Origin: Muribaculaceae bacterium
Lineage (GTDB): Bacteria > Bacteroidota > Bacteroidia > Bacteroidales > Muribaculaceae
Assembly (NCBI GenBank): GCA_022509065.1
Contig: JAFLTY010000008.1
Span: 1-64,000, forward strand
Direction of reading: 5' to 3'
Length of the DNA stretch: 64,000 nt
Shown one piece after another: positions 1 through 64,000 of this stretch. Each line of letters starts with the position of its first letter. The stretch's first letter is position 1. The position numbers and the translations under genes are program-made. A model generated the notes under the pieces. The model did no database searches. It was given only the letters and a program-made list of their open reading frames with translations, and had not been told where the DNA came from.

Positions 1-8
1 TAACGATG

Positions 9-40
9 CAAAGTTAGTAATAATTTTCAAAATGACAAAA
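9..40 (-). promoter_or_regulatory. Leftward Bacteroidota promoter
   Basis: Read on the minus strand there is a TTTTG element (40-36), a 19-nt spacer and TAACTTTG (16-9), the canonical -33/-7 pair of Bacteroidota primary-sigma promoters. Transcription would leave the window to the left, so it probably serves a gene beyond the edge, divergent from mutS2. Confidence 0.6.
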
Positions 41-166
41 TAAAATGCAAAAAAAATACACAGAAAGAGTGAAAAAGAAGTGGAAGTGTCGGCCGCAAGC
101 GACCGACCGCTAAGACAAAGAAGGCAATATTTATATTACATTTATTATATATTATACATAGGTAAG

Positions 167-195
167 TTGAAAATGAAATAGAATTGTTATATTTG
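167..195 (+). promoter_or_regulatory. mutS2 promoter
   Basis: TTG at 167-169, an 18-nt spacer and TATATTTG at 188-195 match the -33/-7 consensus. The expected transcription start is about position 200, almost on the first ATG (201). This implies either a nearly leaderless message or a downstream translation start. Confidence 0.65.
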
Positions 196-200
196 CAGTG

Positions 201-2771
201 ATGAAAGAGGACACCGAAGACATAGAACATTCGACAGGAAACCATAACACGACTGACGCACCAAACGGCCGCGCCTACAAAAAGACCCGTCAAGAAAGAC
301 ATAGAAAAACGGACGAGCGACACGATGCCATGGTCTATCCGCGCCACAGTATTGAAACCAAACTGGGCATGGATACAGTGAGACATCTCGTCTCAGAAGA
401 ATGTGTCACTGAGCCCGCTCGCGAAAAAGTTGCCGCCATGTGTTTCTCTACCGATTTCCACGAGATACGACATGAACTCGAGATGACGTGGGAGATGGTA
501 GGCAAACAGACAAGCGAACAGCCCCTCAGCTTGGCCGGACTCGCCGATGTACGCGAATGGCTCAGCCGGCTGAAGACAGAAGGGTCACATATAGAGGCTG
601 AAGAATTTAGCAAACTTCGCACATCGCTGAAAATCATCGCAGAAACACGCAAACAGTTCTCGGAAGCAGACTGCCCTTACCCGATACTTCACGAACTGTG
701 CCTAAACCTCCATGACGTAATCCCCATCATCAGACACATAGACCGCGTTTTGACCGACACCGGCACAGTCAAAGACGACGCGTCGGCAGAGCTGGCTGAC
801 ATACGCAAAAAGAAATCGACCATTCAGAACCGCATCTCGGGCGCCATTCGACGTGTTCTTTCCGCAGCCGTTACCAACGGACTTTTAGAAGCCGACACCC
901 AACCATCGGTGAGAAACGGACGCCTTGTATTGCCTGTTCCAGCCATGCATAAAAGAGCTATCAGTGGCATAGTGCATGACGAATCGGCGACCGGAAGGAC
1001 ATTTTATATCGAGCCGGCTGAAGTCGTCGAACTCAATAACGAACAGCGACAACTGGACATAGAGGAAATACATGAGATTACGCGAATACTTACGCAACTG
1101 GCCAACGAACTGCGCCCCACGCTTCCCGATACACTGAAATCGTTCGAAGTCCTTTATCACCTTGATTTCGTGCATGCCAAAGCCATCTTTGCACTGAAAA
1201 CCAACTGCCAGTTACCCAGACTGGACAACAGATGCCAAATGCAATGGCATGACGCGTGTCATCCCGTTTTGAAAATCAACCTTGAGAAAAAAGGCAGAAG
1301 CATAGTTCCCCTTAACCTCGATCTGGATAAAGACACCGCACGGATATTGATAATATCGGGACCTAACGCCGGCGGCAAATCGGTGGCGCTTAAAACAGTG
1401 GGTATCAACCAGTATATGTTGCAATGCGGCCTGTTGCCGGCTATGGATCGAAATTCGCGTGCAGGCATCTTTGACGGCATCTTTGTGGATATCGGCGACG
1501 ACCAATCGCTTGAAGACGATTTGTCGACCTATTCATCACATCTACGCAATATGAAATTCATGCTTAGCCATGCCACCTCACAATCACTCATACTCATAGA
1601 CGAGTTCGGCGGAGGCACGGAGCCACAAATCGGGGGTGCCATAGCCCAGGCATTACTGACAGCCTTCAACGACAGGGGAGTGTGGGGAGTTGTCACCACA
1701 CATTTCCAAAACCTCAAGCAGATGGGACAGGAAACACCCGGCATCATGAACGGCTCCATGATGTACGACCGTACCCTAATGCAACCCACCTTCAGATTGC
1801 TTAGCGGCACACCCGGCAGTTCCTTCGCCGTCGAGATAGCATCGCGCATAGGCTTACCCAGGTATATCATCGCTAACGTTGAAAGAATAGTCGGATCGGA
1901 ATATTTCAATATAGACAAATATCTTCAGGACATACTGCGCGACCGCCGTTATTGGGAAAACAAAAGATACGAGATAAAAAAGCGCGAGAAACACCTTGAA
2001 GAAGTCATCACAGGGTACGAAGAAAACGCCGAAAGGCTACGCAGTCAGCGCCGTACCCTCCTTGAAGACGCCAAGAAAGAGGCACAAGACATCATAGCCA
2101 GCAGCAACGCCGCCGTAGAGCGAGCCATACGCACCATACGAGAGACCCAGGCAGACAAAGAAGCCACCCGCGAGGCCCGCGCCACGCTGGAACGCGAAAA
2201 GAAAGCCATTGCCGAACGCCATGATGACGAGCCACAGGAACTAAAAAAAGCGACAAAACGCAAAAACAAAAAACAACCCCTTACCCAGGTATCTGCCGAA
2301 AAAGCAATCGAAGCGGGGGATAACGTACTGTTGGACAATCAGGGAACGCCCGGTAACGTGATGGAAGTTCATAACGGCACGGCCACTGTTAGCTTCGGCG
2401 CGATGAAAGTGACAGTGCCTGTGAACCGCCTTAGCCGCACACTGCGCAAAGCGTCTCCAGCGACAGCAAATCGCTCAAGCGCGTCAACCAGCCTGACAGC
2501 AGAAGCCAGTCGCCAGCGCCAGCTCGCCTTCAAGACAGAGATCGATGTACGAGGAATGCGCGCCGATGAAGCCATCCAGGCAGTAACATATTTTATCGAC
2601 GATGCCTTGCAGTTCGGAGTTACACGCGTACGCATACTGCACGGCACGGGCACCGGAGCACTACGCATGGCAATCCGGCAGTATCTCGACCAAGCCGATG
2701 GAGTGAAAGCCTACAGAGACGAGGACGTCAGGATGGGAGGCGCTGGAATAACCGTCGTCGACCTATCATAG
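201..2771 (+). CDS. mutS2: Endonuclease MutS2 with Smr domain
   Basis: MutS-family ATPase that recognises branched or stalled nucleic acids; in other bacteria it suppresses recombination and acts on collided ribosomes. Visible parts are a clamp/lever region, Walker A GPNAGGKS near residue 384, Walker B LILIDEFGGGTEP near 463, a charged coiled coil at about 590-690, and a C-terminal Smr domain (about 780-856) with the DVRG and HGTGTG motifs. Homology to the family seems to begin at MVYPRHS (ATG at 330). The first 43 codons have the same C-ending codon bias as the body, so I keep ATG 201, but 330 is a real alternative. It converges on radC with only 28 bp between the stops. Confidence 0.93.
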   Translation: MKEDTEDIEHSTGNHNTTDAPNGRAYKKTRQERHRKTDERHDAMVYPRHSIETKLGMDTVRHLVSEECVTEPAREKVAAMCFSTDFHEIRHELEMTWEMVGKQTSEQPLSLAGLADVREWLSRLKTEGSHIEAEEFSKLRTSLKIIAETRKQFSEADCPYPILHELCLNLHDVIPIIRHIDRVLTDTGTVKDDASAELADIRKKKSTIQNRISGAIRRVLSAAVTNGLLEADTQPSVRNGRLVLPVPAMHKRAISGIVHDESATGRTFYIEPAEVVELNNEQRQLDIEEIHEITRILTQLANELRPTLPDTLKSFEVLYHLDFVHAKAIFALKTNCQLPRLDNRCQMQWHDACHPVLKINLEKKGRSIVPLNLDLDKDTARILIISGPNAGGKSVALKTVGINQYMLQCGLLPAMDRNSRAGIFDGIFVDIGDDQSLEDDLSTYSSHLRNMKFMLSHATSQSLILIDEFGGGTEPQIGGAIAQALLTAFNDRGVWGVVTTHFQNLKQMGQETPGIMNGSMMYDRTLMQPTFRLLSGTPGSSFAVEIASRIGLPRYIIANVERIVGSEYFNIDKYLQDILRDRRYWENKRYEIKKREKHLEEVITGYEENAERLRSQRRTLLEDAKKEAQDIIASSNAAVERAIRTIRETQADKEATREARATLEREKKAIAERHDDEPQELKKATKRKNKKQPLTQVSAEKAIEAGDNVLLDNQGTPGNVMEVHNGTATVSFGAMKVTVPVNRLSRTLRKASPATANRSSASTSLTAEASRQRQLAFKTEIDVRGMRADEAIQAVTYFIDDALQFGVTRVRILHGTGTGALRMAIRQYLDQADGVKAYRDEDVRMGGAGITVVDLS

Positions 2772-2799
2772 AACCTCGAACGGTTAACAAAACAGAGCA

Positions 2800-3525
2800 T
2801 CACAAACGACCATTGTCAGAATAACTGTAAAATCCTGAATTACAGATAATGATATGATCGATGACCTTGAAATCGAAAAGCTTGGCCGCTTCGGCAATCT
2901 TTCGAGTCAGCGAGTCATCCTGAGGACTGGGCCGGAGCTTTCCGGAAGGATGGTTGTGATAAAGCACGACATGGTTGGCGCCGTTGTCTATCATGGCCTT
3001 TATGATTTTTTTCACCTCGACCACAGTAAAATTTGAAGCACCCTCGCTGACACGAAGCTCGGTGATACGCTTGAGACTGTTGTTAAGCAGGAGAACCCAG
3101 AACTCCTCGTGATCGAGATCCTGCAGCTTGTGCCGCAACAGATCGTAGCATACCGAAGACGAGTTAACGACACGACGCGAGGATTCAAGCACCGCCGCAT
3201 CGTGGGCAGCCCGACGACCGAGTTCGACTGCGGCGAGCAACGACAGCGCCTTACTCGACCCTATGCCGGTGAACATCCCCGTCATATCTTTGACAGACAG
3301 ATGCGCGAGTTCGGAAAGATGACCGTCTTTTGATTTGAGAATTTCGTTGGCCAGATCGATGACATTTTTTCCACGAATGCCTGTCCCCAGCAGAATGGCA
3401 ATAAGTTCAGCGTCGTCAAGCGATCGCAACCCGTTCTTAAGCGCCTTTTCGCGAGGCAAAGCCGACAGTTGGGCCATTCGGAATAAATGGCGCGAAGCAA
3501 TATTGTTGTTATTATCCGAGTCCAT
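2800..3525 (-). CDS. radC: RadC family JAB-domain protein
   Basis: A 241-residue protein of the RadC/MPN family: an N-terminal UPF0758 helical region with helix-hairpin-helix-like sequence, then a JAMM metalloprotease-like domain with HNHPSG and a downstream S-x2-D type metal site (about 188-205), followed by DHIIIC. The historical link to DNA repair is weak and the biochemical role is unsettled. It is the last gene of a minus-strand operon; its ATG lies one base after the stop of the glycosyltransferase, suggesting translational coupling. Confidence 0.9.
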   Translation of the reverse strand: MDSDNNNNIASRHLFRMAQLSALPREKALKNGLRSLDDAELIAILLGTGIRGKNVIDLANEILKSKDGHLSELAHLSVKDMTGMFTGIGSSKALSLLAAVELGRRAAHDAAVLESSRRVVNSSSVCYDLLRHKLQDLDHEEFWVLLLNNSLKRITELRVSEGASNFTVVEVKKIIKAMIDNGANHVVLYHNHPSGKLRPSPQDDSLTRKIAEAAKLFDFKVIDHIIICNSGFYSYSDNGRL

Positions 3526-3526
3526 C

Positions 3527-4534
3527 TTATTTTCCTTTACGCATCAATATTTCGCGATTCAAATCACGGCCTCGCCCCAATACAATAGATGTTATCCATG
3601 CGCGAATAAAACCCGTTCCGTACCCCGTTATCTGAATGACCGATGCAGGGACGGCCAGCAGAGCTATTTTTAAAGAACGTGTTGTGTGAAGAGCAGAAAG
3701 AAATATGGCCAGAATGTAAGCAGCCGGCAGCAATAGCCACCATGGAGAGACAAAGACAGCGAGAGCCAGAACAGCCAACGCGCACAGAACAGCTACAGCC
3801 GGAAGAGCATGGACTATTTTTAGCGAACCCGGATAAAGCAGTTTCAAAGTGATTCGCGACATGCCGAAGACATGAACCTGACGGAAAAATTTCTTGAAAT
3901 CAACCCTACGTTTATGCCAGACGAAAGCCTCGGGTAGGAGAGTGATATCGAAACCGGCCTTTTCGATGCGTTTGGACATATCGATGTCTTCGCTGAACAT
4001 TTCGCGAAAACCTCCGACACGTTCGAATACACGGCGCGTGAAACCCATGTTGAAAGTGCGCGGAGTGAATTTTTCGAGACTTTTTTTGCGACCGCGAATG
4101 CCACCGGTAGTCAGAAAAGAAGTCATAGCGAAGTTAATTGCCTTCTGAACATCGGAAAAAGACTCGTGAGCGGCATCCGGGCCCCCGAAACAATCGGCTT
4201 TCGAAGATCTTATGAACTCACTGACCTTAGCCACATAATCAGGCGGGATGACACAGTCGCTGTCCACAAAGATAAAAAAGTCTGAGGCAGCCTTTTCCAT
4301 ACCGACGTTACGCGCTATGGATCGACCCTCGTTGGATTTATAGAAATATCTAACGTTCAGCCCATTGGCCCGTGCAGCGAGGCACTGCGCCTCGCACGGT
4401 AAAGACGAACCGTCCTCGACGATAATAACCTCGAAATCCTTTTCCGACTGACACGACAAACTGTCAAGCAACTCGCTGACCTCGTCGGGACGGTTATATA
4501 CCGGGACTATGAAAGAGAGCAGAGCCATATACAA
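3527..4534 (-). CDS. Family 2 glycosyltransferase, membrane-anchored
   Basis: GT-A fold inverting glycosyltransferase, 335 residues. The N-terminus has SFIVPVYNRPDEV, typical of GT2 nucleotide-sugar binding, then the DSDC DxD-like motif near residue 93 and EDIDMSKR near 190, the acceptor/base region. Three hydrophobic segments in the last 100 residues anchor it in the inner membrane with the catalytic domain in the cytosol. It directly abuts the lptF/G-type permease gene (no intergenic base), which suggests a role in surface glycan or lipopolysaccharide assembly. The donor and acceptor cannot be deduced. MALLS, two codons in, is an alternative start. Confidence 0.88.
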   Translation of the reverse strand: MYMALLSFIVPVYNRPDEVSELLDSLSCQSEKDFEVIIVEDGSSLPCEAQCLAARANGLNVRYFYKSNEGRSIARNVGMEKAASDFFIFVDSDCVIPPDYVAKVSEFIRSSKADCFGGPDAAHESFSDVQKAINFAMTSFLTTGGIRGRKKSLEKFTPRTFNMGFTRRVFERVGGFREMFSEDIDMSKRIEKAGFDITLLPEAFVWHKRRVDFKKFFRQVHVFGMSRITLKLLYPGSLKIVHALPAVAVLCALAVLALAVFVSPWWLLLPAAYILAIFLSALHTTRSLKIALLAVPASVIQITGYGTGFIRAWITSIVLGRGRDLNREILMRKGK

Positions 4535-5611
4535 TCAACGTGAGGCAGTACGGTAAAGAATGACCGCAATGACAGAATAAATAATATTGGGTATCCACAT
4601 GGCTACCATAGGAGAAGTGGCTCCCGAACGCGCAAAAGTCTGCGTAATTGTCATGAAAAGGATGTAGCTGAAACTCAACACCAGCCCTATGCCTATATTC
4701 AAGCCGATGCCACCCTTGACCTTGCGCGAGGACAGCGACATTCCGATGACTGTCAGGATAAAAGCCGCTGCAGTCATCGCATAACGACGGTACTTCTCGA
4801 TCTCGAAATCCTGGATATTGCCAACGCCGCGCTCGGTTTGACGACGAATATACTCATCGAGCTCGGGAGTGGTGAGCTGCTCCTGATCGTTCTCCGAAAT
4901 AAGAAAATCCCTGGGCTCAAAGGGTATGACAGTATCCAGCGATTGACCCTTGCGAATGTTCTCGCGGTTGTCCGTGATATCGCGTATAACATAGTCACGC
5001 ACCTGCCAGTTGTAGAGAGTGTCCCATTTGATAGATTGGGAAGTGAGACGCGACACCAGCCGTTTGTTCTCGTCGAATTTTTCGAGCGAAAACTTCGATC
5101 CCGTCTTTGTTATGTTGTCATAGCGGCTCATATAGGCAATCTCACCCGGAGCCACCATCATCATGATATTGGCTCCATAGTCGATACGTTTGTTCTTGAC
5201 GTAAGTGTTGGTATAATCGATACGTTTGATATTGGCCGGCGGAATTATGTAAGCAGCCAGGATAAACGTTGCCACCGCTATGACAGTTGCCGACACCAGA
5301 TACGGACGCATGAAGCGGCGGTAACTCATCCCAGTTGACAGCATGGCGATAATCTCACTGTTGTCAGCGAGTTTCGAGGTGAAAAAGATAACCGCTATGA
5401 AGACGAATAGCGGAGAGAACTGGTTGGCGAAATAAGGGAGGAAATTTAGATAGTAATCGAAAACAGTCGCCTTGAGAGGAGCCTTGGAGAAAGCGTCGAG
5501 TTTCTCGTTGATGTCGAACATCACGATGATAGCCAGCAGAAGGACGATGGCGAAAATGTAAGTTCCGAGAAACTTTTTGATTATGTATTTGTCAAGGCGA
5601 TTGAAAAGCAT
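4535..5611 (-). CDS. LptF/LptG family LPS-export permease
   Basis: YjgP/YjgQ-family permease of 358 residues. Three N-terminal membrane helices (about 15-35, 55-75, 97-120), a periplasmic beta-jellyroll region (about 125-270) and three C-terminal helices match LptF/LptG, the membrane subunits that extract lipopolysaccharide with the LptB ATPase. The sequence alone does not tell F from G. It lies between tgt and a glycosyltransferase in one operon. Confidence 0.88.
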   Translation of the reverse strand: MLFNRLDKYIIKKFLGTYIFAIVLLLAIIVMFDINEKLDAFSKAPLKATVFDYYLNFLPYFANQFSPLFVFIAVIFFTSKLADNSEIIAMLSTGMSYRRFMRPYLVSATVIAVATFILAAYIIPPANIKRIDYTNTYVKNKRIDYGANIMMMVAPGEIAYMSRYDNITKTGSKFSLEKFDENKRLVSRLTSQSIKWDTLYNWQVRDYVIRDITDNRENIRKGQSLDTVIPFEPRDFLISENDQEQLTTPELDEYIRRQTERGVGNIQDFEIEKYRRYAMTAAAFILTVIGMSLSSRKVKGGIGLNIGIGLVLSFSYILFMTITQTFARSGATSPMVAMWIPNIIYSVIAVILYRTASR

Positions 5612-5629
5612 AGGCGGCTCAAAATCAGG

Positions 5630-6760
5630 TCAAAGTCGTTGCGACAAAATCTCCACCATACACGATTTCCAGGACTTGAAGTCACCCGCCGCGATGTGTT
5701 CACGAGCCTGACGCACCAGCCACAGATAGAAAGCCAGGTTATGGATGGATGCAATCTGCAAGGCGAGCAGTTCGTCGGCGATGAACAGATGTCTGAGGTA
5801 GGCCTTTGAGTAAGCCCGACCCGTAAACGATGGACTTTCGGGCCAAAGAGGCGAGAAATCGTCGGCCCACTTGCGGTTGCGCATGTTCATGGTGCCGTCG
5901 GGTGTAAAGAGATAAGCGTTGCGACCGTTACGCGTGGGCATCACGCAATCCATCATGTCGACGCCGCGGTCGATAGCCTCGAGGATATTAACAGGCGTTC
6001 CGACGCCCATGAGGTAACGCGGTTTGTCGGTCGGCAGCACATCGTTGACTATATCGATCATGTCATACATGACCTCGGCAGGCTCGCCGACTGCAAGACC
6101 GCCTATCGCATTGCCGTCGGCACCGAGATCGGCAACACGTCGAGCACTCTCGCGCCGCAGATCGGGGAACGTGCAACCCTGAACTATGGGAAACCATGAC
6201 TGGCTGTAACCGTAAAGAGGCTCGGTGTCATTGAAACGGCGCCAACCGCGATCCATCCACCTTAGCGTCAGGTCGAGCGACTTGCGCGCGTAGGAATAAT
6301 CGGCGGTTCCGGGCGCGCACTCGTCAAGAGCCATCATAATATCGGAACCGATGATACGCTGTATGTCGACGACATTTTCGGGAGTGAAGAGATGTCGGGA
6401 ACCGTCTATGTGACTGCGGAAATGTGCACCCTCGTCCGTCAGTTTGCGAATGGCGCTCAGCGAAAAGACCTGAAAACCTCCGCTATCGGTAAGAATAGGA
6501 CGCTCCCAGCCCATGAACTTGTGAAGGCCCCCGGCCTTGAACAGTATGTCGGTGCCGGGACGCAGATAAAGATGGTAGGTATTGCCCAGAATGATTTTAG
6601 CGTCGATATCTTCTCTGAGCTCGCGTTGGTGAACACCCTTGACTGATCCAACTGTACCCACCGGCATAAATATGGGGGTAGGGATGGATCCGTGCGCGGT
6701 CGTTATGACACCCGCCCGGGCTCCGCTGTCAGCCAAAGTATGTTGCAGTTCGAAAACCAT
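5630..6760 (-). CDS. tgt: tRNA-guanine transglycosylase, zinc ligands not conserved
   Basis: Exchanges guanine-34 of Asp, Asn, His and Tyr tRNAs for a queuosine precursor. The TIM-barrel signature is complete: LTDSGGFQVFSLS, GGLAVGEP, MGVGTP and DCVMPTRNGRNAYLF. The start at ATG 6760 gives 376 residues, the family norm; the longer frame would overlap the upstream gene by 77 bp. Unusual: the region that normally carries the CxCxxC zinc ligands reads ESPSFTGRAYSKAYL, so all three cysteines are replaced by Ser, Ser and Gly, while the histidine context (SIHNLAFY) remains. This may be a lineage trait. Confidence 0.93.
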   Translation of the reverse strand: MVFELQHTLADSGARAGVITTAHGSIPTPIFMPVGTVGSVKGVHQRELREDIDAKIILGNTYHLYLRPGTDILFKAGGLHKFMGWERPILTDSGGFQVFSLSAIRKLTDEGAHFRSHIDGSRHLFTPENVVDIQRIIGSDIMMALDECAPGTADYSYARKSLDLTLRWMDRGWRRFNDTEPLYGYSQSWFPIVQGCTFPDLRRESARRVADLGADGNAIGGLAVGEPAEVMYDMIDIVNDVLPTDKPRYLMGVGTPVNILEAIDRGVDMMDCVMPTRNGRNAYLFTPDGTMNMRNRKWADDFSPLWPESPSFTGRAYSKAYLRHLFIADELLALQIASIHNLAFYLWLVRQAREHIAAGDFKSWKSCMVEILSQRL

Positions 6761-6767
6761 CGACGAC

Positions 6768-7679
6768 TCAACTGAACATATTGTCGGGATAGAAACCCTC
6801 GTTATGAAGAAACGCAAGCCGTTCGACAACACCCTGGCGGTCACCGGGATAGGTTACTCCGAACCATTGTGAATCGGTGGTAAGGACATCTACGGTTGCG
6901 TCACCTCCGCCAATCAGTTTGTCGACAACCGAAGGGATAAAGAACTCCTTGTCGTTGCGGTCGTGGTATTTAGTCAGGAAACGGTTGAACTCACGGGAAG
7001 AATAATCGAAATAGTCGGGCGTGAACCCCCAGAAATTCATCGAAACGGGAGTGTCGGGAGTGAGAACGACTGACGCGCCTTCTTCGCCTCCGAAAACTAT
7101 ATCACCGTCGTGAGAATACTGTATTTTTGTCCTTTCGATGATTTTCTTCAAACGACCGTCGTCTTCGACCGAACACACACCCCGCGACACATAGCCGTTG
7201 GGAGACATCGTGTTACCAACCTGAAAAGCCACCATACAGTAACGACCTTTGTGAGAAAGTGAAAGCTTAGAAAGATATTCGGCCAGAGTGCGGAAAGCGT
7301 CGAAGCCATAGAAATCGTCGCTGTTTATGACGGCGAAAGGTTCTTTGATGACATTCCTGCCAGCCATGACAGCATGGTTAGTACCCCAGGGACGCGTCCT
7401 GTCGGTGGGACAAACGTAAGGTTCGGGCAGATCGTCTTTATCTTGAAAAACGACTTCTACCGGGATAAAACCTTCGTATTTAGAAAGAACCTCTTTTCTG
7501 AACTGATCTTCGAAATCGCGGCGGATGACAAAGACAACTTTGCCGAAACCCGCTTTGAGAGCGTCATAGATGGAATAATCCATGATGGTCTGACCCTGAG
7601 GTCCGAGCTTGTCGAGTTGTTTGAGACCGCCGTATCTGCTTCCCATCCCTGCCGCTAAAACTAATAATGTTGGTTTCAT
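6768..7679 (-). CDS. Sugar-phosphate nucleotidyltransferase family protein
   Basis: GT-A-like nucleotidyltransferase, 303 residues. The N-terminal nucleotide-binding loop LAAGMGSRYGGLKQLDKLGP, then PWGTNHAV and INSDDFYG (metal-binding aspartates), match enzymes making NDP-sugars or similar activated headgroups. The exact sugar is not evident. It is the first gene of the tgt-lpt-glycosyltransferase-radC operon, with 7 bp to tgt. Confidence 0.85.
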   Translation of the reverse strand: MKPTLLVLAAGMGSRYGGLKQLDKLGPQGQTIMDYSIYDALKAGFGKVVFVIRRDFEDQFRKEVLSKYEGFIPVEVVFQDKDDLPEPYVCPTDRTRPWGTNHAVMAGRNVIKEPFAVINSDDFYGFDAFRTLAEYLSKLSLSHKGRYCMVAFQVGNTMSPNGYVSRGVCSVEDDGRLKKIIERTKIQYSHDGDIVFGGEEGASVVLTPDTPVSMNFWGFTPDYFDYSSREFNRFLTKYHDRNDKEFFIPSVVDKLIGGGDATVDVLTTDSQWFGVTYPGDRQGVVERLAFLHNEGFYPDNMFS

Positions 7680-7779
7680 ATAATTCTAATGTGATTTTTT
7701 TTCTTTAATTGAAAGTTAAAAGATAGGTTAACGGACATGTTATGTTATAATCTCATCGCCTAAAGACAAATGAAGCATG

Positions 7780-7810
7780 CAAATTTAATGATTTTTTCTT
7801 AAAACGCCAA
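7780..7810 (-). promoter_or_regulatory. Promoter of nucleotidyltransferase-radC operon
   Basis: Minus-strand TTG (7810-7808), a 20-nt spacer and TAAATTTG (7787-7780) form a good -33/-7 pair. The predicted leader before the start codon at 7679 is about 90 nt. Nothing else was recognised in the 7680-7992 gap except a plus-strand -7-like TATATTTG at 7960-7967 for the next gene. Confidence 0.6.
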
Positions 7811-7992
7811 CATGTTCTCCGGAAGCCGAAAGCCGCAGATTAAACCAGCAACGAGACAAAAGAGCCCAAGACGAACTCTTATATATAAAAATGTGTACAA
7901 CACTGCCAGGTTTACGTTGGAAAAAACGAGAGAACCAGCCATATCCCGAAAAAAAAGACTATATTTGCAAAAGCAATGACAATACGACAGCA

Positions 7993-8550
7993 ATGCAGGA
8001 TTGTACCATAGCCGAAACCGACATTATAAGAATCCCTTCGGGCACATTGGCGAGACACGCCATAACACAGACGATGAGAAAGTACAGGTGGTGGTTCTGC
8101 GCCGCGCCGGCTGTGAGCTGCCTTCTTGCAGTCAGCCGCTGGGAATGGCTGATAGTGGGACTGGCTTTGTGCCTGATTGTCTATCCATTCGTTGTAATGA
8201 CAGTGTACTTCGGTGACATGCTCGACCCGTGCGTAGCGATATTCACCAGGCCTGTGAAGATATCCTTTACCGCGGACACCATGATTTGCCGTTTTTACGA
8301 AACGTCGCAAAATGACAAGGAAGCGCCACAACACCAATTGCCGGTGAATGAGAAAACGATACCCATTGAAGACATCAAGCGAATATGGCAGGGACAGGAC
8401 AGCATAAGACTGTATATCCGCCATCCAAAACCGCTTTGCATAACCATACTTGACCGGCAATGGCAGACTCCGGTGCCCCTGACCCCCCAAGACTGTCGCC
8501 TTAGAGTCATGGGACTGCTAAGAGAGAATGGCACGGAATTTGTACAGTGA
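7993..8550 (+). CDS. Hypothetical membrane protein, YcxB-like
   Basis: 185 residues from ATG 7993. Two adjacent hydrophobic segments (about 30-50 and 52-75) are followed by a soluble C-terminal domain whose beta-rich pattern (KISFTADTMICRFYE ... IPIEDIKRIWQGQDSIRLYI) resembles YcxB-like C-terminal domains. The function is unknown. A -7-like TATATTTG at 7960-7967 puts transcription just upstream and excludes the longer frame start. It begins a four-gene plus-strand run, with 26 bp to the next gene. Confidence 0.6.
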   Translation: MQDCTIAETDIIRIPSGTLARHAITQTMRKYRWWFCAAPAVSCLLAVSRWEWLIVGLALCLIVYPFVVMTVYFGDMLDPCVAIFTRPVKISFTADTMICRFYETSQNDKEAPQHQLPVNEKTIPIEDIKRIWQGQDSIRLYIRHPKPLCITILDRQWQTPVPLTPQDCRLRVMGLLRENGTEFVQ

Positions 8551-8576
8551 TGAGAGAATAACATGCAATATCTACA

Positions 8577-10826
8577 ATGACAGAAAAAAAGAGCGATAAC
8601 CATAGAAAGGAAATATACGAACTGCTAAGAGACCGTAAAGTAATGGCTTCGTTGCGTGCGCTCGAAAACACAGCACGGACACTGTCCCGATTTGATATTA
8701 CGGACAAAGCCAGGGAGCTCGAGCAGACATATTATTATGTACTGAGCTATCTTATCGAGTGTGCAGAGGATCCGCAACGCGAAAAAATGCTCGAGGACAT
8801 AATGTCGGCAATTTATGACGCCGCCGACAGCCTTGATGCCATCCAAGAAAGAGACAAGGGCACGAGTCTATATGCCGGCATAAAAAGGATGACCCAAGAG
8901 CATGACCGTACCGACGCGGTGAGTAGGGCGGTGATGGATTGGGAAGAGACATACAGACGTTCGGTCAGCATGTCTTCGCTCTTCGCAGACGCATCGGAAA
9001 ACGAGAACGGAGTGAAGAACCTTTTGGAAAACCGCGAGATACAACTGTTCAACACGGTGTGGACATCCTATCCGCTGTCAAATCGTGATGCGGAAGCTTT
9101 GAAACGTTTGCTCACAGGAGAAGAAACGCCATTCAATACCGTCTTCCGTATAACGTCGGCATTAGGTTTGGCCGCTTGTCAATATCCGGACAGAAGTGTC
9201 ATTGCCCTATTGGCTGACATATATGCATTTTTCTCGGAAACTGATGAGGAAGATGCCTTAAGAATAACGGCCTGTGCGCTATTCTGGCTTGTGGTTATTC
9301 TATACCGGTACAGGACAAGGACTTTCGAAACGTCGCTAAGCGACAGATTACGGTCTTTGACCGAAACCAGGTTTTGGGACGCCGATGTCCGTAACATCTT
9401 TATGGAACTTGTGCGCGCACGCGATACGGAAAGGATAAAGAATACAGTTCAAGAGCAGCTTATGCCTGAGATGCTGTCCGTCAAGGCCGACATCGAGAAG
9501 AACCTAAGGAACCGGGAACTGGATTTGTCCGAATTGAGCGAAAATCCCGAATGGGAAGAGATGCTCGCCAAGTCGGGACTTACCGAAAGACTCAAGGAAC
9601 TGACTGAATTGCAGATGGAAGGCGCTGACGTCTTTTTGGGGACATTCGAAAAACTGAAAAACTTTCCTTTTTTCAATGAGGTTGCCAACTGGTTCACTCC
9701 CATGAACCGTGAAAGCCGTGAGATAGAAAAAAGAACCGAGGGCAAGCCCGATTTTGACAAAATAGTACGTAGCGTAGAGAAACTGCCTTTTCTGTGCGAC
9801 AGCGACAAATACTCGGTAATTCTGTCACTGGATTTGCTCCCCGCAGGCCAGTTGGATATGTTGCTTGGACAAGCCGATGCCTATTCGTTTGAAAACGAGA
9901 ATTCAACCATTCAAGAAGACCGTTCCAAAAGACTTCGGAAAAACCTCCGTGACTATATACACAACGTATATAGGTTTGTAAACATTTTCAGACGCAAATC
10001 GGAATTTTACAACATCTTCCGTTCCGACATGGATCTCTGCAAGGTTCCGTTACTCAATAAATCGATAATCGAGGAGAGTACGCTAATGCTCATCGGAGAG
10101 TTTTATTTCAAGAACGGTTATTACGCCGACTCGCTCGTTTATTTCGACCGACTTGACGCGATGGACGTCGTAAGCTCTGTATTATACCAGAAAATGGGCT
10201 TCGCCTATCTCAAACTGGGAGATGCAAGGAAGGCCGTGAGGTTTTTAGAGCAAGCAGAGTTGTTAGACCATAAGTCACGGTGGACCGGCATACAGCTCGC
10301 AAGAGCACATCGCGCTTTGGACGAACCCGAAAAAGCCGTTGAAGTTCTCAAAAGACTGGAAAAAGAGAATCCGGATGATTTGCAAATCGCTTCGATGCAA
10401 GGCTACGCTCTTTTACAGGCAGAACGTTACTCGGACGCCCTGGGCTATTTTCATAAAGCCTGTTTTATCGCCCCTGAAGACAAAGCTCTTTTGAGACCTG
10501 TGGCATGGACATATTTCAAGACAAGGCGTTTTGAAGAGTCCGAACGGTATTACAGACAGCTTGTTGAGGCATGTCCGTGTGCCGATGATTACCTTAACAG
10601 CGGCCATGTGGCGCTATCACAAAAAAAATACAAAGAAGCGGCCGATTTATATATGCAATATTTGCAAAAGCAAACTGACAAAGACATATCAATGGCTATC
10701 GTAATGGAAAAAGAAAGGCGCCATCTGATTGACGCGGGAGTGGACAGTCATATCGTAACCCTGATTGCCGACGCGGTTGACGCCATGAGACTATCCGGAA
10801 AGAACATTCTTAACGGATTTAATTAA
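8577..10826 (+). CDS. Large tetratricopeptide-repeat protein
   Basis: A 749-residue, mostly helical, soluble protein without signal peptide. The N-terminal two thirds has no motif I recognise. From about residue 510 there are consecutive TPR-like units (for example ADSLVYFDRLDAM, YLKLGDARKAVRFLEQAELL, ALDEPEKAVEVLKRLEKENP, ALLQAERYSDALGYFHKACF), indicating a protein-protein interaction scaffold. Bacteroidales genomes carry similar large TPR proteins of unknown role. It is probably co-transcribed with its neighbours on both sides. Confidence 0.75.
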   Translation: MTEKKSDNHRKEIYELLRDRKVMASLRALENTARTLSRFDITDKARELEQTYYYVLSYLIECAEDPQREKMLEDIMSAIYDAADSLDAIQERDKGTSLYAGIKRMTQEHDRTDAVSRAVMDWEETYRRSVSMSSLFADASENENGVKNLLENREIQLFNTVWTSYPLSNRDAEALKRLLTGEETPFNTVFRITSALGLAACQYPDRSVIALLADIYAFFSETDEEDALRITACALFWLVVILYRYRTRTFETSLSDRLRSLTETRFWDADVRNIFMELVRARDTERIKNTVQEQLMPEMLSVKADIEKNLRNRELDLSELSENPEWEEMLAKSGLTERLKELTELQMEGADVFLGTFEKLKNFPFFNEVANWFTPMNRESREIEKRTEGKPDFDKIVRSVEKLPFLCDSDKYSVILSLDLLPAGQLDMLLGQADAYSFENENSTIQEDRSKRLRKNLRDYIHNVYRFVNIFRRKSEFYNIFRSDMDLCKVPLLNKSIIEESTLMLIGEFYFKNGYYADSLVYFDRLDAMDVVSSVLYQKMGFAYLKLGDARKAVRFLEQAELLDHKSRWTGIQLARAHRALDEPEKAVEVLKRLEKENPDDLQIASMQGYALLQAERYSDALGYFHKACFIAPEDKALLRPVAWTYFKTRRFEESERYYRQLVEACPCADDYLNSGHVALSQKKYKEAADLYMQYLQKQTDKDISMAIVMEKERRHLIDAGVDSHIVTLIADAVDAMRLSGKNILNGFN

Positions 10827-10878
10827 CAACAATATACAATACACGATTAAATATTAATAAACAGAAAAACTAACTGAT

Positions 10879-11283
10879 ATGGTGTTACAACGAATTCAAA
10901 CTCTTTGGCTGCTACTGGCGACGGTGACTATGGTATTGACAGGGATTATGCCAACGGCTGTTGCCGATGGTCAAACTCTGTATGTAAACGAATATCCCGT
11001 GTTGCTCACTATCGATATCCTGGTTGTCATTATGACATGCCTTGCGATCTTTACCTACAGAAACCTTCGGTTGCAGAAGCATCTCGTTCTTGTTTCATTA
11101 TGTATGACCGTCGTTTTTGCGGCAGCGTGTCTTTTTTACGGATTGAACACTGACGGTTGTTTACAGGTCAGAATTATGAGTGCAGTCTTTGTGCTAATCG
11201 CAGTTATTTCTGAAATAATGGCTTACAGGGGCATTCGACGCGACCAAAAAAGACTGAGAGACTCAGACCGCCTTTGGTCTTGA
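10879..11283 (+). CDS. DUF4293 family membrane protein
   Basis: 134 residues with four transmembrane helices (about 8-28, 40-60, 68-88, 94-116). It begins MVLQRIQTLWLLLA, the hallmark N-terminus of DUF4293, a family of unknown function confined to Bacteroidota. It follows the TPR gene by 52 bp in the same direction. Confidence 0.82.
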   Translation: MVLQRIQTLWLLLATVTMVLTGIMPTAVADGQTLYVNEYPVLLTIDILVVIMTCLAIFTYRNLRLQKHLVLVSLCMTVVFAAACLFYGLNTDGCLQVRIMSAVFVLIAVISEIMAYRGIRRDQKRLRDSDRLWS

Positions 11284-11324
11284 AGCCTATACGTACAACA
11301 TCATAACGTTAATGATACAGAAAG

Positions 11325-12266
11325 ATGCCCCTACGACAGAACGCTCACAGAATGATTGCCGTAGTATTATCGGCTTTTTTCTCCTTAGCCTCCGGGCTTT
11401 GGAGCCGGGACTTACGGATCGTCAGTGAGTTACAAACCCCGGATAGGGATTTTTTCGGAGCGATATCTTTCGTGTCTTCGGGCAATGACAAGTGGATATG
11501 CGAGATAGACAGGATATGTCGGGTAGAGGTGACTCCATTTAATACACGCGCAGGCGGCGACTATTGGAATCCCTCGGCAACTTACACTCTTTTTATGTTC
11601 CGTCCTGACACCGGAAGTTATGATTGCGTGTCTACACACGATATCGAGACCACTGGTGATTACCGCACAGCATTCAAGATAGAACAGGATGTCAACGGAT
11701 GGAGGATAAACGGACCGGGAGGCAAAACTCTGTTTGCCGAAATACTCATGGGGTTGCCGCGTATATCGCCAGCTACTCCTATCCGACTTTATTCAACGAG
11801 TGAAAAGACTCCTATAGAGGTGTTGAACACGCTGGAAACTTTTCCACAAACCGGTCATATACAGATAGATGCGGCTGCTGATTATCAGAATCTCGAATGG
11901 CCGTGCGGGACGTGGAGATATCTGGACAGAGTCACTCCGAAAAATCACCGCAGTGTTCTTGGAGGACGATACACCCTTGCGGTGGTTGGAGACGACGACA
12001 GTGACGATCTTTTGATTGTTTATGTGGACGGAGCCGAAAATGCTGACACAATATGGAAAACAGGTGATGTAAAAGGACGGCTTAAGCCTACCGTTTTTGA
12101 AGGTCATTACGATTTGATATGGTATGACAGTTCGAAAAATGAGGTGGGCATGGGGGAGTGTTCGGCCACCTTCGAGGGATACGATATACTTAGACTTGAT
12201 TTCCCATTACTTGAAAGTCAGATAAGGTTGCGGCGCGAACCGGGGATAAATTTTCAGAACTACTGA
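11325..12266 (+). CDS. Secreted protein of unknown function
   Basis: 313 residues with a probable signal peptide (hydrophobic core MIAVVLSAFFSLASG, residues 10-24); ATG 11352 is an alternative start. The mature part is polar with many aromatic and beta-like stretches and no lipobox. I recognise no catalytic motif or family. It is the last gene of the plus-strand run, 41 bp after the DUF4293 gene, and is followed by an inverted repeat at 12284-12323. Confidence 0.6.
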   Translation: MPLRQNAHRMIAVVLSAFFSLASGLWSRDLRIVSELQTPDRDFFGAISFVSSGNDKWICEIDRICRVEVTPFNTRAGGDYWNPSATYTLFMFRPDTGSYDCVSTHDIETTGDYRTAFKIEQDVNGWRINGPGGKTLFAEILMGLPRISPATPIRLYSTSEKTPIEVLNTLETFPQTGHIQIDAAADYQNLEWPCGTWRYLDRVTPKNHRSVLGGRYTLAVVGDDDSDDLLIVYVDGAENADTIWKTGDVKGRLKPTVFEGHYDLIWYDSSKNEVGMGECSATFEGYDILRLDFPLLESQIRLRREPGINFQNY

Positions 12267-12283
12267 AAACTTTTATATAAAAA

Positions 12284-12323
12284 ATAAATCACTGTCTGAT
12301 GTTGGTTCAAGAGAGTGATTTAT
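12284..12323. terminator. Inverted repeat between convergent genes, possible terminator
   Basis: Arms ATAAATCACT (12284-12293) and AGTGATTTAT (12314-12323) are perfectly complementary around a 20-nt loop. AT-rich flanks and a position between convergent genes suit a weak bidirectional terminator. The rest of 12324-12539 holds only the palindrome described separately. Confidence 0.4.
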
Positions 12324-12325
12324 GT

Positions 12326-12349
12326 ATGCATTTGCAAATGCAAATGCAT
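12326..12349. promoter_or_regulatory. Palindrome ATGCATTTG-N6-CAAATGCAT
   Basis: Perfect 9-bp arms around a 6-bp spacer that itself reads CAAATG. The inner core ATTTG-N6-CAAAT recurs at the promoter of the neighbouring XRE regulator (13194-13209), so this is a plausible extra binding site for that protein. It lies downstream of that gene, not at a promoter I can see. Confidence 0.45.
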
Positions 12350-12539
12350 AATCATATTCATAATTCGCGATTGTTATGGCGCACCAGAGACATCAGAGCA
12401 GAATATGACATATATCGTATGTCAGCCTGTTGCATCGTCATTCGGAGATGCAAATACAGGACTAATAAGTCTTTGTCGTTTAATTATCTTTGGTACTTAG
12501 ATTTTTTCGTCCCAGATGTGATGATATTATTGTTTCGCC

Positions 12540-13175
12540 TCACGATTGTGAAGGAAGAAGAATCTTGAATGTGTCGTCAGTGTATATAAGGACTATCTTG
12601 GACACGGCTTTTTGTTTTGTTTGTCCGTCGTCATTGGTAGCAGTCTGATTGACATGGTATTGTTTCGTGGTATTATTATTGTTTGTGTTAAAATATTCCG
12701 AATGGGATGAATGTGGTATACCTTGATCTGAATCTGCCGAAGGGGAGGGAGAATCTTTCGATTCCTCAGAGATGTCGTCGACATAGAACGTGTCCGCAAC
12801 TATGGTGCGCTGCTCGCCTTCTTTATTTTCTTCAAAAAGCCGGGAAGCAGCTTCTTCTTGTGAATCATTTTTAAGGTCGTTCAAAGAATTGACGGTTGGC
12901 TCAACAAGGGGAGTCCGTTGCGATGCGATACGCTCGCCGCCTGACGGCCAATTGTCCGAAACCGTCATTGTCCCTTCGCCGAACAGCAGCCAGGACACAT
13001 TCAGTTGTGGAAAACTCCGATGAAGTCTGTCAATAAAATCATTGCTGATTTTTTTATTTCTACCGTTTAAAATCTGAGATAGGCTGGGACGAGGCACACC
13101 TATTGTATCCGCAAACTGACCCGAAGATAGACCTGTCCATCTGACAAACGAGTTTAGACGCTCAATAATATCCAT
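12540..13175 (-). CDS. XRE-type helix-turn-helix regulator
   Basis: 211 residues. The N-terminal 70 residues form a lambda-repressor-like HTH (SGQFADTIGVPRPSLSQILNGR), followed by a long acidic, Ser/Asn-rich linker and a short conserved-looking C-terminus (KIVLIYTDDTFKILL). This architecture is common for Bacteroidales XRE regulators of unknown target. The gene has its own canonical promoter overlapped by a motif (ATTTGTAAACGCAAAT) repeated in the flanking non-coding DNA, which suggests autoregulation. No toxin or phage partner gene is adjacent. Confidence 0.82.
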   Translation of the reverse strand: MDIIERLNSFVRWTGLSSGQFADTIGVPRPSLSQILNGRNKKISNDFIDRLHRSFPQLNVSWLLFGEGTMTVSDNWPSGGERIASQRTPLVEPTVNSLNDLKNDSQEEAASRLFEENKEGEQRTIVADTFYVDDISEESKDSPSPSADSDQGIPHSSHSEYFNTNNNNTTKQYHVNQTATNDDGQTKQKAVSKIVLIYTDDTFKILLPSQS

Positions 13176-13193
13176 GGTTATAAATTAATTGAA

Positions 13194-13234
13194 TTTGTAA
13201 ACGCAAATATAAGACAAACAATTTAATTTACAAA
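13194..13234 (-). promoter_or_regulatory. XRE gene promoter with overlapping operator
   Basis: On the minus strand TTTG (13234-13231), a 19-nt spacer and TATATTTG (13211-13204) form a textbook promoter. ATTTG-N6-CAAAT at 13209-13194 overlaps the -7 box and expected start site, the usual place for a repressor operator. Confidence 0.7.
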
Positions 13235-14002
13235 ATCAATCTTCTTTTAAATAATATCCGTTTTGCATTTGCAATCACAAAAATAAATCAGCAAGTTGAT
13301 AATTTGTATTTGCAAACGCATTTAAATTAAGTCAAACAATCGCATCTTGTTTATCAGAGATGCAAAAAAGCTGCTTTCCTCAGTAAAATAACTTGGGCTA
13401 TCGACTATAAAGGGAGTAGGGGAGAACAAAAGAAAAAGCCAGTAAAAGCCAGTAAAAAACTATTAAAGTTTTACTTTAGAAGCACGATAGTAAATTTTGG
13501 AAATCAATAAATTATATAACATATCCAACTGTTTTTTCTCGTAAAGAACCTATATCTGCATAGTATTAAAACAATCACTTTAAATATAATACATAGTATA
13601 TATGAGTATCAGAAACTTAAATGTGATGTTAAAATATGTTTATCGATAAATCTTCGTTAACCCCAGTTCAAGGAAATATGTTTCACGCATCAGTTTGAAA
13701 ATCGATTAACAAAAGGAGGCAAGAAAATTTAGAAATTCCAGACGGTATATGATGTTACCAATGGTTCTTAAGATTTGCCTCGAACATTATCCTTCTGTTT
13801 TTATTTGCAAACTACGATTTCAGAAATATCTGCAAATTGAATTTGCAAACGCATCGGCTTGTCTGTGTGCTTTCAAAATATGGTTTTATAAATATATAAC
13901 AAACAAAACGGCGTTTTTCTTAATTCTCATTAAAATTATTTTTTTGTTTTGAACCCTTTACACAAACCCCTCGTCGCGAAAGATAAATGAGATGACGGCA
14001 AT
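13212..14002. other. Long AT-rich non-coding region with repeated operator-like motif
   Basis: About 800 bp with no credible gene. It contains two identical 14-mers ATTTGCAAACGCAT (13308-13321 and 13841-13854), related ATTTGCAA cores near 13267 and 13803, and a short tandem AAAGCCAGTA duplication near 13438-13457. A 67-codon open frame at 13749 is too atypical in composition to call a gene. Confidence 0.5.
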
Positions 14003-14033
14003 TTTGCCGAGTTCATTAATTTTAGTATTTTTG
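14003..14033 (+). promoter_or_regulatory. Promoter of hydrolase-MurF-Ddl cassette
   Basis: TTTG (14003-14006), 19-nt spacer and TATTTTTG (14026-14033), a canonical pair 40 bp before the first start codon. Confidence 0.7.
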
Positions 14034-14073
14034 CATCAAAAGAATATCAATATAAAGCCACGACGCAACATCT

Positions 14074-14886
14074 ATGCCCCAACGGAATGATTCCGAGCAT
14101 CAGGACGGTCACCCATTGACAAACATTGTCAGCATTGACGGTCTAAAAATACGGTACGAGACCTCCGGTGCCGGTCATCCTCTTATTCTTATGCACGGCT
14201 GGGGTTGTAGACTCGAAACAGTCAGGATGATAGCCGCTACGGCCGCTATGACAAACACTGTGTATAATATCGATATGCCGGGATTCGGCGAATCGGATGA
14301 GCCTGCCGAGATTTGGGGTGTAGATCGTTACACATGTTTCATCGAAGCGTTCTGTCGTCATTTTGGCATCGAGAATCCGGTTCTAATGGGGCATTCTTTC
14401 GGGGGCAGAGTCGCCATCTTGTATTCCTCGCGCAACCCGAGTCGCGGTGTCGTGCTTGTTGACGCTGCAGGTGTTAAACCGTTGCGTCCTTTGTCGTATT
14501 ACATTAAGGTCTACTCTTTCAAAAGCTCTAAAAGATTAATACGCCTTGTGTTGCCACGCGCAAAAGCCGACCGTATTATCGAAAACATGCGCAACAAACG
14601 AGGCTCGGCGGATTATCGGGATTCGTCATCGATGATGCGCGCTATCCTCAGTAAGGTTGTTAACGAGGATCTTACCCATGTAATGCCGCTTATACAAGCT
14701 CCGGTTTTGCTCATTTGGGGGAAGAAAGACACCGCAACTCCACTCCGTGACGCAAAAATAATGGAAAAACTTATACCTGACACAGGTCTGGTGGTCATTG
14801 AATCGGCAGGTCACTATAGTTTTCTTGATAACCCGGCCTTGTTCAAAGCTGTACTGGCTTCATTTCTCAAGAGCCTAAGTCCTTAA
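14074..14886 (+). CDS. Alpha/beta-fold hydrolase
   Basis: 270 residues. The oxyanion-hole sequence MHGWG (about 41-45), nucleophile elbow GHSFGGR (Ser near 110), acid in WGKKDTATP (near 229) and histidine in ESAGHYSFLDNP (near 247) give a complete catalytic triad. No signal peptide, so cytosolic. The substrate is unknown. Its place ahead of a membrane MurF-like ligase and a Ddl suggests work on a peptidoglycan-related or D-amino-acid ester or amide; that is inference. A short terminator-like hairpin spans its stop codon, so downstream expression may be attenuated. Confidence 0.8.
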   Translation: MPQRNDSEHQDGHPLTNIVSIDGLKIRYETSGAGHPLILMHGWGCRLETVRMIAATAAMTNTVYNIDMPGFGESDEPAEIWGVDRYTCFIEAFCRHFGIENPVLMGHSFGGRVAILYSSRNPSRGVVLVDAAGVKPLRPLSYYIKVYSFKSSKRLIRLVLPRAKADRIIENMRNKRGSADYRDSSSMMRAILSKVVNEDLTHVMPLIQAPVLLIWGKKDTATPLRDAKIMEKLIPDTGLVVIESAGHYSFLDNPALFKAVLASFLKSLSP

Positions 14887-14899
14887 GAGGCTCTTTTGT
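14869..14899 (+). terminator. Hairpin with T-rich tail at hydrolase stop codon
   Basis: AAGAGCC (14869-14875) pairs with GGCTCTT (14889-14895), followed by TTGTCTT. It overlaps the stop codon and lies between two genes of the same cassette, so it may only partly stop transcription. Confidence 0.45.
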
Positions 14900-15048
14900 C
14901 TTAGAAAACCGATATATATGACTCGAACCTTCCGTTTCAATCACGCATAGTCCCGTCAACAATATCGATGACTGACCCTACAATCAATTTCATAAGCGTG
15001 ATCTCAACATTACACAATATCTTACGATTGGATCTACATTAATACGAT

Positions 15049-16659
15049 ATGACCGTTTTTCAGATATCATCCGCCATTGCCGACATACTGCTCTTCATCG
15101 CGCTATTTTTTGAACTGCGGAGATCACTTATGATGTTTCAGCAGAATTCTTATCGTCCCGAGCGCTTCCGAAGGTGGATAAGGCAGGCAGGCGACTCAAC
15201 TTCCCTGGTCAGGCTGACGGGTGTTTTTTTATTATTACTGACGCTTACCAAATTTGGCGCTTCTGTAGCGGGACTTTTATTAATATCCGTTTTCGCCGCT
15301 TATGTTTCGATAAAAGAAACGAAGGCCAAATATAAGAAACCGTTGGCCGTAACCCATCGAGTTCTAAGATTAGGTGGGGTAACAGCTTTTATTGTCTTTG
15401 CCGCGTGTCTTGTTGCCACGTTTGGCGCCATTATTTTTGACAATGCGGGCTTTGATGTTTTATATGTCATCACTATATGTCTTTTGGCGGCATATTGTCT
15501 TTCAAACCAGCTTGTGCTTGCCGCCGGGTTCTGTCTCATTCCGGTTGAAAAACACATTAATCGCAAGTTTTACAATCTTGCGTCCGATAAACTAAGGTCG
15601 TCGTCCGATCTTACTGTCATAGGCATCACCGGAAGTTACGGCAAGACTTCAACCAAACACTATCTGTACGATATCCTTAATCAGAAATTCGAAACCTTGA
15701 TGACTCCGGGAAGCTATAATACGACACTTGGCGTGGTACGAACCGTAAACGAGCTTCTCAAGCCTTATCACCAGATCTTCATCGCCGAAATGGGTGCCAA
15801 ACAGCCCGGTGATATAAAGGAGATATGCGACCTTGTACATCCCCGCTTAGGTATTTTGACCTCAGTCGGACCTCAGCATCTTGAAACTTTCCACAGTGTG
15901 GAAAATGTAGTGAAAACGAAATTCGAGCTTATAGACTCGCTTCCTTCTGACGGCACAGCTGTAATAAATAACGATTACGAAGCAATCGCAAAACGTAAAA
16001 CAGATAATTGTAAAGTCATCAGGTATGGTATTGACGATAAGACTTCTTGTGACATCACAGCCGAAAACATCCGTTATCATTCAAAAGGCACTACATTTAC
16101 TGTCCGTACTGCTGACGGGAGTTCCTTTGAGTTGACAACGCACTTGATGGGCAGTCACAATATAGGAAATCTCACAGCTGCGATAGCTGTCGCACTGATG
16201 TTAGGGGTTGACAAAGATTCGATATGTTACAGCGTCAGCCGTATCGAACCGATTGAGCACAGGTTGAGCCGCAGACATCTTGGCAATGGAGTGTGCATCC
16301 TTGATGACGCCTTCAACTCTAATCCGCACGGAGCGCAAATGGCTGTCGAGGTCTTGAGTCAGATGGATGCCTCCAGGCGTATCGTCATTACTCCCGGAAT
16401 GGTTGAGCTGGGTTCCGAACAGCAGCGTCTCAACACGATATTCGGTCAACAGATAGCGCAAAAAGGTATCGATTACGCATGTATTGTCGGTCAATATAAC
16501 AGAGAGGCTCTCTCGGACGGACTGAAAGCGGGAGGATTTGACGAAAACAACATTCTTTATTTCGATACATTCCTTGACGCGAACGCCTGGATGACGGGAT
16601 TTGTAAGACCGGGAGATGTCGTGCTTATCGAGAATGACCTTCCGGACACTTATAAGTAA
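15049..16659 (+). CDS. Membrane-anchored MurF-like Mur ligase
   Basis: 536 residues, about 100 more than ordinary MurF. Residues 1-165 hold about five hydrophobic helices. A Mur ligase core follows: ATP loop GITGSYGKTSTKH near 192-204, EMGAKQPGDI, a segment like the carbamylated-lysine region (VVKTKFELIDSLP), NND, and the MurF-type motif LDDAFNSNPHGAQ. MurF joins D-Ala-D-Ala to UDP-MurNAc-tripeptide. The membrane anchor and the unusual C-terminus (IENDLPDTYK) place this in a distinct MurF-like subfamily whose substrate may be lipid-linked or different. It is followed 41 bp later by a Ddl gene. Confidence 0.8.
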   Translation: MTVFQISSAIADILLFIALFFELRRSLMMFQQNSYRPERFRRWIRQAGDSTSLVRLTGVFLLLLTLTKFGASVAGLLLISVFAAYVSIKETKAKYKKPLAVTHRVLRLGGVTAFIVFAACLVATFGAIIFDNAGFDVLYVITICLLAAYCLSNQLVLAAGFCLIPVEKHINRKFYNLASDKLRSSSDLTVIGITGSYGKTSTKHYLYDILNQKFETLMTPGSYNTTLGVVRTVNELLKPYHQIFIAEMGAKQPGDIKEICDLVHPRLGILTSVGPQHLETFHSVENVVKTKFELIDSLPSDGTAVINNDYEAIAKRKTDNCKVIRYGIDDKTSCDITAENIRYHSKGTTFTVRTADGSSFELTTHLMGSHNIGNLTAAIAVALMLGVDKDSICYSVSRIEPIEHRLSRRHLGNGVCILDDAFNSNPHGAQMAVEVLSQMDASRRIVITPGMVELGSEQQRLNTIFGQQIAQKGIDYACIVGQYNREALSDGLKAGGFDENNILYFDTFLDANAWMTGFVRPGDVVLIENDLPDTYK

Positions 16660-16700
16660 ATTTTCAAAAACAATAATTTATAACAAAGACAAATAAGTCA

Positions 16701-17909
16701 ATGAAAACACAAGTGGGAGTAATCTTCGGCGGACGATCGACCGAACACGAAATATCAGTAATTTCAGCCAATCAGGCCATGCATGCTTTCGACAAGGAAA
16801 AATATGATGTCGTTCCGCTATATCTGGCCAAAGACGGACGAATGTACACCGGTCAGAGGCTTTTGGATGTGGATTCGTATAGGGACATACCGAGCATGTT
16901 GAAACAATGTCGTGAAGTTTTCTTCAAACCTTCATTCGAGGACAATACACTTTATACGACAGGTAAGGACATCTTTGGTTCAACGAAACTAAAGAAATAC
17001 GGTCATGTCGATGTCATCGTGCCTGTGCTTCACGGATCGAACGTCGAAGACGGTGTTTATCAAGGACTTTTGCAGACATTGGGTGTGCCTTTTGCCGGAT
17101 GCGACGTTCTGTCGTCAGCCAACGGCATGGATAAGATAACAATGAAAATGATACTCTCGTCACAAGGGATACCTGTGGTCGATTACGTTTGGTTGACGGA
17201 TTATGACTGGCAAAAAAATCGAGATTCTGTCATTGACAGGATAGAGTCCGAACTCGGATATCCTGTAATTGTCAAACCCGCCAATCTCGGTTCGAGTGTT
17301 GGGATTGGGAAAGCCTCGGACCGCCAGCAACTGATTGAGTGTGTCAATGACGCCGAAAAATACTCGTCAAGAATAATTGTCGAGCACCTTATCGAAAACC
17401 TTAGGGAAATCAACTGTTCGGTTCTTGGTGACTGTGAGGAATGCCGTTCTTCAGTTCCCGAAGAGCCTATAAGATCCGGTGAATTCCTTTCTTATTCTGA
17501 CAAGTATCTGGGTGGCGGTAAAAGTACCAAAGGCATGCAATCGGCTTCAAGACGCATACCTGCCGATTTGGATAGGGAGACCACGGACAGAGTGGGGTAT
17601 CTGGCGCGAGAGACATTCAGAGTGCTTGGATGTCATGGTGTCAGCCGCATTGACCTTATGATGGATGAAAATGACGGAAAGCTGTATGTCAATGAAATCA
17701 ATACCATTCCCGGTTCGCTGTCATTTTATCTTTGGGAAGCTTCGGGCTTGACGTTCACTGAGTTAATGAACGAACTTGTGCGTCTGGCTCTAAAACGCAA
17801 CCGTCATAACAAGAGTAAGACGCTATCGTTCGATCAGAACATCTTTGCGATGGGGTCGTTCGGTTCCACCGGCAAGAAGGGTGCCAAAGCAGTGAAGACC
17901 AGTCATTGA
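16701..17909 (+). CDS. D-alanine-D-alanine ligase family protein, probably a second Ddl
   Basis: ATP-grasp ligase of 402 residues. It begins GVIFGGRSTEHEISVISA with the conserved first-substrate glutamate (E15). It has KPANLGSSVGIGK in the ATP-grasp region, an omega-loop sequence LSYSDKYLGGG with the tyrosine/lysine pattern of D-Ala-D-Ala rather than D-lactate enzymes, and EINTIPGS at the second-substrate site. It resembles Firmicutes-type Ddl more than what I recall of Bacteroidales housekeeping Ddl, and has a basic C-terminal tail of about 30 residues. Pairing with the MurF-like gene suggests the dipeptide product is handed to that ligase. Strict D-Ala-D-Ala specificity is not certain. Confidence 0.85.
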   Translation: MKTQVGVIFGGRSTEHEISVISANQAMHAFDKEKYDVVPLYLAKDGRMYTGQRLLDVDSYRDIPSMLKQCREVFFKPSFEDNTLYTTGKDIFGSTKLKKYGHVDVIVPVLHGSNVEDGVYQGLLQTLGVPFAGCDVLSSANGMDKITMKMILSSQGIPVVDYVWLTDYDWQKNRDSVIDRIESELGYPVIVKPANLGSSVGIGKASDRQQLIECVNDAEKYSSRIIVEHLIENLREINCSVLGDCEECRSSVPEEPIRSGEFLSYSDKYLGGGKSTKGMQSASRRIPADLDRETTDRVGYLARETFRVLGCHGVSRIDLMMDENDGKLYVNEINTIPGSLSFYLWEASGLTFTELMNELVRLALKRNRHNKSKTLSFDQNIFAMGSFGSTGKKGAKAVKTSH

Positions 17910-17945
17910 AGCGTTGTGTGAAACATTCATTGTAGGACAGCCTCT

Positions 17946-17992
17946 AACGCACATCGGCCGGAACTTTAGGTGAGTTCCGGCCGATGTGCGTT
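17946..17992. terminator. Bidirectional terminator, 20-bp perfect stem
   Basis: Arms 17946-17965 and 17973-17992 are perfectly complementary over 20 bp (GC-rich core ATCGGCCGGAACT) with a 7-nt loop. It separates the convergent ddl-like and DUF3127 genes. Confidence 0.8.
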
Positions 17993-18005
17993 ATTGATAA
18001 TGCGA

Positions 18006-18398
18006 TCAGAAAGGTAAATCGTCCGTAGGTTCGGAAGGAGCAAGCTCTACGGGAGGTATAGTAGGCGCATTGTAGGGATTCGACGAAGCCGGGTAGGGCT
18101 GTTCCGTCGGTTGTTGAGGAACAGTCTGCGGATCGACTTGTTCTGCGCGCCACGCGCTTATGCTGGTGAACCAACGGCCGTTATATTCGCGGCTACTGAT
18201 ATCGAAGCTGAGTCGTACTGTCTGACCGACTTCCAAAGGGAATTGGTCGGCCTTATCTCCAAAGAAATCAAAGAAGATTTTTTGAGGGTAAGATTCTTGT
18301 GTTTCAAGCACATATTCGCGTTTACGCCAGTTTTTGCCGGCCTTGGACACGCCACTTACTTCTGGAAAAGCATGTGTGATTTTTCCGATTATTTCCAT
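18006..18398 (-). CDS. DUF3127 family protein
   Basis: 130 residues from ATG 18398. It begins MEIIGKITHAFPEVSGVSKAG and continues KREYVLETQE, characteristic of DUF3127, a Bacteroidota family with predicted OB-fold-like, nucleic-acid-binding character. The C-terminal 45 residues are Pro/Gln-rich and end in acidic DDLPF, resembling the acidic tips of single-stranded DNA-binding proteins. The longer upstream frame overlaps a structured RNA region and is rejected. The leader of this gene carries that RNA element, so it may be controlled at the RNA level. Confidence 0.85.
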   Translation of the reverse strand: MEIIGKITHAFPEVSGVSKAGKNWRKREYVLETQESYPQKIFFDFFGDKADQFPLEVGQTVRLSFDISSREYNGRWFTSISAWRAEQVDPQTVPQQPTEQPYPASSNPYNAPTIPPVELAPSEPTDDLPF

Positions 18399-18441
18399 TA
18401 CTGAATTATAATTGATGGTTAATTGTACGATATTAATAAAA

Positions 18442-18615
18442 CCACGCCGGAGGATGCGATGAAACTCCGAAAAGACAGGATTTGAGTGTTCGTCAGCCTT
18501 TGTAATCCTCCGGCCCGAGTGGACTTGCCTAAGCAATGAGGCCCGCCATTGGCTAACTAAACTTGCTCGGACTTTCAATATGATTTGAAGAGTTTCCCAA
18601 TCAACTCCGGCGTGG
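18442..18615 (-). ncRNA. Structured RNA element or leader upstream of DUF3127
   Basis: On the minus strand an outer helix CCACGCCGGAG (18615-18605) with CTCCGGCGTGG (18452-18442) encloses GAAACTC/GAGTTTC (18596-18590 with 18467-18461) and two inner hairpins, CCGAG/CTCGG (18570-18566 with 18519-18515) and AGGATT/AATCCT (18509-18504 with 18482-18477). A mutually exclusive 10-bp helix pairs GCCGGAGGAT (18514-18505) with ATCCTCCGGC (18456-18447), just before a GTGGTTTTATT tail. A canonical promoter lies about 60 nt upstream. It may be a free small RNA (6S-like size) or an attenuator/riboswitch. I recognise no known family. Confidence 0.5.
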
Positions 18616-18676
18616 CTGGTATCAAAGTCAAAAAACTAATAGAGGTCTAAGTTTTCAACCGTTTATTTTTATAACG

Positions 18677-18708
18677 CAAAGATAAGGATTTTTGTTTGAA
18701 ATCCCAAA
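18677..18708 (-). promoter_or_regulatory. Promoter of structured RNA / DUF3127 transcript
   Basis: Minus strand TTTG (18708-18705), 20-nt spacer and TATCTTTG (18684-18677). The predicted start is near 18670, ahead of the folded region 18442-18615. Confidence 0.65.
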
Positions 18709-18760
18709 AATTACGATCTGAGGGACACAAAGTATATCTTGGTGCAATCATATTAAAGCT

Positions 18761-18871
18761 TTAATCATCTTCTAATAATTGATATGGAAAATCCACATCT
18801 CGTTCAAATAAAAAGCCAAATTTTTCAAAATGGAAAAATTTGTATTTATATATAGACTGGGAGCCAAGATT
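18761..18871 (-). pseudogene. Gene remnant, possible GNAT acetyltransferase C-terminus
   Basis: An open minus-strand fragment of 36 codons ends in TAA at 18761 and reads like a protein C-terminus (SQSIYKYKFFHFEKFGF then LFERDVDFPYQLLEDD). The SxxxY...FGF pattern is reminiscent of the last strand and helix of GNAT acetyltransferases. In-frame stops lie directly upstream and no start codon is present. The surrounding 18720-19130 region has no gene but contains several AT-rich inverted repeats. This is a weak inference. Confidence 0.3.
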
Positions 18872-19139
18872 CTATCATCAAACAGATTTAGACTAACACA
18901 ATTAAGAGAAAATATAGCATTTAAAAGCTATATTAATTTTCAAGATAATCATGATTATGTTAACTAAGATATTTGGGTCAATTTATCAACTCTCATTGTT
19001 TGCCTTTCTCTTCACTTTTGTCTGAAGGGTTTTTCTTCATGAGATTCTATACCGCCCTAATTAAACTAAATGTGTATTTTTAAAGTAACTGCGTTAATCA
19101 CTTTCGTTTTAATAGCATTTCGTATAATCGTATAATTAA

Positions 19140-19176
19140 AAGTCGGCTACGAACATATTCGATTCGTAGCCGACTT
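19140..19176 (-). terminator. Terminator of TPR gene
   Basis: A perfect 14-bp stem AAGTCGGCTACGAA (19140-19153) with its complement (19163-19176) around a 9-nt loop, followed on the minus strand by a TTTTAATT tail. It lies 24 bp after the stop of the TPR gene. Confidence 0.8.
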
Positions 19177-19199
19177 GTAGTATTTGGTGAGTTATCCTT

Positions 19200-20804
19200 T
19201 TATTGCATCAGATCGTTGTATTCCTGGAGTTTCGCTTTGGCGGCAGCGCCTGCCTCTTCATTGCCTGTACGGTCATAGTAGCTGACAAGCTGATTGTAAA
19301 GTATGCGATATACATTTAAGGAATTAGATGGATTCTGAGGATTGGCGTTTTCGGGGTTTGCATCCAGCACTTCCATAAGTTTCAATATAGCAGCTTCTGA
19401 ATCTTCATCGACAACCCCGTTGTTACGGTTCAGAAGAATTTGCACCTTGCGAAGCAAAAGATTGGCGTTTGGCGCGTTAGGATCAAGGATTTTATCAACA
19501 TATTCCAGTCCTATAGCTGCGTATTTGTTACGCAGTGCCTCGTCTTCCTTGGCTTCTACGATAGCTGACAGAGCGAGTCCTGATCCGGTGTTAAAATCTT
19601 GATCGGCAGGATTTTCTAACATGCCCATATATTGAAGATACGACTCAAACGCATCGATATTTCTATTTGCTTTGCTCTGAATATTAACGAGTTGCTGTAG
19701 AATCGATGTTTCTGTGGGGAGATTTGCCCTACCCTGGTTGAGAATTTCTAAGGCTTTTTCGAACTGATCGGCCTTAGCGAGCATCTGGGAGTATGCCACA
19801 TAGTCACCGGCGTTATAACGACCGGCATATTCCTTGTTGGTGAAAAATTTTTCGGCAGTGGCGAGTGCCTCTTCGTCACGACCCAATTCGTTAAGCGAGC
19901 GGTATATGATACGGTCAAGCGTAAGATCGTTTGGCGATTCATTCAATACTTCGTTGGCGGTTTTAATAGCATCGTCATACTGTTTGTTAGCAAAAAGAAG
20001 GACGACATAACGCGCTTTGTCCTCAGGGAAATGGTTTGGATTGGACATGTATTTGCCATACTGACTTGTAGCACGGCCTATCTTACCGTTATCAAAATAT
20101 TTTTCAGCGAGTTCGCGTTGTGCAAGTGCCGAGTTGGGTTGTTTCTGAAGGAGTTCTTCGAGGCGTTGAATAGCGTATTCTGGAACTACATAAAAATAAG
20201 TATTGGCATACTTGACATATGCTGCCGGATTATCGCTGTCGAAGTTGATAGCCTGTTCATATTGAGCAGCCGCATCATTATAGTTGCGGTTCTTGTATAG
20301 GCGGTCTCCTTCAAAGATGTAAATCTCAGGTTCGTGATTTTTGGAGTCTTTACGAGCTTTGGCGATATATTTGTCTATCTCTTTTTCATAACCTGTGGGA
20401 TCGGCGTTATAATATGCCCTTGCTATGTCAACGGTTATCTCACTGTTCTTTTTAGCGAGGTTTTGAGCTTTTTTGAAGTTTTCTTCTGCGGCATTCTTGT
20501 TTTTGTTGAGCAAATCAAGCGCACCCAGGCCTACATAATTGTACCCGCAGTTAGCATCGGCGGCGATACCCGCATTGAAATATTCTTTTGCTTTTGCTTT
20601 GTCACCTTTGTTAAGATATGCCTGACCGAGATAATAATTTGCCAATGCTTTGTCTGTCCCGGCGGCATTCATGTTTTTGTTCAAAACGGTAATAGCATTG
20701 TCATACTGACCTGCCTTGTAATACTCGATACCGTCGGTGTAACCTTCCGCCATAGCTGTCAGTGAGGCTCCCAACATAAGGGCAACTAAATAATGAAATT
20801 TCAT
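19200..20804 (-). CDS. Exported tetratricopeptide-repeat protein
   Basis: 534 residues with a signal peptide (MKFHYLVALMLGASLTAMAEG). At least ten TPR-like units follow, for example EYYKAGQYDNAITVLNKNM and YLNKGDKAKAKEYFNAGI near the N-terminus, covering most of the protein. It is therefore a periplasmic helical scaffold. In many Bacteroidetes a similar gene follows the ExbB/ExbD/TonB and PstS-like genes; here it lies behind the PstS-like lipoprotein but is separated by a strong terminator, so it probably has its own promoter. The exact role is unknown. Confidence 0.82.
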   Translation of the reverse strand: MKFHYLVALMLGASLTAMAEGYTDGIEYYKAGQYDNAITVLNKNMNAAGTDKALANYYLGQAYLNKGDKAKAKEYFNAGIAADANCGYNYVGLGALDLLNKNKNAAEENFKKAQNLAKKNSEITVDIARAYYNADPTGYEKEIDKYIAKARKDSKNHEPEIYIFEGDRLYKNRNYNDAAAQYEQAINFDSDNPAAYVKYANTYFYVVPEYAIQRLEELLQKQPNSALAQRELAEKYFDNGKIGRATSQYGKYMSNPNHFPEDKARYVVLLFANKQYDDAIKTANEVLNESPNDLTLDRIIYRSLNELGRDEEALATAEKFFTNKEYAGRYNAGDYVAYSQMLAKADQFEKALEILNQGRANLPTETSILQQLVNIQSKANRNIDAFESYLQYMGMLENPADQDFNTGSGLALSAIVEAKEDEALRNKYAAIGLEYVDKILDPNAPNANLLLRKVQILLNRNNGVVDEDSEAAILKLMEVLDANPENANPQNPSNSLNVYRILYNQLVSYYDRTGNEEAGAAAKAKLQEYNDLMQ

Positions 20805-21036
20805 ATTTTTTATTAGTTATTTAAATAAATTATTGATTATCAAAATATTTTATATCCACAAATTACACTTCAACAATTTCCTGTCGATTGGTAAATAGGA
20901 ATTCGAATTTCATTGCGTAAAGTTATGAAAAGTTTTTGACATAATAGAAAACGAAATTAAAAAATCCTTTAAAAAATCTCAATTATTGCTCTGAAAATAT
21001 ATTTAGAACTATATTGGGATCTATTAGACAAAATAA

Positions 21037-21076
21037 GTTCGTATGTCAAATTCTTAAGAGGAACTGACATACGAAC
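21037..21076 (-). terminator. Terminator after PstS-like gene
   Basis: Perfect 12-bp stem GTTCGTATGTCA (21037-21048) with its complement (21065-21076), followed on the minus strand by TTATTTTG. The remainder of 20805-21139 is AT-rich and shows no gene. Confidence 0.7.
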
Positions 21077-21139
21077 CAAGATAATATTATTACGTATGAA
21101 CTGAGCTAAGTGATAGTCTTTATCACAACACAACAAGTG

Positions 21140-22126
21140 TTAATTAGCTATTTCGTAAACGTTTAACTTAAGACGCGCCGGCATGATTCCGGACATTGTA
21201 ATGATTTTCTGACCATCTACTCCTGTCAGGAAAGAGTAGAATTTGCCCAGTGTTCCAGACGGAGATGCAGTAGTTATCACATAGACAGGGCGTGTCAGCG
21301 GATAATCGCCGCTATAAATATTTTCGGCCGTCGGAAGAAATCCTTCTAAGGAATCATGCATGATAGCAAGAGTCTTTACACCTGACGTCATGATTTTTTC
21401 ATTTATGGCAACCCCATCCACTGCTTCAGTGCTGTTAACTGAAGCCAACAGACTGTCCTTGTCAGTTTTTCCGAAACCTGACGACAGCCAGCTAACTCCG
21501 ATCACTCCGATATCTCCTTTATATTTTTTTACGCGGTTAAAAACTCCGGAAATGCTGTCGGCTGTGATGACATTGGTTGGGTCGAAAGATTCTCCGTCCA
21601 AAAGCCGTTGACGCATATATGATGTCACGCTCGACGCGGGATCGTCCACTACCACATGTATGGGTATATCTGGGGCTCCGGGTTGAATTTGTGACCATGT
21701 CTTGACATCGCCTTTTAGGATGCGAGCAATCTCTTTCATCGAGAGCTTACTGACCGGATTATCGGGATTGACAATAAGAGCGAGAGCATCTACGGCTATT
21801 TTCATGCTACGCACATTCTGTGTGTTCTTATTTGCCTTTAGGCGCGCAGTCTCGTTTTCCGTCAAATCTCGCCCGACAACCGCGAGACGGGTGTCGCCTG
21901 ACAACAGGCGTTGCATGGCTTCGTCTTGTGTTACATATTGACACCCCAGATATGCTTTAGGATAAACGTTTTCGTACACAATGATTTCCTGCCGCATGAT
22001 GTTTTCAAAACTTTTTATACACACCATGGTGCCAACATTGTTTGTCTGAGGCTTTTTATCGCATGACGTTGCAAGAATGCCTAATAATAACAAAGGAATG
22101 AACGGAAAAATTCTTTTTTTATTCAT
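21140..22126 (-). CDS. PstS-like substrate-binding lipoprotein
   Basis: 328 residues from ATG 22126; the longer frame adds ten residues before a good signal peptide. The signal sequence ends in the lipobox LATSC, giving a lipid-anchored protein. The body matches the PBP-like_2 superfamily of phosphate-binding proteins (VDALALIVNPDNPVSKL, then MKEIARILKGDVKTWSQI). No ABC permease or ATPase genes are adjacent, so it may act in another envelope process rather than a classical Pst importer. It follows a small membrane-protein gene by 94 bp. Confidence 0.82.
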   Translation of the reverse strand: MNKKRIFPFIPLLLLGILATSCDKKPQTNNVGTMVCIKSFENIMRQEIIVYENVYPKAYLGCQYVTQDEAMQRLLSGDTRLAVVGRDLTENETARLKANKNTQNVRSMKIAVDALALIVNPDNPVSKLSMKEIARILKGDVKTWSQIQPGAPDIPIHVVVDDPASSVTSYMRQRLLDGESFDPTNVITADSISGVFNRVKKYKGDIGVIGVSWLSSGFGKTDKDSLLASVNSTEAVDGVAINEKIMTSGVKTLAIMHDSLEGFLPTAENIYSGDYPLTRPVYVITTASPSGTLGKFYSFLTGVDGQKIITMSGIMPARLKLNVYEIAN

Positions 22127-22220
22127 AATGTGAATATCTGATAAGCTCGGGTTCAAAAGTCATAATGACGGAAGAAACTCGAGCTTGCTTGTGTTATGTC
22201 AATAACCTGTCGTAAATGAT

Positions 22221-22499
22221 TTAACTGTCAATGCCTGCGATATAACGATATGCGCGGTATGCTCCGTAGATGATAAGTACGATACCTATGATCCAACGTA
22301 TCCAGGCTATGCTTTCTGTCCATCCGAAGAAGTTGATAAGCAAGAGTACTCCAACTCCCACATATACTATTATCATGATAATGGAGAAAATAGCACGCAT
22401 GGCTTTATTAGGAGTGACGGTGTTTTTTTCCGATTCCGAACCATGGATATTTTCACGGTATTTGCGAAATTCTTCGCTTTCGTAGTCTGAGCGTTTCAT
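22221..22499 (-). CDS. Small two-helix membrane protein
   Basis: 92 residues from ATG 22499. A charged N-terminal third (KRSDYESEEFRKYRENIHG) precedes two predicted transmembrane helices (about 35-57 and 64-84). The family is not recognised. It shares direction with the PstS-like gene and may be the first gene of that transcript. Confidence 0.6.
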   Translation of the reverse strand: MKRSDYESEEFRKYRENIHGSESEKNTVTPNKAMRAIFSIIMIIVYVGVGVLLLINFFGWTESIAWIRWIIGIVLIIYGAYRAYRYIAGIDS

Positions 22500-22544
22500 T
22501 TTTGTAGAATTTAGGGTTAAGCAATGTGATTTTACTAATAAACA

Positions 22545-22585
22545 AATAAATCTTCGTTTTGGTTGATTCAAAGCGAAGATTTATT
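22545..22585. terminator. Bidirectional hairpin terminator
   Basis: AATAAATCTTCG (22545-22556) pairs perfectly with CGAAGATTTATT (22574-22585), extended inward by four weak pairs. It sits downstream of the epimerase gene (minus strand) and upstream of the small membrane-protein gene. Confidence 0.6.
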
Positions 22586-22623
22586 GCATTCTTTGTCAAA
22601 AAAATCAAGAGTGAACAGCGGGT

Positions 22624-23760
22624 TTATGTCAGGGGAACGACACCGATACCGGGACGGTCAGGTATTGTCACTTTACCGTCAACTATCTTTATGCCATCGA
22701 AAATATCATTGGCTATGAGGAGGTTGCCATCCAGATCAGCCCAGTCAACCAACGGAGACAGTTGCGCAGCCGCAGTGACGGCACAGGACGTTTCTGTCAT
22801 ACATCCAAGCATTACTTTCATGCCGAGAGCTCTTGCCAGGGTCGCCATTTTATGTGCTTCATGTAATCCTGTGGATTTCATGAGCTTGATGTTGATACCG
22901 TCGTAAGCCTCGGCGGCACGACGAACATCGGGAAGCCTCTGCAGAAACTCGTCGGCTATGATGGGCAGTGGCGAGCGTTCGCGCACCCACGCTGTTTCCT
23001 CGAACATTTCCTTCGGCATGGGTTGTTCCACGAAAAGACAGTTCTGGTCAGCAAGCCAGTTACACATTTCGAGTGCGTGCTCCTTATCATCCCAGCCCTG
23101 ATTGGCATCAACACAAATAGGAACATCCGAGAACTTACGGAAGGCTTCGACTGTCTCCTTATCGTGCCCTACCCCCATCTTTATTTTGATTACCTTAAAA
23201 GGAGCGGTTTCTTCAATTTTTTTCCGCATTTCTTCCGGGTCTGCATCATAACTTATTGTAAACGATGTGTTGGGAGCGTTATCCGGGTTTAGTCCCCAAA
23301 TTTTATACCAGGGTTGTCCCATTATCTTGCCAAGAAGGTCGTACAATGCTATATCTACGGACGCTTTTGCGGCCCGGTCATTGGGAGTCACGGAATCCAT
23401 ATAAGCGTGAATATCTTCGATGCGGAAGGGGTCGCTAAATTGACTCAAATCAAGACTGCCAAGGAACTTTGTCACACTGTCCACACTTTCTCCAAGATAT
23501 GGAGGCATCGAAGCTTCGCCATAACCAACAAGCCCATCGTATTCAAGCTGAACTTGAACGCCGGGAGTCGATGTGCGTTGATTTTTAGCAAGATTGAACG
23601 CATGTCTGAGTTTAAGTTCATAAGGCTCAAACTTGAGATTGAGTTTGCCTGACTTGGTGGTGGGGCGAGTAGCCATATCAGGAGCCGAGAAGCTCATCGG
23701 AGCGACAGCAATTGCAGCGCCGCCCAGTATAGTGGTTCTTAAAAAATCTCTTCTATCCAT
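22624..23760 (-). CDS. Exported dipeptide epimerase (enolase superfamily)
   Basis: 378 residues. A twin-arginine-type signal (MDRRDFLRTTILGGAA) precedes an enolase-superfamily barrel. The muconate-lactonizing-type active site is visible: KIKMGVG (KxK), metal ligands in CVDANQGW, FVEQPM and IIADE, and the second lysine in INIKLMKSTG. Close relatives are L-Ala-D/L-Glu epimerases that convert a peptidoglycan-derived dipeptide for catabolism. The next two genes upstream encode an NlpC/P60 peptidase and a transglutaminase-like protein, so it probably acts on peptides released from stem peptides outside the cytoplasm. Confidence 0.87.
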   Translation of the reverse strand: MDRRDFLRTTILGGAAIAVAPMSFSAPDMATRPTTKSGKLNLKFEPYELKLRHAFNLAKNQRTSTPGVQVQLEYDGLVGYGEASMPPYLGESVDSVTKFLGSLDLSQFSDPFRIEDIHAYMDSVTPNDRAAKASVDIALYDLLGKIMGQPWYKIWGLNPDNAPNTSFTISYDADPEEMRKKIEETAPFKVIKIKMGVGHDKETVEAFRKFSDVPICVDANQGWDDKEHALEMCNWLADQNCLFVEQPMPKEMFEETAWVRERSPLPIIADEFLQRLPDVRRAAEAYDGINIKLMKSTGLHEAHKMATLARALGMKVMLGCMTETSCAVTAAAQLSPLVDWADLDGNLLIANDIFDGIKIVDGKVTIPDRPGIGVVPLT

Positions 23761-23834
23761 AAAATATTATCTATTGCTAATGTTTAAATAACGTCGTTTA
23801 AGTCAAATTATTGTCAAAGATACAATGGACTTGT

Positions 23835-24995
23835 TTACTTGTCAAAGTACCAAGGATGATTACGTGCGTAAGTGATTCCGGGTGTCCCTTCATTTCCTTT
23901 AATTCGCACCGCATGTAGAAATGGAGTTGTCAGATACAGGTCTGACTGAGGATCGACTGAGTTACGTTTGACACGTCCGGAAGAATGAATATAGTTGCCG
24001 TTTTCATCATAAATGGCAACATGTGTTACTTTACCTGTATCAGCGTTGCCGAAGAAGAGCAGATCGCCAGCTTCACAGTCGCGCCAGTCTTCCGCGGCGA
24101 TACGTGTTCCGGTAAGAGCTTGCTGACTGGCATCTCGCATCAATATTATGCCATTGGCTAAATATGACACTTTCACCAAACCGGAGCAATCGAGCGTTTT
24201 GGTGGAAGTCCCGCCCCATAAGTAAGGGGTGCCCTCCATGGAATATGCGGTGTCAAGAATAACATCTGCGTCAAAATTTTGTGCCGCCCAATCTTCTATT
24301 GGCAAAACATCCGCCGTTGGAATCCAACCCTGTCTGCCGTCAGGAAGTGTCACCAATAAGCGTTTTTTCTTTTTATTATATTTTCCCGTAACGATGCTGC
24401 CATTGACCAACCCGGTAACAACTTGTCTAACACTGGTTGTCTTTTCATCTTCCCAAACATGAGTCTGATATGGAGAGACCACAATTAGACGCTCACCATT
24501 ACGCCATTGAGCCATATCCTCATCAGTCTTGGGGAAGATAGAAGAAGAGGTTACCCATCCAATGTACCCGTCTGGCGTCTGTACCCGATACCAGCTGTCT
24601 GTCTCTTCAAGGACGCGCAGAGGCTGTCCCAGTATGGACTGTGTGGCCATTTCAGCCGCATGAGAAGGGCTGACTCGTATGGAAGCCACGGGGATGCGCG
24701 TCTGTGCCCAAACAGTGTCAGGCAATAAAACTATGTAATCGAGAACATCCAAACCTTCTTTTTTGAACTCATCGATTAAAGCGTTATATGCTGTCTTGTC
24801 ACTTATTTTACCTGTCACAAGAACGTCCTTGCTCGGAATATAGACTGCATCTAATTCATAAACGCTTTGTCGCTTGTCAGGCGCGTACTGGGCTTTTATA
24901 TTGTTTATGATATTTTTCGTTTTGTCGAGGGGCTCAAGTGCGAACGAGCTTATTGCTGTGATAAAGCTAAGAAAAACAATTGCTTTACGTTTCAT
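23835..24995 (-). CDS. NlpC/P60 cysteine peptidase with SH3 domains (YkfC-like)
   Basis: 386 residues with a signal peptide. Two bacterial SH3-like regions (about 110-165 and 170-225; GYIGWVTSS, RQGWIPTADV) precede an NlpC/P60 catalytic domain with nucleophile LDCSGLV (near 266), histidine in VTHVAIY (near 330) and a polar third residue in IHSSGR. YkfC-type enzymes cut the gamma-D-Glu-diamino acid bond of L-Ala-gamma-D-Glu-DAP, releasing the dipeptide that the neighbouring epimerase would use. Its ATG overlaps the stop of the upstream gene (ATGA). Confidence 0.88.
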   Translation of the reverse strand: MKRKAIVFLSFITAISSFALEPLDKTKNIINNIKAQYAPDKRQSVYELDAVYIPSKDVLVTGKISDKTAYNALIDEFKKEGLDVLDYIVLLPDTVWAQTRIPVASIRVSPSHAAEMATQSILGQPLRVLEETDSWYRVQTPDGYIGWVTSSSIFPKTDEDMAQWRNGERLIVVSPYQTHVWEDEKTTSVRQVVTGLVNGSIVTGKYNKKKKRLLVTLPDGRQGWIPTADVLPIEDWAAQNFDADVILDTAYSMEGTPYLWGGTSTKTLDCSGLVKVSYLANGIILMRDASQQALTGTRIAAEDWRDCEAGDLLFFGNADTGKVTHVAIYDENGNYIHSSGRVKRNSVDPQSDLYLTTPFLHAVRIKGNEGTPGITYARNHPWYFDK

Positions 24996-26338
24996 GGTAG
25001 TGTGTTTATAGGTGTTATGTCAATAATTTTAAGACTTTGATCCCATGCGGGATAGAAAAGGTTACCGCGAGTACTTTCGACTTCGCCAAGTTGTGCGTCT
25101 ACCGTTTCGGAGCGAACAAACTTTTTCTCCGGATAAAATTTCCCGGATACTCCATGATTAGTAGCCATACGGTGAGCATCCATACCGGTGGAATAAAACT
25201 TACGGGCTCTCGGATCAGAGGCGTGAATATAACGTCCGAAAGAAACGTCAACAGGCACCCACCCTACTCCCTCAAAATAGACTTCGGCCCAGTCATGCAA
25301 ATTTTTCTCGCCTGGATGTAACATCCAACCGCTTTCCCAACGCGCCGGCACTCCGAGTGAACGCAACAAAGATATATACAACAAGCTGACTTGACCGCAG
25401 TCGCCATGACCTTCACGGATGACATAAGCGGGAATACAAGATATGGTGGAATATTCTCTCGCTCCAGCCCATGGATAGTGTTGTATTATATAATCATAAA
25501 TCAATTCGCTTTGTAAATAAGGGTTAGTCTCATCGCCGACAATTTCATCGGCAAGTTCTTTCATTTCTATGATATGAGGTGCCACGAAAGCTGTGTTTTC
25601 TTTGTAAACGTCACTATTCAAATCATAGGGCTTTATATTTGAAAGGATATATTCAGGGCTGAAGTATTGGCCGTGGTTAACAAATGAAGCCTCATAATCA
25701 AAATGTGTCGTTTGACCCTCGACCACAGGACGCGAGAAGTAAATTGAAGAATGAAGCGAGTTATCTCCTGCAAGGATATAATCGGGCTGTGAGGTAGAAA
25801 TTATCTTTACGTCACTCTGTCTGTCGCTTTCAAAGGGAAATGGCATCCAAACCCTTAAGGTGTCACCCTTAAGAGCGTCATCATAAGGTACATCTATACT
25901 GAAACGATAAGTAACTTTATGCGCTGCGCCTTCAGGTAATTTACCGTCGACAAAGGCCAACACTGAATCCACATACGAAATACGCTTCTCTGATGCTGAT
26001 TCACCTCGGAATTTCCAACCACCGTTCAATTCTGGATTGAGAAGTTTTGCATTCCCCACTGATTTACGGTGAATCCGTTTTACACCGTCAATGGTTTTTG
26101 TCTCTATATAGTGTTTCTTTTCCCAGTCTGCAAGTGTAGCCTCGTCAATCCCGTAAACATCGTAAAACCTATTCACTCCATCCTCCCATGTGATAGAGAA
26201 ATCGCTTAAAATACGCGAATTAATTGCAGCGGATGAATCGTTTTCCAACCATACAGGATTAGCAGCGTGGACATCATTGCCAAAAAAGCCACAAAGACCA
26301 ACAAATGCACCCACTATGGAATATGTAAATTTATTCAT
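24992..26338 (-). CDS. Secreted transglutaminase-like protein
   Basis: 448 residues with a signal peptide. An N-terminal beta-rich region (about 30-270) precedes a transglutaminase-like core with the triad in GHGDCGQVSLLY (Cys), NLHDWAEVYF (His) and WVPVDVSFG (Asp). Bacterial members are usually peptidases or amidases rather than cross-linkers. First gene of the peptidoglycan-peptide operon, downstream of a promoter overlaid by a 12-bp-arm palindrome. Confidence 0.85.
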   Translation of the reverse strand: MNKFTYSIVGAFVGLCGFFGNDVHAANPVWLENDSSAAINSRILSDFSITWEDGVNRFYDVYGIDEATLADWEKKHYIETKTIDGVKRIHRKSVGNAKLLNPELNGGWKFRGESASEKRISYVDSVLAFVDGKLPEGAAHKVTYRFSIDVPYDDALKGDTLRVWMPFPFESDRQSDVKIISTSQPDYILAGDNSLHSSIYFSRPVVEGQTTHFDYEASFVNHGQYFSPEYILSNIKPYDLNSDVYKENTAFVAPHIIEMKELADEIVGDETNPYLQSELIYDYIIQHYPWAGAREYSTISCIPAYVIREGHGDCGQVSLLYISLLRSLGVPARWESGWMLHPGEKNLHDWAEVYFEGVGWVPVDVSFGRYIHASDPRARKFYSTGMDAHRMATNHGVSGKFYPEKKFVRSETVDAQLGEVESTRGNLFYPAWDQSLKIIDITPINTLP

Positions 26339-26368
26339 GGTTATTAAATTGATTTAAAGGTAAAAAAC

Positions 26369-26409
26369 GACAATGCAAAAACAATTTGCTTTTGCATTGT
26401 CCAAATTTA
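26369..26409 (-). promoter_or_regulatory. Palindromic operator over the peptidoglycan-peptide operon promoter
   Basis: GACAATGCAAAA (26369-26380), 9-nt spacer and TTTTGCATTGTC (26390-26401) are perfect 12-bp inverted repeats. A minus-strand -7 box TAAATTTG occupies 26409-26402, so transcription would start inside the palindrome. It may be a repressor operator or a 5' leader hairpin. No clear -33 element was found. Confidence 0.55.
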
Positions 26410-26499
26410 CAATTTTTTTTCAGAATAAAATGCTTTTACACACTTTTTAACAAAGGTGACGCACTACTTTACCTGCAAACATGAATGCAGTTACAGCGG

Positions 26500-26658
26500 T
26501 TAATCATCGTTGTTGCGAGGATTGTTGTTTTGAGCTTTCACTCGTTCTTTAACTAATTTTGAGCTCACTTTGTCCGAATCGGCAATGTTGATTGCTACTC
26601 CCGGGTATTTGTCTGCGGCTTTTACTTGTTTCTTGGTGAGATTGTCTTTTGTTTTCAT
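26500..26658 (-). CDS. Small conserved-looking 52-residue protein
   Basis: ATG at 26658, TAA at 26500. The product is hydrophilic and basic (MKTKDNLTKKQVKAADKYPG at the start, Asn/Asp-rich end), with no membrane helix. It lies 39 bp after engB in the same direction and may be co-transcribed. Function unknown; the codon pattern and clean start make a real gene more likely than chance. Confidence 0.6.
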   Translation of the reverse strand: MKTKDNLTKKQVKAADKYPGVAINIADSDKVSSKLVKERVKAQNNNPRNNDD

Positions 26659-26697
26659 AATTTAAAATGGTTTAAGATAAAGTGATGTATTTCGTTT

Positions 26698-27306
26698 TCA
26701 TTCTGTCTGAATCGGTAAAAGATTCATTTCCTGTATATAGTCTAAAATAGCCTGACGGCCACGTTTATCGACACTTGAGGTGCGAAATACCGGGGGTAAT
26801 TCTTCCCAACGTTCGAGAAGTGAGACAAGATAATCACCGGTAACTTTTTTTGCGGCAGTGCTCGAAAGCTTATCGAGTTTAGTAAAAACAATACTGAAAG
26901 GTATTCCGTTCTCACCGAGCCAATCGAAAAATTCCAAATCTATTTTTTGGGGTTTATGCCGTCCGTCTATCAGAACGAAGAGATTGGTCATCTGAGGACG
27001 ATTCAAGATATAATCCTTTATCATGATCTCTAAACGTTTACGATCTTCTTTTGAACGTTGAGCATAACCGTAGCCGGGCAAATCCACAATACACCAACTG
27101 TCGTCAACGACGAAATGATTGATAAGCATGGTCTTACCAGGAGTAGACGAAGTCTTAGCCAGCGAGGAATTGCCGGTGAGCATATTAATTAAGGAAGATT
27201 TCCCAACGTTAGAACGTCCTATAAAAGCATATTCGTGCATTTTAAGATCAGGACATTTATCATAGCTGGGAGAACTTGTCAGAAATTTGGCACTTGTAAT
27301 GTTCAT
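26698..27306 (-). CDS. engB: Ribosome biogenesis GTPase EngB (YihA/YsxC)
   Basis: TrmE-Era-EngA-EngB-Septin GTPase of 202 residues, a usual length, needed for 50S subunit assembly. All G motifs are visible: G1 [10 protein letters not shown]2-region SSTPGKT, G3 DLPGYGYA, G4 TKLDK and G5-like SSVDK. Confidence 0.95.
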
Positions 27307-27471
27307 TGTCTTATGCTTGTTACATTAATTATAACGATTTAATCTAACTGTTGTTCAATATCGATGCAAGATACAAATTTTTTTGAAAAGAGATAAACAC
27401 TTTTCGGTCCACTTCGTTATAATAGTAAAACCATGTTTTAATTTTCACCTTTAACATTTTTAATTTACACT

Positions 27472-28437
27472 ATGGACATCACACTAACCAAATCCCAGAT
27501 TCAACAGGCTGTTCAGGATGCCTACAACGAATGTAAGGACATAAAAGGCGGAGCAAATGCCAATTATATTCCTTATCTTGCCAATATCGATTCAAATCTT
27601 TTTGGCATAAGTGTCACCTTGCTAGACGGCACGGTAATTAACGTTGGCGACACTGAATATAAATTCGGCATAGAGTCAGTTTCTAAAGTTTTGACAGCCA
27701 TCCTGGTTTTGAAACAATACGGAGCTCAAGCGGTATTGGAGAAAATCGGAGCTGACGCTACTGGTCTTCCTTTCAATTCTATTTTTGCCATTCTGCTTGA
27801 AAACGACCACCCCTCCACGCCGTTGGTAAACGCCGGTGCTATAACAGCTTGTTCTATGGTCGCACCTAAAGGCGATTCCTGGGGAAAATGGGAAGCGATA
27901 ATAAATAATATTGCATCACTTTGCGGTTCTCCGGCACAAGTTATTGACGAATTATATAAAAGTGAGAGTGAAACAAACTTCAACAACCGCTCAATAGCGT
28001 GGTTACTCAAAAACTATAATCGTATCTATGACGATGTGGATATGAGTCTTGATTTATATACACGCCAATGTTCCGTAGGTATCACATCACATCAGTTATC
28101 GGTATGCGCAGGCACAATAGCCAACGGAGGAGTCAATCCTGTGACTAAAGAGAATGTTTTTGAACGAGAACTCGCACCTAAAATCACTACCCTTATTTCG
28201 TCGGTAGGTTTCTATCAGAATACTGGCGATTGGATGTACACATCTGGTATTCCCGCAAAGAGTGGCGTTGGCGGCGGGGTGCTTGGCGTTTATCCCGGCG
28301 TAATGGGAATAGCCGCTTTTGCACCTCCATTGGACGGAGCCGGCAATTCTGTAAAAGCTCAAGCAGCAGTAAAATCAGTAATGAAAAAACTTGGACTTGG
28401 AGTATTTAACGGCGATTGCGTAAAAGTTGAATCATAA
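27472..28437 (+). CDS. glsA: Glutaminase
   Basis: Serine-dependent glutaminase (beta-lactamase-like fold), 321 residues, hydrolysing glutamine to glutamate and ammonia in the cytosol. Catalytic SVSK motif near residue 68, then NAGAI, NNRSIAWLLKNY, YTRQCSVGIT and SGIPAKSGVGGGVLGVYPG. It leads an operon with an MFS transporter and a cytosolic asparaginase, pointing to amide amino-acid use and ammonia production, possibly linked to acid tolerance. Confidence 0.94.
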   Translation: MDITLTKSQIQQAVQDAYNECKDIKGGANANYIPYLANIDSNLFGISVTLLDGTVINVGDTEYKFGIESVSKVLTAILVLKQYGAQAVLEKIGADATGLPFNSIFAILLENDHPSTPLVNAGAITACSMVAPKGDSWGKWEAIINNIASLCGSPAQVIDELYKSESETNFNNRSIAWLLKNYNRIYDDVDMSLDLYTRQCSVGITSHQLSVCAGTIANGGVNPVTKENVFERELAPKITTLISSVGFYQNTGDWMYTSGIPAKSGVGGGVLGVYPGVMGIAAFAPPLDGAGNSVKAQAAVKSVMKKLGLGVFNGDCVKVES

Positions 28438-28523
28438 GTTTCTAACTGTCAGGTTTAATATCCCGACAAACTTTAATCCTTATCATAACATTATACTAAC
28501 AAACACACAAAATTCTCAAAATT

Positions 28524-29861
28524 ATGCAAGTTAAAACAGGTAAAGGCACCATCTCCATGATGGTTGTCATGGCCATCTGGTCACTTTCGTTGGCAGTAGA
28601 CCTTCCGGGACTGGCAGTCACTCCCATAGAAGGTAGTTTACATCAATATTTCTCAGGTGTAACCGATTTTAAGGTTCAATTGTTGACAGTTTTGCCAAAC
28701 GTGATTATCATTCCTTTCGTGTTGTTGTCAGGTAAACTGTCAGAGACTCGTCACAAAATCGCAGTTATTTTGGCCGGTACTATAATGTATATCGTTGCCG
28801 GAGCTTTGTCGCTCTTCTCCAATTCGCTTGATGCGCTTATCTGGCTTAGCTGTCTTCTCGGCGCAGGTTGCGGTCTTATCCTACCCTTCTCTACCGGTTT
28901 GATTGCGGACGTTTTCACAGGTAAATATCGTATGAAACAGATGGGTATTATCTCGGCAATCGGTAATATCGCCTTAGTAGGAGCCACTTTCGTGGTTGGC
29001 TTCCTGGCTACCAAAAACTGGCATTTACCATTCCTCGTATATCTTATCCCTCTGGTATCGTTAGTTCTGATACCTTTCCTAAGAAAGATCCCACAGAGCG
29101 ATTATACTTCTGATAATGTTAACTCTCAAAACAACGATGCTTCAAGCTCTAACCAAACTGGAGCAACAACAACTACGACTACCACCACTACAAATACTAC
29201 TAATCAACAGGCAATCCCGGCTGTTGATGCGAACGGGTTTTCAACAAAAGGACAACATGTAAAAGGCGGATTCTACATCGGTCGAACCATTTGGCTTTTG
29301 CTGGCATACTTCTTCTTCGTATTTGCCACATCGGTTCCTGCATATTATTTGCCGAACTTGATGCCTGACTACCATATGAGCGTGGAGGATGTATCAACCG
29401 TTACTTCAATTTTCTATCTCGCAATGTTCGTTATCGGACTGTTTGTTACCGGCGTGATGAAGGTATTCCGTAAGACCTCGTTTATTCTTGCAGGTGCTCT
29501 TGTAGCAGGCGGCATGCTGATGTTCGTTCTTTTCCGCACATTGCCCCTGTATATCATAGCCTCGTCTCTTGTCGGTCTTGGCAACGGTCTTGCACAACCT
29601 ATCTTCTATACAAAAGCTACCGGAGTTGTCACCAATGAAAATAAAAACACACTCTCGCTCGCTTATCTGCAGTCCGCTAATTATGTTGCCATATCCATGG
29701 TTCCGGTAATCATAGATTTCTTTGCAGACATATTCGGCCAGACAAAAAGCAATCTTTTCCCGTTTGTCATCGTGACCATCTTCTGCGCTATTGTACTTGT
29801 ATGCATCATTATACGAGTTCGCCACTTCACATTTGGCATTAGCAAAAACTATTATGAATAA
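28524..29861 (+). CDS. MFS transporter with threonine-rich central loop
   Basis: 445 residues with about twelve hydrophobic segments in two halves, typical of the major facilitator superfamily. The central cytoplasmic loop (about 195-245) contains an uninterrupted nine-threonine run (GATTTTTTTTTNTTNQQA) encoded by repeated ACN codons. The substrate is unknown; its place between glutaminase and asparaginase suggests an amide amino acid or its acid product. Asn-, Ser- and Thr-rich loops of this kind can vary in length between strains. Confidence 0.82.
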   Translation: MQVKTGKGTISMMVVMAIWSLSLAVDLPGLAVTPIEGSLHQYFSGVTDFKVQLLTVLPNVIIIPFVLLSGKLSETRHKIAVILAGTIMYIVAGALSLFSNSLDALIWLSCLLGAGCGLILPFSTGLIADVFTGKYRMKQMGIISAIGNIALVGATFVVGFLATKNWHLPFLVYLIPLVSLVLIPFLRKIPQSDYTSDNVNSQNNDASSSNQTGATTTTTTTTTNTTNQQAIPAVDANGFSTKGQHVKGGFYIGRTIWLLLAYFFFVFATSVPAYYLPNLMPDYHMSVEDVSTVTSIFYLAMFVIGLFVTGVMKVFRKTSFILAGALVAGGMLMFVLFRTLPLYIIASSLVGLGNGLAQPIFYTKATGVVTNENKNTLSLAYLQSANYVAISMVPVIIDFFADIFGQTKSNLFPFVIVTIFCAIVLVCIIIRVRHFTFGISKNYYE

Positions 29862-29888
29862 TGAATTATAATTATAAACATTAATACT

Positions 29889-30914
29889 ATGACACCACGT
29901 ATTCTTATTATCTACACCGGAGGAACCATCGGTATGGTAGAGACACCTGACGGTCTACAACCTTTTGACTTCTCCCATCTTATGGACAACGTCCCGAAAG
30001 TCGGCCAACTCGGCTACCAGATCGACAGTGTTCAGTTTGAGAATCCTATCGATAGCTCAAACATGAATCCAACATATTGGAATATGATTGTCAAAGATAT
30101 AGCCGACCGCTATGATGATTACGATGGATTTGTTGTACTGCACGGCACAGACACAATGGCCTATACCGCATCCGCTCTTGCATTTATGCTCCGTAATCTT
30201 CGCAAACCGGTTGTTATAACGGGTAGCCAATTACCTATCGGCGATACTCGCGAGGATGGCACAGAAAACCTTATTTCTGCGTTAATGGTGGCTGCGGCTA
30301 AAGACGAAAATGGCGATCCTATGATTCAGGAGGTTGTCATATCTTTCCAGGATTATATTGTGAGAGGTTGCCGTACGACAAAATTTACTTCTACCGGATT
30401 CGATGCCTTCAAGAGTTTCAATTACCCGACTTTAGGCTCAATTGATTTGCATATCGATTACGCTAAGCCATATCTTTTGCGGCCCCAAGTCAAATTGCCG
30501 TTGGATCCATTCTATAATATGGATCCAAATATCCTGGTTATGTGGTTATATCCCGGTATTACAGAAGATGTTGTAAAAGCTCAGCTTTCGACACCTGGCA
30601 TAAAAGCAGTGGTGCTACGTACTTTCGGTGCAGGAAACGCGCCTACTGAATCATGGTTCCTGAAAGCTTTAACTGATGCTGTCAACAGTGGATTGATAGT
30701 TTATAATGTTACTCAGTGTCTAAATGGTGGCGATGAACAAAAGCGTTACTATACAGGTGACATGCTATCCAAAGCCGGTGTAATTTCCGGATACGACATT
30801 ACAGCAGAGGCAGCTGTGACAAAACTGATGTATCTGCTCGGAAGTGGTTTAACTAAAAATCAAATCGTTGAATATCTGGGTACTTCTATTGTCGGTGAAA
30901 TGACAGACAACTAA
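29889..30914 (+). CDS. ansA: Type I L-asparaginase
   Basis: 341 residues without a signal peptide. IYTGGTIGM (first catalytic Thr) near residue 7 and HGTDTMAYTASAL (second Thr, Asp) near 84 are both intact. The absence of a signal peptide points to the cytosolic type I enzyme. It hydrolyses asparagine to aspartate and ammonia. Last gene of the glutaminase operon, followed by a strong terminator. Confidence 0.93.
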   Translation: MTPRILIIYTGGTIGMVETPDGLQPFDFSHLMDNVPKVGQLGYQIDSVQFENPIDSSNMNPTYWNMIVKDIADRYDDYDGFVVLHGTDTMAYTASALAFMLRNLRKPVVITGSQLPIGDTREDGTENLISALMVAAAKDENGDPMIQEVVISFQDYIVRGCRTTKFTSTGFDAFKSFNYPTLGSIDLHIDYAKPYLLRPQVKLPLDPFYNMDPNILVMWLYPGITEDVVKAQLSTPGIKAVVLRTFGAGNAPTESWFLKALTDAVNSGLIVYNVTQCLNGGDEQKRYYTGDMLSKAGVISGYDITAEAAVTKLMYLLGSGLTKNQIVEYLGTSIVGEMTDN

Positions 30915-30941
30915 TAACCCGGTAACAATAAAAAACATTCC

Positions 30942-30977
30942 TCAGACATTCGGATTTGAAAAAGTCCGAATGTCTGA
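30942..30977 (+). terminator. Terminator of glutaminase-asparaginase operon
   Basis: Perfect 13-bp stem TCAGACATTCGGA (30942-30954) with TCCGAATGTCTGA (30965-30977), then TTTTATTG. The rest of 30978-31232 shows no gene; a -33/-7-like pair (TTTG 31172-31175, AATATTTG 31194-31201) could drive the next gene. Confidence 0.8.
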
Positions 30978-31232
30978 TTTTATTGATTTTGGATTCATTA
31001 CAGAATAAACCAAGAGTACCGGTTCTATTATGCATAATATGACATAACAAGAAACTATTGGTAAAAACATGTCAAGATAATATAACCACCCGGATCTTTT
31101 ATTCAGATAATATAATTAAGGAATCTGCATAGCATTATCATTGATTATCATGAACTTTATAATGCGTTACATTTGGTGATTTGGCATTTTCGAAATATTT
31201 GGTTAATTTTGAAAATTAAAAAATCAAGATTG

Positions 31233-31634
31233 ATGGATTCTTCTTTATACCGGTTTGTACTTCCAATGGAAGTTCGCGATTATGAGATTGATTATCAAGG
31301 CATAGTAAATAATGCCAACTACTTGCATTATTTAGAACACACTCGCCACGAATTTTGTAAAGAAGCTGGAATATCCTTCTCCAAATTACATATCGATGGA
31401 ATTGATCCCGTTGTAGCACGCGCTGAATTAGAATATCTTTCACCTCTTAAAATGGGTGAATCGTTCATAAGCTGTCTGAACATAGAACGTAAAGGTCCCA
31501 AGTTCTTATTCTTTCAAGATATATACAAAACAGACGGTACTCCGGTGATAAAAGCCATCATAACAGTAGCTTGCATCGAAAAAGGCCGACTTACACGCGG
31601 TGAAGTACTGGCAACAGCTTTTAACCTGACCTAA
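31233..31634 (+). CDS. Acyl-CoA thioesterase, hotdog fold
   Basis: 133 residues from ATG 31233. VRDYEIDYQGIVNNANYLHYLEHTR is the 4-hydroxybenzoyl-CoA thioesterase/YbgC-like signature with the catalytic aspartate region and the hotdog helix. It hydrolyses acyl-CoA or acyl-ACP thioesters; chain preference is unknown. dprA starts three bases after its stop. Confidence 0.87.
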   Translation: MDSSLYRFVLPMEVRDYEIDYQGIVNNANYLHYLEHTRHEFCKEAGISFSKLHIDGIDPVVARAELEYLSPLKMGESFISCLNIERKGPKFLFFQDIYKTDGTPVIKAIITVACIEKGRLTRGEVLATAFNLT

Positions 31635-31637
31635 AAT

Positions 31638-32747
31638 ATGGCAATAGAGGGACTGCGATATCATATCGGATTCTCAATGATAAAGAATCTCAATCTGCGT
31701 CTGGCTGAGACTCTCTTAACCAGAATCGGCAGTGAAGAGGCCTTCTTTACCATGGAATCCCATGCGCTCAAATCACTTAGTCAACTTCCTGAAGCACTTT
31801 GTACTAATAAGTATCGTCAGGAACTTTTAGAAAGAGCTCGTAAAGAAGAAAACTTTATCTTGTCGAACGATATAGAAACGTTATATTTTAACGAAGGATA
31901 CTATCCGTCGAGACTGAAAAATTGTGAAGACGGCCCGGTTATGCTTTATTTATTGGGATCGGTAAATCTTGAAGCCAAGCATATCATTTCTATTGTCGGT
32001 ACACGACATGCAACTCCCTACGGAATTGATATAACATCACGAATAATTTCGGGGCTTGCCGAAAGACTAAACGATTTGGTGGTGGTTAGCGGTTTGGCCT
32101 ACGGTATAGATGTGGCCGCTCATAAAGCAGCATTGGATAATGATATTCCCACTATAGCAGTAAACGCTCATCCACTTAACACCGTATATCCTGCCGACCA
32201 CCGGGGTGTCGCAGTGCAAATGGTAAGAAAAGGAGGTGGAATGTTGTCAGAATATAACACTACCGACATGGTACATAAGGGGAATTTTCTGGCCAGAAAC
32301 CGAATTATTGCCGGTATTTCCGATGTTACAATAATTGTCGAATCAGATAGCAAAGGAGGATCATTAGTTACTGCGCGGCTCGCTCAAGAATATAATCGTG
32401 ACGTTTTTGCAGTTCCCGGCAGAATAACAGACAAATACTCTCGCGGAACCTTATGTCTGATTGCAAATAATAAAGCTCAGATATTTACTGATGTAGATGA
32501 ATTTATTGAAGAACTTGGCTGGCAGACGCATGTCGAGCGAATAGAACGTGAACTTCCCCTTGAAATAGATTTATCGCCCGAACAACAGTCGATATACGAT
32601 TTTCTAACAGCACACCCGGCTTCTCGTGTTTTTGATATAGTAAACGGCACCGGTTTGCCAATAGGAAGTCTTAAGAATTTGCTCTTTGAAATGGAGATGA
32701 ATGATCTGGTTATTTCTATGGCCGGAGGCCTTTATTCAGCCCTTTAA
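31638..32747 (+). CDS. dprA: DNA-processing protein DprA
   Basis: 369 residues. An N-terminal helical region, a Rossmann-like core with SIVGTRHATPYG, VVSGLAYGIDVAAHKAAL, LNTVYPADH and FLARNRIIAGISD, and a C-terminal winged-helix segment. DprA loads RecA on incoming single-stranded DNA during natural transformation; in Bacteroidota it is widespread even where competence is unproven. Confidence 0.93.
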   Translation: MAIEGLRYHIGFSMIKNLNLRLAETLLTRIGSEEAFFTMESHALKSLSQLPEALCTNKYRQELLERARKEENFILSNDIETLYFNEGYYPSRLKNCEDGPVMLYLLGSVNLEAKHIISIVGTRHATPYGIDITSRIISGLAERLNDLVVVSGLAYGIDVAAHKAALDNDIPTIAVNAHPLNTVYPADHRGVAVQMVRKGGGMLSEYNTTDMVHKGNFLARNRIIAGISDVTIIVESDSKGGSLVTARLAQEYNRDVFAVPGRITDKYSRGTLCLIANNKAQIFTDVDEFIEELGWQTHVERIERELPLEIDLSPEQQSIYDFLTAHPASRVFDIVNGTGLPIGSLKNLLFEMEMNDLVISMAGGLYSAL

Positions 32748-32820
32748 TTCAAAACGACAACTAGCAATTAAATTATTATTAAACTTTTAGAGTAAATATT
32801 TAAACTGTAACAATAAATTT

Positions 32821-33696
32821 ATGGATAAAAAAATAATTCCCCCATCCGAATTAATCATAAATGACGATGGTTCGGTGTTTCACATTCACCTTAAACCGGA
32901 ACAACTTACTGATCGAATTATCCTTGTTGGTGATCCTTCGCGTGTAAATATGGTTGCAGATTTTTTTGAGAAGAAGACTTTTGAGGTTTCTTCCCGCGAA
33001 TTTCACACCATTGGAGGTATATATAAGGGTAAACCTATTATGTGTATCAGCCATGGTATCGGCCCTGATAATATCGATATAGTAATAACGGAACTTGATG
33101 CTCTGGCCAATGTGGATTTTAGTACCAGAGAAGTAAAAGACCAAAAACGTGTACTGACTTTGGTGAGAATAGGAACTTCCGGTGCGTTACAACCTGAACT
33201 GAAAATAGGCACTCCTGTTATTGCGGAAAAATCTTTGGGTTTTGACGGTGTACTTAACTATTATGCAGGTCGTAATGATATAGCAGATATCGAATTTGAG
33301 GACGCTTTTTGTAAAGCTGTAGGTTGGAATCCACTTTGGGCTCGTCCATATATTGTCGATGCTGATCCCGAATTGGTAAATCAGATTGGTAAAGACGATA
33401 TGGTTCGTGGAAACACCATCTCGGCAGTCGGCTTTTATGGACCTCAAGGCAGAGAGGTCAGGCTTGCACTCGCAAATCCGGATTTGAATCGTCGAATAGA
33501 GGATTTCCGATTTAAAGGTCGTAAAATCACTAATTACGAAATGGAGTCCGCTCCCTTACAAGGCCTCGGTAAACTAATGGGTCACCGAGCCATGACAGTT
33601 TGTTCGATAATTGCCAATAGATTTAACGAAGAAGCTAATCCCAATTATAAAAACGGAGTACGCGACCTTGTCAAAACTGTACTTGATAGAATTTAA
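32821..33696 (+). CDS. Nucleoside phosphorylase (uridine phosphorylase-like)
   Basis: 291 residues of the PNP/UDP family. VGDPSRVNMVADFF binds phosphate, with SHGIGPDNIDIV, RIGTSGALQPELKIG, and the ribose/base-site ITNYEMESAPLQGLG. It splits a nucleoside to base and ribose-1-phosphate for salvage. Uridine is the likely substrate but not proven. It stands alone between dprA and a convergent lactonase-fold gene. Confidence 0.85.
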   Translation: MDKKIIPPSELIINDDGSVFHIHLKPEQLTDRIILVGDPSRVNMVADFFEKKTFEVSSREFHTIGGIYKGKPIMCISHGIGPDNIDIVITELDALANVDFSTREVKDQKRVLTLVRIGTSGALQPELKIGTPVIAEKSLGFDGVLNYYAGRNDIADIEFEDAFCKAVGWNPLWARPYIVDADPELVNQIGKDDMVRGNTISAVGFYGPQGREVRLALANPDLNRRIEDFRFKGRKITNYEMESAPLQGLGKLMGHRAMTVCSIIANRFNEEANPNYKNGVRDLVKTVLDRI

Positions 33697-33834
33697 AATC
33701 TGTTCTCAAACAGTATGCTTCAATTATTTACCAGAGAATATATTCTGTCCTAAATCCAAGACTTCCGGAATGGAGTACTTTGGATAGAATCTTTTCTTTG
33801 GAAAATATACTAAAGGCATTCAAACTTCGATGAA

Positions 33835-34899
33835 TTAAGTCTGAGAAGGCGCAAATTTCACGCATACAGGATTGTTGACATCTTTGATTTTATCAATGAG
33901 TTCAAGCAGCCCTGTTTGCGTATCTCTTTTATATACCTCCACTGCGTTATCATCTCTACACGCTACCAAGACAAAAAGACCATTTGGTGTGATTACAAAA
34001 CTTCTGGGATGCCTACCTGTGGTTTGATAGCCGACTGTTTCGAGCGTACCGTCATCTGCTTTCACTTTAAAAATGGCAATTCCGTCATTTTGTCGCCGGT
34101 TACTTGCATAGAGGAATTTCCCGTCAGGACTGAGATGAATGTCAGCACTTGCACGCTCATGCACCTTATCGGCATTGATCGTTTGTTTAGGAATAAGATC
34201 TTTTTGTTCTGAGACATCGAATACCGTTACGTCCCCGGACAATTCTCCCAAAACATAGGCATGGAGACTCTTTGCGTCAAAAACGAGATGTCGCGGACCG
34301 GTGCCTGCCGGTAAACGTATGAGACCCCCTACCCTGTGACGATAAGTCACGTTGTCTCCGGATACGATTTTTTCTATGTCTACATATACAATCGAGTCAT
34401 CACTGAAATCGCATATAAAGAGTCTTTTTTCATTAGGAGATATCACAACGCAATGTATATGAGGCGCGTTTTGTCTTTTTTCGTCAGAACCGGTGGCTTT
34501 ACCTTGATAAATTGTAATTCTATTCGACAAATTATTATCTTTATCTAATGTAATAAAGTCAACATTCCCTCCACCATAATTTGCCGTCACAACATAGTTC
34601 TTACAAGCGGACACATAACACGGTGATCCGGTAAGTCCAAGTTGTTGGATATCGATTGGGTCAAAGCTTAAAAAATTTTTGTCACACTTCAGTCTGAATA
34701 CAGAGGAATCGTCCACATTCATCTCAGAAACGCAAAATAGCAAATTGTCCTTTTTTTCAAAAGTAAAAAAAGAAGGATTATTGACATGGACATCGAAACC
34801 ATCGAGAGGGTGAACCTTTCCTGTAATCTGATCAAACAAGTATCCTTTTAAACCTGAAACACCAGGTTTATTATACGAACCGACTAATAAAGTTAACAT
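33835..34899 (-). CDS. Lactonase family beta-propeller protein
   Basis: 354 residues. Seven repeating blade-like units (for example NAPHIHCVVISPNEKRLFIC, DIHLSPDGKFLYASNRR, HPRSFVITPNGLFVLVACRD) match the PF10282 lactonase family, whose best-known member is 6-phosphogluconolactonase Pgl. Cytosolic, since no signal peptide is visible. The substrate could be 6-phosphogluconolactone or another lactone. Confidence 0.82.
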   Translation of the reverse strand: MLTLLVGSYNKPGVSGLKGYLFDQITGKVHPLDGFDVHVNNPSFFTFEKKDNLLFCVSEMNVDDSSVFRLKCDKNFLSFDPIDIQQLGLTGSPCYVSACKNYVVTANYGGGNVDFITLDKDNNLSNRITIYQGKATGSDEKRQNAPHIHCVVISPNEKRLFICDFSDDSIVYVDIEKIVSGDNVTYRHRVGGLIRLPAGTGPRHLVFDAKSLHAYVLGELSGDVTVFDVSEQKDLIPKQTINADKVHERASADIHLSPDGKFLYASNRRQNDGIAIFKVKADDGTLETVGYQTTGRHPRSFVITPNGLFVLVACRDDNAVEVYKRDTQTGLLELIDKIKDVNNPVCVKFAPSQT

Positions 34900-34953
34900 A
34901 TCGATGAGGATTGTCGAACGTGACTCAAATAATAAAACAATGTAATTTTTTGT

Positions 34954-34983
34954 AAAAAAACCGGACTTAAATGGTAAGTCCGG
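34954..34983 (-). terminator. Terminator of thrS-infC-rpmI-rplT operon
   Basis: CCGGACTT (34961-34968) and AAGTCCGG (34976-34983) form an 8-bp stem. On the minus strand it is followed by a run of T residues (complement of 34954-34960), 45 bp after the rplT stop. Confidence 0.8.
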
Positions 34984-35028
34984 TCAATTACGCGTTTGTG
35001 ATGTCTAAGGATTCTTATGCTGACAGCA

Positions 35029-35376
35029 TTAGGCTTTGACTTTATCCACAATAGCTTTAAAAGCCGCCGGATTGTTCATCGCGAGGTCAGCAAGCACTTT
35101 GCGGTTGATTGCGATACCTTTTTTATGGATAAGACCCATCAGTTTTGAATAAGACAAATCTTCAAGGCGAGCAGCGGCATTGATACGCTGTATCCATAAG
35201 GCGCGGAAATTGCGCTTTTTTTGTTTACGGTCGCGATAAGCATAGGTAAGACCTTTTTCCCATGTGTTTTTGGCGACTGTCCAAACATTGCGGCGGCAAC
35301 CAAAATAACCGCGAGTAAGTTTAAGAATTTTTTTACGACGTGCGCGTGAAGCGACGTGGTTGACTGATCTAGGCAT
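35029..35376 (-). CDS. rplT: 50S ribosomal protein L20
   Basis: 115 residues of the standard L20 pattern ([32 protein letters not shown]). Binds 23S rRNA early in large-subunit assembly. Last gene of the thrS operon. Confidence 0.98.
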
Positions 35377-35520
35377 TTTGTTCTTTTGTTTTGAGTGAGG
35401 GCGGCCTTAATGTTGATGCTTAATGCACTTAGTTGCGCGTCACTCGGTTAATAATAAAGAATTATAGAATCACGAATTAAAATCTAAAAGAAAAACGTGC
35501 TGTCGAGTTTCAAGAAAAAC

Positions 35521-35718
35521 TTATTTTAAACCCAACAAAGCTTTAACGTTAGACGCATCCACTTTGGCTACAAGACCAACGTGTGTGAGATTACGTTTCT
35601 GCTTTTTAGTTTTTTTAGTCAGAATGTGACTTTTAAAAGCGTGTTTTCTTTTGATTTTTCCTGATCCGGTAAGGGCGAACCTCTTTTTGGCACCGGAATT
35701 AGTTTTAATCTTGGGCAT
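35521..35718 (-). CDS. rpmI: 50S ribosomal protein L35
   Basis: 65 residues, very basic ([20 protein letters not shown]), the normal L35 length and sequence. It lies between infC (71 bp) and rplT (144 bp). Confidence 0.97.
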
Positions 35719-35789
35719 TGTTTTGTTTTTTATTAAGTCGTGTAATATAATTGTTAAGCCATCACGTGGCGCGTTTGCAATTGTAGTGC

Positions 35790-36383
35790 TTATTTCTTTT
35801 TAGGTGAAAGCATTATTATCATTCTTTTACCCTCGAGGAGCGGCATTTGTTCGACTTTGCCGTATTCTTCGAGGTCGTTGGCGAAACGGAGAAGAAGGAC
35901 TTCACCCTGCTCCTTAAAGAGAATGGATCTTCCTTTGAAAAACACATACGCTTTTACTTTAGATCCCTCTTGAAGAAATCCTATGGCATGTTTAAGTTTA
36001 AAGTTATAATCATGATCGTCCGTCTGAGGTCCGAAGCGAATCTCCTTAATGACTACTTTGGTAGCTTTGGCCTTGATCTCTTTCTGTTTCTTCTTTTGTT
36101 GATAAAGATATTTTTGATAATCCAATATCTTACAAACAGGAGGTTCGGCGTTTGGCGATATTTCGACCAAATCTAATTCAAGATCCTCAGCTATCGCTAA
36201 TGCCTGCTGGATGGTGTATATACCGGTCTCCACATTATCGCCGACAAGACGAACTTCCTTGGCTCTAATCTGCTCGTTGATAAGGTTAGGATTCTGTTTT
36301 TCGCCGCGACGCATCGGCTGCCGCTGTTGTGGCGTTGTTGGGCGTGGTGGTCTGGGACCGGGATGAAAAGGTTTTTTCTCCAT
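35790..36383 (-). CDS. infC: Translation initiation factor IF-3
   Basis: 197 residues. The canonical IF-3 N-domain begins at [17 protein letters not shown], after an unusual Pro/Arg/Gln-rich stretch of about 33 residues. The C-domain ends [15 protein letters not shown]-3 checks start-codon pairing on the 30S subunit. If initiation is at the internal Met (about 36314) the extension shrinks to ten residues. Confidence 0.96.
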
Positions 36384-36438
36384 TCAGTAGGGTTTTAGTT
36401 AATAATATTTTTAAGTAAGGTAGTCAATAAACTAACCG

Positions 36439-38379
36439 TTATTGTGGTTCTATGGATTGCTGTACTTCTTCAGCTAAAAGCGCTGCAAAGTTACTAATTT
36501 TCATTGAACCTTTATCACCTTCGCCTTGTTTTCGTACGGAAACTTCGTTGTTTTCCTGCTCTTTTTCGCCTACGATAAGCAAGAACGGGATTCTCTTAAG
36601 CTCGTTGTCACGTATTTTGCGACCGATTTTTTCATTACGATCGTCAACTATTGTGCGAATATCCTGATCATTAAGAGTCTTGGCAACCTGCCAGGCATAA
36701 TCATTAAATTTCTCACTGATAGGAAGAACAACAGCCTGCTCGGGTGCAAGCCAAAGAGGGAACTTGCCGGCAGTATGTTCGAGAAGAACCGCTACAAAAC
36801 GTTCCATGGAACCAAAAGGCGCGCGGTGTATCATGACAGGACGATGTTTCTGATTGTCAGCACCGGTATATTCCAATTGGAAACGTTCCGGAAGATTATA
36901 GTCAACCTGGATAGTACCGAGCTGCCAACGACGTCCGATAGCGTCCTTAACCATAAAATCAAGTTTTGGACCATAGAAAGCAGCCTCGCCCAATTCAGTG
37001 CGAGCGTTAATGCCTTTTTCAGCGCAAGCCTCGATTATGGCCTGTTCGGCTTTGTGCCAGTTTTCATCGCTACCGATATATTTTTCTTTGTTATTGGGGT
37101 CGCGTAACGAGATCTGGGCTTCGTAATTATCAAATTTCAATGCTTTGAATATATACAGGATGATATCCATAACTTTTAGGAACTCATCCTTTATTTGATC
37201 GGGAGCACAGAAAATATGCGCGTCATCTTGCGTGAAACCTCTTACGCGAGTCAAGCCATGGAGTTCTCCGGATTGTTCATAGCGATAAACAGTTCCGAAT
37301 TCGGCAAGTCTTAAAGGCAGTTCTCGATATGAGCGTGGGAAAGCTTTAAATATCTCGCAGTGGTGGGGACAGTTCATCGGTTTGAGCAGATATTCCTCAC
37401 CTTCTTCCGGGGTCCGAATGGGCTGGAAAGAATCCTTTCCATATTTGGCATAGTGTCCAGAGGTCACATAAAGTAATTTGTTCCCTATATGAGGGGTAAT
37501 TACCTGCTGATAGCCATATTGCTTCTGAATTTTACGAAGGAACTGTTCCAAACGGTCACGCAAAGCGGCACCTTTAGGAAGCCATAATGGAAGACCTTGA
37601 CCGACATTAGCGGAAAAAGCAAAAAGTTCCATTTCTTTTCCCAATTTGCGGTGGTCGCGTTTTTTTGCTTCTTCAAGCATCACGAGATACTCATCGAGCA
37701 TCTTCTTTTTCGGGAAAGTTATTCCGTAGACACGAAGCAGCTGATTGCGTTTTTCATCGCCGCGCCAATAAGCTCCGGCAAGCGAAGTTATTTTCACAGC
37801 TTTGATGGGTGCTGTATTAGGGATATGGGGACCACGACACAAATCTGTAAAATTACCCTGAGTGTAGGTGGATATCGTTCCGTCTTCAAGTTCCGATATA
37901 AGTTCGCATTTGTAGGTTTCGTTGCGCTCGCCAAACATTTTTAAAGCATCTTCCTTACTGATGTCCGAACGGACAATCGGATTTTTTTGCTGCGCGAGCT
38001 CAAGCATTTTTTTCTCTATGTTCGGTATATCTGCCGCGGTGATACTATGTTGGCCGGGATCGATGTCATAATAGAAACCGTTTTCAATTGCCGGACCGAT
38101 ACCAAACTTAACTCCAGGATATAATTCTTGCAAAGCTTCGGCAAGTAGATGAGCCGAACTGTGCCAGAAAGCGTGTTTTCCTTCTGCATCATCCCATTTA
38201 AACAGTTTTATTGTGGCATCCTCGGTTATGGGACGAGTCAAATCCCATTCTTTATCGTTTACCGAAGCTGCAAGCACGTCCTGTGCAAGACGTGGGCTGA
38301 TAGATTCTGCTATTGCCAATGGTGTTACACCATTTTCATACTCTTTGACTGTATTGTCAGGAAAAGTTATTTTTATCAT
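36439..38379 (-). CDS. thrS: Threonyl-tRNA synthetase
   Basis: 646 residues from ATG 38379, where the TGS domain begins ([20 protein letters not shown]). Then the editing domain with [11 protein letters not shown], the class II core (motif 2 region [20 protein letters not shown], zinc-site residues in [10 protein letters not shown]) and the anticodon-binding domain. The 14-residue longer frame lacks family support. First gene of the infC-rpmI-rplT operon. Confidence 0.97.
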
Positions 38380-38441
38380 TATATCTGTAATTTTCTCATT
38401 CGATATGTCGGTAACGCGCATTTGTTACGCGTTTTACCTTG

Positions 38442-38472
38442 CAAAGGTACGCATTTCTTTTCAATCCACAAA
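38442..38472 (-). promoter_or_regulatory. thrS operon promoter
   Basis: Minus strand TTTG (38472-38469), 19-nt spacer and TACCTTTG (38449-38442): a consensus promoter. The leader is about 57 nt and contains GTAACGCG-type partial inverted repeats around 38411-38437. Confidence 0.75.
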
Positions 38473-38512
38473 ACCCCAACAACTTGCTCAAAACTTTACT
38501 CAAAATTCCTAT

Positions 38513-38665
38513 TCAGAGTAATTTAAGTTTGCCTGCCCCTTTTTGTTTTTCTTGCTTGACGAAGTGCAGTTGTTCCGAGGCTTCGATAGTATTGTTTTTA
38601 TGTTCTACGTATATGTCGTTATATCTATTATACTTTGGGTTTAAAATAATGGTCGCATATGACAT
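38513..38665 (-). CDS. Possible small protein after rsmI
   Basis: A 50-codon frame starting at ATG 38665, 16 bp after the rsmI stop. The product is hydrophilic (MSYATIILNPKYNRYNDIYV at the start, Lys-rich end) and could be translationally coupled to rsmI. No family is recognised; chance is possible because the region is AT-rich. Confidence 0.3.
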   Translation of the reverse strand: MSYATIILNPKYNRYNDIYVEHKNNTIEASEQLHFVKQEKQKGAGKLKLL

Positions 38666-38681
38666 TTCAGAAGATATATTC

Positions 38682-39410
38682 TCAATCGCTGTCTTGTCGG
38701 TCAGTATATTTATTTTTGTGTTCTTTTTTATGAGGTGTAGGCAATGCACCTACGATTATCACAAATTCACCTCGCGGTGTATTTAACGAAAAATAATCGA
38801 GGAGTTCTTTAAGATTGCCGCAGCGCGTTTCTTCAAACATCTTTGATATTTCACGTGACACGGATGCCGGACGGTTCTCACCGCATGCGTCACATAGTTC
38901 TTTGAGCGTGCGGACTAATCGTACAGGAGATTCATACATAATATTAGTCACAGAACTCTCGGCAATTTCTTGAAGTCTGGTTTTCCTTCCTTTTTTCAAT
39001 GGCAAAAAGCCTTGAAAAGTAAACCTATCGCATGGGAGGCCTGAATTAATCAAAGCAGGCACAAAGGCAGTTGCACCCGGTAAAGTTATAACGGTAATAC
39101 CTGCTTCACGACAGCTGCGAGACAACATAAATCCCGGATCAGAGATGCCCGGAGTGCCTGCGTCGCTAATCAACGCCACATTCTCACCATTTATAATTCT
39201 ATCTACGATATGGCCACAGTTATCATGTTCGTTAAATTTATGATGGCTTGCCAGTGGCCGGTTGACCCCGAAATGTTTCAATAGTGGTGAACTCGTACGT
39301 GTATCTTCTGCCAGAATAATATCCACACTATTTAAAATCTCGATTGCTCGAGGTGTCATATCGGCAAGATTACCAACAGGTGTCGGTACTATATAAAGAG
39401 TCCCGGCCAT
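38682..39410 (-). CDS. rsmI: 16S rRNA (cytidine-1402 2'-O)-methyltransferase RsmI
   Basis: 242 residues from ATG 39410. Tetrapyrrole-methylase fold with LYIVPTPVGNLADMTPRA, LAEDTRTSSPLL, LISDAGTPGISDPG and FQGFLPLKKGRK. It modifies C1402 in the ribosomal P site. The C-terminal part is short compared with the E. coli enzyme, as I expect for Bacteroidota. The start overlaps the upstream stop as TGATG. Confidence 0.93.
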   Translation of the reverse strand: MAGTLYIVPTPVGNLADMTPRAIEILNSVDIILAEDTRTSSPLLKHFGVNRPLASHHKFNEHDNCGHIVDRIINGENVALISDAGTPGISDPGFMLSRSCREAGITVITLPGATAFVPALINSGLPCDRFTFQGFLPLKKGRKTRLQEIAESSVTNIMYESPVRLVRTLKELCDACGENRPASVSREISKMFEETRCGNLKELLDYFSLNTPRGEFVIIVGALPTPHKKEHKNKYTDRQDSD

Positions 39411-40330
39411 CAACGCGCATAATGTGGTTTAATAATAGAGAGAAAATCTTCTACTTCCGGAACGGTCATATCCCATCCGTACTTTTCTTGAAGATGATTT
39501 TTTGCATCCTCAAAAGTAGTTAAAGTCGCGAGTTCATCAAGAGTCTCCGCAAAGTCAATGTCATTTTGGTTGAATAAAGAGCGTCTGAATCTGAACTTAT
39601 CGTTTAACGTAAATACTTTCTTAAGATTCACTGCCCCCTTTCGGCTCAACATTTCATCGACGCGTATTTCATCAAAACGACTTTCACCAATACTCTGAAA
39701 ATCAGTTTGTGAATCTACATCCTCAACTATATCCGAAGAAGCATTTTCATAGACGTTATTCTCCTCTTCATTTGTTTCGTCGCTAAGCACAATGGGTATT
39801 ATAACATCTTCGTCAATACCAGCATCAGTTGTCGAATTTGCAGTATCGGATTCAGAATCTGCCGCAAGATTGTGGGTGGGTTCTACCGATGTTATTTCTG
39901 CAGTGATATCATCTTTTGGATGTTTGTCTGTATAGTCATCTTCGTTGGCCAAGTCAGATACGGAGTCTTCAGATTCGGAAATTACTTTTCTTTCCGCAGA
40001 ATTATCTTCTTCGCCGCAGTGAATCGCTTCTAAAGCCTGCGCCATTTCATCATCAACTTCATCACTCACGGCCTCTTGTTCTTTAACTTCATCTTTTGCG
40101 AGTGCATGTTCAAGAGTTTCGTTTTCTTTCAAATCGTTTTCTATATTGCATGTGGCTTCTTCTATGGGATGGTCGTTCAGATAGCTTTTTAAGTTTTCAT
40201 ATAAGGCCATGTATTCTTCGAATTTACGGCCTAAAAGATTGCGTACTGTTTGATTATCTCGTCTCGAAAGCACGTGTAACAAACCTTCTATCTCAGCGTT
40301 AAGTTGAATAAGTTTCTCGATATTATCCAT
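39410..40330 (-). CDS. Acidic hypothetical protein
   Basis: 306 residues. A helical N-terminus (MDNIEKLIQLNAEIEGLLHV), a long Glu/Asp-rich low-complexity middle (about 65-215), and a more conserved-looking C-terminal domain (FTLNDKFRFRRSLFNQNDID, ending near EVEDFLSIIKPHY). No known domain is certain; similar acidic proteins occur next to rsmI in Bacteroidetes. No signal peptide. Translationally coupled to rsmI. Confidence 0.65.
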   Translation of the reverse strand: MDNIEKLIQLNAEIEGLLHVLSRRDNQTVRNLLGRKFEEYMALYENLKSYLNDHPIEEATCNIENDLKENETLEHALAKDEVKEQEAVSDEVDDEMAQALEAIHCGEEDNSAERKVISESEDSVSDLANEDDYTDKHPKDDITAEITSVEPTHNLAADSESDTANSTTDAGIDEDVIIPIVLSDETNEEENNVYENASSDIVEDVDSQTDFQSIGESRFDEIRVDEMLSRKGAVNLKKVFTLNDKFRFRRSLFNQNDIDFAETLDELATLTTFEDAKNHLQEKYGWDMTVPEVEDFLSIIKPHYAR

Positions 40331-40356
40331 GATTCTATATTTTTCTCTTTTCTAAT

Positions 40357-41739
40357 TTATATCCAGGGTTCAAGTTTGTTTAGTAATAACTTTTTAAGAG
40401 CCAAACGCAATTCGTTTCTCGAACAATAAAAATTATTTACCATTATTACAACAACATGTGTCGGATTGCCTTTGATATCAGTAACATATCCCGCATAAGA
40501 CTGTACCGAATTAACACTTCCTGTCTTAAATGCCAATCTGCCTTTCAATGGAGTGTCAGCCATAAAAGATTTCATTGTACCGCTGACCCCGGATACCGGG
40601 AACAAACCAAGATATCTCTCACGGTATTCACTTTTGACCATCCACTCAAGCACTTGACCCAGATAACGAGGAGATATATTATTTATTCGCGACAATCCGC
40701 TGCCGTCATATATTCGATTGAACTCCGGTTGTAATCCCCTTGACGACCATAGTTTGCTTTGAGTGTCAAGAGCTTCATTTCGATCACCATAATGTTCACC
40801 GAACATTCTAAGCACAGATTCAGCGAACATATTATCGCTTCGAACCATAAGACTGCGGAGAATCTCATCAATTAAAACAGACTTATGAGTCAATAACAAC
40901 GTTCGCTCAGTCTTACCGCTTGGATATAAGGTTATTTTAATGTCATTGGCTTGCAATCTGTTAACAAGCATTTCACGAAAGGTGTTAAAGGGATAAGGCA
41001 TCGATGTATTGACGCGCGCTTTGGGATCGGTGGCATATTGTTTACCCATGATTATTAAAGAGTCAGAATATACTCCGCGAATCATATCCAAACCCTTAGT
41101 CCAGGGATTTTTCCACACTGTGTATTTAAGACCCGGGACAGGAGAAGATGTCTTACCTGTAGCGGGAAAGATGCCGAAATAATTGTCACACCAGTTAAAA
41201 TCAAAAGCACCGGCAGCGTAAGACCAACACACATCACCTATGGGCCATGTCGAGAGAGGGCCTTCGGGATAATCATGCATCTCATCAACCCTCGCAAGAA
41301 TAATATCACCATTGATCTTTCTTACTCCCTTGTCTTGTAAAGCAATAACAATCTCTTTAAGGAAACCGGCAGTTTTTTTGAAATATTCACTTTCTAACGT
41401 TGGGTCTCCGGAAGCTTTGATGATTAAATCGCCGTTCCATTCTCCTTGGGCGCCTGCTGCTCCGGTGAGATATACTTTTGTTTCAAAACGGAAATCCGAA
41501 TCTATTAGACTCATGGCAGTGGCACTTGTATAACTCTTGGTTATACTTGCGGGAATAAGACATTTATCGGCCTCTGATTCAAAAACAACAGTGTCGGCTT
41601 GAAGATCTTTTATATATATGCCAATCGAGGAATGCTTTTCACCTTTGATGCCAAGTATTTCTTTGGCATCAGTTGACATAGCATACAACGAGAATGCTAT
41701 AATTATCGTAAAAGTACTTATGAAATTTTTAACAGACAT
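40357..41739 (-). CDS. dacB: D-alanyl-D-alanine carboxypeptidase/endopeptidase, PBP4 type
   Basis: Class C penicillin-binding protein (peptidase family S13), 460 residues from ATG 41739 with a signal peptide. Active-site motifs: SITK (catalytic Ser) near residue 65, SDN in VRSDNMFAES, and KTG in AFKTGSVN. It trims terminal D-Ala or cuts D-Ala-DAP cross-links in the periplasm. In the same direction as the acidic gene and rsmI, with 26 bp spacing. Confidence 0.93.
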   Translation of the reverse strand: MSVKNFISTFTIIIAFSLYAMSTDAKEILGIKGEKHSSIGIYIKDLQADTVVFESEADKCLIPASITKSYTSATAMSLIDSDFRFETKVYLTGAAGAQGEWNGDLIIKASGDPTLESEYFKKTAGFLKEIVIALQDKGVRKINGDIILARVDEMHDYPEGPLSTWPIGDVCWSYAAGAFDFNWCDNYFGIFPATGKTSSPVPGLKYTVWKNPWTKGLDMIRGVYSDSLIIMGKQYATDPKARVNTSMPYPFNTFREMLVNRLQANDIKITLYPSGKTERTLLLTHKSVLIDEILRSLMVRSDNMFAESVLRMFGEHYGDRNEALDTQSKLWSSRGLQPEFNRIYDGSGLSRINNISPRYLGQVLEWMVKSEYRERYLGLFPVSGVSGTMKSFMADTPLKGRLAFKTGSVNSVQSYAGYVTDIKGNPTHVVVIMVNNFYCSRNELRLALKKLLLNKLEPWI

Positions 41740-41863
41740 ATTCCAGTGTTTTTGTGCAAAATTAGGCAATATTCTTGAATATCCAAAGTAAAAACCGTAA
41801 CTTTACAGCCTGTTTTTTCAACAACAAAACAAACTCGAACAATCATACATAAAATTATTAAAT

Positions 41864-42826
41864 ATGATTTTAACTGAAAAAATAAGCGAGCTCATCACCG
41901 AATGGTTTGCCAATATCTCCTACCCTTCAGAACCATCAGGTTTATTTGATCCGATCGAATATACACTTCGCTCTGGTGGCAAACGCCTCAGACCGGCGCT
42001 TCTTTTAGCTGCTGTCAATGCTTTTGGAGGTGACATGCAAAGTGTGCGAAATCAATGCATAGGGATAGAGATGTTTCACAATTTCACCTTGTTGCACGAT
42101 GACGTAATGGATAACAGCGATGTGCGTCGCGGCCAACCTACTGTTCATCGTAAATGGAATGAAAACACGGCCATTTTGTCCGGTGATACTATGCTGACGT
42201 TAGCCACTCAATATATATGTGATTGCCCCGATAATAAAATCCGTCAGATACTTGACACCTTTAACACTACGGCTCTCGAAGTGTATTGTGGTCAGCAATA
42301 TGACATGGACTTTGAAAATCGCTCAGATGTTTCGGTAGAGGAATATATCGAAATGATAAGACTGAAAACATCGGTCTTGCTTGGATGCGCTCTTAAAATA
42401 GGTGCAATTATGTCAGGCGCCGACTCAAAGTCAACCGATGCGATTTATAACTTTGGTGTCAATCTTGGTCTTGGATTTCAACTTCGTGACGATTATTTGG
42501 ACACTTTTGGCGACCCCTTGATTTTTGGCAAACATCTGGGAGGTGATATCCTTAACGATAAGAAGACTTGGTTGATGATAATGGCTTCAAACGAAGACAC
42601 TTCGGGAGTTATGGAAAAAGCTTTGCAAGGTCGTTATGAAGAGAATGAAAAAATATCTAAGGTTACAGAAACTTATCGGATTCTGCAACTGGACAAAAGG
42701 ATACTCGAATTAATCAGTCATTATTCCAATTTGGCTGTGCGCGAACTTGAAAGTCTTCAAATAAGCTCTGACTCAAAACGTTATTTTATTGAACTTATTG
42801 ACACACTTGAAACAAGAATGATTTAG
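41864..42826 (+). CDS. Polyprenyl (trans-isoprenyl diphosphate) synthase
   Basis: 320 residues. First aspartate-rich motif LLHDDVMDNSDVRRG (near 83), second LRDDYLDTFGD (near 208), and GGKRLRPALL near the N-terminus, defining the trans-polyprenyl synthase family. It extends farnesyl diphosphate to a longer chain, in Bacteroidetes probably for menaquinone; chain length is not readable here. tatD follows after 13 bp. Confidence 0.92.
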   Translation: MILTEKISELITEWFANISYPSEPSGLFDPIEYTLRSGGKRLRPALLLAAVNAFGGDMQSVRNQCIGIEMFHNFTLLHDDVMDNSDVRRGQPTVHRKWNENTAILSGDTMLTLATQYICDCPDNKIRQILDTFNTTALEVYCGQQYDMDFENRSDVSVEEYIEMIRLKTSVLLGCALKIGAIMSGADSKSTDAIYNFGVNLGLGFQLRDDYLDTFGDPLIFGKHLGGDILNDKKTWLMIMASNEDTSGVMEKALQGRYEENEKISKVTETYRILQLDKRILELISHYSNLAVRELESLQISSDSKRYFIELIDTLETRMI

Positions 42827-42839
42827 ATCTGTTTCTAAA

Positions 42840-43601
42840 ATGCAGTTGACTGATACTCATACCCATTTATATTATCTTGAGGAAGCCAAAGACGCTGTAA
42901 ATAGAGCCATAAACAACGGTGTGACGCATTTGATAATGCCTTGCGTGGACGTTCAGAGCATAGAACCCATGCAAGCATTGGCTAAGAGTTTCCCCGATAA
43001 TATTCGTATTACAAAAGGGCTTCATCCTACCGAGGTAAATGATGACGCAGAATATCTCGTCAAGACAATCTTCGAACAACTTGAAGATGATAAACAATGT
43101 ATAGCTGTGGGTGAAATCGGCATTGATCTCTATTGGGACAAAACATATCGTTCTAAACAAATGCAGATTTTTGATATGCAGTTGCAGAAAGCAAAAAGTT
43201 GGGAGCTGCCGGTTGTAATACATTGTCGCGAAGGACTTGAAGAGACACTCGAAGTATTATCCGCTTTTCCTGACCTTCCCTGTGTCTTTCATTGTTTCGG
43301 CGGCTCTACATCCGAAGCCGAACACATTTTAAGTGATTATTCAAACGCATATTTCGGCATAGGAGGTGTCGTTACTTTTAAAAACAATCAATTATCAGAC
43401 GCAGTTCAAGTTATCCCCGTCAATAGGATTCTGTTAGAAACGGACTCTCCCTATCTTGCTCCCGTTCCTTATAGGGGAAAACAAAATGAAAGTGCTTACC
43501 TGCCTCTGATAGCTTCGACAGTTGCCAAAATAAAGAACATGGATCTGGAGGAGTTTGGCAATATAACAAGCCAAAATTCAGTTCGTCTTTTCGGTTTTTA
43601 A
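42840..43601 (+). CDS. tatD: TatD family deoxyribonuclease
   Basis: 253 residues of the amidohydrolase-like TatD family. The metal site includes THTHLYY at the N-terminus, GEIGIDLYWD, VIHCREG, FHCFGGS and LLETDSPYLAPVP. Members are metal-dependent 3'-5' DNases, some acting as D-aminoacyl-tRNA deacylases. Co-directional with the polyprenyl synthase. Confidence 0.92.
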   Translation: MQLTDTHTHLYYLEEAKDAVNRAINNGVTHLIMPCVDVQSIEPMQALAKSFPDNIRITKGLHPTEVNDDAEYLVKTIFEQLEDDKQCIAVGEIGIDLYWDKTYRSKQMQIFDMQLQKAKSWELPVVIHCREGLEETLEVLSAFPDLPCVFHCFGGSTSEAEHILSDYSNAYFGIGGVVTFKNNQLSDAVQVIPVNRILLETDSPYLAPVPYRGKQNESAYLPLIASTVAKIKNMDLEEFGNITSQNSVRLFGF

Positions 43602-43734
43602 ACCTTTTACGACAATAAAAACCCGTAAAAACAATAATTATTATCGAAAAATAATCTTTCGTTGCAACAAAATACCACACACTGATGTTTGTATATATAT
43701 AACTAAAAAAACACACAAATAAAACATCACACTT

Positions 43735-44289
43735 ATGAAAACTATTAATGTAAAAATGATTGAGGGCACACGACTCTGGTGGCTCATTCTGTGCGTAGGA
43801 ATTCTTCTTGTAATCGGAGGATTTGCTTATTGGCTATGGCCTGCAGCCGGTTTTGCTGTAGCATCACAAATCTTCGGTTGGTTGCTTATTGCTGCCGGCA
43901 TCGTACAACTGTGTGTTGCGGCTGGCCCCAATCACGCCAAACAATGGGGTTGGTGGCTTGTTGGTGGCGTTATAGACATTTTCATCGGATTTATGCTTGT
44001 ACGCTCAATTATCCTTAGCGAGGTTGTTTTCCCTTATTTTTTAGCTTTTATCTTTATTTTCTGGGGCTTCGAATCTTTTGTTCGTTGCGGTCAGGGAGGC
44101 AAGCTTTGGTGGCTAAGATTGATCAACGGCATTCTTATGTGCATAATCGGATACTTCTTCCTTGAAGCAGGTTGGATAAGCAATATGTGGATGGTTTCGT
44201 TCTTAGCTTCAATAGCTTTTATTTATTGGGGTTTCACACTCGCAATAAGCGCTTATGCAATGCGTCCGAAATCTATCGAAAACGAATAA
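43735..44289 (+). CDS. HdeD/DUF308-like six-helix membrane protein
   Basis: 184 residues with six hydrophobic segments arranged in pairs, tryptophan- and glycine-rich (WWLILCVGILLVIGGFAYWL), matching the HdeD/DUF308 family. E. coli HdeD is induced under acid stress, but the function of the family is not defined. It is closed by a classical terminator. Confidence 0.75.
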   Translation: MKTINVKMIEGTRLWWLILCVGILLVIGGFAYWLWPAAGFAVASQIFGWLLIAAGIVQLCVAAGPNHAKQWGWWLVGGVIDIFIGFMLVRSIILSEVVFPYFLAFIFIFWGFESFVRCGQGGKLWWLRLINGILMCIIGYFFLEAGWISNMWMVSFLASIAFIYWGFTLAISAYAMRPKSIENE

Positions 44290-44328
44290 CCTCTTACTTT
44301 AGCCCCCATTATAAAAACATAATATATC

Positions 44329-44359
44329 AAGCCGCTTCAATCTTCTGAAGCGGCTTTTT
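44329..44359 (+). terminator. Intrinsic terminator after HdeD-like gene
   Basis: AAGCCGCTTCA (44329-44339), 6-nt loop and TGAAGCGGCTT (44346-44356), then a T run to 44359. Confidence 0.88.
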
Positions 44360-44388
44360 ATATTCAAGTTATTAAAGAAATATTATTG

Positions 44389-44964
44389 CTATTCGTTAGT
44401 CTGCAACAAATCATAATAATTCTTGAATCTACTCAGTTGTTTTAGTCCAATCGCAAGACCTATTAGTCCTCCAACAATCATACCGTAAATAGTGAATCGG
44501 TTTGCATCGACTGCCAGTCCGAAAACAAAGGCGGCTCCGAATGCCATAGGCAATCCCGCAACTATTCCTATTTTATGTAATTGCCAGTTTTTGGCGGCTG
44601 TTGCGGATACCTCTTTTATAGTTGAAGTATATACATTTATTTGTTTTATTCTAATTAGCAGATAGCTATCAAAAATGACCGCAATTACAAAAAAAACATC
44701 CCAATAAATCAGGGAAACGAATCTGTATGTTTCGACAACTTGAGGGTTGTATAAGAAAAATAGAGTCATATAGATTATCATAATAATCTCAACCGCTATA
44801 AAACACCAATATTTCTTTATTAATTTAGTTTGAGCAGTCTTATAGTTATTTTTCTTCATTTTTTGTATCAACAGTTTGTTCTCGTTTTCAAGATGTGATA
44901 TCCGTTGATTCAAATCCTGCCACATAGCTTTGATACTACTGTCCAAATCATCCGTCGTTTTCAT
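44389..44964 (-). CDS. Membrane protein coupled to ECF sigma factor, possible anti-sigma
   Basis: 191 residues. A cytosolic N-terminus with a coiled-coil-like segment (NQRISHLENENKLLIQKMKK) precedes four hydrophobic helices (about 53-71, 84-104, 133-152, 155-173). Its start overlaps the sigma-factor stop, so the two are translationally coupled. No zinc-binding anti-sigma or FecR domain is visible; an anti-sigma role is inferred from gene context only. Confidence 0.65.
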   Translation of the reverse strand: MKTTDDLDSSIKAMWQDLNQRISHLENENKLLIQKMKKNNYKTAQTKLIKKYWCFIAVEIIMIIYMTLFFLYNPQVVETYRFVSLIYWDVFFVIAVIFDSYLLIRIKQINVYTSTIKEVSATAAKNWQLHKIGIVAGLPMAFGAAFVFGLAVDANRFTIYGMIVGGLIGLAIGLKQLSRFKNYYDLLQTNE

Positions 44965-45452
44965 TATCTGCCCATTTTAATTAATTTTTCTTTGATGCGT
45001 TTTATTTTGACTGCAACTGTGTTGCGGTTTAGACCCGTGAGCTGGGAAATTTCATCGTAACTCATTTCATCAAGCCACATAAGAATTATCGCTCTTTCTT
45101 CGAATCTAAGCTGAAGTATTAATTCATGAAGCATTTTATATTCTTCCTTTGTTGAATAGTGAGCTTCTCCTTCCGGCATATCAATAAGGGTTTGCACCGA
45201 AACTTTATTTATTTTTTTGTTTTTGCGGCGGAAAGAAATGCAGGTATTGAAGCTGACCCTATAAATCCAGGTAGATAATTTAGAATCGTTGTTGAATTTG
45301 TCCAACCCTCTCCAAATATTATAAAACACCTCTTGTCTTAAATCCTTGAATTCTTCGGAATCGGTCGAGAAATAATAACATATCCTGGTGATGACTCCAC
45401 CAAACCTGTTTATGGCATCCTCAAACTCTTTATCTTTATTAATTGTATTCAT
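44964..45452 (-). CDS. ECF-type RNA polymerase sigma factor
   Basis: 162 residues. Region 2 (DLRQEVFYNIWRGLDKFNND, STWIYRVSFNTC) and region 4 with a helix-turn-helix (LDEMSYDEISQLTGLNRNTV) are both clear; region 3 is absent as in all ECF factors. Controlled presumably by the coupled membrane protein. The adjacent divergent gene encodes an exported Trp-rich protein and could be a target. Confidence 0.9.
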   Translation of the reverse strand: MNTINKDKEFEDAINRFGGVITRICYYFSTDSEEFKDLRQEVFYNIWRGLDKFNNDSKLSTWIYRVSFNTCISFRRKNKKINKVSVQTLIDMPEGEAHYSTKEEYKMLHELILQLRFEERAIILMWLDEMSYDEISQLTGLNRNTVAVKIKRIKEKLIKMGR

Positions 45453-45642
45453 CTATAATATTTCATTCATATATATGACGCATATTTGTATAATTAGTTT
45501 CATTCACTCGTCATTTCTTTTATGATGATCTTGGAGGTGAAGAGCTATGAGGACGATTAAATATTTATCATATCCCAGAGTTTTTATTTAAAGCTTATGA
45601 ACAAATATATACAACCTTTTTTATGAATTTGGTGTTTTATTT

Positions 45643-45672
45643 TTGTTAATCATAATATTTTAATTAACTTTG
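45643..45672 (+). promoter_or_regulatory. Promoter of Trp/Asn-rich protein gene
   Basis: TTTG (45643-45646), 18-nt spacer and TAACTTTG (45665-45672). The leader is about 80 nt. Apart from this, 45453-45754 is AT-rich with no other feature recognised. Confidence 0.6.
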
Positions 45673-45754
45673 AATTGAAGTTAAACTTTTTAGACAGTTT
45701 CATGTCTAATTATCAAATCTTTCATCTCTCTTGTTTATCATAAAAATCACGGTT

Positions 45755-47035
45755 ATGCATATGAAATCAATAATTTTAAAGAGATTCGGGTTATTATCCT
45801 CTCTTGTTCTTTTCGGCATATCTACAATGTTTGCTTCGGTCAGTCAGGATTTTGACGATATATATTACAATCCTAAAAAAGATACGGCCAAAAAAGTGCA
45901 ACAGACTAAGGAAAGTAAAACTGTTGTCAACTCTTCGACTCCCACTGTTCCCAATTATGACCGTGCGACATATCAACCTACGCCCGATTATGCCGCTTCT
46001 GATACCTATATTACAAATTATGGTTCAACACGCGATGTAGATGAATATAACCGCAGGGTTCCCGTTAACGATAGTATCGCAACCAATGACACAAATTCCG
46101 ATAACGATGAATTTGCTTATACTCGTCGTATAGAGAAATTTCATAATCCGGATGTTGTTGTAAACACTAACGATGACGATCTGATTGCATATTATTACGA
46201 AACACAGCCTCAGTCTCCCTCGGTTGTCAATATTTACGTCGACAACTCACCGCTGTGGAATTATACTCCTTATTATTATAACAGTTGGGCATCGTCTCCA
46301 TATTACACTACTTGGTGGAATCCCGCATGGAGTTGGAACTGGAACTGGAATTGGTCTTTCGGATGGTATGACCCGTGGTATTCCTGGACTTGGGGGCCTT
46401 CTTTCGGTTGGAACTGGGGTTGGAATTGGGGATGGAATCCCGGTCCTCATCCTTGGTGGGGAGGCTGGAATCCTGGCCCGGGTCATGGAGGTTGGGCTAA
46501 CAACTGGCATCAAACACCCGCAGGCTCAAGCCGACCACATAATCCGGCTGCCGGTCAGGGTAATAATCTTCGTCCAACAGCAAGTAATACCTCAACCCCC
46601 GCTAACAACCCCAACGCCGGTATAACTACACGTCCGGGCGCTTCTGTTGGCTCGCTTTCGGGCAGCCTCTCTTCGTCCGAAAGACCCGGATCGTCGCGTG
46701 GCAGATATAACGTTACGTCCTCCGAAACACCACGCTGGCCTGCGTCGGTAAATGCAGGTTCGTCTACAAATCATACGGTCAACGTTGCTCCTACTACGCG
46801 ACCGGCAGCAAATTCGTCGACAGTTTCATCGGCGCCGGCATCGACAAGAGGACGAACGACTGTGACAACTACTCCTTCTTCCTCCTCAACAGTACGTTCT
46901 TCTAATTCTTCTTTCTCAACAAACCGTTCTTCGTCATCCTCTTTCAACTCCTTCTCTGGAGGAGCGAGTTCCACAAGATCGACGGGTGGAGGTTCCGGGA
47001 GTTCGGGAGGTGGAAGCAGTCGCGGACGCCGTTGA
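45755..47035 (+). CDS. Exported Trp/Asn/Gly-rich low-complexity protein
   Basis: 426 residues with a signal peptide (SLVLFGISTMFAS). After a polar region, residues about 165-245 are extraordinarily rich in Trp, Asn, Gly, Pro and Tyr (for example WNWNWNWSFGWYDPW and GWNWGWNWGWNPGPHPWWGG). The C-terminal 180 residues are Ser/Thr/Gly/Arg-rich and disordered, ending GGGSSRGRR. No catalytic domain is visible. It precedes a FadL-like outer-membrane protein gene by 38 bp, so it may be a surface or periplasmic partner. ATG 45761 is an alternative start. Confidence 0.72.
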   Translation: MHMKSIILKRFGLLSSLVLFGISTMFASVSQDFDDIYYNPKKDTAKKVQQTKESKTVVNSSTPTVPNYDRATYQPTPDYAASDTYITNYGSTRDVDEYNRRVPVNDSIATNDTNSDNDEFAYTRRIEKFHNPDVVVNTNDDDLIAYYYETQPQSPSVVNIYVDNSPLWNYTPYYYNSWASSPYYTTWWNPAWSWNWNWNWSFGWYDPWYSWTWGPSFGWNWGWNWGWNPGPHPWWGGWNPGPGHGGWANNWHQTPAGSSRPHNPAAGQGNNLRPTASNTSTPANNPNAGITTRPGASVGSLSGSLSSSERPGSSRGRYNVTSSETPRWPASVNAGSSTNHTVNVAPTTRPAANSSTVSSAPASTRGRTTVTTTPSSSSTVRSSNSSFSTNRSSSSSFNSFSGGASSTRSTGGGSGSSGGGSSRGRR

Positions 47036-47073
47036 TTATAGCAGCACTAAAACTTTGACTAAAATTCATCGTC

Positions 47074-48690
47074 ATGAAAAAAACTTCCATAACAATAGCA
47101 GTTATATTCGGTTGCCTGTGCAGCACACCTCTTTTAAAAGCACAAAGTGCTATCGATGCGTTGCAACTGACTCAGAGTGATTTCAAAGGAACTGCTCGTT
47201 TTATGAGTATGGGTGGTGCTTTTACCGCACTCGGAGGCGATCTTTCGGCAATAAATGTCAACCCGGGCGGTATCGCGGTATATCGCTCCAGTGAAATTGG
47301 TGTTAGCCTCGATCTGGATTTTCAAAATGCTAAAGGGAAATCTCCCGGAATTACGGCCTCAGATAGTCAGACAAAATTCTATTGCAACAATTTCGGTTAT
47401 GTAGGTACTACCAACCTGAAAGGAGCCATGGAGACATTCAGCTGGGGCGTGACGTATAACCGTCAGGTCTCTTTCGACCGCAGGGTTAGCGGACGTGCAT
47501 ACCCCGTGGGGACTTCTCTGACAAACTATATCGCGGCATTTACCAATGGAATAGAGGCTGACGACTTGACTTTTTACGATGATTATAATCCTTATTTAGA
47601 CAGCAATATCGACTGGCTTTCCATTCTTGCCTATTCAAGCTATCTGATTAACACTCCCAACGGCATGTCCGACAGATATCTCGGGCTGTATCATAATGGT
47701 ACTGAAAGCGATGCAGAGATGAGTGTGCTCGAAAAAGGATATGTCGATAACTATCAGTTTACCTTTGGCGGTAATGTGTCTAACTTGGTCTACTGGGGTC
47801 TTGGCATCGGCGTCAATGATTTGCGTTATGTCCGTCAGACATATTACAGCGAAAGCATGTCAGACGCCCTTGTTTATTCAAACTCAGCGGCAGGCACTAC
47901 TCCTGGATCAGCCGAATATGCTTTGTATAACAATAAGGTAACCTCCGGAACAGGATGGAATATCTCTTTCGGTGTCATATTGCGTCCCATTCAGGAATTG
48001 CGCATCGGCGCGTCCATAAAGTCGCCCACCTGGTATAATATATCCGAATCGTATATAGGCTCTGTTGATTACTGGATGCAGCAGACAAACAGCAATAACG
48101 TTTTAAAAGGTACTGAATACACCGACGAAGCTTACTTTAATTGGAAACTTCGGTCTCCTTGGCGCTTCAATATCGGAGCTGCCGCGGTACTTGGCACAAA
48201 GGCTATCATATCGCTCGATTACGAAAGGGTAATGTACAACGATATGACGATGAAGACAGCTTTGTACAACAACTGGGGCAATGTTACCGGTTATCAGGAT
48301 GCCGAATATCTGAATGATGACATTCGCGCTTATACCCAAAATGCAAACAACATTCGCGTCGGCTTGGAATATCGTGTCACACCGAAGGTAAGCGCACGCT
48401 TGGGTTACAATGTTCAACTTACAAACATCAGCAGTGAATACGCTGACGGCACTCAGGAAATATTCACAGCGGGCACCGATCCTTCTTTCTCTTTGGATAA
48501 AACCACCAATTATATCACTGCCGGCTTAGGATATAAGTTCAGCAACTTTTATGCCGACCTAACTTATGTGCATAAAACAGCAAAATCATCATTACATCCT
48601 TACACTTCGTACGGCGCTATCCAGGCTCCGGCTTTTGACATAACTCAAAACAACAATTCTTTCGTTTTATCACTCGGCTATAAATTCTAA
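47074..48690 (+). CDS. OmpP1/FadL-like outer membrane beta-barrel
   Basis: 538 residues with a signal peptide (MKKTSITIAVIFGCLCSTPL). The N-terminal plug-like segment ARFMSMGGAFTALGGDLSAI and NPGGIAVYRSSEIG are typical of the FadL/TodX/OmpP1 family that takes up hydrophobic compounds. Amphipathic strands continue to a terminal aromatic-ended strand (FVLSLGYKF). The substrate is unknown. Confidence 0.85.
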   Translation: MKKTSITIAVIFGCLCSTPLLKAQSAIDALQLTQSDFKGTARFMSMGGAFTALGGDLSAINVNPGGIAVYRSSEIGVSLDLDFQNAKGKSPGITASDSQTKFYCNNFGYVGTTNLKGAMETFSWGVTYNRQVSFDRRVSGRAYPVGTSLTNYIAAFTNGIEADDLTFYDDYNPYLDSNIDWLSILAYSSYLINTPNGMSDRYLGLYHNGTESDAEMSVLEKGYVDNYQFTFGGNVSNLVYWGLGIGVNDLRYVRQTYYSESMSDALVYSNSAAGTTPGSAEYALYNNKVTSGTGWNISFGVILRPIQELRIGASIKSPTWYNISESYIGSVDYWMQQTNSNNVLKGTEYTDEAYFNWKLRSPWRFNIGAAAVLGTKAIISLDYERVMYNDMTMKTALYNNWGNVTGYQDAEYLNDDIRAYTQNANNIRVGLEYRVTPKVSARLGYNVQLTNISSEYADGTQEIFTAGTDPSFSLDKTTNYITAGLGYKFSNFYADLTYVHKTAKSSLHPYTSYGAIQAPAFDITQNNNSFVLSLGYKF

Positions 48691-48728
48691 CACGAATCAG
48701 TCGAACCGACTCTTAAACTCAACATTTA

Positions 48729-48766
48729 CAGACAGGCAGGCAAACTGATATTGTTTTCCTGTCTGT
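48729..48766 (+). terminator. Terminator-like hairpin after OmpP1 gene
   Basis: ACAGACAGG (48729-48737) pairs with CCTGTCTGT (48758-48766), with inner AAAC/GTTT pairing, then TTCATTTTATT. A second imperfect hairpin (CGCCGTC-type arms, about 48898-48930) lies further on. Nothing else is seen in 48767-48993. Confidence 0.5.
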
Positions 48767-48993
48767 TTCATTTTATTGAGCAACAAATCAAAAAGAATTC
48801 CATTTCCCAGACTAAAAATAGATGGTTCGTGCCTATAAGGTGCCCCTATAAAATATGCACGTAGAATGCGGAAAACAGCACTATATCTGACAATAATCGC
48901 CGTCCAACAACTTGTGTAGCGTTAGACGGCGACCATTGTCTGTGGAATATACTATCAAAGTGTCTTTGACGATGAATTGTCGAACCGGTTCTA

Positions 48994-49090
48994 AACTATT
49001 TTAATAGTTAAATATTTTTAAAAGGTGGTCTGTCGGTTTGGAACTATAAAAATAGTTGCTATATTTGCGGCGTGAACTAATAAAATAGTT
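48994..49090 (+). promoter_or_regulatory. blaI promoter with three BlaI/MecI-type operators
   Basis: Promoter TTTG (49037-49040), 19-nt spacer, TATATTTG (49060-49067). Three 16-bp palindromes share AACTA...TAGTT: AACTATTTTAATAGTT (48994-49009), AACTATAAAAATAGTT (49042-49057, filling the -33/-7 spacer) and AACTAATAAAATAGTT (49075-49090, between start site and ATG). Spacing between the last two is 33 bp, about three helical turns. This is the expected binding pattern of a winged-helix dimer repressing its own operon. Confidence 0.85.
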
Positions 49091-49477
49091 ATGAGAAAGA
49101 GAGACAATAACCAACTGACGCCAAAAGAAGAGGAGTTGATGCAGCTCCTTTGGGAACACGAACCGATTTTGATAAGCAAACTCATCGAGTTTTATCCCGA
49201 ACCCAAGCCACACTTCAATACGGTATCAACCGTTATGAAGAGGTTAGAGGCAAAAGGTTTCGTAGGACATAAAGAGGTCTCCGGGTCATTTCAGTTTTTT
49301 TCGACAGTAAAAAAAGAATACTTCCGCAATAAAAGCTTTGGAGACTTCATCAAAAATTATTTTGGCGGAAGCTATTACGGCGCTGTGTCAGCACTTGTTG
49401 AGGAAGATAAAATTTCTGCAACTGAATTAAAAGAACTACTTCAACTCATAGAAAACAAAGGTAAACATAATGGGTAA
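49091..49477 (+). CDS. BlaI/MecI family transcriptional repressor
   Basis: 128 residues with the winged-helix pattern LTPKEEELMQLLWEHEPILI ... FNTVSTVMKRLEAKGFVGHKE, followed by a dimerisation helix. In Gram-positive systems the paired membrane protease inactivates the repressor on beta-lactam binding. Here the frame overlaps the M56 gene by 8 bp, and three matching operators lie in its promoter. Confidence 0.92.
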   Translation: MRKRDNNQLTPKEEELMQLLWEHEPILISKLIEFYPEPKPHFNTVSTVMKRLEAKGFVGHKEVSGSFQFFSTVKKEYFRNKSFGDFIKNYFGGSYYGAVSALVEEDKISATELKELLQLIENKGKHNG

Positions 49478-51059
49478 ATTACTTGCATACTCAATAGTCA
49501 GCGGTTTTATTTTGTTCACTATGTATCTTGTCTATAAACTCTTTATAGCACGAGAGAATCAACACGGCTTTAATCGAGGATTATTGTTGGTAATTTATTT
49601 ATTCTCATTCTCTGCCTATCCGATTTATAATTTTTTCAGCAATATTATTGAACTGCACATAACGCAACCTAAAATAGGTATAACAGATGTTGAAAACTTG
49701 ATTGAAGCTACCACTCTTCAGTCTATTGAACAACATGCCACGCAACCGGCCTGGGGAACAATTCTTATTTGGCTTTTTATGATTGGAGCCTTCGTTGTTG
49801 CCGTAAAAACTATTATAACTTGGATAAGAATAGTTCGTGTCGTCCGCTCTGGAGAATGCTTAAAAAAAGACGGTTACACCTTAGTCATAATAGATAATGA
49901 CAAAATAGCACCGTTCAGTTGGATGCGATATGTTGTTATAAACCGAAAGGATTTTGACAATCAAAGCTCGGCTATTATCGCCCATGAACTCAAGCACATG
50001 GCTTCATGTCATTGGTTCGACTTGTTAGTTGCACAGATTGTCTGTATTGTCAACTGGTTTAATCCGGCGGCTTGGCTTATGCGCGACGAACTAATGCTCG
50101 TCCATGAGTATCAGGCAGATATGGCCGTAATATCGGGTGGTCATAATCCGCAAGAATATCAAATGTTATTAATAAAAAAAGCTGTTGGCTCCAGATTCCC
50201 GTCCTTAGCCAACAGCATAAATCATAGTAAACTTAAAAAACGTATCACCATGATGTACAAATCAAAAAGTAGTGCAGGGAGTAAGCTAAAAGCCCTTGCA
50301 CTTGTGCCGATGGTCGCATTGGCCCTTGGCGTGGCCACCGTGCCGGCAGTGAAAGCTGCAGTCGCAACAATCAGCAACAGCGAAGTTTCGCTCGACAAAG
50401 GTAACGAAAATCTACCGGATGGTAAAATCGGGGCAAACAACTCGACGCAAAATAATAATGGCGGTCAAGTTGCGAGTCCGAATGAATTATATGAATTTTA
50501 TCCGGATCTATGGGTGGAAATTGTTAATAATGTAAAATTTCCAAAGAGTCTTGAAAAAGAAAATATAGAAGCGCGGGCAATCGCTCAATTCACAATTAAT
50601 GCCGAGGGCTATCTGATAGATGCTAAGATTGTGAAATCCTCCGGTTATGAATTATTCGATAATGAAATCTTACGCGTTCTAAATTCAATTAAAAAGAAAT
50701 TCACGCCACGAGAAAAAGATGGTAAGGCAATCAGTGTTACTTACACAATACCCTTTACTTTTAAGACCAACGGGGATGAATCACACTCGATTCAATCAGA
50801 TGCCAGAGGCATTAAGGTTAAGGATACCGGGGCTCTAAAAAAAGATGAAGCTGTGTTAAGAATAGGAAATAAAGTTAATAATACAAAGCAGTTCGTAGTT
50901 TCCGATGACAATAGCTCTCGTGTGACCATGGATACTCTGGAGATTTATCTTGACGGGAAGAAAATCTGCGAGGAGGAAATGAAAGCATTGAATCCTGAAA
51001 CCATCGCTTCTATATTTATTGCGAAACAGAAAAACAGGATGGACATCACAAGCAAATAA
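49470..51059 (+). CDS. M56 (BlaR1-type) membrane metallopeptidase with TonB C-terminal domain
   Basis: 529 residues. Transmembrane helices at about 5-20, 32-52 and 95-115, then the zinc motif HELKH (IIAHELKHMASCHWF, near 175) of peptidase family M56, a further membrane segment near 275-290, and a TonB-like C-terminal domain (about 345-435; IVNNVKFPKSLEKENIEARA). There is no penicillin-binding sensor domain, so the signal may be periplasmic peptide or envelope stress rather than a beta-lactam. Forms a signalling pair with the BlaI-like repressor. Confidence 0.88.
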   Translation: MGKLLAYSIVSGFILFTMYLVYKLFIARENQHGFNRGLLLVIYLFSFSAYPIYNFFSNIIELHITQPKIGITDVENLIEATTLQSIEQHATQPAWGTILIWLFMIGAFVVAVKTIITWIRIVRVVRSGECLKKDGYTLVIIDNDKIAPFSWMRYVVINRKDFDNQSSAIIAHELKHMASCHWFDLLVAQIVCIVNWFNPAAWLMRDELMLVHEYQADMAVISGGHNPQEYQMLLIKKAVGSRFPSLANSINHSKLKKRITMMYKSKSSAGSKLKALALVPMVALALGVATVPAVKAAVATISNSEVSLDKGNENLPDGKIGANNSTQNNNGGQVASPNELYEFYPDLWVEIVNNVKFPKSLEKENIEARAIAQFTINAEGYLIDAKIVKSSGYELFDNEILRVLNSIKKKFTPREKDGKAISVTYTIPFTFKTNGDESHSIQSDARGIKVKDTGALKKDEAVLRIGNKVNNTKQFVVSDDNSSRVTMDTLEIYLDGKKICEEEMKALNPETIASIFIAKQKNRMDITSK

Positions 51060-51119
51060 AAGGTTTAGGCAATTAAATTACGTATTTCTAAAAGTTTGCC
51101 GAACCTCTCAAAATAAATA

Positions 51120-51151
51120 TGTACCCGAAGTCATATTTGGCTTCGGGTACA
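51120..51151. terminator. Bidirectional terminator between M56 and clpB
   Basis: TGTACCCGAAG (51120-51130), 10-nt loop and CTTCGGGTACA (51141-51151): perfect 11-bp stem between convergent genes with AT-rich flanks. Confidence 0.78.
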
Positions 51152-51179
51152 TATTATAATAATATTAAATTTGATATCT

Positions 51180-53768
51180 TTAGTTTGTGAAGATAAGTTG
51201 ATCGTCTTTGACATCTATAACAATTGGGCGGTCTTTATCAACTTTCATTGCGAGGATATCTTTTGACAATCTGTTAAGCACCTGGCGATGAATGACTCGC
51301 TTGACGGGTCGAGCGCCAAATTCGGGGTCAAAGCCTTCGTCGGCGAGGTAACTCAGCGCTTTTGGTGTTACCTGCAACTCAACACCATTGCGCGATAACA
51401 TTTTTTGTACGCCTTTAATCTGCAAACCGACTATCTCCTCTATCTCTGCGCGATTCAGCGGCGTAAACATTATGATTTCATCAATACGGTTCAGGAATTC
51501 AGGACGAATTGTCGTCTTCAACATCTCCAAAACCTGTTCTTTAGTGTTTTCGACCACTTCATCTTTGTTTTGGGGAGTCATTTTCGAGAAATTATCTCTT
51601 ATGAGAGCTGAACCCATGTTCGAGGTCATAATAATGATAGTATTCTTGAAGTTTACTAAACGTCCTTTGTTGTCTGTTAGATGACCGTCGTCAAGTACTT
51701 GCAATAAAATGTTGAAAACATCGGGATGAGCCTTCTCTATCTCATCGAAAAGAACGACAGAATAAGGTTTGCGTCTTACAGCTTCGGTTAACTGACCACC
51801 TTCGTCGTATCCCACATATCCGGGAGGCGCTCCAACCAATCGGCTTACGGCGTGTTTTTCCTGATATTCGCTCATGTCGATACGGGTCATCATGTTTTCG
51901 TCATCAAACAGGTATTCGGCAAGTGCTTTTGCAAGTTCGGTTTTACCTACACCGGTAGTTCCCAGGAAAATAAAGGAACCTATGGGACGCTTGGGGTCAT
52001 TCAGTCCGGCTCGGCTACGCCGCACCGCATCAGCTATTGCGCTAATGGCTTCTTCCTGTCCGATAACTCTGTTATGTAATTCTTCCTCAAGATGGAGCAG
52101 TTTCTCTTTTTCGCTTTGAACCATCTTGTTGACGGGAATACCAGTCCAACGGCTTACTACATCGGCAATATCCTCGGCATCGACTTCTTCCTTGATGAGA
52201 GACTTTTCACCCTGCATCATTTTGAGTTGTTCCTGGATGGTGGTGTTCTCGTCTTCTTTTTGTTTTATGCGTGAATAACGGATCTCGGCTACTTTACCGT
52301 AGTCGCCTTCTCGTTCGGCACGATCGGCCTCGAAATTGAGTTGTTCTATATCAATCTTATTTTGCTGTATACGGTCAATAAGATCTTTCTCCGCTTTCCA
52401 TCGGGCAGTAAATTCTTTCTCCTCTTCACGCATAGTTGAAAGTTCTTTCTCGATATCCTTCACCTTAGCGTCGTCACCCTCACGTTTTATTGCTTCTCGC
52501 TCAATCTCTTTTTGGGCGATTCGACGACTAATCTCATCGAGTGCTTGAGGAACTGAGTCTATCTCCAGTTTAAGCTTTGATGCAGCCTCATCCACGAGGT
52601 CAATGGCCTTGTCGGGGAGAAAACGGTCTGTTATATAACGTTCGGAAAGCTGAACAGCAGCGATAATGGCTTCGTCCTTGATGCGAACTTTATGATGGTT
52701 CTCATAACGTTCTTTAAGACCACGCATTATGGCTATCGCGCTTGCCTCGTCAGGTTCATTGACCATTACTTTTTGGAATCGGCGTTCAAGCGCTTTGTCT
52801 TTTTCGAAATATTTCTGATACTCGTCAAGTGTAGTTGCACCTATTGAGCGAAGCTCACCTCGGGCAAGCGCCGGTTTCAAGATATTGGCCGCATCCATGG
52901 CGCCTTCTCCTTTTCCGGCTCCAACTAGTGTGTGTATCTCATCAATGAATAAAATTATTTCTCCGTCAGCCTGAGTAACTTCATTTACGATTGCCTTAAG
53001 GCGTTCCTCGAATTCACCTTTGTACTTGGCTCCGGCAACGAGTGCGCCCATGTCAAGACTATAAATTTGTTTGTTGCGGAGATTTTCGGGGATATCACCT
53101 CGGACAATACGCTGAGCCAAACCCTCTGCAATGGCAGTTTTACCGGTTCCCGGTTCACCTATCAGCATAGGATTATTTTTGGTGCGACGGCTTAATATCT
53201 GAAGTACACGGCGTATTTCCTCGTCACGGCCAATTACCGGATCAAGTCTCCCTTCACGTGCCCGTTCATTGAGGTTTATGGCGTACTTTGACAATGCATT
53301 ATATTGTTCTTCTGCACTCTGGTCGGTAGCTTTTTTTCCTTTGCGTAGTTCCTCCACTGCGGCTACAAGTTCTTTTTGGGTAAGCCCGGCGTTTTTCAGC
53401 AAAGTGGATGCCGAAGAATTTATATCAAAAATGGCTTGGAGTAAAGCCTCGAGTGTAACGTACTGATCGCCATTCTTCTTCGCGATGTCGAGAGCTTTTT
53501 GAAGCACATCGTTCGATGTACGACTCAGATATGGCTCGCCCCCAGACACTTTTGGCTCAGATGCAATGGCTGCGTCTACAGACGACGATAGCCCGGCGAA
53601 GTTAGCGCCTATTTTTTGGAAAATGAACTTTATGAGGGAATCGCCCTCTTCCATCACCCCTTTTAAGAGGTGTATGGGTTCAATGGACTGTGAACCTGCC
53701 GCACGAGTAAGTTCAACAGCCTTTTGGATAGCCTCTTGCGATTTGATGGTGAAATTATTAAAATTCAT
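51180..53768 (-). CDS. clpB: ATP-dependent disaggregase ClpB
   Basis: 862 residues. N-domain (two Clp_N repeats), first AAA+ module with [15 protein letters not shown], the coiled-coil middle domain (about 400-530), and second AAA+ module with [19 protein letters not shown] and the Walker [14 protein letters not shown]. It extracts polypeptides from aggregates together with DnaK. Stand-alone gene; no CIRCE-type repeat was noticed in the upstream gap (53769-54044). Confidence 0.97.
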
Positions 53769-54044
53769 ACCGTGACAGTGTTAAAGATAATGTGTGAAAT
53801 AGATTAAGAAATACAGATGTGTTTATGTAGAAATATGCGACTTATATAGTACAGTCACAATTAAAACAACCGCTTTTGCTAAAAGGTTCAAAAACCGAAT
53901 CTCTCCGCCAATTGCATTAAAACCTCTCCATTCTCGATCCCTTCCATAAATGTTTTGCTCAATTACTTTTTTGACTTCATAAGCCACTTGATAAGATTTA
54001 CGTCGTAAAAGTAGGACATAAATGTAGACCGATATATGGAATAG

Positions 54045-54075
54045 TTTGCACTTTTACCTCTTTTTTGTAAATTTG
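54045..54075 (+). promoter_or_regulatory. pheS promoter
   Basis: TTTG (54045-54048), exactly 19-nt spacer and TAAATTTG (54068-54075). The leader is about 60 nt. Confidence 0.75.
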
Positions 54076-54138
54076 CACTCTGAAAACTATACTCATTGCT
54101 AAAGCAATGATGAACATTTTTCTTTTTGGATTTATAAT

Positions 54139-55158
54139 ATGTTAGACAAAATAAAAAATCTCAAGGAAGAAATTGCGACACTGCATGCAAAAAATGCCGA
54201 ACAAGTCGAGATACTGCGTATTAAATACCTTAGTAAAAAAGGATTGATTCCGGCTCTGTTCAATGATTTCCGGAATGTCGCGCCTGAACTTAAAAGAGAA
54301 ATAGGGGTGGCAATTAACGAGTTAAAGGAGTATGCCACCGAAACAATCAATAATCTGCGTGAATCGTTTAGAAACAACGATTCCGGTTTGTCTGATATTG
54401 ATTTGACCCGTAGCGCTTCACCTTGTGACTTAGGAACCCGTCACCCACTCTCTTTAGTGAGGGAGGAAATAATAGATATCTTTAGACGTTTGGGCTTTAC
54501 TGTCGCCGAAGGTCCTGAGATAGAAGACGACTGGCACGTATTCTCTTCCTTGAACTTTGCCGACGACCATCCTGCTCGTGACATGCAGGACACTTTCTTT
54601 ATCAACCGTCACCCTGACGTGCTTTTGCGTACACACACCTCTTCTGTTCAGAGTCGTGTCATGGAGAAAACGCAACCGCCAATACGCATCATTTGTCCCG
54701 GACGTGTATATCGTAACGAGGCCATAAGCGCTCGCGCACACTGTTTCTTCCATCAGGTAGAAGCTCTCTATATCGACAAGAACGTCTCGTTTGCCGATTT
54801 GAAACAAACCTTGATGTATTTTGCAAAAGAGATGTTCGATGCTGACACTCAGATACGTTTGCGTCCAAGTTATTTCCCCTTTACAGAGCCTTCCGCTGAA
54901 ATGGATATTAGTTGTAATATCTGTGGTGGTAAAGGTTGTGGTTTCTGCAAGCATACCGGATGGGTGGAAATTTTGGGTTGCGGCATGGTTGACCCCAACG
55001 TACTCGAAGCTTGCGGTATCGACTCAAAGATATATAGCGGTTTCGCTCTCGGCATGGGCATTGAAAGAATTGCAAACCTAAAGTATAGGGTAAACGACCT
55101 GCGTCTTTTCAGCGAAAACGATGTGCGCTTCTTAGATGAATTTGTTGCCGCTCATTAA
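54139..55158 (+). CDS. pheS: Phenylalanyl-tRNA synthetase alpha subunit
   Basis: 339 residues, usual length. N-terminal coiled coil, then the class II catalytic core: HPLSLVREEIIDIFRRLGF, RTHTSSVQSRVM, and motif 3 GFALGMGIERIANLKY. The beta subunit gene (pheT) is not in this window, so the two subunits are unlinked here. Confidence 0.97.
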   Translation: MLDKIKNLKEEIATLHAKNAEQVEILRIKYLSKKGLIPALFNDFRNVAPELKREIGVAINELKEYATETINNLRESFRNNDSGLSDIDLTRSASPCDLGTRHPLSLVREEIIDIFRRLGFTVAEGPEIEDDWHVFSSLNFADDHPARDMQDTFFINRHPDVLLRTHTSSVQSRVMEKTQPPIRIICPGRVYRNEAISARAHCFFHQVEALYIDKNVSFADLKQTLMYFAKEMFDADTQIRLRPSYFPFTEPSAEMDISCNICGGKGCGFCKHTGWVEILGCGMVDPNVLEACGIDSKIYSGFALGMGIERIANLKYRVNDLRLFSENDVRFLDEFVAAH

Positions 55159-55188
55159 AACTGAGTTTTGATAGTATAACTCCTAATC

Positions 55189-55584
55189 ATGTCCACTACC
55201 TTACTGCATTGTCTTCTCGTGGCTGCCGGGGGCGCGCTCGGCGCGCTTTCACGCTTTGGCATTCAGAATCTGAGCGTTTTCCGCGTACCAACATATTTCC
55301 ACACGGCGGCAACTGTTGTCATTAATGTTACCGGGTGCTTGACAATCGGGATATTGTGGGCTTTATTCAACCACTATCATGTAGCTCGCATTTGGTATCT
55401 CTTTATAATCACGGGGTTTCTTGGAGGTTATACTACTTATTCTGCCTTCACGGCAGATGCGATGACGATGATTCAGGACGGAATGTGGCTTCACGCTACG
55501 TTATATATCCTTGTCACTCTGGTAGGAGGGCTCGGGGGTTGTGCGTTGGGTCTATTTCTTACTGAAAAGCTTTTAAAAGGTTAA
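55189..55584 (+). CDS. crcB: Fluoride channel FluC/CrcB
   Basis: 131 residues, four membrane helices. Motifs GGALGALSRFGIQ, NVTGCLTIGIL and GFLGGYTTYSAFT (pore-lining Phe/Thr/Ser track and the central sodium site) identify a dual-topology fluoride exporter. It sits between pheS and nth with 30 and 9 bp gaps; no fluoride riboswitch is recognisable. Confidence 0.93.
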   Translation: MSTTLLHCLLVAAGGALGALSRFGIQNLSVFRVPTYFHTAATVVINVTGCLTIGILWALFNHYHVARIWYLFIITGFLGGYTTYSAFTADAMTMIQDGMWLHATLYILVTLVGGLGGCALGLFLTEKLLKG

Positions 55585-55593
55585 TAAAAAGTA

Positions 55594-56247
55594 ATGACCA
55601 TTAAAGAAAGATATCACGAAGCTATCCAGCGTTTCGAACAAGAAATGCCTTGGCCCGAGACAGAACTTCATTACGACAATCCTTTTGAACTACTCGTAGC
55701 TGTAATTCTTTCAGCTCAGTGCACTGACAAACGTGTAAACGAATATACCCCTGCTTTATTCCGTGCATTCCCTACCCCACAAAAACTCGCCGAGGCTACT
55801 CCCGAAGAGGTTTATGAGTATATCAAATCTATCTCATATCCCAATAACAAAGCAAAAGCTCTAATCGGAATGGCAAAAGCCTTGGTCGAACGATTCGACG
55901 GAAAAGTACCTGATGACATTGACAGTCTGTTAACAATTCCCGGTGTCGGACGTAAAACGGCAAATGTCATACTTGCCGTCATTTATAACCGCGCTGCCAT
56001 GGCAGTCGATACTCATGTTTTCCGTGTTTCTAACAGGTTGGGGTTGACTATCAATTCGAAGAACCCTCTGCAAACGGAAAAAACATTGATGCGTCATCTG
56101 CCCGAAGACATCGTCCCTAAAGCGCATCATTGGCTGATTTTACACGGTAGGTATATTTGTAAGGCTCGCAAACCGGACTGCGGCAACTGTTATCTGGCTG
56201 ATATCTGTAAATTTCGTAATGCCAAATCCAATAAGAACAAAAAATAA
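55594..56247 (+). CDS. nth: Endonuclease III
   Basis: 217 residues. Helix-hairpin-helix LLTIPGVGRKTANVILAV with the catalytic lysine, the aspartate in AVDTHVFRVSNRLG, and the 4Fe-4S ligands C-x6-C-x2-C-x5-C in the C-terminal CKARKPDCGNCYLADIC. Base-excision repair of oxidised pyrimidines. Confidence 0.96.
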   Translation: MTIKERYHEAIQRFEQEMPWPETELHYDNPFELLVAVILSAQCTDKRVNEYTPALFRAFPTPQKLAEATPEEVYEYIKSISYPNNKAKALIGMAKALVERFDGKVPDDIDSLLTIPGVGRKTANVILAVIYNRAAMAVDTHVFRVSNRLGLTINSKNPLQTEKTLMRHLPEDIVPKAHHWLILHGRYICKARKPDCGNCYLADICKFRNAKSNKNKK

Positions 56248-56259
56248 CATGTTGCAAAA

Positions 56260-56943
56260 ATGGATTTTGTAGTAACCAAAGCCGACGATACGTTTCTTGT
56301 CATAATCGAGATTCTCGGCACAATAGCCTTCGCCATCTCGGGTATACGTCTTGCTGCCGCAAAAAAGTTTGATTGGTTCGGTGCCTATGTCATTGGTCTG
56401 GTTACGGCTATCGGCGGAGGTACCTTACGCGATCTGCTCATTCACACCGATGTATTCTGGATGGTTACGCCTTTGTATCTTGCTGTCACCGGCATATCGC
56501 TCTTTACGGTTATAATCTTCCGACAAGCTCTGGTTAAAGGCATGCGCACACTCTTTCTGTTCGATGCCATTGGTCTGGCGCTTTTTGTCGTTATTGGCAT
56601 TGAAAAGACTATCATGGCTGGATATGACATGTGGGTGGCAATTGTCATGGGCATAATTACCGGCTCTTTCGGAGGTATAGTGCGTGATATTCTTATTGGG
56701 GACGTTCCGTTGTTTTTCCGAAAAGACATCTATGCTACCGCTTGTCTTGCAGGAGGACTGATTTATTGGTTAGTCAGCTTACTGCAGCTGTCTTCATTTT
56801 TTGCACAGATTGCCTGTGCCGTCACGGTAGTCGGTTTGCGTATCGCCGCTTCTTATTTCAAATGGGCTCTTCCCATTCTTCGGGTAGATGACAAATCAAT
56901 TCCCGATGAAAACAAAAATCTAAAACGGCATCATGAACACTGA
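56260..56943 (+). CDS. TRIC-type cation channel family protein (UPF0126)
   Basis: 227 residues with about seven hydrophobic helices and two GGG(T/I)(L/V)RD motifs (IGGGTLRDLLI and SFGGIVRDILIGDVPL), the signature of prokaryotic TRIC channels (YadS/UPF0126). Permeates monovalent cations in characterised homologues. Overlaps gtrA by 11 bp. Confidence 0.87.
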   Translation: MDFVVTKADDTFLVIIEILGTIAFAISGIRLAAAKKFDWFGAYVIGLVTAIGGGTLRDLLIHTDVFWMVTPLYLAVTGISLFTVIIFRQALVKGMRTLFLFDAIGLALFVVIGIEKTIMAGYDMWVAIVMGIITGSFGGIVRDILIGDVPLFFRKDIYATACLAGGLIYWLVSLLQLSSFFAQIACAVTVVGLRIAASYFKWALPILRVDDKSIPDENKNLKRHHEH

Positions 56944-57403
56944 TAGTCATCAGCATCCAAACACAGGCTTAAAAACAAAAGGCCGACGTTCAACTGTCAT
57001 TCAGTTGTTCCGATATGCCGTGGTCGGTGTAATGAATACTTTGCTTACCCTGACTGTGATTTTTATATGTAAATCTTTTCTCCATATCAATCCTTATGTT
57101 TCTAACGCCATAGGATATTTTCTTGGACTCGTTAATTCGTTTCTGTGGAATCGTTCGTGGGTATTTCATGCTCACGGCGGAAAGATTCACTATCAGGCGG
57201 TAAGTTTCATCATTGGCTTTGTCGTTTGTTACGCAATCCAGTTCCTGGTCGTATGGTTGTTAAACCAGTCTTCTTTCGGTAAAATTGAAATTGACATCCT
57301 TGGTTTCATTCTCTCCGGCTACGGTATAGCCACTCTCATTGGGAATGTCGTATATACACTTTGTAACTTTGTTTACAACCGTCTTTTCGCTTTCAAAATT
57401 TAA
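56933..57403 (+). CDS. GtrA family membrane protein
   Basis: 156 residues with four membrane helices; FRYAVVGVMNTLLTLTVIFI and FLGLVNSFLWNRSWVF match GtrA-like proteins, thought to flip or bind lipid-linked sugars such as undecaprenyl-phosphate-glucose. The stop of the TRIC gene lies inside its start region, implying coupling. Confidence 0.87.
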   Translation: MNTDSHQHPNTGLKTKGRRSTVIQLFRYAVVGVMNTLLTLTVIFICKSFLHINPYVSNAIGYFLGLVNSFLWNRSWVFHAHGGKIHYQAVSFIIGFVVCYAIQFLVVWLLNQSSFGKIEIDILGFILSGYGIATLIGNVVYTLCNFVYNRLFAFKI

Positions 57404-57424
57404 TCCGTTGTAATCATATCATAA

Positions 57425-58171
57425 ATGTTTAACCGTTCTTTCTTCTCTAATCTCCCTCCGGTAACTAAGAATCTTTTGATTCTTAACATCCTCATTTGGG
57501 CCTTTATGGCTATTGCTCCTCAGACTACGTCCATGCGCGTCATGAATCTAGGAGGTCTGCACTATCTCACATCTCCGGGGTTTGGCATTTGGCAGTTGTT
57601 CACATATATGTTCATACACGGCAATTTCACTCACTTGTTTTTCAATATGTGGGCTTTGTTGATGTTCGGATATGTCATTGAACAGACTTTTGGTTCAAAA
57701 CGCTTTTTGCTTTTTTACATAACTTGCGGCTTAGGAGCCGCCTTGGTTCAGATGGGTGTTTTCGCTGTTATGATACATAATGTGGCTCGAGGAATGAATC
57801 AGGCGGAGTACACCTACGTTCTTGAGAACGGTTGGGATATTATCAAACAGGGTTATAACTACACTGTTCCTGCAATGGGCGAGCTTAACGGCCTTATTAA
57901 CGGCACAACAGTAGGAGCCAGCGGAGCCATTTTTGGTATCCTTCTGGCCTTTGGCATGCTATATCCCAACACTAACATGTTCCTTTTCTTCATACCCTAT
58001 CCCATCAAGGCCAAATGGCTCGTTTTGGGATACGGTGTTCTGGAATTATGTCTCGGTTTCGGTTCGCCTGCCGATGGCGTGGCGCACTTCGCCCACTTGG
58101 GAGGTATGCTATTCGGTTTCTTAATGATCTGGTATTGGAAAAAGCAAGCTAAACAAAATGGCCGCTTTTAA
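57425..58171 (+). CDS. Rhomboid family intramembrane serine protease
   Basis: 248 residues, six or more membrane helices. NMWALLMFG (HxxxN-type loop preceded by THLFFN), catalytic serine in VGASGAIFGILLAFG and histidine in HFAHLGGMLFGF. An intact Ser-His dyad. Overlaps the next rhomboid gene by 14 bp. Confidence 0.9.
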   Translation: MFNRSFFSNLPPVTKNLLILNILIWAFMAIAPQTTSMRVMNLGGLHYLTSPGFGIWQLFTYMFIHGNFTHLFFNMWALLMFGYVIEQTFGSKRFLLFYITCGLGAALVQMGVFAVMIHNVARGMNQAEYTYVLENGWDIIKQGYNYTVPAMGELNGLINGTTVGASGAIFGILLAFGMLYPNTNMFLFFIPYPIKAKWLVLGYGVLELCLGFGSPADGVAHFAHLGGMLFGFLMIWYWKKQAKQNGRF

Positions 58172-58997
58172 CTTATCTGATAATAATCGCTATAACGCTT
58201 TATCATTTAATCGTATGCGCCGATATCTTTTCGGTTCTTCGCTTAATATCGTAATAGCGTTAAACGTGGGATTTTTCCTCGTCCTTGGTCTTATCTATTT
58301 ATGCACGGGATTTCAAACCGCGACCTCTTTCGCCATGTTTGCTCCTATTTCCAACTGGCTGATTCAGCCATGGGGTGCCGTGTCATATATGTTCATTCAG
58401 ACCAACTTTTTTCACCTGCTTTTCAACATGCTGTGGTTATGGGCTTTCGGGACTTTACTGAACCGAATGGCTACTAACAGAACGTTCTGGGGGGTATATT
58501 TATGTAGCGGTTTAACAGGAGCACTTTCATTCTTGATATTTTGCACCGTAAAGAATAATGAAGTGGCTCTTCTCATTGGCTCCTCTTCTTCGGTATTGGG
58601 AATAATAAGCGGTGTTACCGCGCTCAATCCCAAAATGGAACTCAACATGTTCCTTTTTGGCAATGTGCGTTTGTTTTGGGTCGCGTTCTTCGCCATTATA
58701 ATCATTGTAGGAGCTACGGGTTGCGACAATCTCCCTGTCCTAATGGCTCATTTGGGTGGCATAATCGGAGGGGTTCTTTATATTGTACTGTTCCGTAAAT
58801 TGACTGTCCATAAGCCGAAAGCCAAAAATTCGTTTTTTTATAATGTGCGTCTACAAGAGAAACGCGGTCTAAAAGATTCCGAGCAGGCGGAACTGGATCG
58901 ACTTCTTGTGTTAGTGCGTAATTCCGGCTATAAGAGTCTGAATGATAAGCAGCGTAGACGTCTTTTTGCATTATCGGAGAAAATAAAAAAACAATAA
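58158..58997 (+). CDS. Second rhomboid-like protein with altered GxSx motif
   Basis: 279 residues. FFHLLFNMLWLWAFGTLL and MAHLGGIIGGVLY are rhomboid-like, but the serine loop reads LIGSSSSVLGIISGV (GSSS in place of GxSG). A nucleophile may remain, so it may be active or a pseudoprotease. A C-terminal cytosolic tail of about 60 charged residues is an addition absent from its partner. Overlapping genes suggest a pair that acts together. Confidence 0.83.
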   Translation: MAAFNLSDNNRYNALSFNRMRRYLFGSSLNIVIALNVGFFLVLGLIYLCTGFQTATSFAMFAPISNWLIQPWGAVSYMFIQTNFFHLLFNMLWLWAFGTLLNRMATNRTFWGVYLCSGLTGALSFLIFCTVKNNEVALLIGSSSSVLGIISGVTALNPKMELNMFLFGNVRLFWVAFFAIIIIVGATGCDNLPVLMAHLGGIIGGVLYIVLFRKLTVHKPKAKNSFFYNVRLQEKRGLKDSEQAELDRLLVLVRNSGYKSLNDKQRRRLFALSEKIKKQ

Positions 58998-59017
58998 CAC
59001 CATTTTACAAAACAACG

Positions 59018-60142
59018 ATGATAATGCGTAAACTCATCAAACTCATTTTTATTTGCCTCAATATCATTGTGGCATGCGGTTTGATATGTTCCGCATTTTC
59101 TTCCTTGCTAAACCCTGCATCATTCCCACGTTTGGTCATCGCTTCCATGTCTCTACCGGTATGGGTATTTGCCGCTCTCTGTCTTGTGCTCCTTGATTTT
59201 TTTGTTTTGCGAAAATGGTGCATCGTCATGGCCGTTAACGTGGGTATAACCCTTCCGGCTTGTTTTACAGTCTTACCGCTTAACATCCCCCGATTTACCG
59301 CTCCTCCTTGTGAGGATGGATTAAGTTGGTCTCTATTATCCTATAACATTTCAAATTTTATCGATCTTACCGAAAAATATGACGGTGATGTCAATCCCGG
59401 TATTTCTTATATTTTGTCAACCAATGCCGATGTCGTTGTGATTCCGGAAGGCAATATGCTCAATTTTTCTCCCTATTTGCATATCGGACAGTCTCAATTG
59501 GACTCTTTATCAAATCTTTATCCTTATATTATTAGAGGTAACGACCTCTTGCTGTTGTCCAAATTTCCTGCCACGCCTATTCATTTAGACAATTTTCCAC
59601 ACCACTATCTCTTTGGCAACGGCAAGCGTAGTCGTGTTGCGGCCTATTTACTCAATATTAACGGTGTCGAGACCGCTCTGTTTGGATGTCATCTGCAATC
59701 ATTGGGTCTGACTCAGGATGATAAGAATCTTTATGAAGAATTCACCCGCGGAGAAGGATTTACATCGAAGGAGGAATTGAGAACCGCTAAAAATGACATC
59801 ATCGCAAAGATTGGAGAAGCCAATGTTGAACGTGCTATTGCCGTAGATGCCCTTATCTCTTCTATCGACAGTGTCGGCATTTCGAATGCCGTTGTCTGCG
59901 GTGATTTCAATGACACTCCTTGTTGTTATGCGTTGAGGAGGTTGCAAAACATCGGATTTCATGAGGTTTATCCCTTGGTAGGTAACGGGTATATGTTCAC
60001 ATATAATTCTGACCGCTTGCTCTTTCAAATAGATCATGTTCTTTTCCGCGGCGAGTTCTTCCCTTGGACCATGCGCAGGGGGTCGCAACGCAACAGCGAT
60101 CACTATCCTCTTTTAACCACGTTTATTTTAGAGGAAGACTGA
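59018..60142 (+). CDS. Endonuclease/exonuclease/phosphatase family membrane protein
   Basis: 374 residues. Three N-terminal hydrophobic helices (about 8-90), then an EEP domain: LLSYNISNF, VVVIPEGN (metal Glu), CHLQSLGL, GDFNDTP, QIDHVLFRG and the terminal SDHYPLL. The domain cleaves phosphodiesters of nucleic acids, lipids or inositol phosphates; the membrane anchor suggests an envelope substrate. Its last codon lies 4 bp from a convergent gene. Confidence 0.85.
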   Translation: MIMRKLIKLIFICLNIIVACGLICSAFSSLLNPASFPRLVIASMSLPVWVFAALCLVLLDFFVLRKWCIVMAVNVGITLPACFTVLPLNIPRFTAPPCEDGLSWSLLSYNISNFIDLTEKYDGDVNPGISYILSTNADVVVIPEGNMLNFSPYLHIGQSQLDSLSNLYPYIIRGNDLLLLSKFPATPIHLDNFPHHYLFGNGKRSRVAAYLLNINGVETALFGCHLQSLGLTQDDKNLYEEFTRGEGFTSKEELRTAKNDIIAKIGEANVERAIAVDALISSIDSVGISNAVVCGDFNDTPCCYALRRLQNIGFHEVYPLVGNGYMFTYNSDRLLFQIDHVLFRGEFFPWTMRRGSQRNSDHYPLLTTFILEED

Positions 60143-60145
60143 TAA

Positions 60146-61429
60146 TTATTCCTTTTTGTTTCGTTTCCTTTGTTTTTCACGAAAAGTCTTATAATTCTTG
60201 TCCCATTTACGTTTAGCGTTAAGCTTATCTATACCCAGAATGCCTTTTAACCTCCTTAGCACCTGCTGACCCGGACTAAGTCTTTCCGCTCTATATCCTA
60301 CATTAGAAAGGTCGGGTGTCGAATCCATTCTTGCCTTATCGTGATCTATGCTCTCGACTCTGACTATCAAAGCGGCAATACCCGGCTGAAGTTCGGGCGC
60401 ATCGGGAGAAATAAAGAAATCGATATTTTCACCACCGGTGGTAAGTTTTTCCCATTTACGAGCCTCTTTCTCCGTAATATATTCTTTATCAATAATATAC
60501 ACTTCGCAATATGTATTTACGTAAAATGATTCATCGTAACGGTTGAACATAAACATTCCACGTCCTCTTCCCTGAGACTCTATGTTGAACGAATAGCCTA
60601 CGACATTGGTTTCATCCAAGTAGTTCCCAAATACATTGTCGAAATTAAACCTCACATTAAAACGCTCAAAATCAACATCCTTACGAAAAAACAGAGAAAG
60701 ATTCGGTACCCATTTGCGGCTTACTGTATCCGCAAGGATGTCTACATCGAGACTGACCTTTTCTTTGTTTTTGCGCCACAACTCAGTAAAACTGTATTTG
60801 CCGTAAACTGTGTCTGTAGCAAAATCTTTTTTAAATAAAGCTTCAGGGAGAGGGGTTGACGGTGGTAACCCTATCCAGTCAGTCCATGAGAAATGATAAC
60901 CGCACCTATCGCTTACACTGTCAAGTCCTTCGCTATTAGTAAATCGATAGTATGAACGCGTAGTCAGCACCCGTGGGTTAGTCCATCCTTGAAACTTACT
61001 TTTGGCTACAGGCTTGATATAATCAACCATCTTTTCTCGAAAAAGGCTTATTGTGTCGGTAAGAGTGGATAATGTTGAGTACTCTCGAACATAAGCCATG
61101 ACATGGAGCATATTGTGTTTCTTAGTCTCTATTATCAGTTCGGGAAGTTCGGTAACAAACTCACGCATAAAAACTGTGTCTATATCCCCCGATTTTACAA
61201 TTTCCTCACCGTATCCGAGATAACGGATAGTTAGCGGATAATCTTTGGCACTGAATAAAGGAAGCCTACCTTTTGCGTCTGTGACACCGGCGAAATTACC
61301 TTTGTTATCAAAGACTGAAGCCTTGGGCAACGGTATATGTGTGTCAGAATCGGCGACAACTGTCCATTTTTGTGACCGGGAATGGAAGCTGCAAAAAACC
61401 AAAAGTAACAGCACAATATATTTTTGCAT
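60146..61429 (-). CDS. Exported protein with CarboxypepD_reg-like N-terminus
   Basis: 427 residues with a signal peptide (MQKYIVLLLLVFCSFHSRSQ). The first 80 mature residues form a carboxypeptidase regulatory-like beta sandwich (FDNKGNFAGVTDAKGRLPLF) as found at the start of many Bacteroidota outer-membrane proteins. The remaining 330 residues are beta-rich without recognised motif and too short for a TonB-dependent barrel. A basic tail (KTFREKQRKRNKKE) ends it. Confidence 0.75.
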   Translation of the reverse strand: MQKYIVLLLLVFCSFHSRSQKWTVVADSDTHIPLPKASVFDNKGNFAGVTDAKGRLPLFSAKDYPLTIRYLGYGEEIVKSGDIDTVFMREFVTELPELIIETKKHNMLHVMAYVREYSTLSTLTDTISLFREKMVDYIKPVAKSKFQGWTNPRVLTTRSYYRFTNSEGLDSVSDRCGYHFSWTDWIGLPPSTPLPEALFKKDFATDTVYGKYSFTELWRKNKEKVSLDVDILADTVSRKWVPNLSLFFRKDVDFERFNVRFNFDNVFGNYLDETNVVGYSFNIESQGRGRGMFMFNRYDESFYVNTYCEVYIIDKEYITEKEARKWEKLTTGGENIDFFISPDAPELQPGIAALIVRVESIDHDKARMDSTPDLSNVGYRAERLSPGQQVLRRLKGILGIDKLNAKRKWDKNYKTFREKQRKRNKKE

Positions 61430-61561
61430 TTGAAACTGAATTTTTTCATTGCAAAATTATGCAAAAATATAACTCGCTGATTTTTTGTTTGATATTTTTA
61501 ATATAATTAATTTTAAAAAGAGTATAGAATTGTAAGAAAGACCCCTTCCCCTCATATATAC

Positions 61562-61590
61562 AAAAAAAGGACTTATCTTTCGATAAGCCC
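61562..61590 (-). terminator. Terminator of tRNA-Arg gene
   Basis: Minus-strand stem GGGCTTATC (61590-61582), GAAA tetraloop and GATAAGTCC (61577-61569) with seven T residues after it. A near-perfect intrinsic terminator directly behind the tRNA. Confidence 0.85.
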
Positions 61591-61598
61591 TTATTGCG

Positions 61599-61672
61599 TG
61601 ACTCCTACAGGATTCAAACCTGTAACCTTCTGATCCGTAGTCAGATGCTCTATTCAGTTGAGCTAAGGAGCC
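61599..61672 (-). tRNA. tRNA-Arg (ACG)
   Basis: Cloverleaf on the minus strand: acceptor GGCTCCT/AGGAGTC (one G-U), D-arm GCTC/GAGC, anticodon stem TCTGA/TCAGA with loop CTACGGA (anticodon ACG), and T-arm ACAGG-TTTGAATC-CTGT. CCA is not encoded. The anticodon adenosine is expected to be edited to inosine by TadA. Confidence 0.95.
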
Positions 61673-61694
61673 ATGCTTTTTGGCATTGCGACTG

Positions 61695-61725
61695 CAAATT
61701 TACAACCTTTTTTTTAATCAACAAA
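61695..61725 (-). promoter_or_regulatory. tRNA-Arg promoter
   Basis: Minus-strand TTTG (61725-61722), 19-nt spacer and TAAATTTG (61702-61695), with the start about 12 nt before the mature 5' end. Confidence 0.75.
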
Positions 61726-61945
61726 GATTTTCAAAAAATATTTCCTTTCCGATTTTTATAAAGCAAATTGAGTTCGTATTTAAATGACTAATTTATAATA
61801 TATTATTTTTTCTCTTTCGTCACTTTTTGCATAATCATCACTTAGAAGTTTTCGCTTGATAATGGTAAGTGTCAATTAGCGTCGGACACTCCGGTAAAGG
61901 TCTCTTCAGTTTTTTTAAACCTAAGTATCCAAACGTACTGTCTAT

Positions 61946-63169
61946 TTAACTTGCCACTATCAACAATCTGTCTGTATGATTGTTTCCCAATCCTACCCCG
62001 AATAGTCTCAACCTTTCGGAACCTCCTTCTTTTACCTGAAGCTTTTTCCGGAGTTCCTCGGCGGTCATCCCGAAATTTCTTGTTGTGACGCTTACATTGG
62101 GATATTGTGTTTTGAACCTCTTGAGATTTTTTGACTGCCATGGTATTACATCGACAATACTCAATGCTTCTCCCGGAAAGTTCTTTGCTTCTTGACTCGG
62201 GGGTGCGAAATATAAATGTGTGTTGTTATGAAATTTATTGAGTCCGAACATATCTGACAACAATCGCACCGGCGCAGCTTTCATTGTCGACGGGTATGGA
62301 ACGTATATATTATCTCCCGCCACTGGTCTGCTTGTAGTCTTGTTTGCTGGTGTTTCGTTCTCTTGCTCTCTGGTAAAAACAAACTCGGAAATCTCATCCG
62401 GTGTTAGTATCGTAACCGCATGGATTTTAACGCTATTTATTTCTTCTTTATTAAAATCCACTATGAAATCGAGCTCTTTGCATTCGGTCTTTGTCCCCAG
62501 TACATAAACATCAGTGATGCCGGGCATCTCATTTAGGGTAAGACTAATATCTATCATAGGAGAAGCCTTGATAATTGCACGCTTGAAATTAGAGCGGAGC
62601 ATAGGCAACAATTCTATCACATCAGGTTCGCTATCCTTCATACCGAAAACGCGGCTTCCATCTGCCGAGCGTCGTGCCGGATCAACAAAAACGACATCGC
62701 CGTGCAATTCTTTTATAAGCTCTCTACTATCCCCTTCAACAACAGTAACGTTATTGATATTCAAACCTCCGAGATTATAGCGTAAGGCATCACAAAGCTT
62801 TTCTTTTCGTTCTATCGCGGTTATTTTATCAACCTTGGATGCTATATGTCTTATATCGATTCCAAGTCCGGCTGTCATATCTACTACTGTATCACCTGGC
62901 TCGAAAAAACTCGCGTGGTAAGCTGCCAAAAGGTCGCTTGTCGATTGCTCACCGGATAAAAGGTCCGGAAAATAAAAACGTGGGAACTCCCGAAGTGTCT
63001 CACTCAGTTTCTTGCCGAAACGTTTGCGACTTTCGATTTGCAATATGGCGGCGTTAACGTCTATATCAGCGTTTTTCGGCATTGATAGTCTCAGTCTTAC
63101 TGGATCGTCATGCAGATGCGCGTCGACCCAATCCCAGAATTGCGGTTGTAAAAATGGCTGGTGTGGCAT
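61946..63169 (-). CDS. THUMP-like class I SAM-dependent methyltransferase
   Basis: 407 residues from ATG 63169; MQIGSL at 63205 is an upstream alternative. A helical N-terminus, SAM-binding motif VVDMTAGLGIDIRHIASKV with the acidic residue in ITAIERK, and the catalytic-type VFVDPARRSADGSRVF (DPAR in place of DPPY/NPPY), then a THUMP-like C-terminal domain. Relatives are annotated as RNA or tRNA methyltransferase-like proteins of unproven target. Confidence 0.85.
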   Translation of the reverse strand: MPHQPFLQPQFWDWVDAHLHDDPVRLRLSMPKNADIDVNAAILQIESRKRFGKKLSETLREFPRFYFPDLLSGEQSTSDLLAAYHASFFEPGDTVVDMTAGLGIDIRHIASKVDKITAIERKEKLCDALRYNLGGLNINNVTVVEGDSRELIKELHGDVVFVDPARRSADGSRVFGMKDSEPDVIELLPMLRSNFKRAIIKASPMIDISLTLNEMPGITDVYVLGTKTECKELDFIVDFNKEEINSVKIHAVTILTPDEISEFVFTREQENETPANKTTSRPVAGDNIYVPYPSTMKAAPVRLLSDMFGLNKFHNNTHLYFAPPSQEAKNFPGEALSIVDVIPWQSKNLKRFKTQYPNVSVTTRNFGMTAEELRKKLQVKEGGSERLRLFGVGLGNNHTDRLLIVAS

Positions 63170-63198
63170 GTCTGATTTTGTTCTGTTTAAGGAACCAA

Positions 63199-63230
63199 TT
63201 TGCATTTTTTTTAAAAATATATTATATTTG
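63199..63230 (+). promoter_or_regulatory. Promoter of terminal lipoprotein gene
   Basis: TTTG (63199-63202), 20-nt spacer and TATATTTG (63223-63230). It places transcription start near 63236, downstream of the longest open frame and consistent with a GTG start at 63283. Confidence 0.65.
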
Positions 63231-63282
63231 CATAACGTTCTTTTTTATTCGTTTGTTGTTTAATCTTACATTTTTCGTCGTG

Positions 63283-63702
63283 GTGAAACAAGCTAAATTT
63301 TCCTTCCTTTTCGTTTTTATTACTATTCTTTGTCTTTTCGTTTCTGGTTGCCTTTCAGACAGTTTATCACCTGCCGTAAGTAGATATTGTCGCCTGCTCG
63401 AAGAAACCACTCTCCAGATAAAACGTCATCCCCACATGTCTGACGCTTCTCTGCGCAAACTCAACAATAAAATTAACGCTTTTACGGACAATTCAAATAC
63501 GCGGCTGACCGATGCTGACAAAAAGGCCTTATGCTCTTCTTTGCAGGATCTCTCACACGCAGTCATAATGGAAAATGCCGATGTATCCGGACTATCACGA
63601 TCCTCTCTCAAAAAAGGCCTGGAAAATATCGACACTTTTATCAACCGTAAAGTAAACGATTCAAAAACTCTCAACGAACTTATTTCCGGTCTTAATAAAT
63701 GA
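63283..63702 (+). CDS. Small lipoprotein of unknown function
   Basis: 139 residues from GTG 63283 (GTG 63280 possible). The longer frame begins upstream of the promoter and is rejected. Signal sequence with lipobox VSGC (FLFVFITILCLFVSGC). The mature part is helical and charged (SDASLRKLNNKINAFTDNSN) with no known domain. It overlaps the next gene by 4 bp (ATGA). Confidence 0.62.
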   Translation: MKQAKFSFLFVFITILCLFVSGCLSDSLSPAVSRYCRLLEETTLQIKRHPHMSDASLRKLNNKINAFTDNSNTRLTDADKKALCSSLQDLSHAVIMENADVSGLSRSSLKKGLENIDTFINRKVNDSKTLNELISGLNK

Positions 63703-63905
63703 GCGACATTGTCCAATACGTCATTGTCGGTGTCGTACTCATCGGATGCGTGTTTTATTTGGCGCGATATATTTTCAAAAGTTGTTCTTTCCGTCGCAAA
63801 CATGACGAATCATCTTGTGGGTGCGGTTCCCCCACCCCTAACTCCCACCTTTCGCATTGCGCCTCTTGCGATTGCGATTGCCCGTTGAAACATCAAGGTC
63901 ATTAA
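63699..63905 (+). CDS. Small Cys-rich membrane protein, FeoB-associated-like
   Basis: 68 residues: one membrane helix (VGVVLIGCVFYLARYIF), a basic stretch, then seven cysteines in a short tail (SSCGCGSP and CASCDCDCPLK). The layout resembles FeoB-associated Cys-rich membrane proteins, but no feoB is visible in the window. It may bind iron or another metal. Confidence 0.7.
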   Translation: MSDIVQYVIVGVVLIGCVFYLARYIFKSCSFRRKHDESSCGCGSPTPNSHLSHCASCDCDCPLKHQGH

Positions 63906-63991
63906 CGGTAAAACCATTAAGAGCCGGTTTGACAATAAATAATAATCCGCGGTTTTCTGCGTTTAAGTATTATGCGAATATCATTTCCGCT

Positions 63992-63999
63992 TATCTTTG
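63992..63999 (+). promoter_or_regulatory. -7 box at right edge
   Basis: TATCTTTG at the end of the window matches the -7 consensus, suggesting a plus-strand gene starting just beyond. The segment 63906-63991 shows no gene. Confidence 0.35.
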
Positions 64000-64000
64000 C

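Follow-up and report, generated by a model that had tools for sequence, protein, structure and literature searches.

The structured RNA on the minus strand of the window, between positions 18617 and 18434, is almost certainly a Bacteroidales 6S RNA and so one of a widespread class of housekeeping RNAs; the window is the whole stretch of 64,000 nucleotides that was analysed. Comparison with the Rfam covariance models showed a match to RF01693 (Bacteroidales-1) with a score of 127.7 bits, an E value of 6.5e-21 and coverage of model positions 1-179 of 179, that is, over the full length of the model. The gathering scores applied were 60 bits for RF01693 and 85 bits for RF01685 (6S-Flavo). The RNA gene is located as follows:

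18434..18617, minus strand: 6S RNA gene, RF01693 model positions 1-179 of 179, 127.7 bits, sole match in the genome.

The assignment of Bacteroidales-1 to 6S RNA comes from the Rfam description of the family, which reads "6S-Bacteroidales RNA suggested". Bacteroidales-1 was first published as a candidate RNA motif, and the passages of the 2010 description that deal with it give a question mark for both cis-regulation and switch (PMC2864571). The RNA of the window agrees with RF01693 in its full-length match above the cut-off, in the same conserved blocks and in the same apical structure; it is therefore of a kind already known, an ordinary Bacteroidales 6S RNA. Membership of 6S-Flavo was ruled out: the RNA can be aligned end to end with RF01685 and both contain the ACUC and GGAGUUU blocks, but its score against that model is 24.3 bits, under the cut-off of 85, with an E value of 0.37. 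The initial annotation had described a structured small RNA that fits no known family and had proposed the Rfam comparison, naming 6S RNA as a match that would refute a regulatory switch while keeping the RNA. Exactly such a housekeeping-type match was obtained: the RNA of approximately 170-184 nt, with a promoter upstream and lying 5' of a DUF3127 gene, stands, and its supposed lack of a family does not.

The covariance-model search of its own genome found RF01693 once, as a single-copy gene. In the family sample, 138 of 149 genomes contain RF01693 with one match each, and 109 of the 110 high-quality family genomes have it, as expected for a near-universal gene of the lineage. Matches were also found in 42 of the 49 genomes of the genus sample and in the control genome of Bacteroides ihuae. 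The order sample showed 64 of 247 genomes with a match at E <= 0.001, 46 of them above the cut-off; RF01693 was not found at that E value in the other 183, for which the sensitivity of the model and the strict filters may be the reason. Comparative tests used 94 of the 138 family matches, with higher scores favoured, 32 of the 42 genus matches, and 43 of 45 order loci drawn from 60 non-family order matches. The two order loci left out were one without the anchor motifs (L131) and one that stops at the contig end (L128), while L133-L135 were kept although they are under the Rfam cut-off.

The ends of the RNA are joined by a closing stem, in which 18615-18605 (CCACGCCGGAG) and 18452-18442 (CTCCGGCGTGG) form a perfect match of 11 bp, and the strand following its 5' arm contains a conserved block:

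18605..18615, minus strand: closing stem, 5' arm CCACGCCGGAG, pair probability 0.98-1.0, covaries in relatives.

18442..18452, minus strand: closing stem, 3' arm CTCCGGCGTGG, pair probability 0.98-1.0, covaries in relatives.

18590..18602, minus strand: conserved 5'-strand block GATTGGGAAACTC, identity of 95% or more in 12 of its 13 family-consensus columns.

Fold prediction for this RNA gave the closing stem a pair probability of 0.98-1.0, and the 11-bp helix proposed in the initial annotation was recovered at the same positions. Over the 93 distinct rows of the family, the stem is paired in 989 of 1023 cells, and none of 2000 whole-arm shuffles was as good; the cell count is lowered by four rows with only four closing pairs, which look misaligned at the 5' arm. 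The mean helix score was 27.1 in the family, against 25.2 with swapped partners (0 of 200 swaps), and 27.5 in the 43 order loci, against 17.1 (0 of 200 swaps), these and the other shuffle and partner-swap statistics for helices being calculated without regard to relatedness among loci. Both ends are unpaired in the Rfam consensus of RF01693, whereas in this RNA they make a covarying closing stem, which is a comparative point added to the family. The commonest closing arms in the genus are CCACATCAAAG with CTTTGATGTGG; in relation to them, the 5' arm of this species is altered at four positions and its 3' arm carries four changes that match, so that the stem departs from the prevailing genus form in a compensated way.

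The apical helix also scored better than its partner swaps, both in the family (n = 94, 0 of 200 swaps) and in the order (n = 41 of the 43 order loci, 0 of 200). The complementary segments GAAACTC and GAGTTTC, which lie on the two sides of the central region, are paired in 646 of 651 cells; they are nearly invariant, and this near-invariance says little about pairing. The minimum fold energy was -63.1 to -64.2 kcal/mol, with a small difference between tools, and it was better than that of 200 of 200 dinucleotide shuffles (z = -3.76). Taken over its length, the RNA shows a closed rod with a closing stem and an apical stem that both covary and a putatively open central region. RNAalifold consensus structures from the MAFFT alignments were poor and were left out of the results.

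A second pairing is possible for the 3' strand of the closing stem, between 18514-18505 (GCCGGAGGAT) and 18455-18446 (ATCCTCCGGC), with a perfect match of 10 bp:

18505..18514, minus strand: rival hairpin, 5' arm GCCGGAGGAT, within the apical domain, perfect complement of 18455-18446, pairing not conserved.

18446..18455, minus strand: rival hairpin, 3' arm ATCCTCCGGC, overlaps the closing stem, perfect complement of 18514-18505.

This 10-bp helix had been described before with its 3' arm at 18456-18447; the perfect match exists, and the position of that arm is corrected here by one nucleotide. Since the 3' arms of both helices overlap, the two pairings exclude each other, as had been claimed. 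They are both possible, and not independent of each other, because the heptamer GCCGGAG is present twice, at 18611-18605 in the 5' arm of the closing stem and at 18514-18508 in the apical domain, and the same 3' strand can therefore pair with either copy. When the 184-nt RNA was dinucleotide-shuffled 2000 times, 26 of the shuffles contained a perfect inverted repeat of at least 10 bp and nine contained one of at least 11 bp. Forcing the rival helix gave a fold energy of -54.6 kcal/mol against -63.1, which is 8.5 kcal/mol worse, and the free RNA of this species is predicted to form it with pair probabilities of approximately 1e-4 or below.

Across relatives the rival helix showed no covariation. 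Family rows have 665 of 930 cells paired, and 808 of 2000 shuffles were as good; nor was the helix better than swapped partners, since 200 of 200 swaps reached its score in the family and 194 of 200 in the order. With dinucleotide-shuffled 3' arms, the family score was 13.13 against 12.93 (sd 0.26) and seven of 50 shuffles reached it, and the order score was under the shuffled mean, with 40 of 50 reaching it. The rival helix is weak or absent in most of the sampled relatives. We take it to be a by-product of how the closing stem has changed, and see a small chance that it is a lineage-specific release hairpin.

The position of the RNA beside a DUF3127 gene had suggested an attenuator or riboswitch, in which a cis-acting toggle that exchanges the closing stem for the 3' hairpin would control the downstream gene:

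18006..18398, minus strand: DUF3127 gene (PF11325, Pfam E value 2.3e-32), neighbour outside the RNA, adjacency not conserved.

In the window the RNA is upstream of this gene on the same strand, with 43 nt from the closing stem to the DUF3127 ATG. This gap contains no TAnnTTTG box, so that read-through from the promoter of the RNA is possible, and the closing and rival helices are mutually exclusive. Against this stands that the RNA belongs to a known housekeeping-type family (RF01693) and that the neighbourhood is not kept. DUF3127 was found near the RNA in one of 94 family loci, the window's own, where seven of the family loci without a DUF3127 match had less than 700 nt of downstream sequence, in none of 43 order loci, and in two of 32 genus loci, with downstream flanks of 96 to 1541 nt. 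Eleven genus genomes match both the RNA and DUF3127: two have them adjacent and nine on different contigs. Among these nine, the RNA of G392 is at the contig end, and the downstream sequence was read in five (G393, G395, G396, G398 and G399), which showed no DUF3127 match through 1541 nt past the anchor, and not in G397, G401 and G403. In the other adjacent locus of the genus, L165, the RNA and the gene are separated by a terminator-like hairpin that runs into a stretch of T and by a further TATCTTTG box, whereas the 43-nt gap of the window contains no such box. Because adjacency is limited to one of 94 family and two of 32 genus loci, a DUF3127 riboswitch is unlikely, and the energy cost of the rival helix and its lack of covariation (808 of 2000 shuffles, against none for the closing stem) also speak against it. 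By synteny and covariation together this reading was rejected, and we give it hardly any credence: the position 5' of DUF3127 is not conserved, and of the two alternative helices only the closing one covaries. A false riboswitch candidate is thereby removed and the RNA is placed in a known family.

Upstream of the gene, the DUF3127 reading frame continues without a stop across a large part of the 6S RNA gene, as a 190-aa ORF from a TTG at 18578 (18006-18578, minus strand), while the protein from the ATG at 18398 has 130 aa. The open frame across the 6S RNA gene is probably due to chance.

Upstream of the 6S RNA gene, a promoter of the Bacteroidetes type was read in the sequence:

18677..18708, minus strand: Bacteroidetes-type promoter TTTG-N20-TATCTTTG, with TTTG at 18708-18705 and TATCTTTG at 18684-18677.

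The 110 nt upstream of the RNA contain a TAnnTTTG box in 92 of 94 family loci (mononucleotide-shuffle mean 5.8) and in 39 of 43 order loci (mononucleotide-shuffle mean 3.4). The canonical promoter of the initial annotation holds as far as the Bacteroidetes consensus is concerned, which is given in the part of PMC7366714 that treats promoters; an E. coli-type promoter scan, with five sites found against a shuffle mean of 4.6 and thus no excess, placed none there. From the end of the TATCTTTG box to the closing stem there are 61 nt (18676-18616, minus strand), a distance that allows either a longer processed leader or a start nearer the stem. In relatives, the last box is 12 to 101 nt from the closing stem among family loci and 5 to 73 nt among order loci, so this 6S RNA seems to have a leader of variable length. 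Downstream, the U-rich tail reported earlier is present as GGTTTTATTA, 3' of the closing stem, but a simple terminator scan gave no hit where the RNA ends, and read-through into DUF3127 is therefore possible in this species. As regards a transcription unit of its own, the RNA thus combines a box of its own in nearly all family loci and a DUF3127 neighbour in a single one with an empty terminator scan at its 3' end. A hairpin of 15 pairs with a T-rich tail is located at 19176-19140 on the minus strand, just after a TPR-protein gene (19200-20804), and is likely a terminator.

The mechanism of this 6S RNA is proposed by analogy with established 6S biology. Bacteroides thetaiotaomicron belongs to the same order as the organism of the window. 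For that species, dRNA-seq detected the 6S RNA together with product RNAs of two classes, according to the sections of PMC7366714 on this RNA. Promoter mimicry, polymerase sequestration and release by product RNA are reviewed for 6S RNAs in the relevant portions of PMC8876501. By analogy with this known biology, the closed rod with its putatively open central region would mimic an open promoter, and the 6S RNA would hold the holoenzyme of the housekeeping RNA polymerase. This enzyme would then copy the 5' strand into a short product RNA, and this synthesis would open the closing stem and release the polymerase. From the arrangement in other 6S RNAs, we infer that the template of the product RNA may lie on the strand of the conserved block GATTGGGAAACTC. 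The rival helix would form at most after synthesis of the product RNA has opened the closing stem.

Such a late role is the basis of another reading of the 3' hairpin, in which the RNA is a 6S RNA and the pairing 18514-18505 with 18455-18446 is a release hairpin triggered by the product RNA. In E. coli, 6S RNA has a 9-bp release hairpin in the 3' part of the central bubble, as described in the corresponding part of PMC8876501, and the logic of a hairpin that forms when the 5' strand is blocked agrees with it, as opening of the closing stem is predicted to let a 3' hairpin form here too. Barring the first 12 to 45 nt from pairing gave the hairpin a predicted mean probability of 0.991, against approximately 1e-4 or below in the free RNA. 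Furthermore, the 3' arm CTCCGGC is present in four loci of the family set, from two genera, and all of them have CCGGAGGAT in the apical domain. Unlike the E. coli hairpin, this one is predicted in few relatives and without covariation in either family or order: with the 5' strand blocked, at least four expected inter-region pairs were found in six of 94 family, three of 43 order and five of 32 genus loci, this species being included among the six family and the five genus loci. In the genus mate L152, the closing stem is altered with compensation and the rival helix has gained a mismatch, and its expected rival pairs are 0.0. A release hairpin at this place in the 6S RNA is improbable.

With the 5' strand blocked, the search of the family, order and genus loci found no partner in common with which the 3' arm would refold. 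Most often the 3' region paired with itself (in 72 of 94 family, 22 of 43 order and 20 of 32 genus loci), a count inflated because pairs within the region were summed twice and flanking sequence was included. The next commonest was UUACAAAGG, in nine of 94 family and seven of 32 genus loci. A narrower version would confine the event to this species and the few CTCCGGC relatives: the closing stem may have drifted so that the freed 3' strand would snap into the apical-domain hairpin once the product RNA opens the stem, an E. coli-like release hairpin that evolved anew in one lineage. We consider this more specific scenario slightly less probable still. If the release-hairpin reading were true, the Bacteroidales 6S RNAs would offer a natural series of release hairpins, weak and strong, for testing RNA polymerase release driven by refolding.

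The CAUC of the 3' arm is common, each of its columns in the family consensus standing at 60-95%, and it is retained in this species though the arm reads GGCG; for these reasons a local hairpin of CAUC, loop and GRUG was not counted as a switch. The 3' arm could form this hairpin in 74 of 94 loci of the family, 16 of 43 of the order and 31 of 32 of the genus, and in the relatives (region 18455-18442, minus strand, in the window) it would compete with the closing stem.
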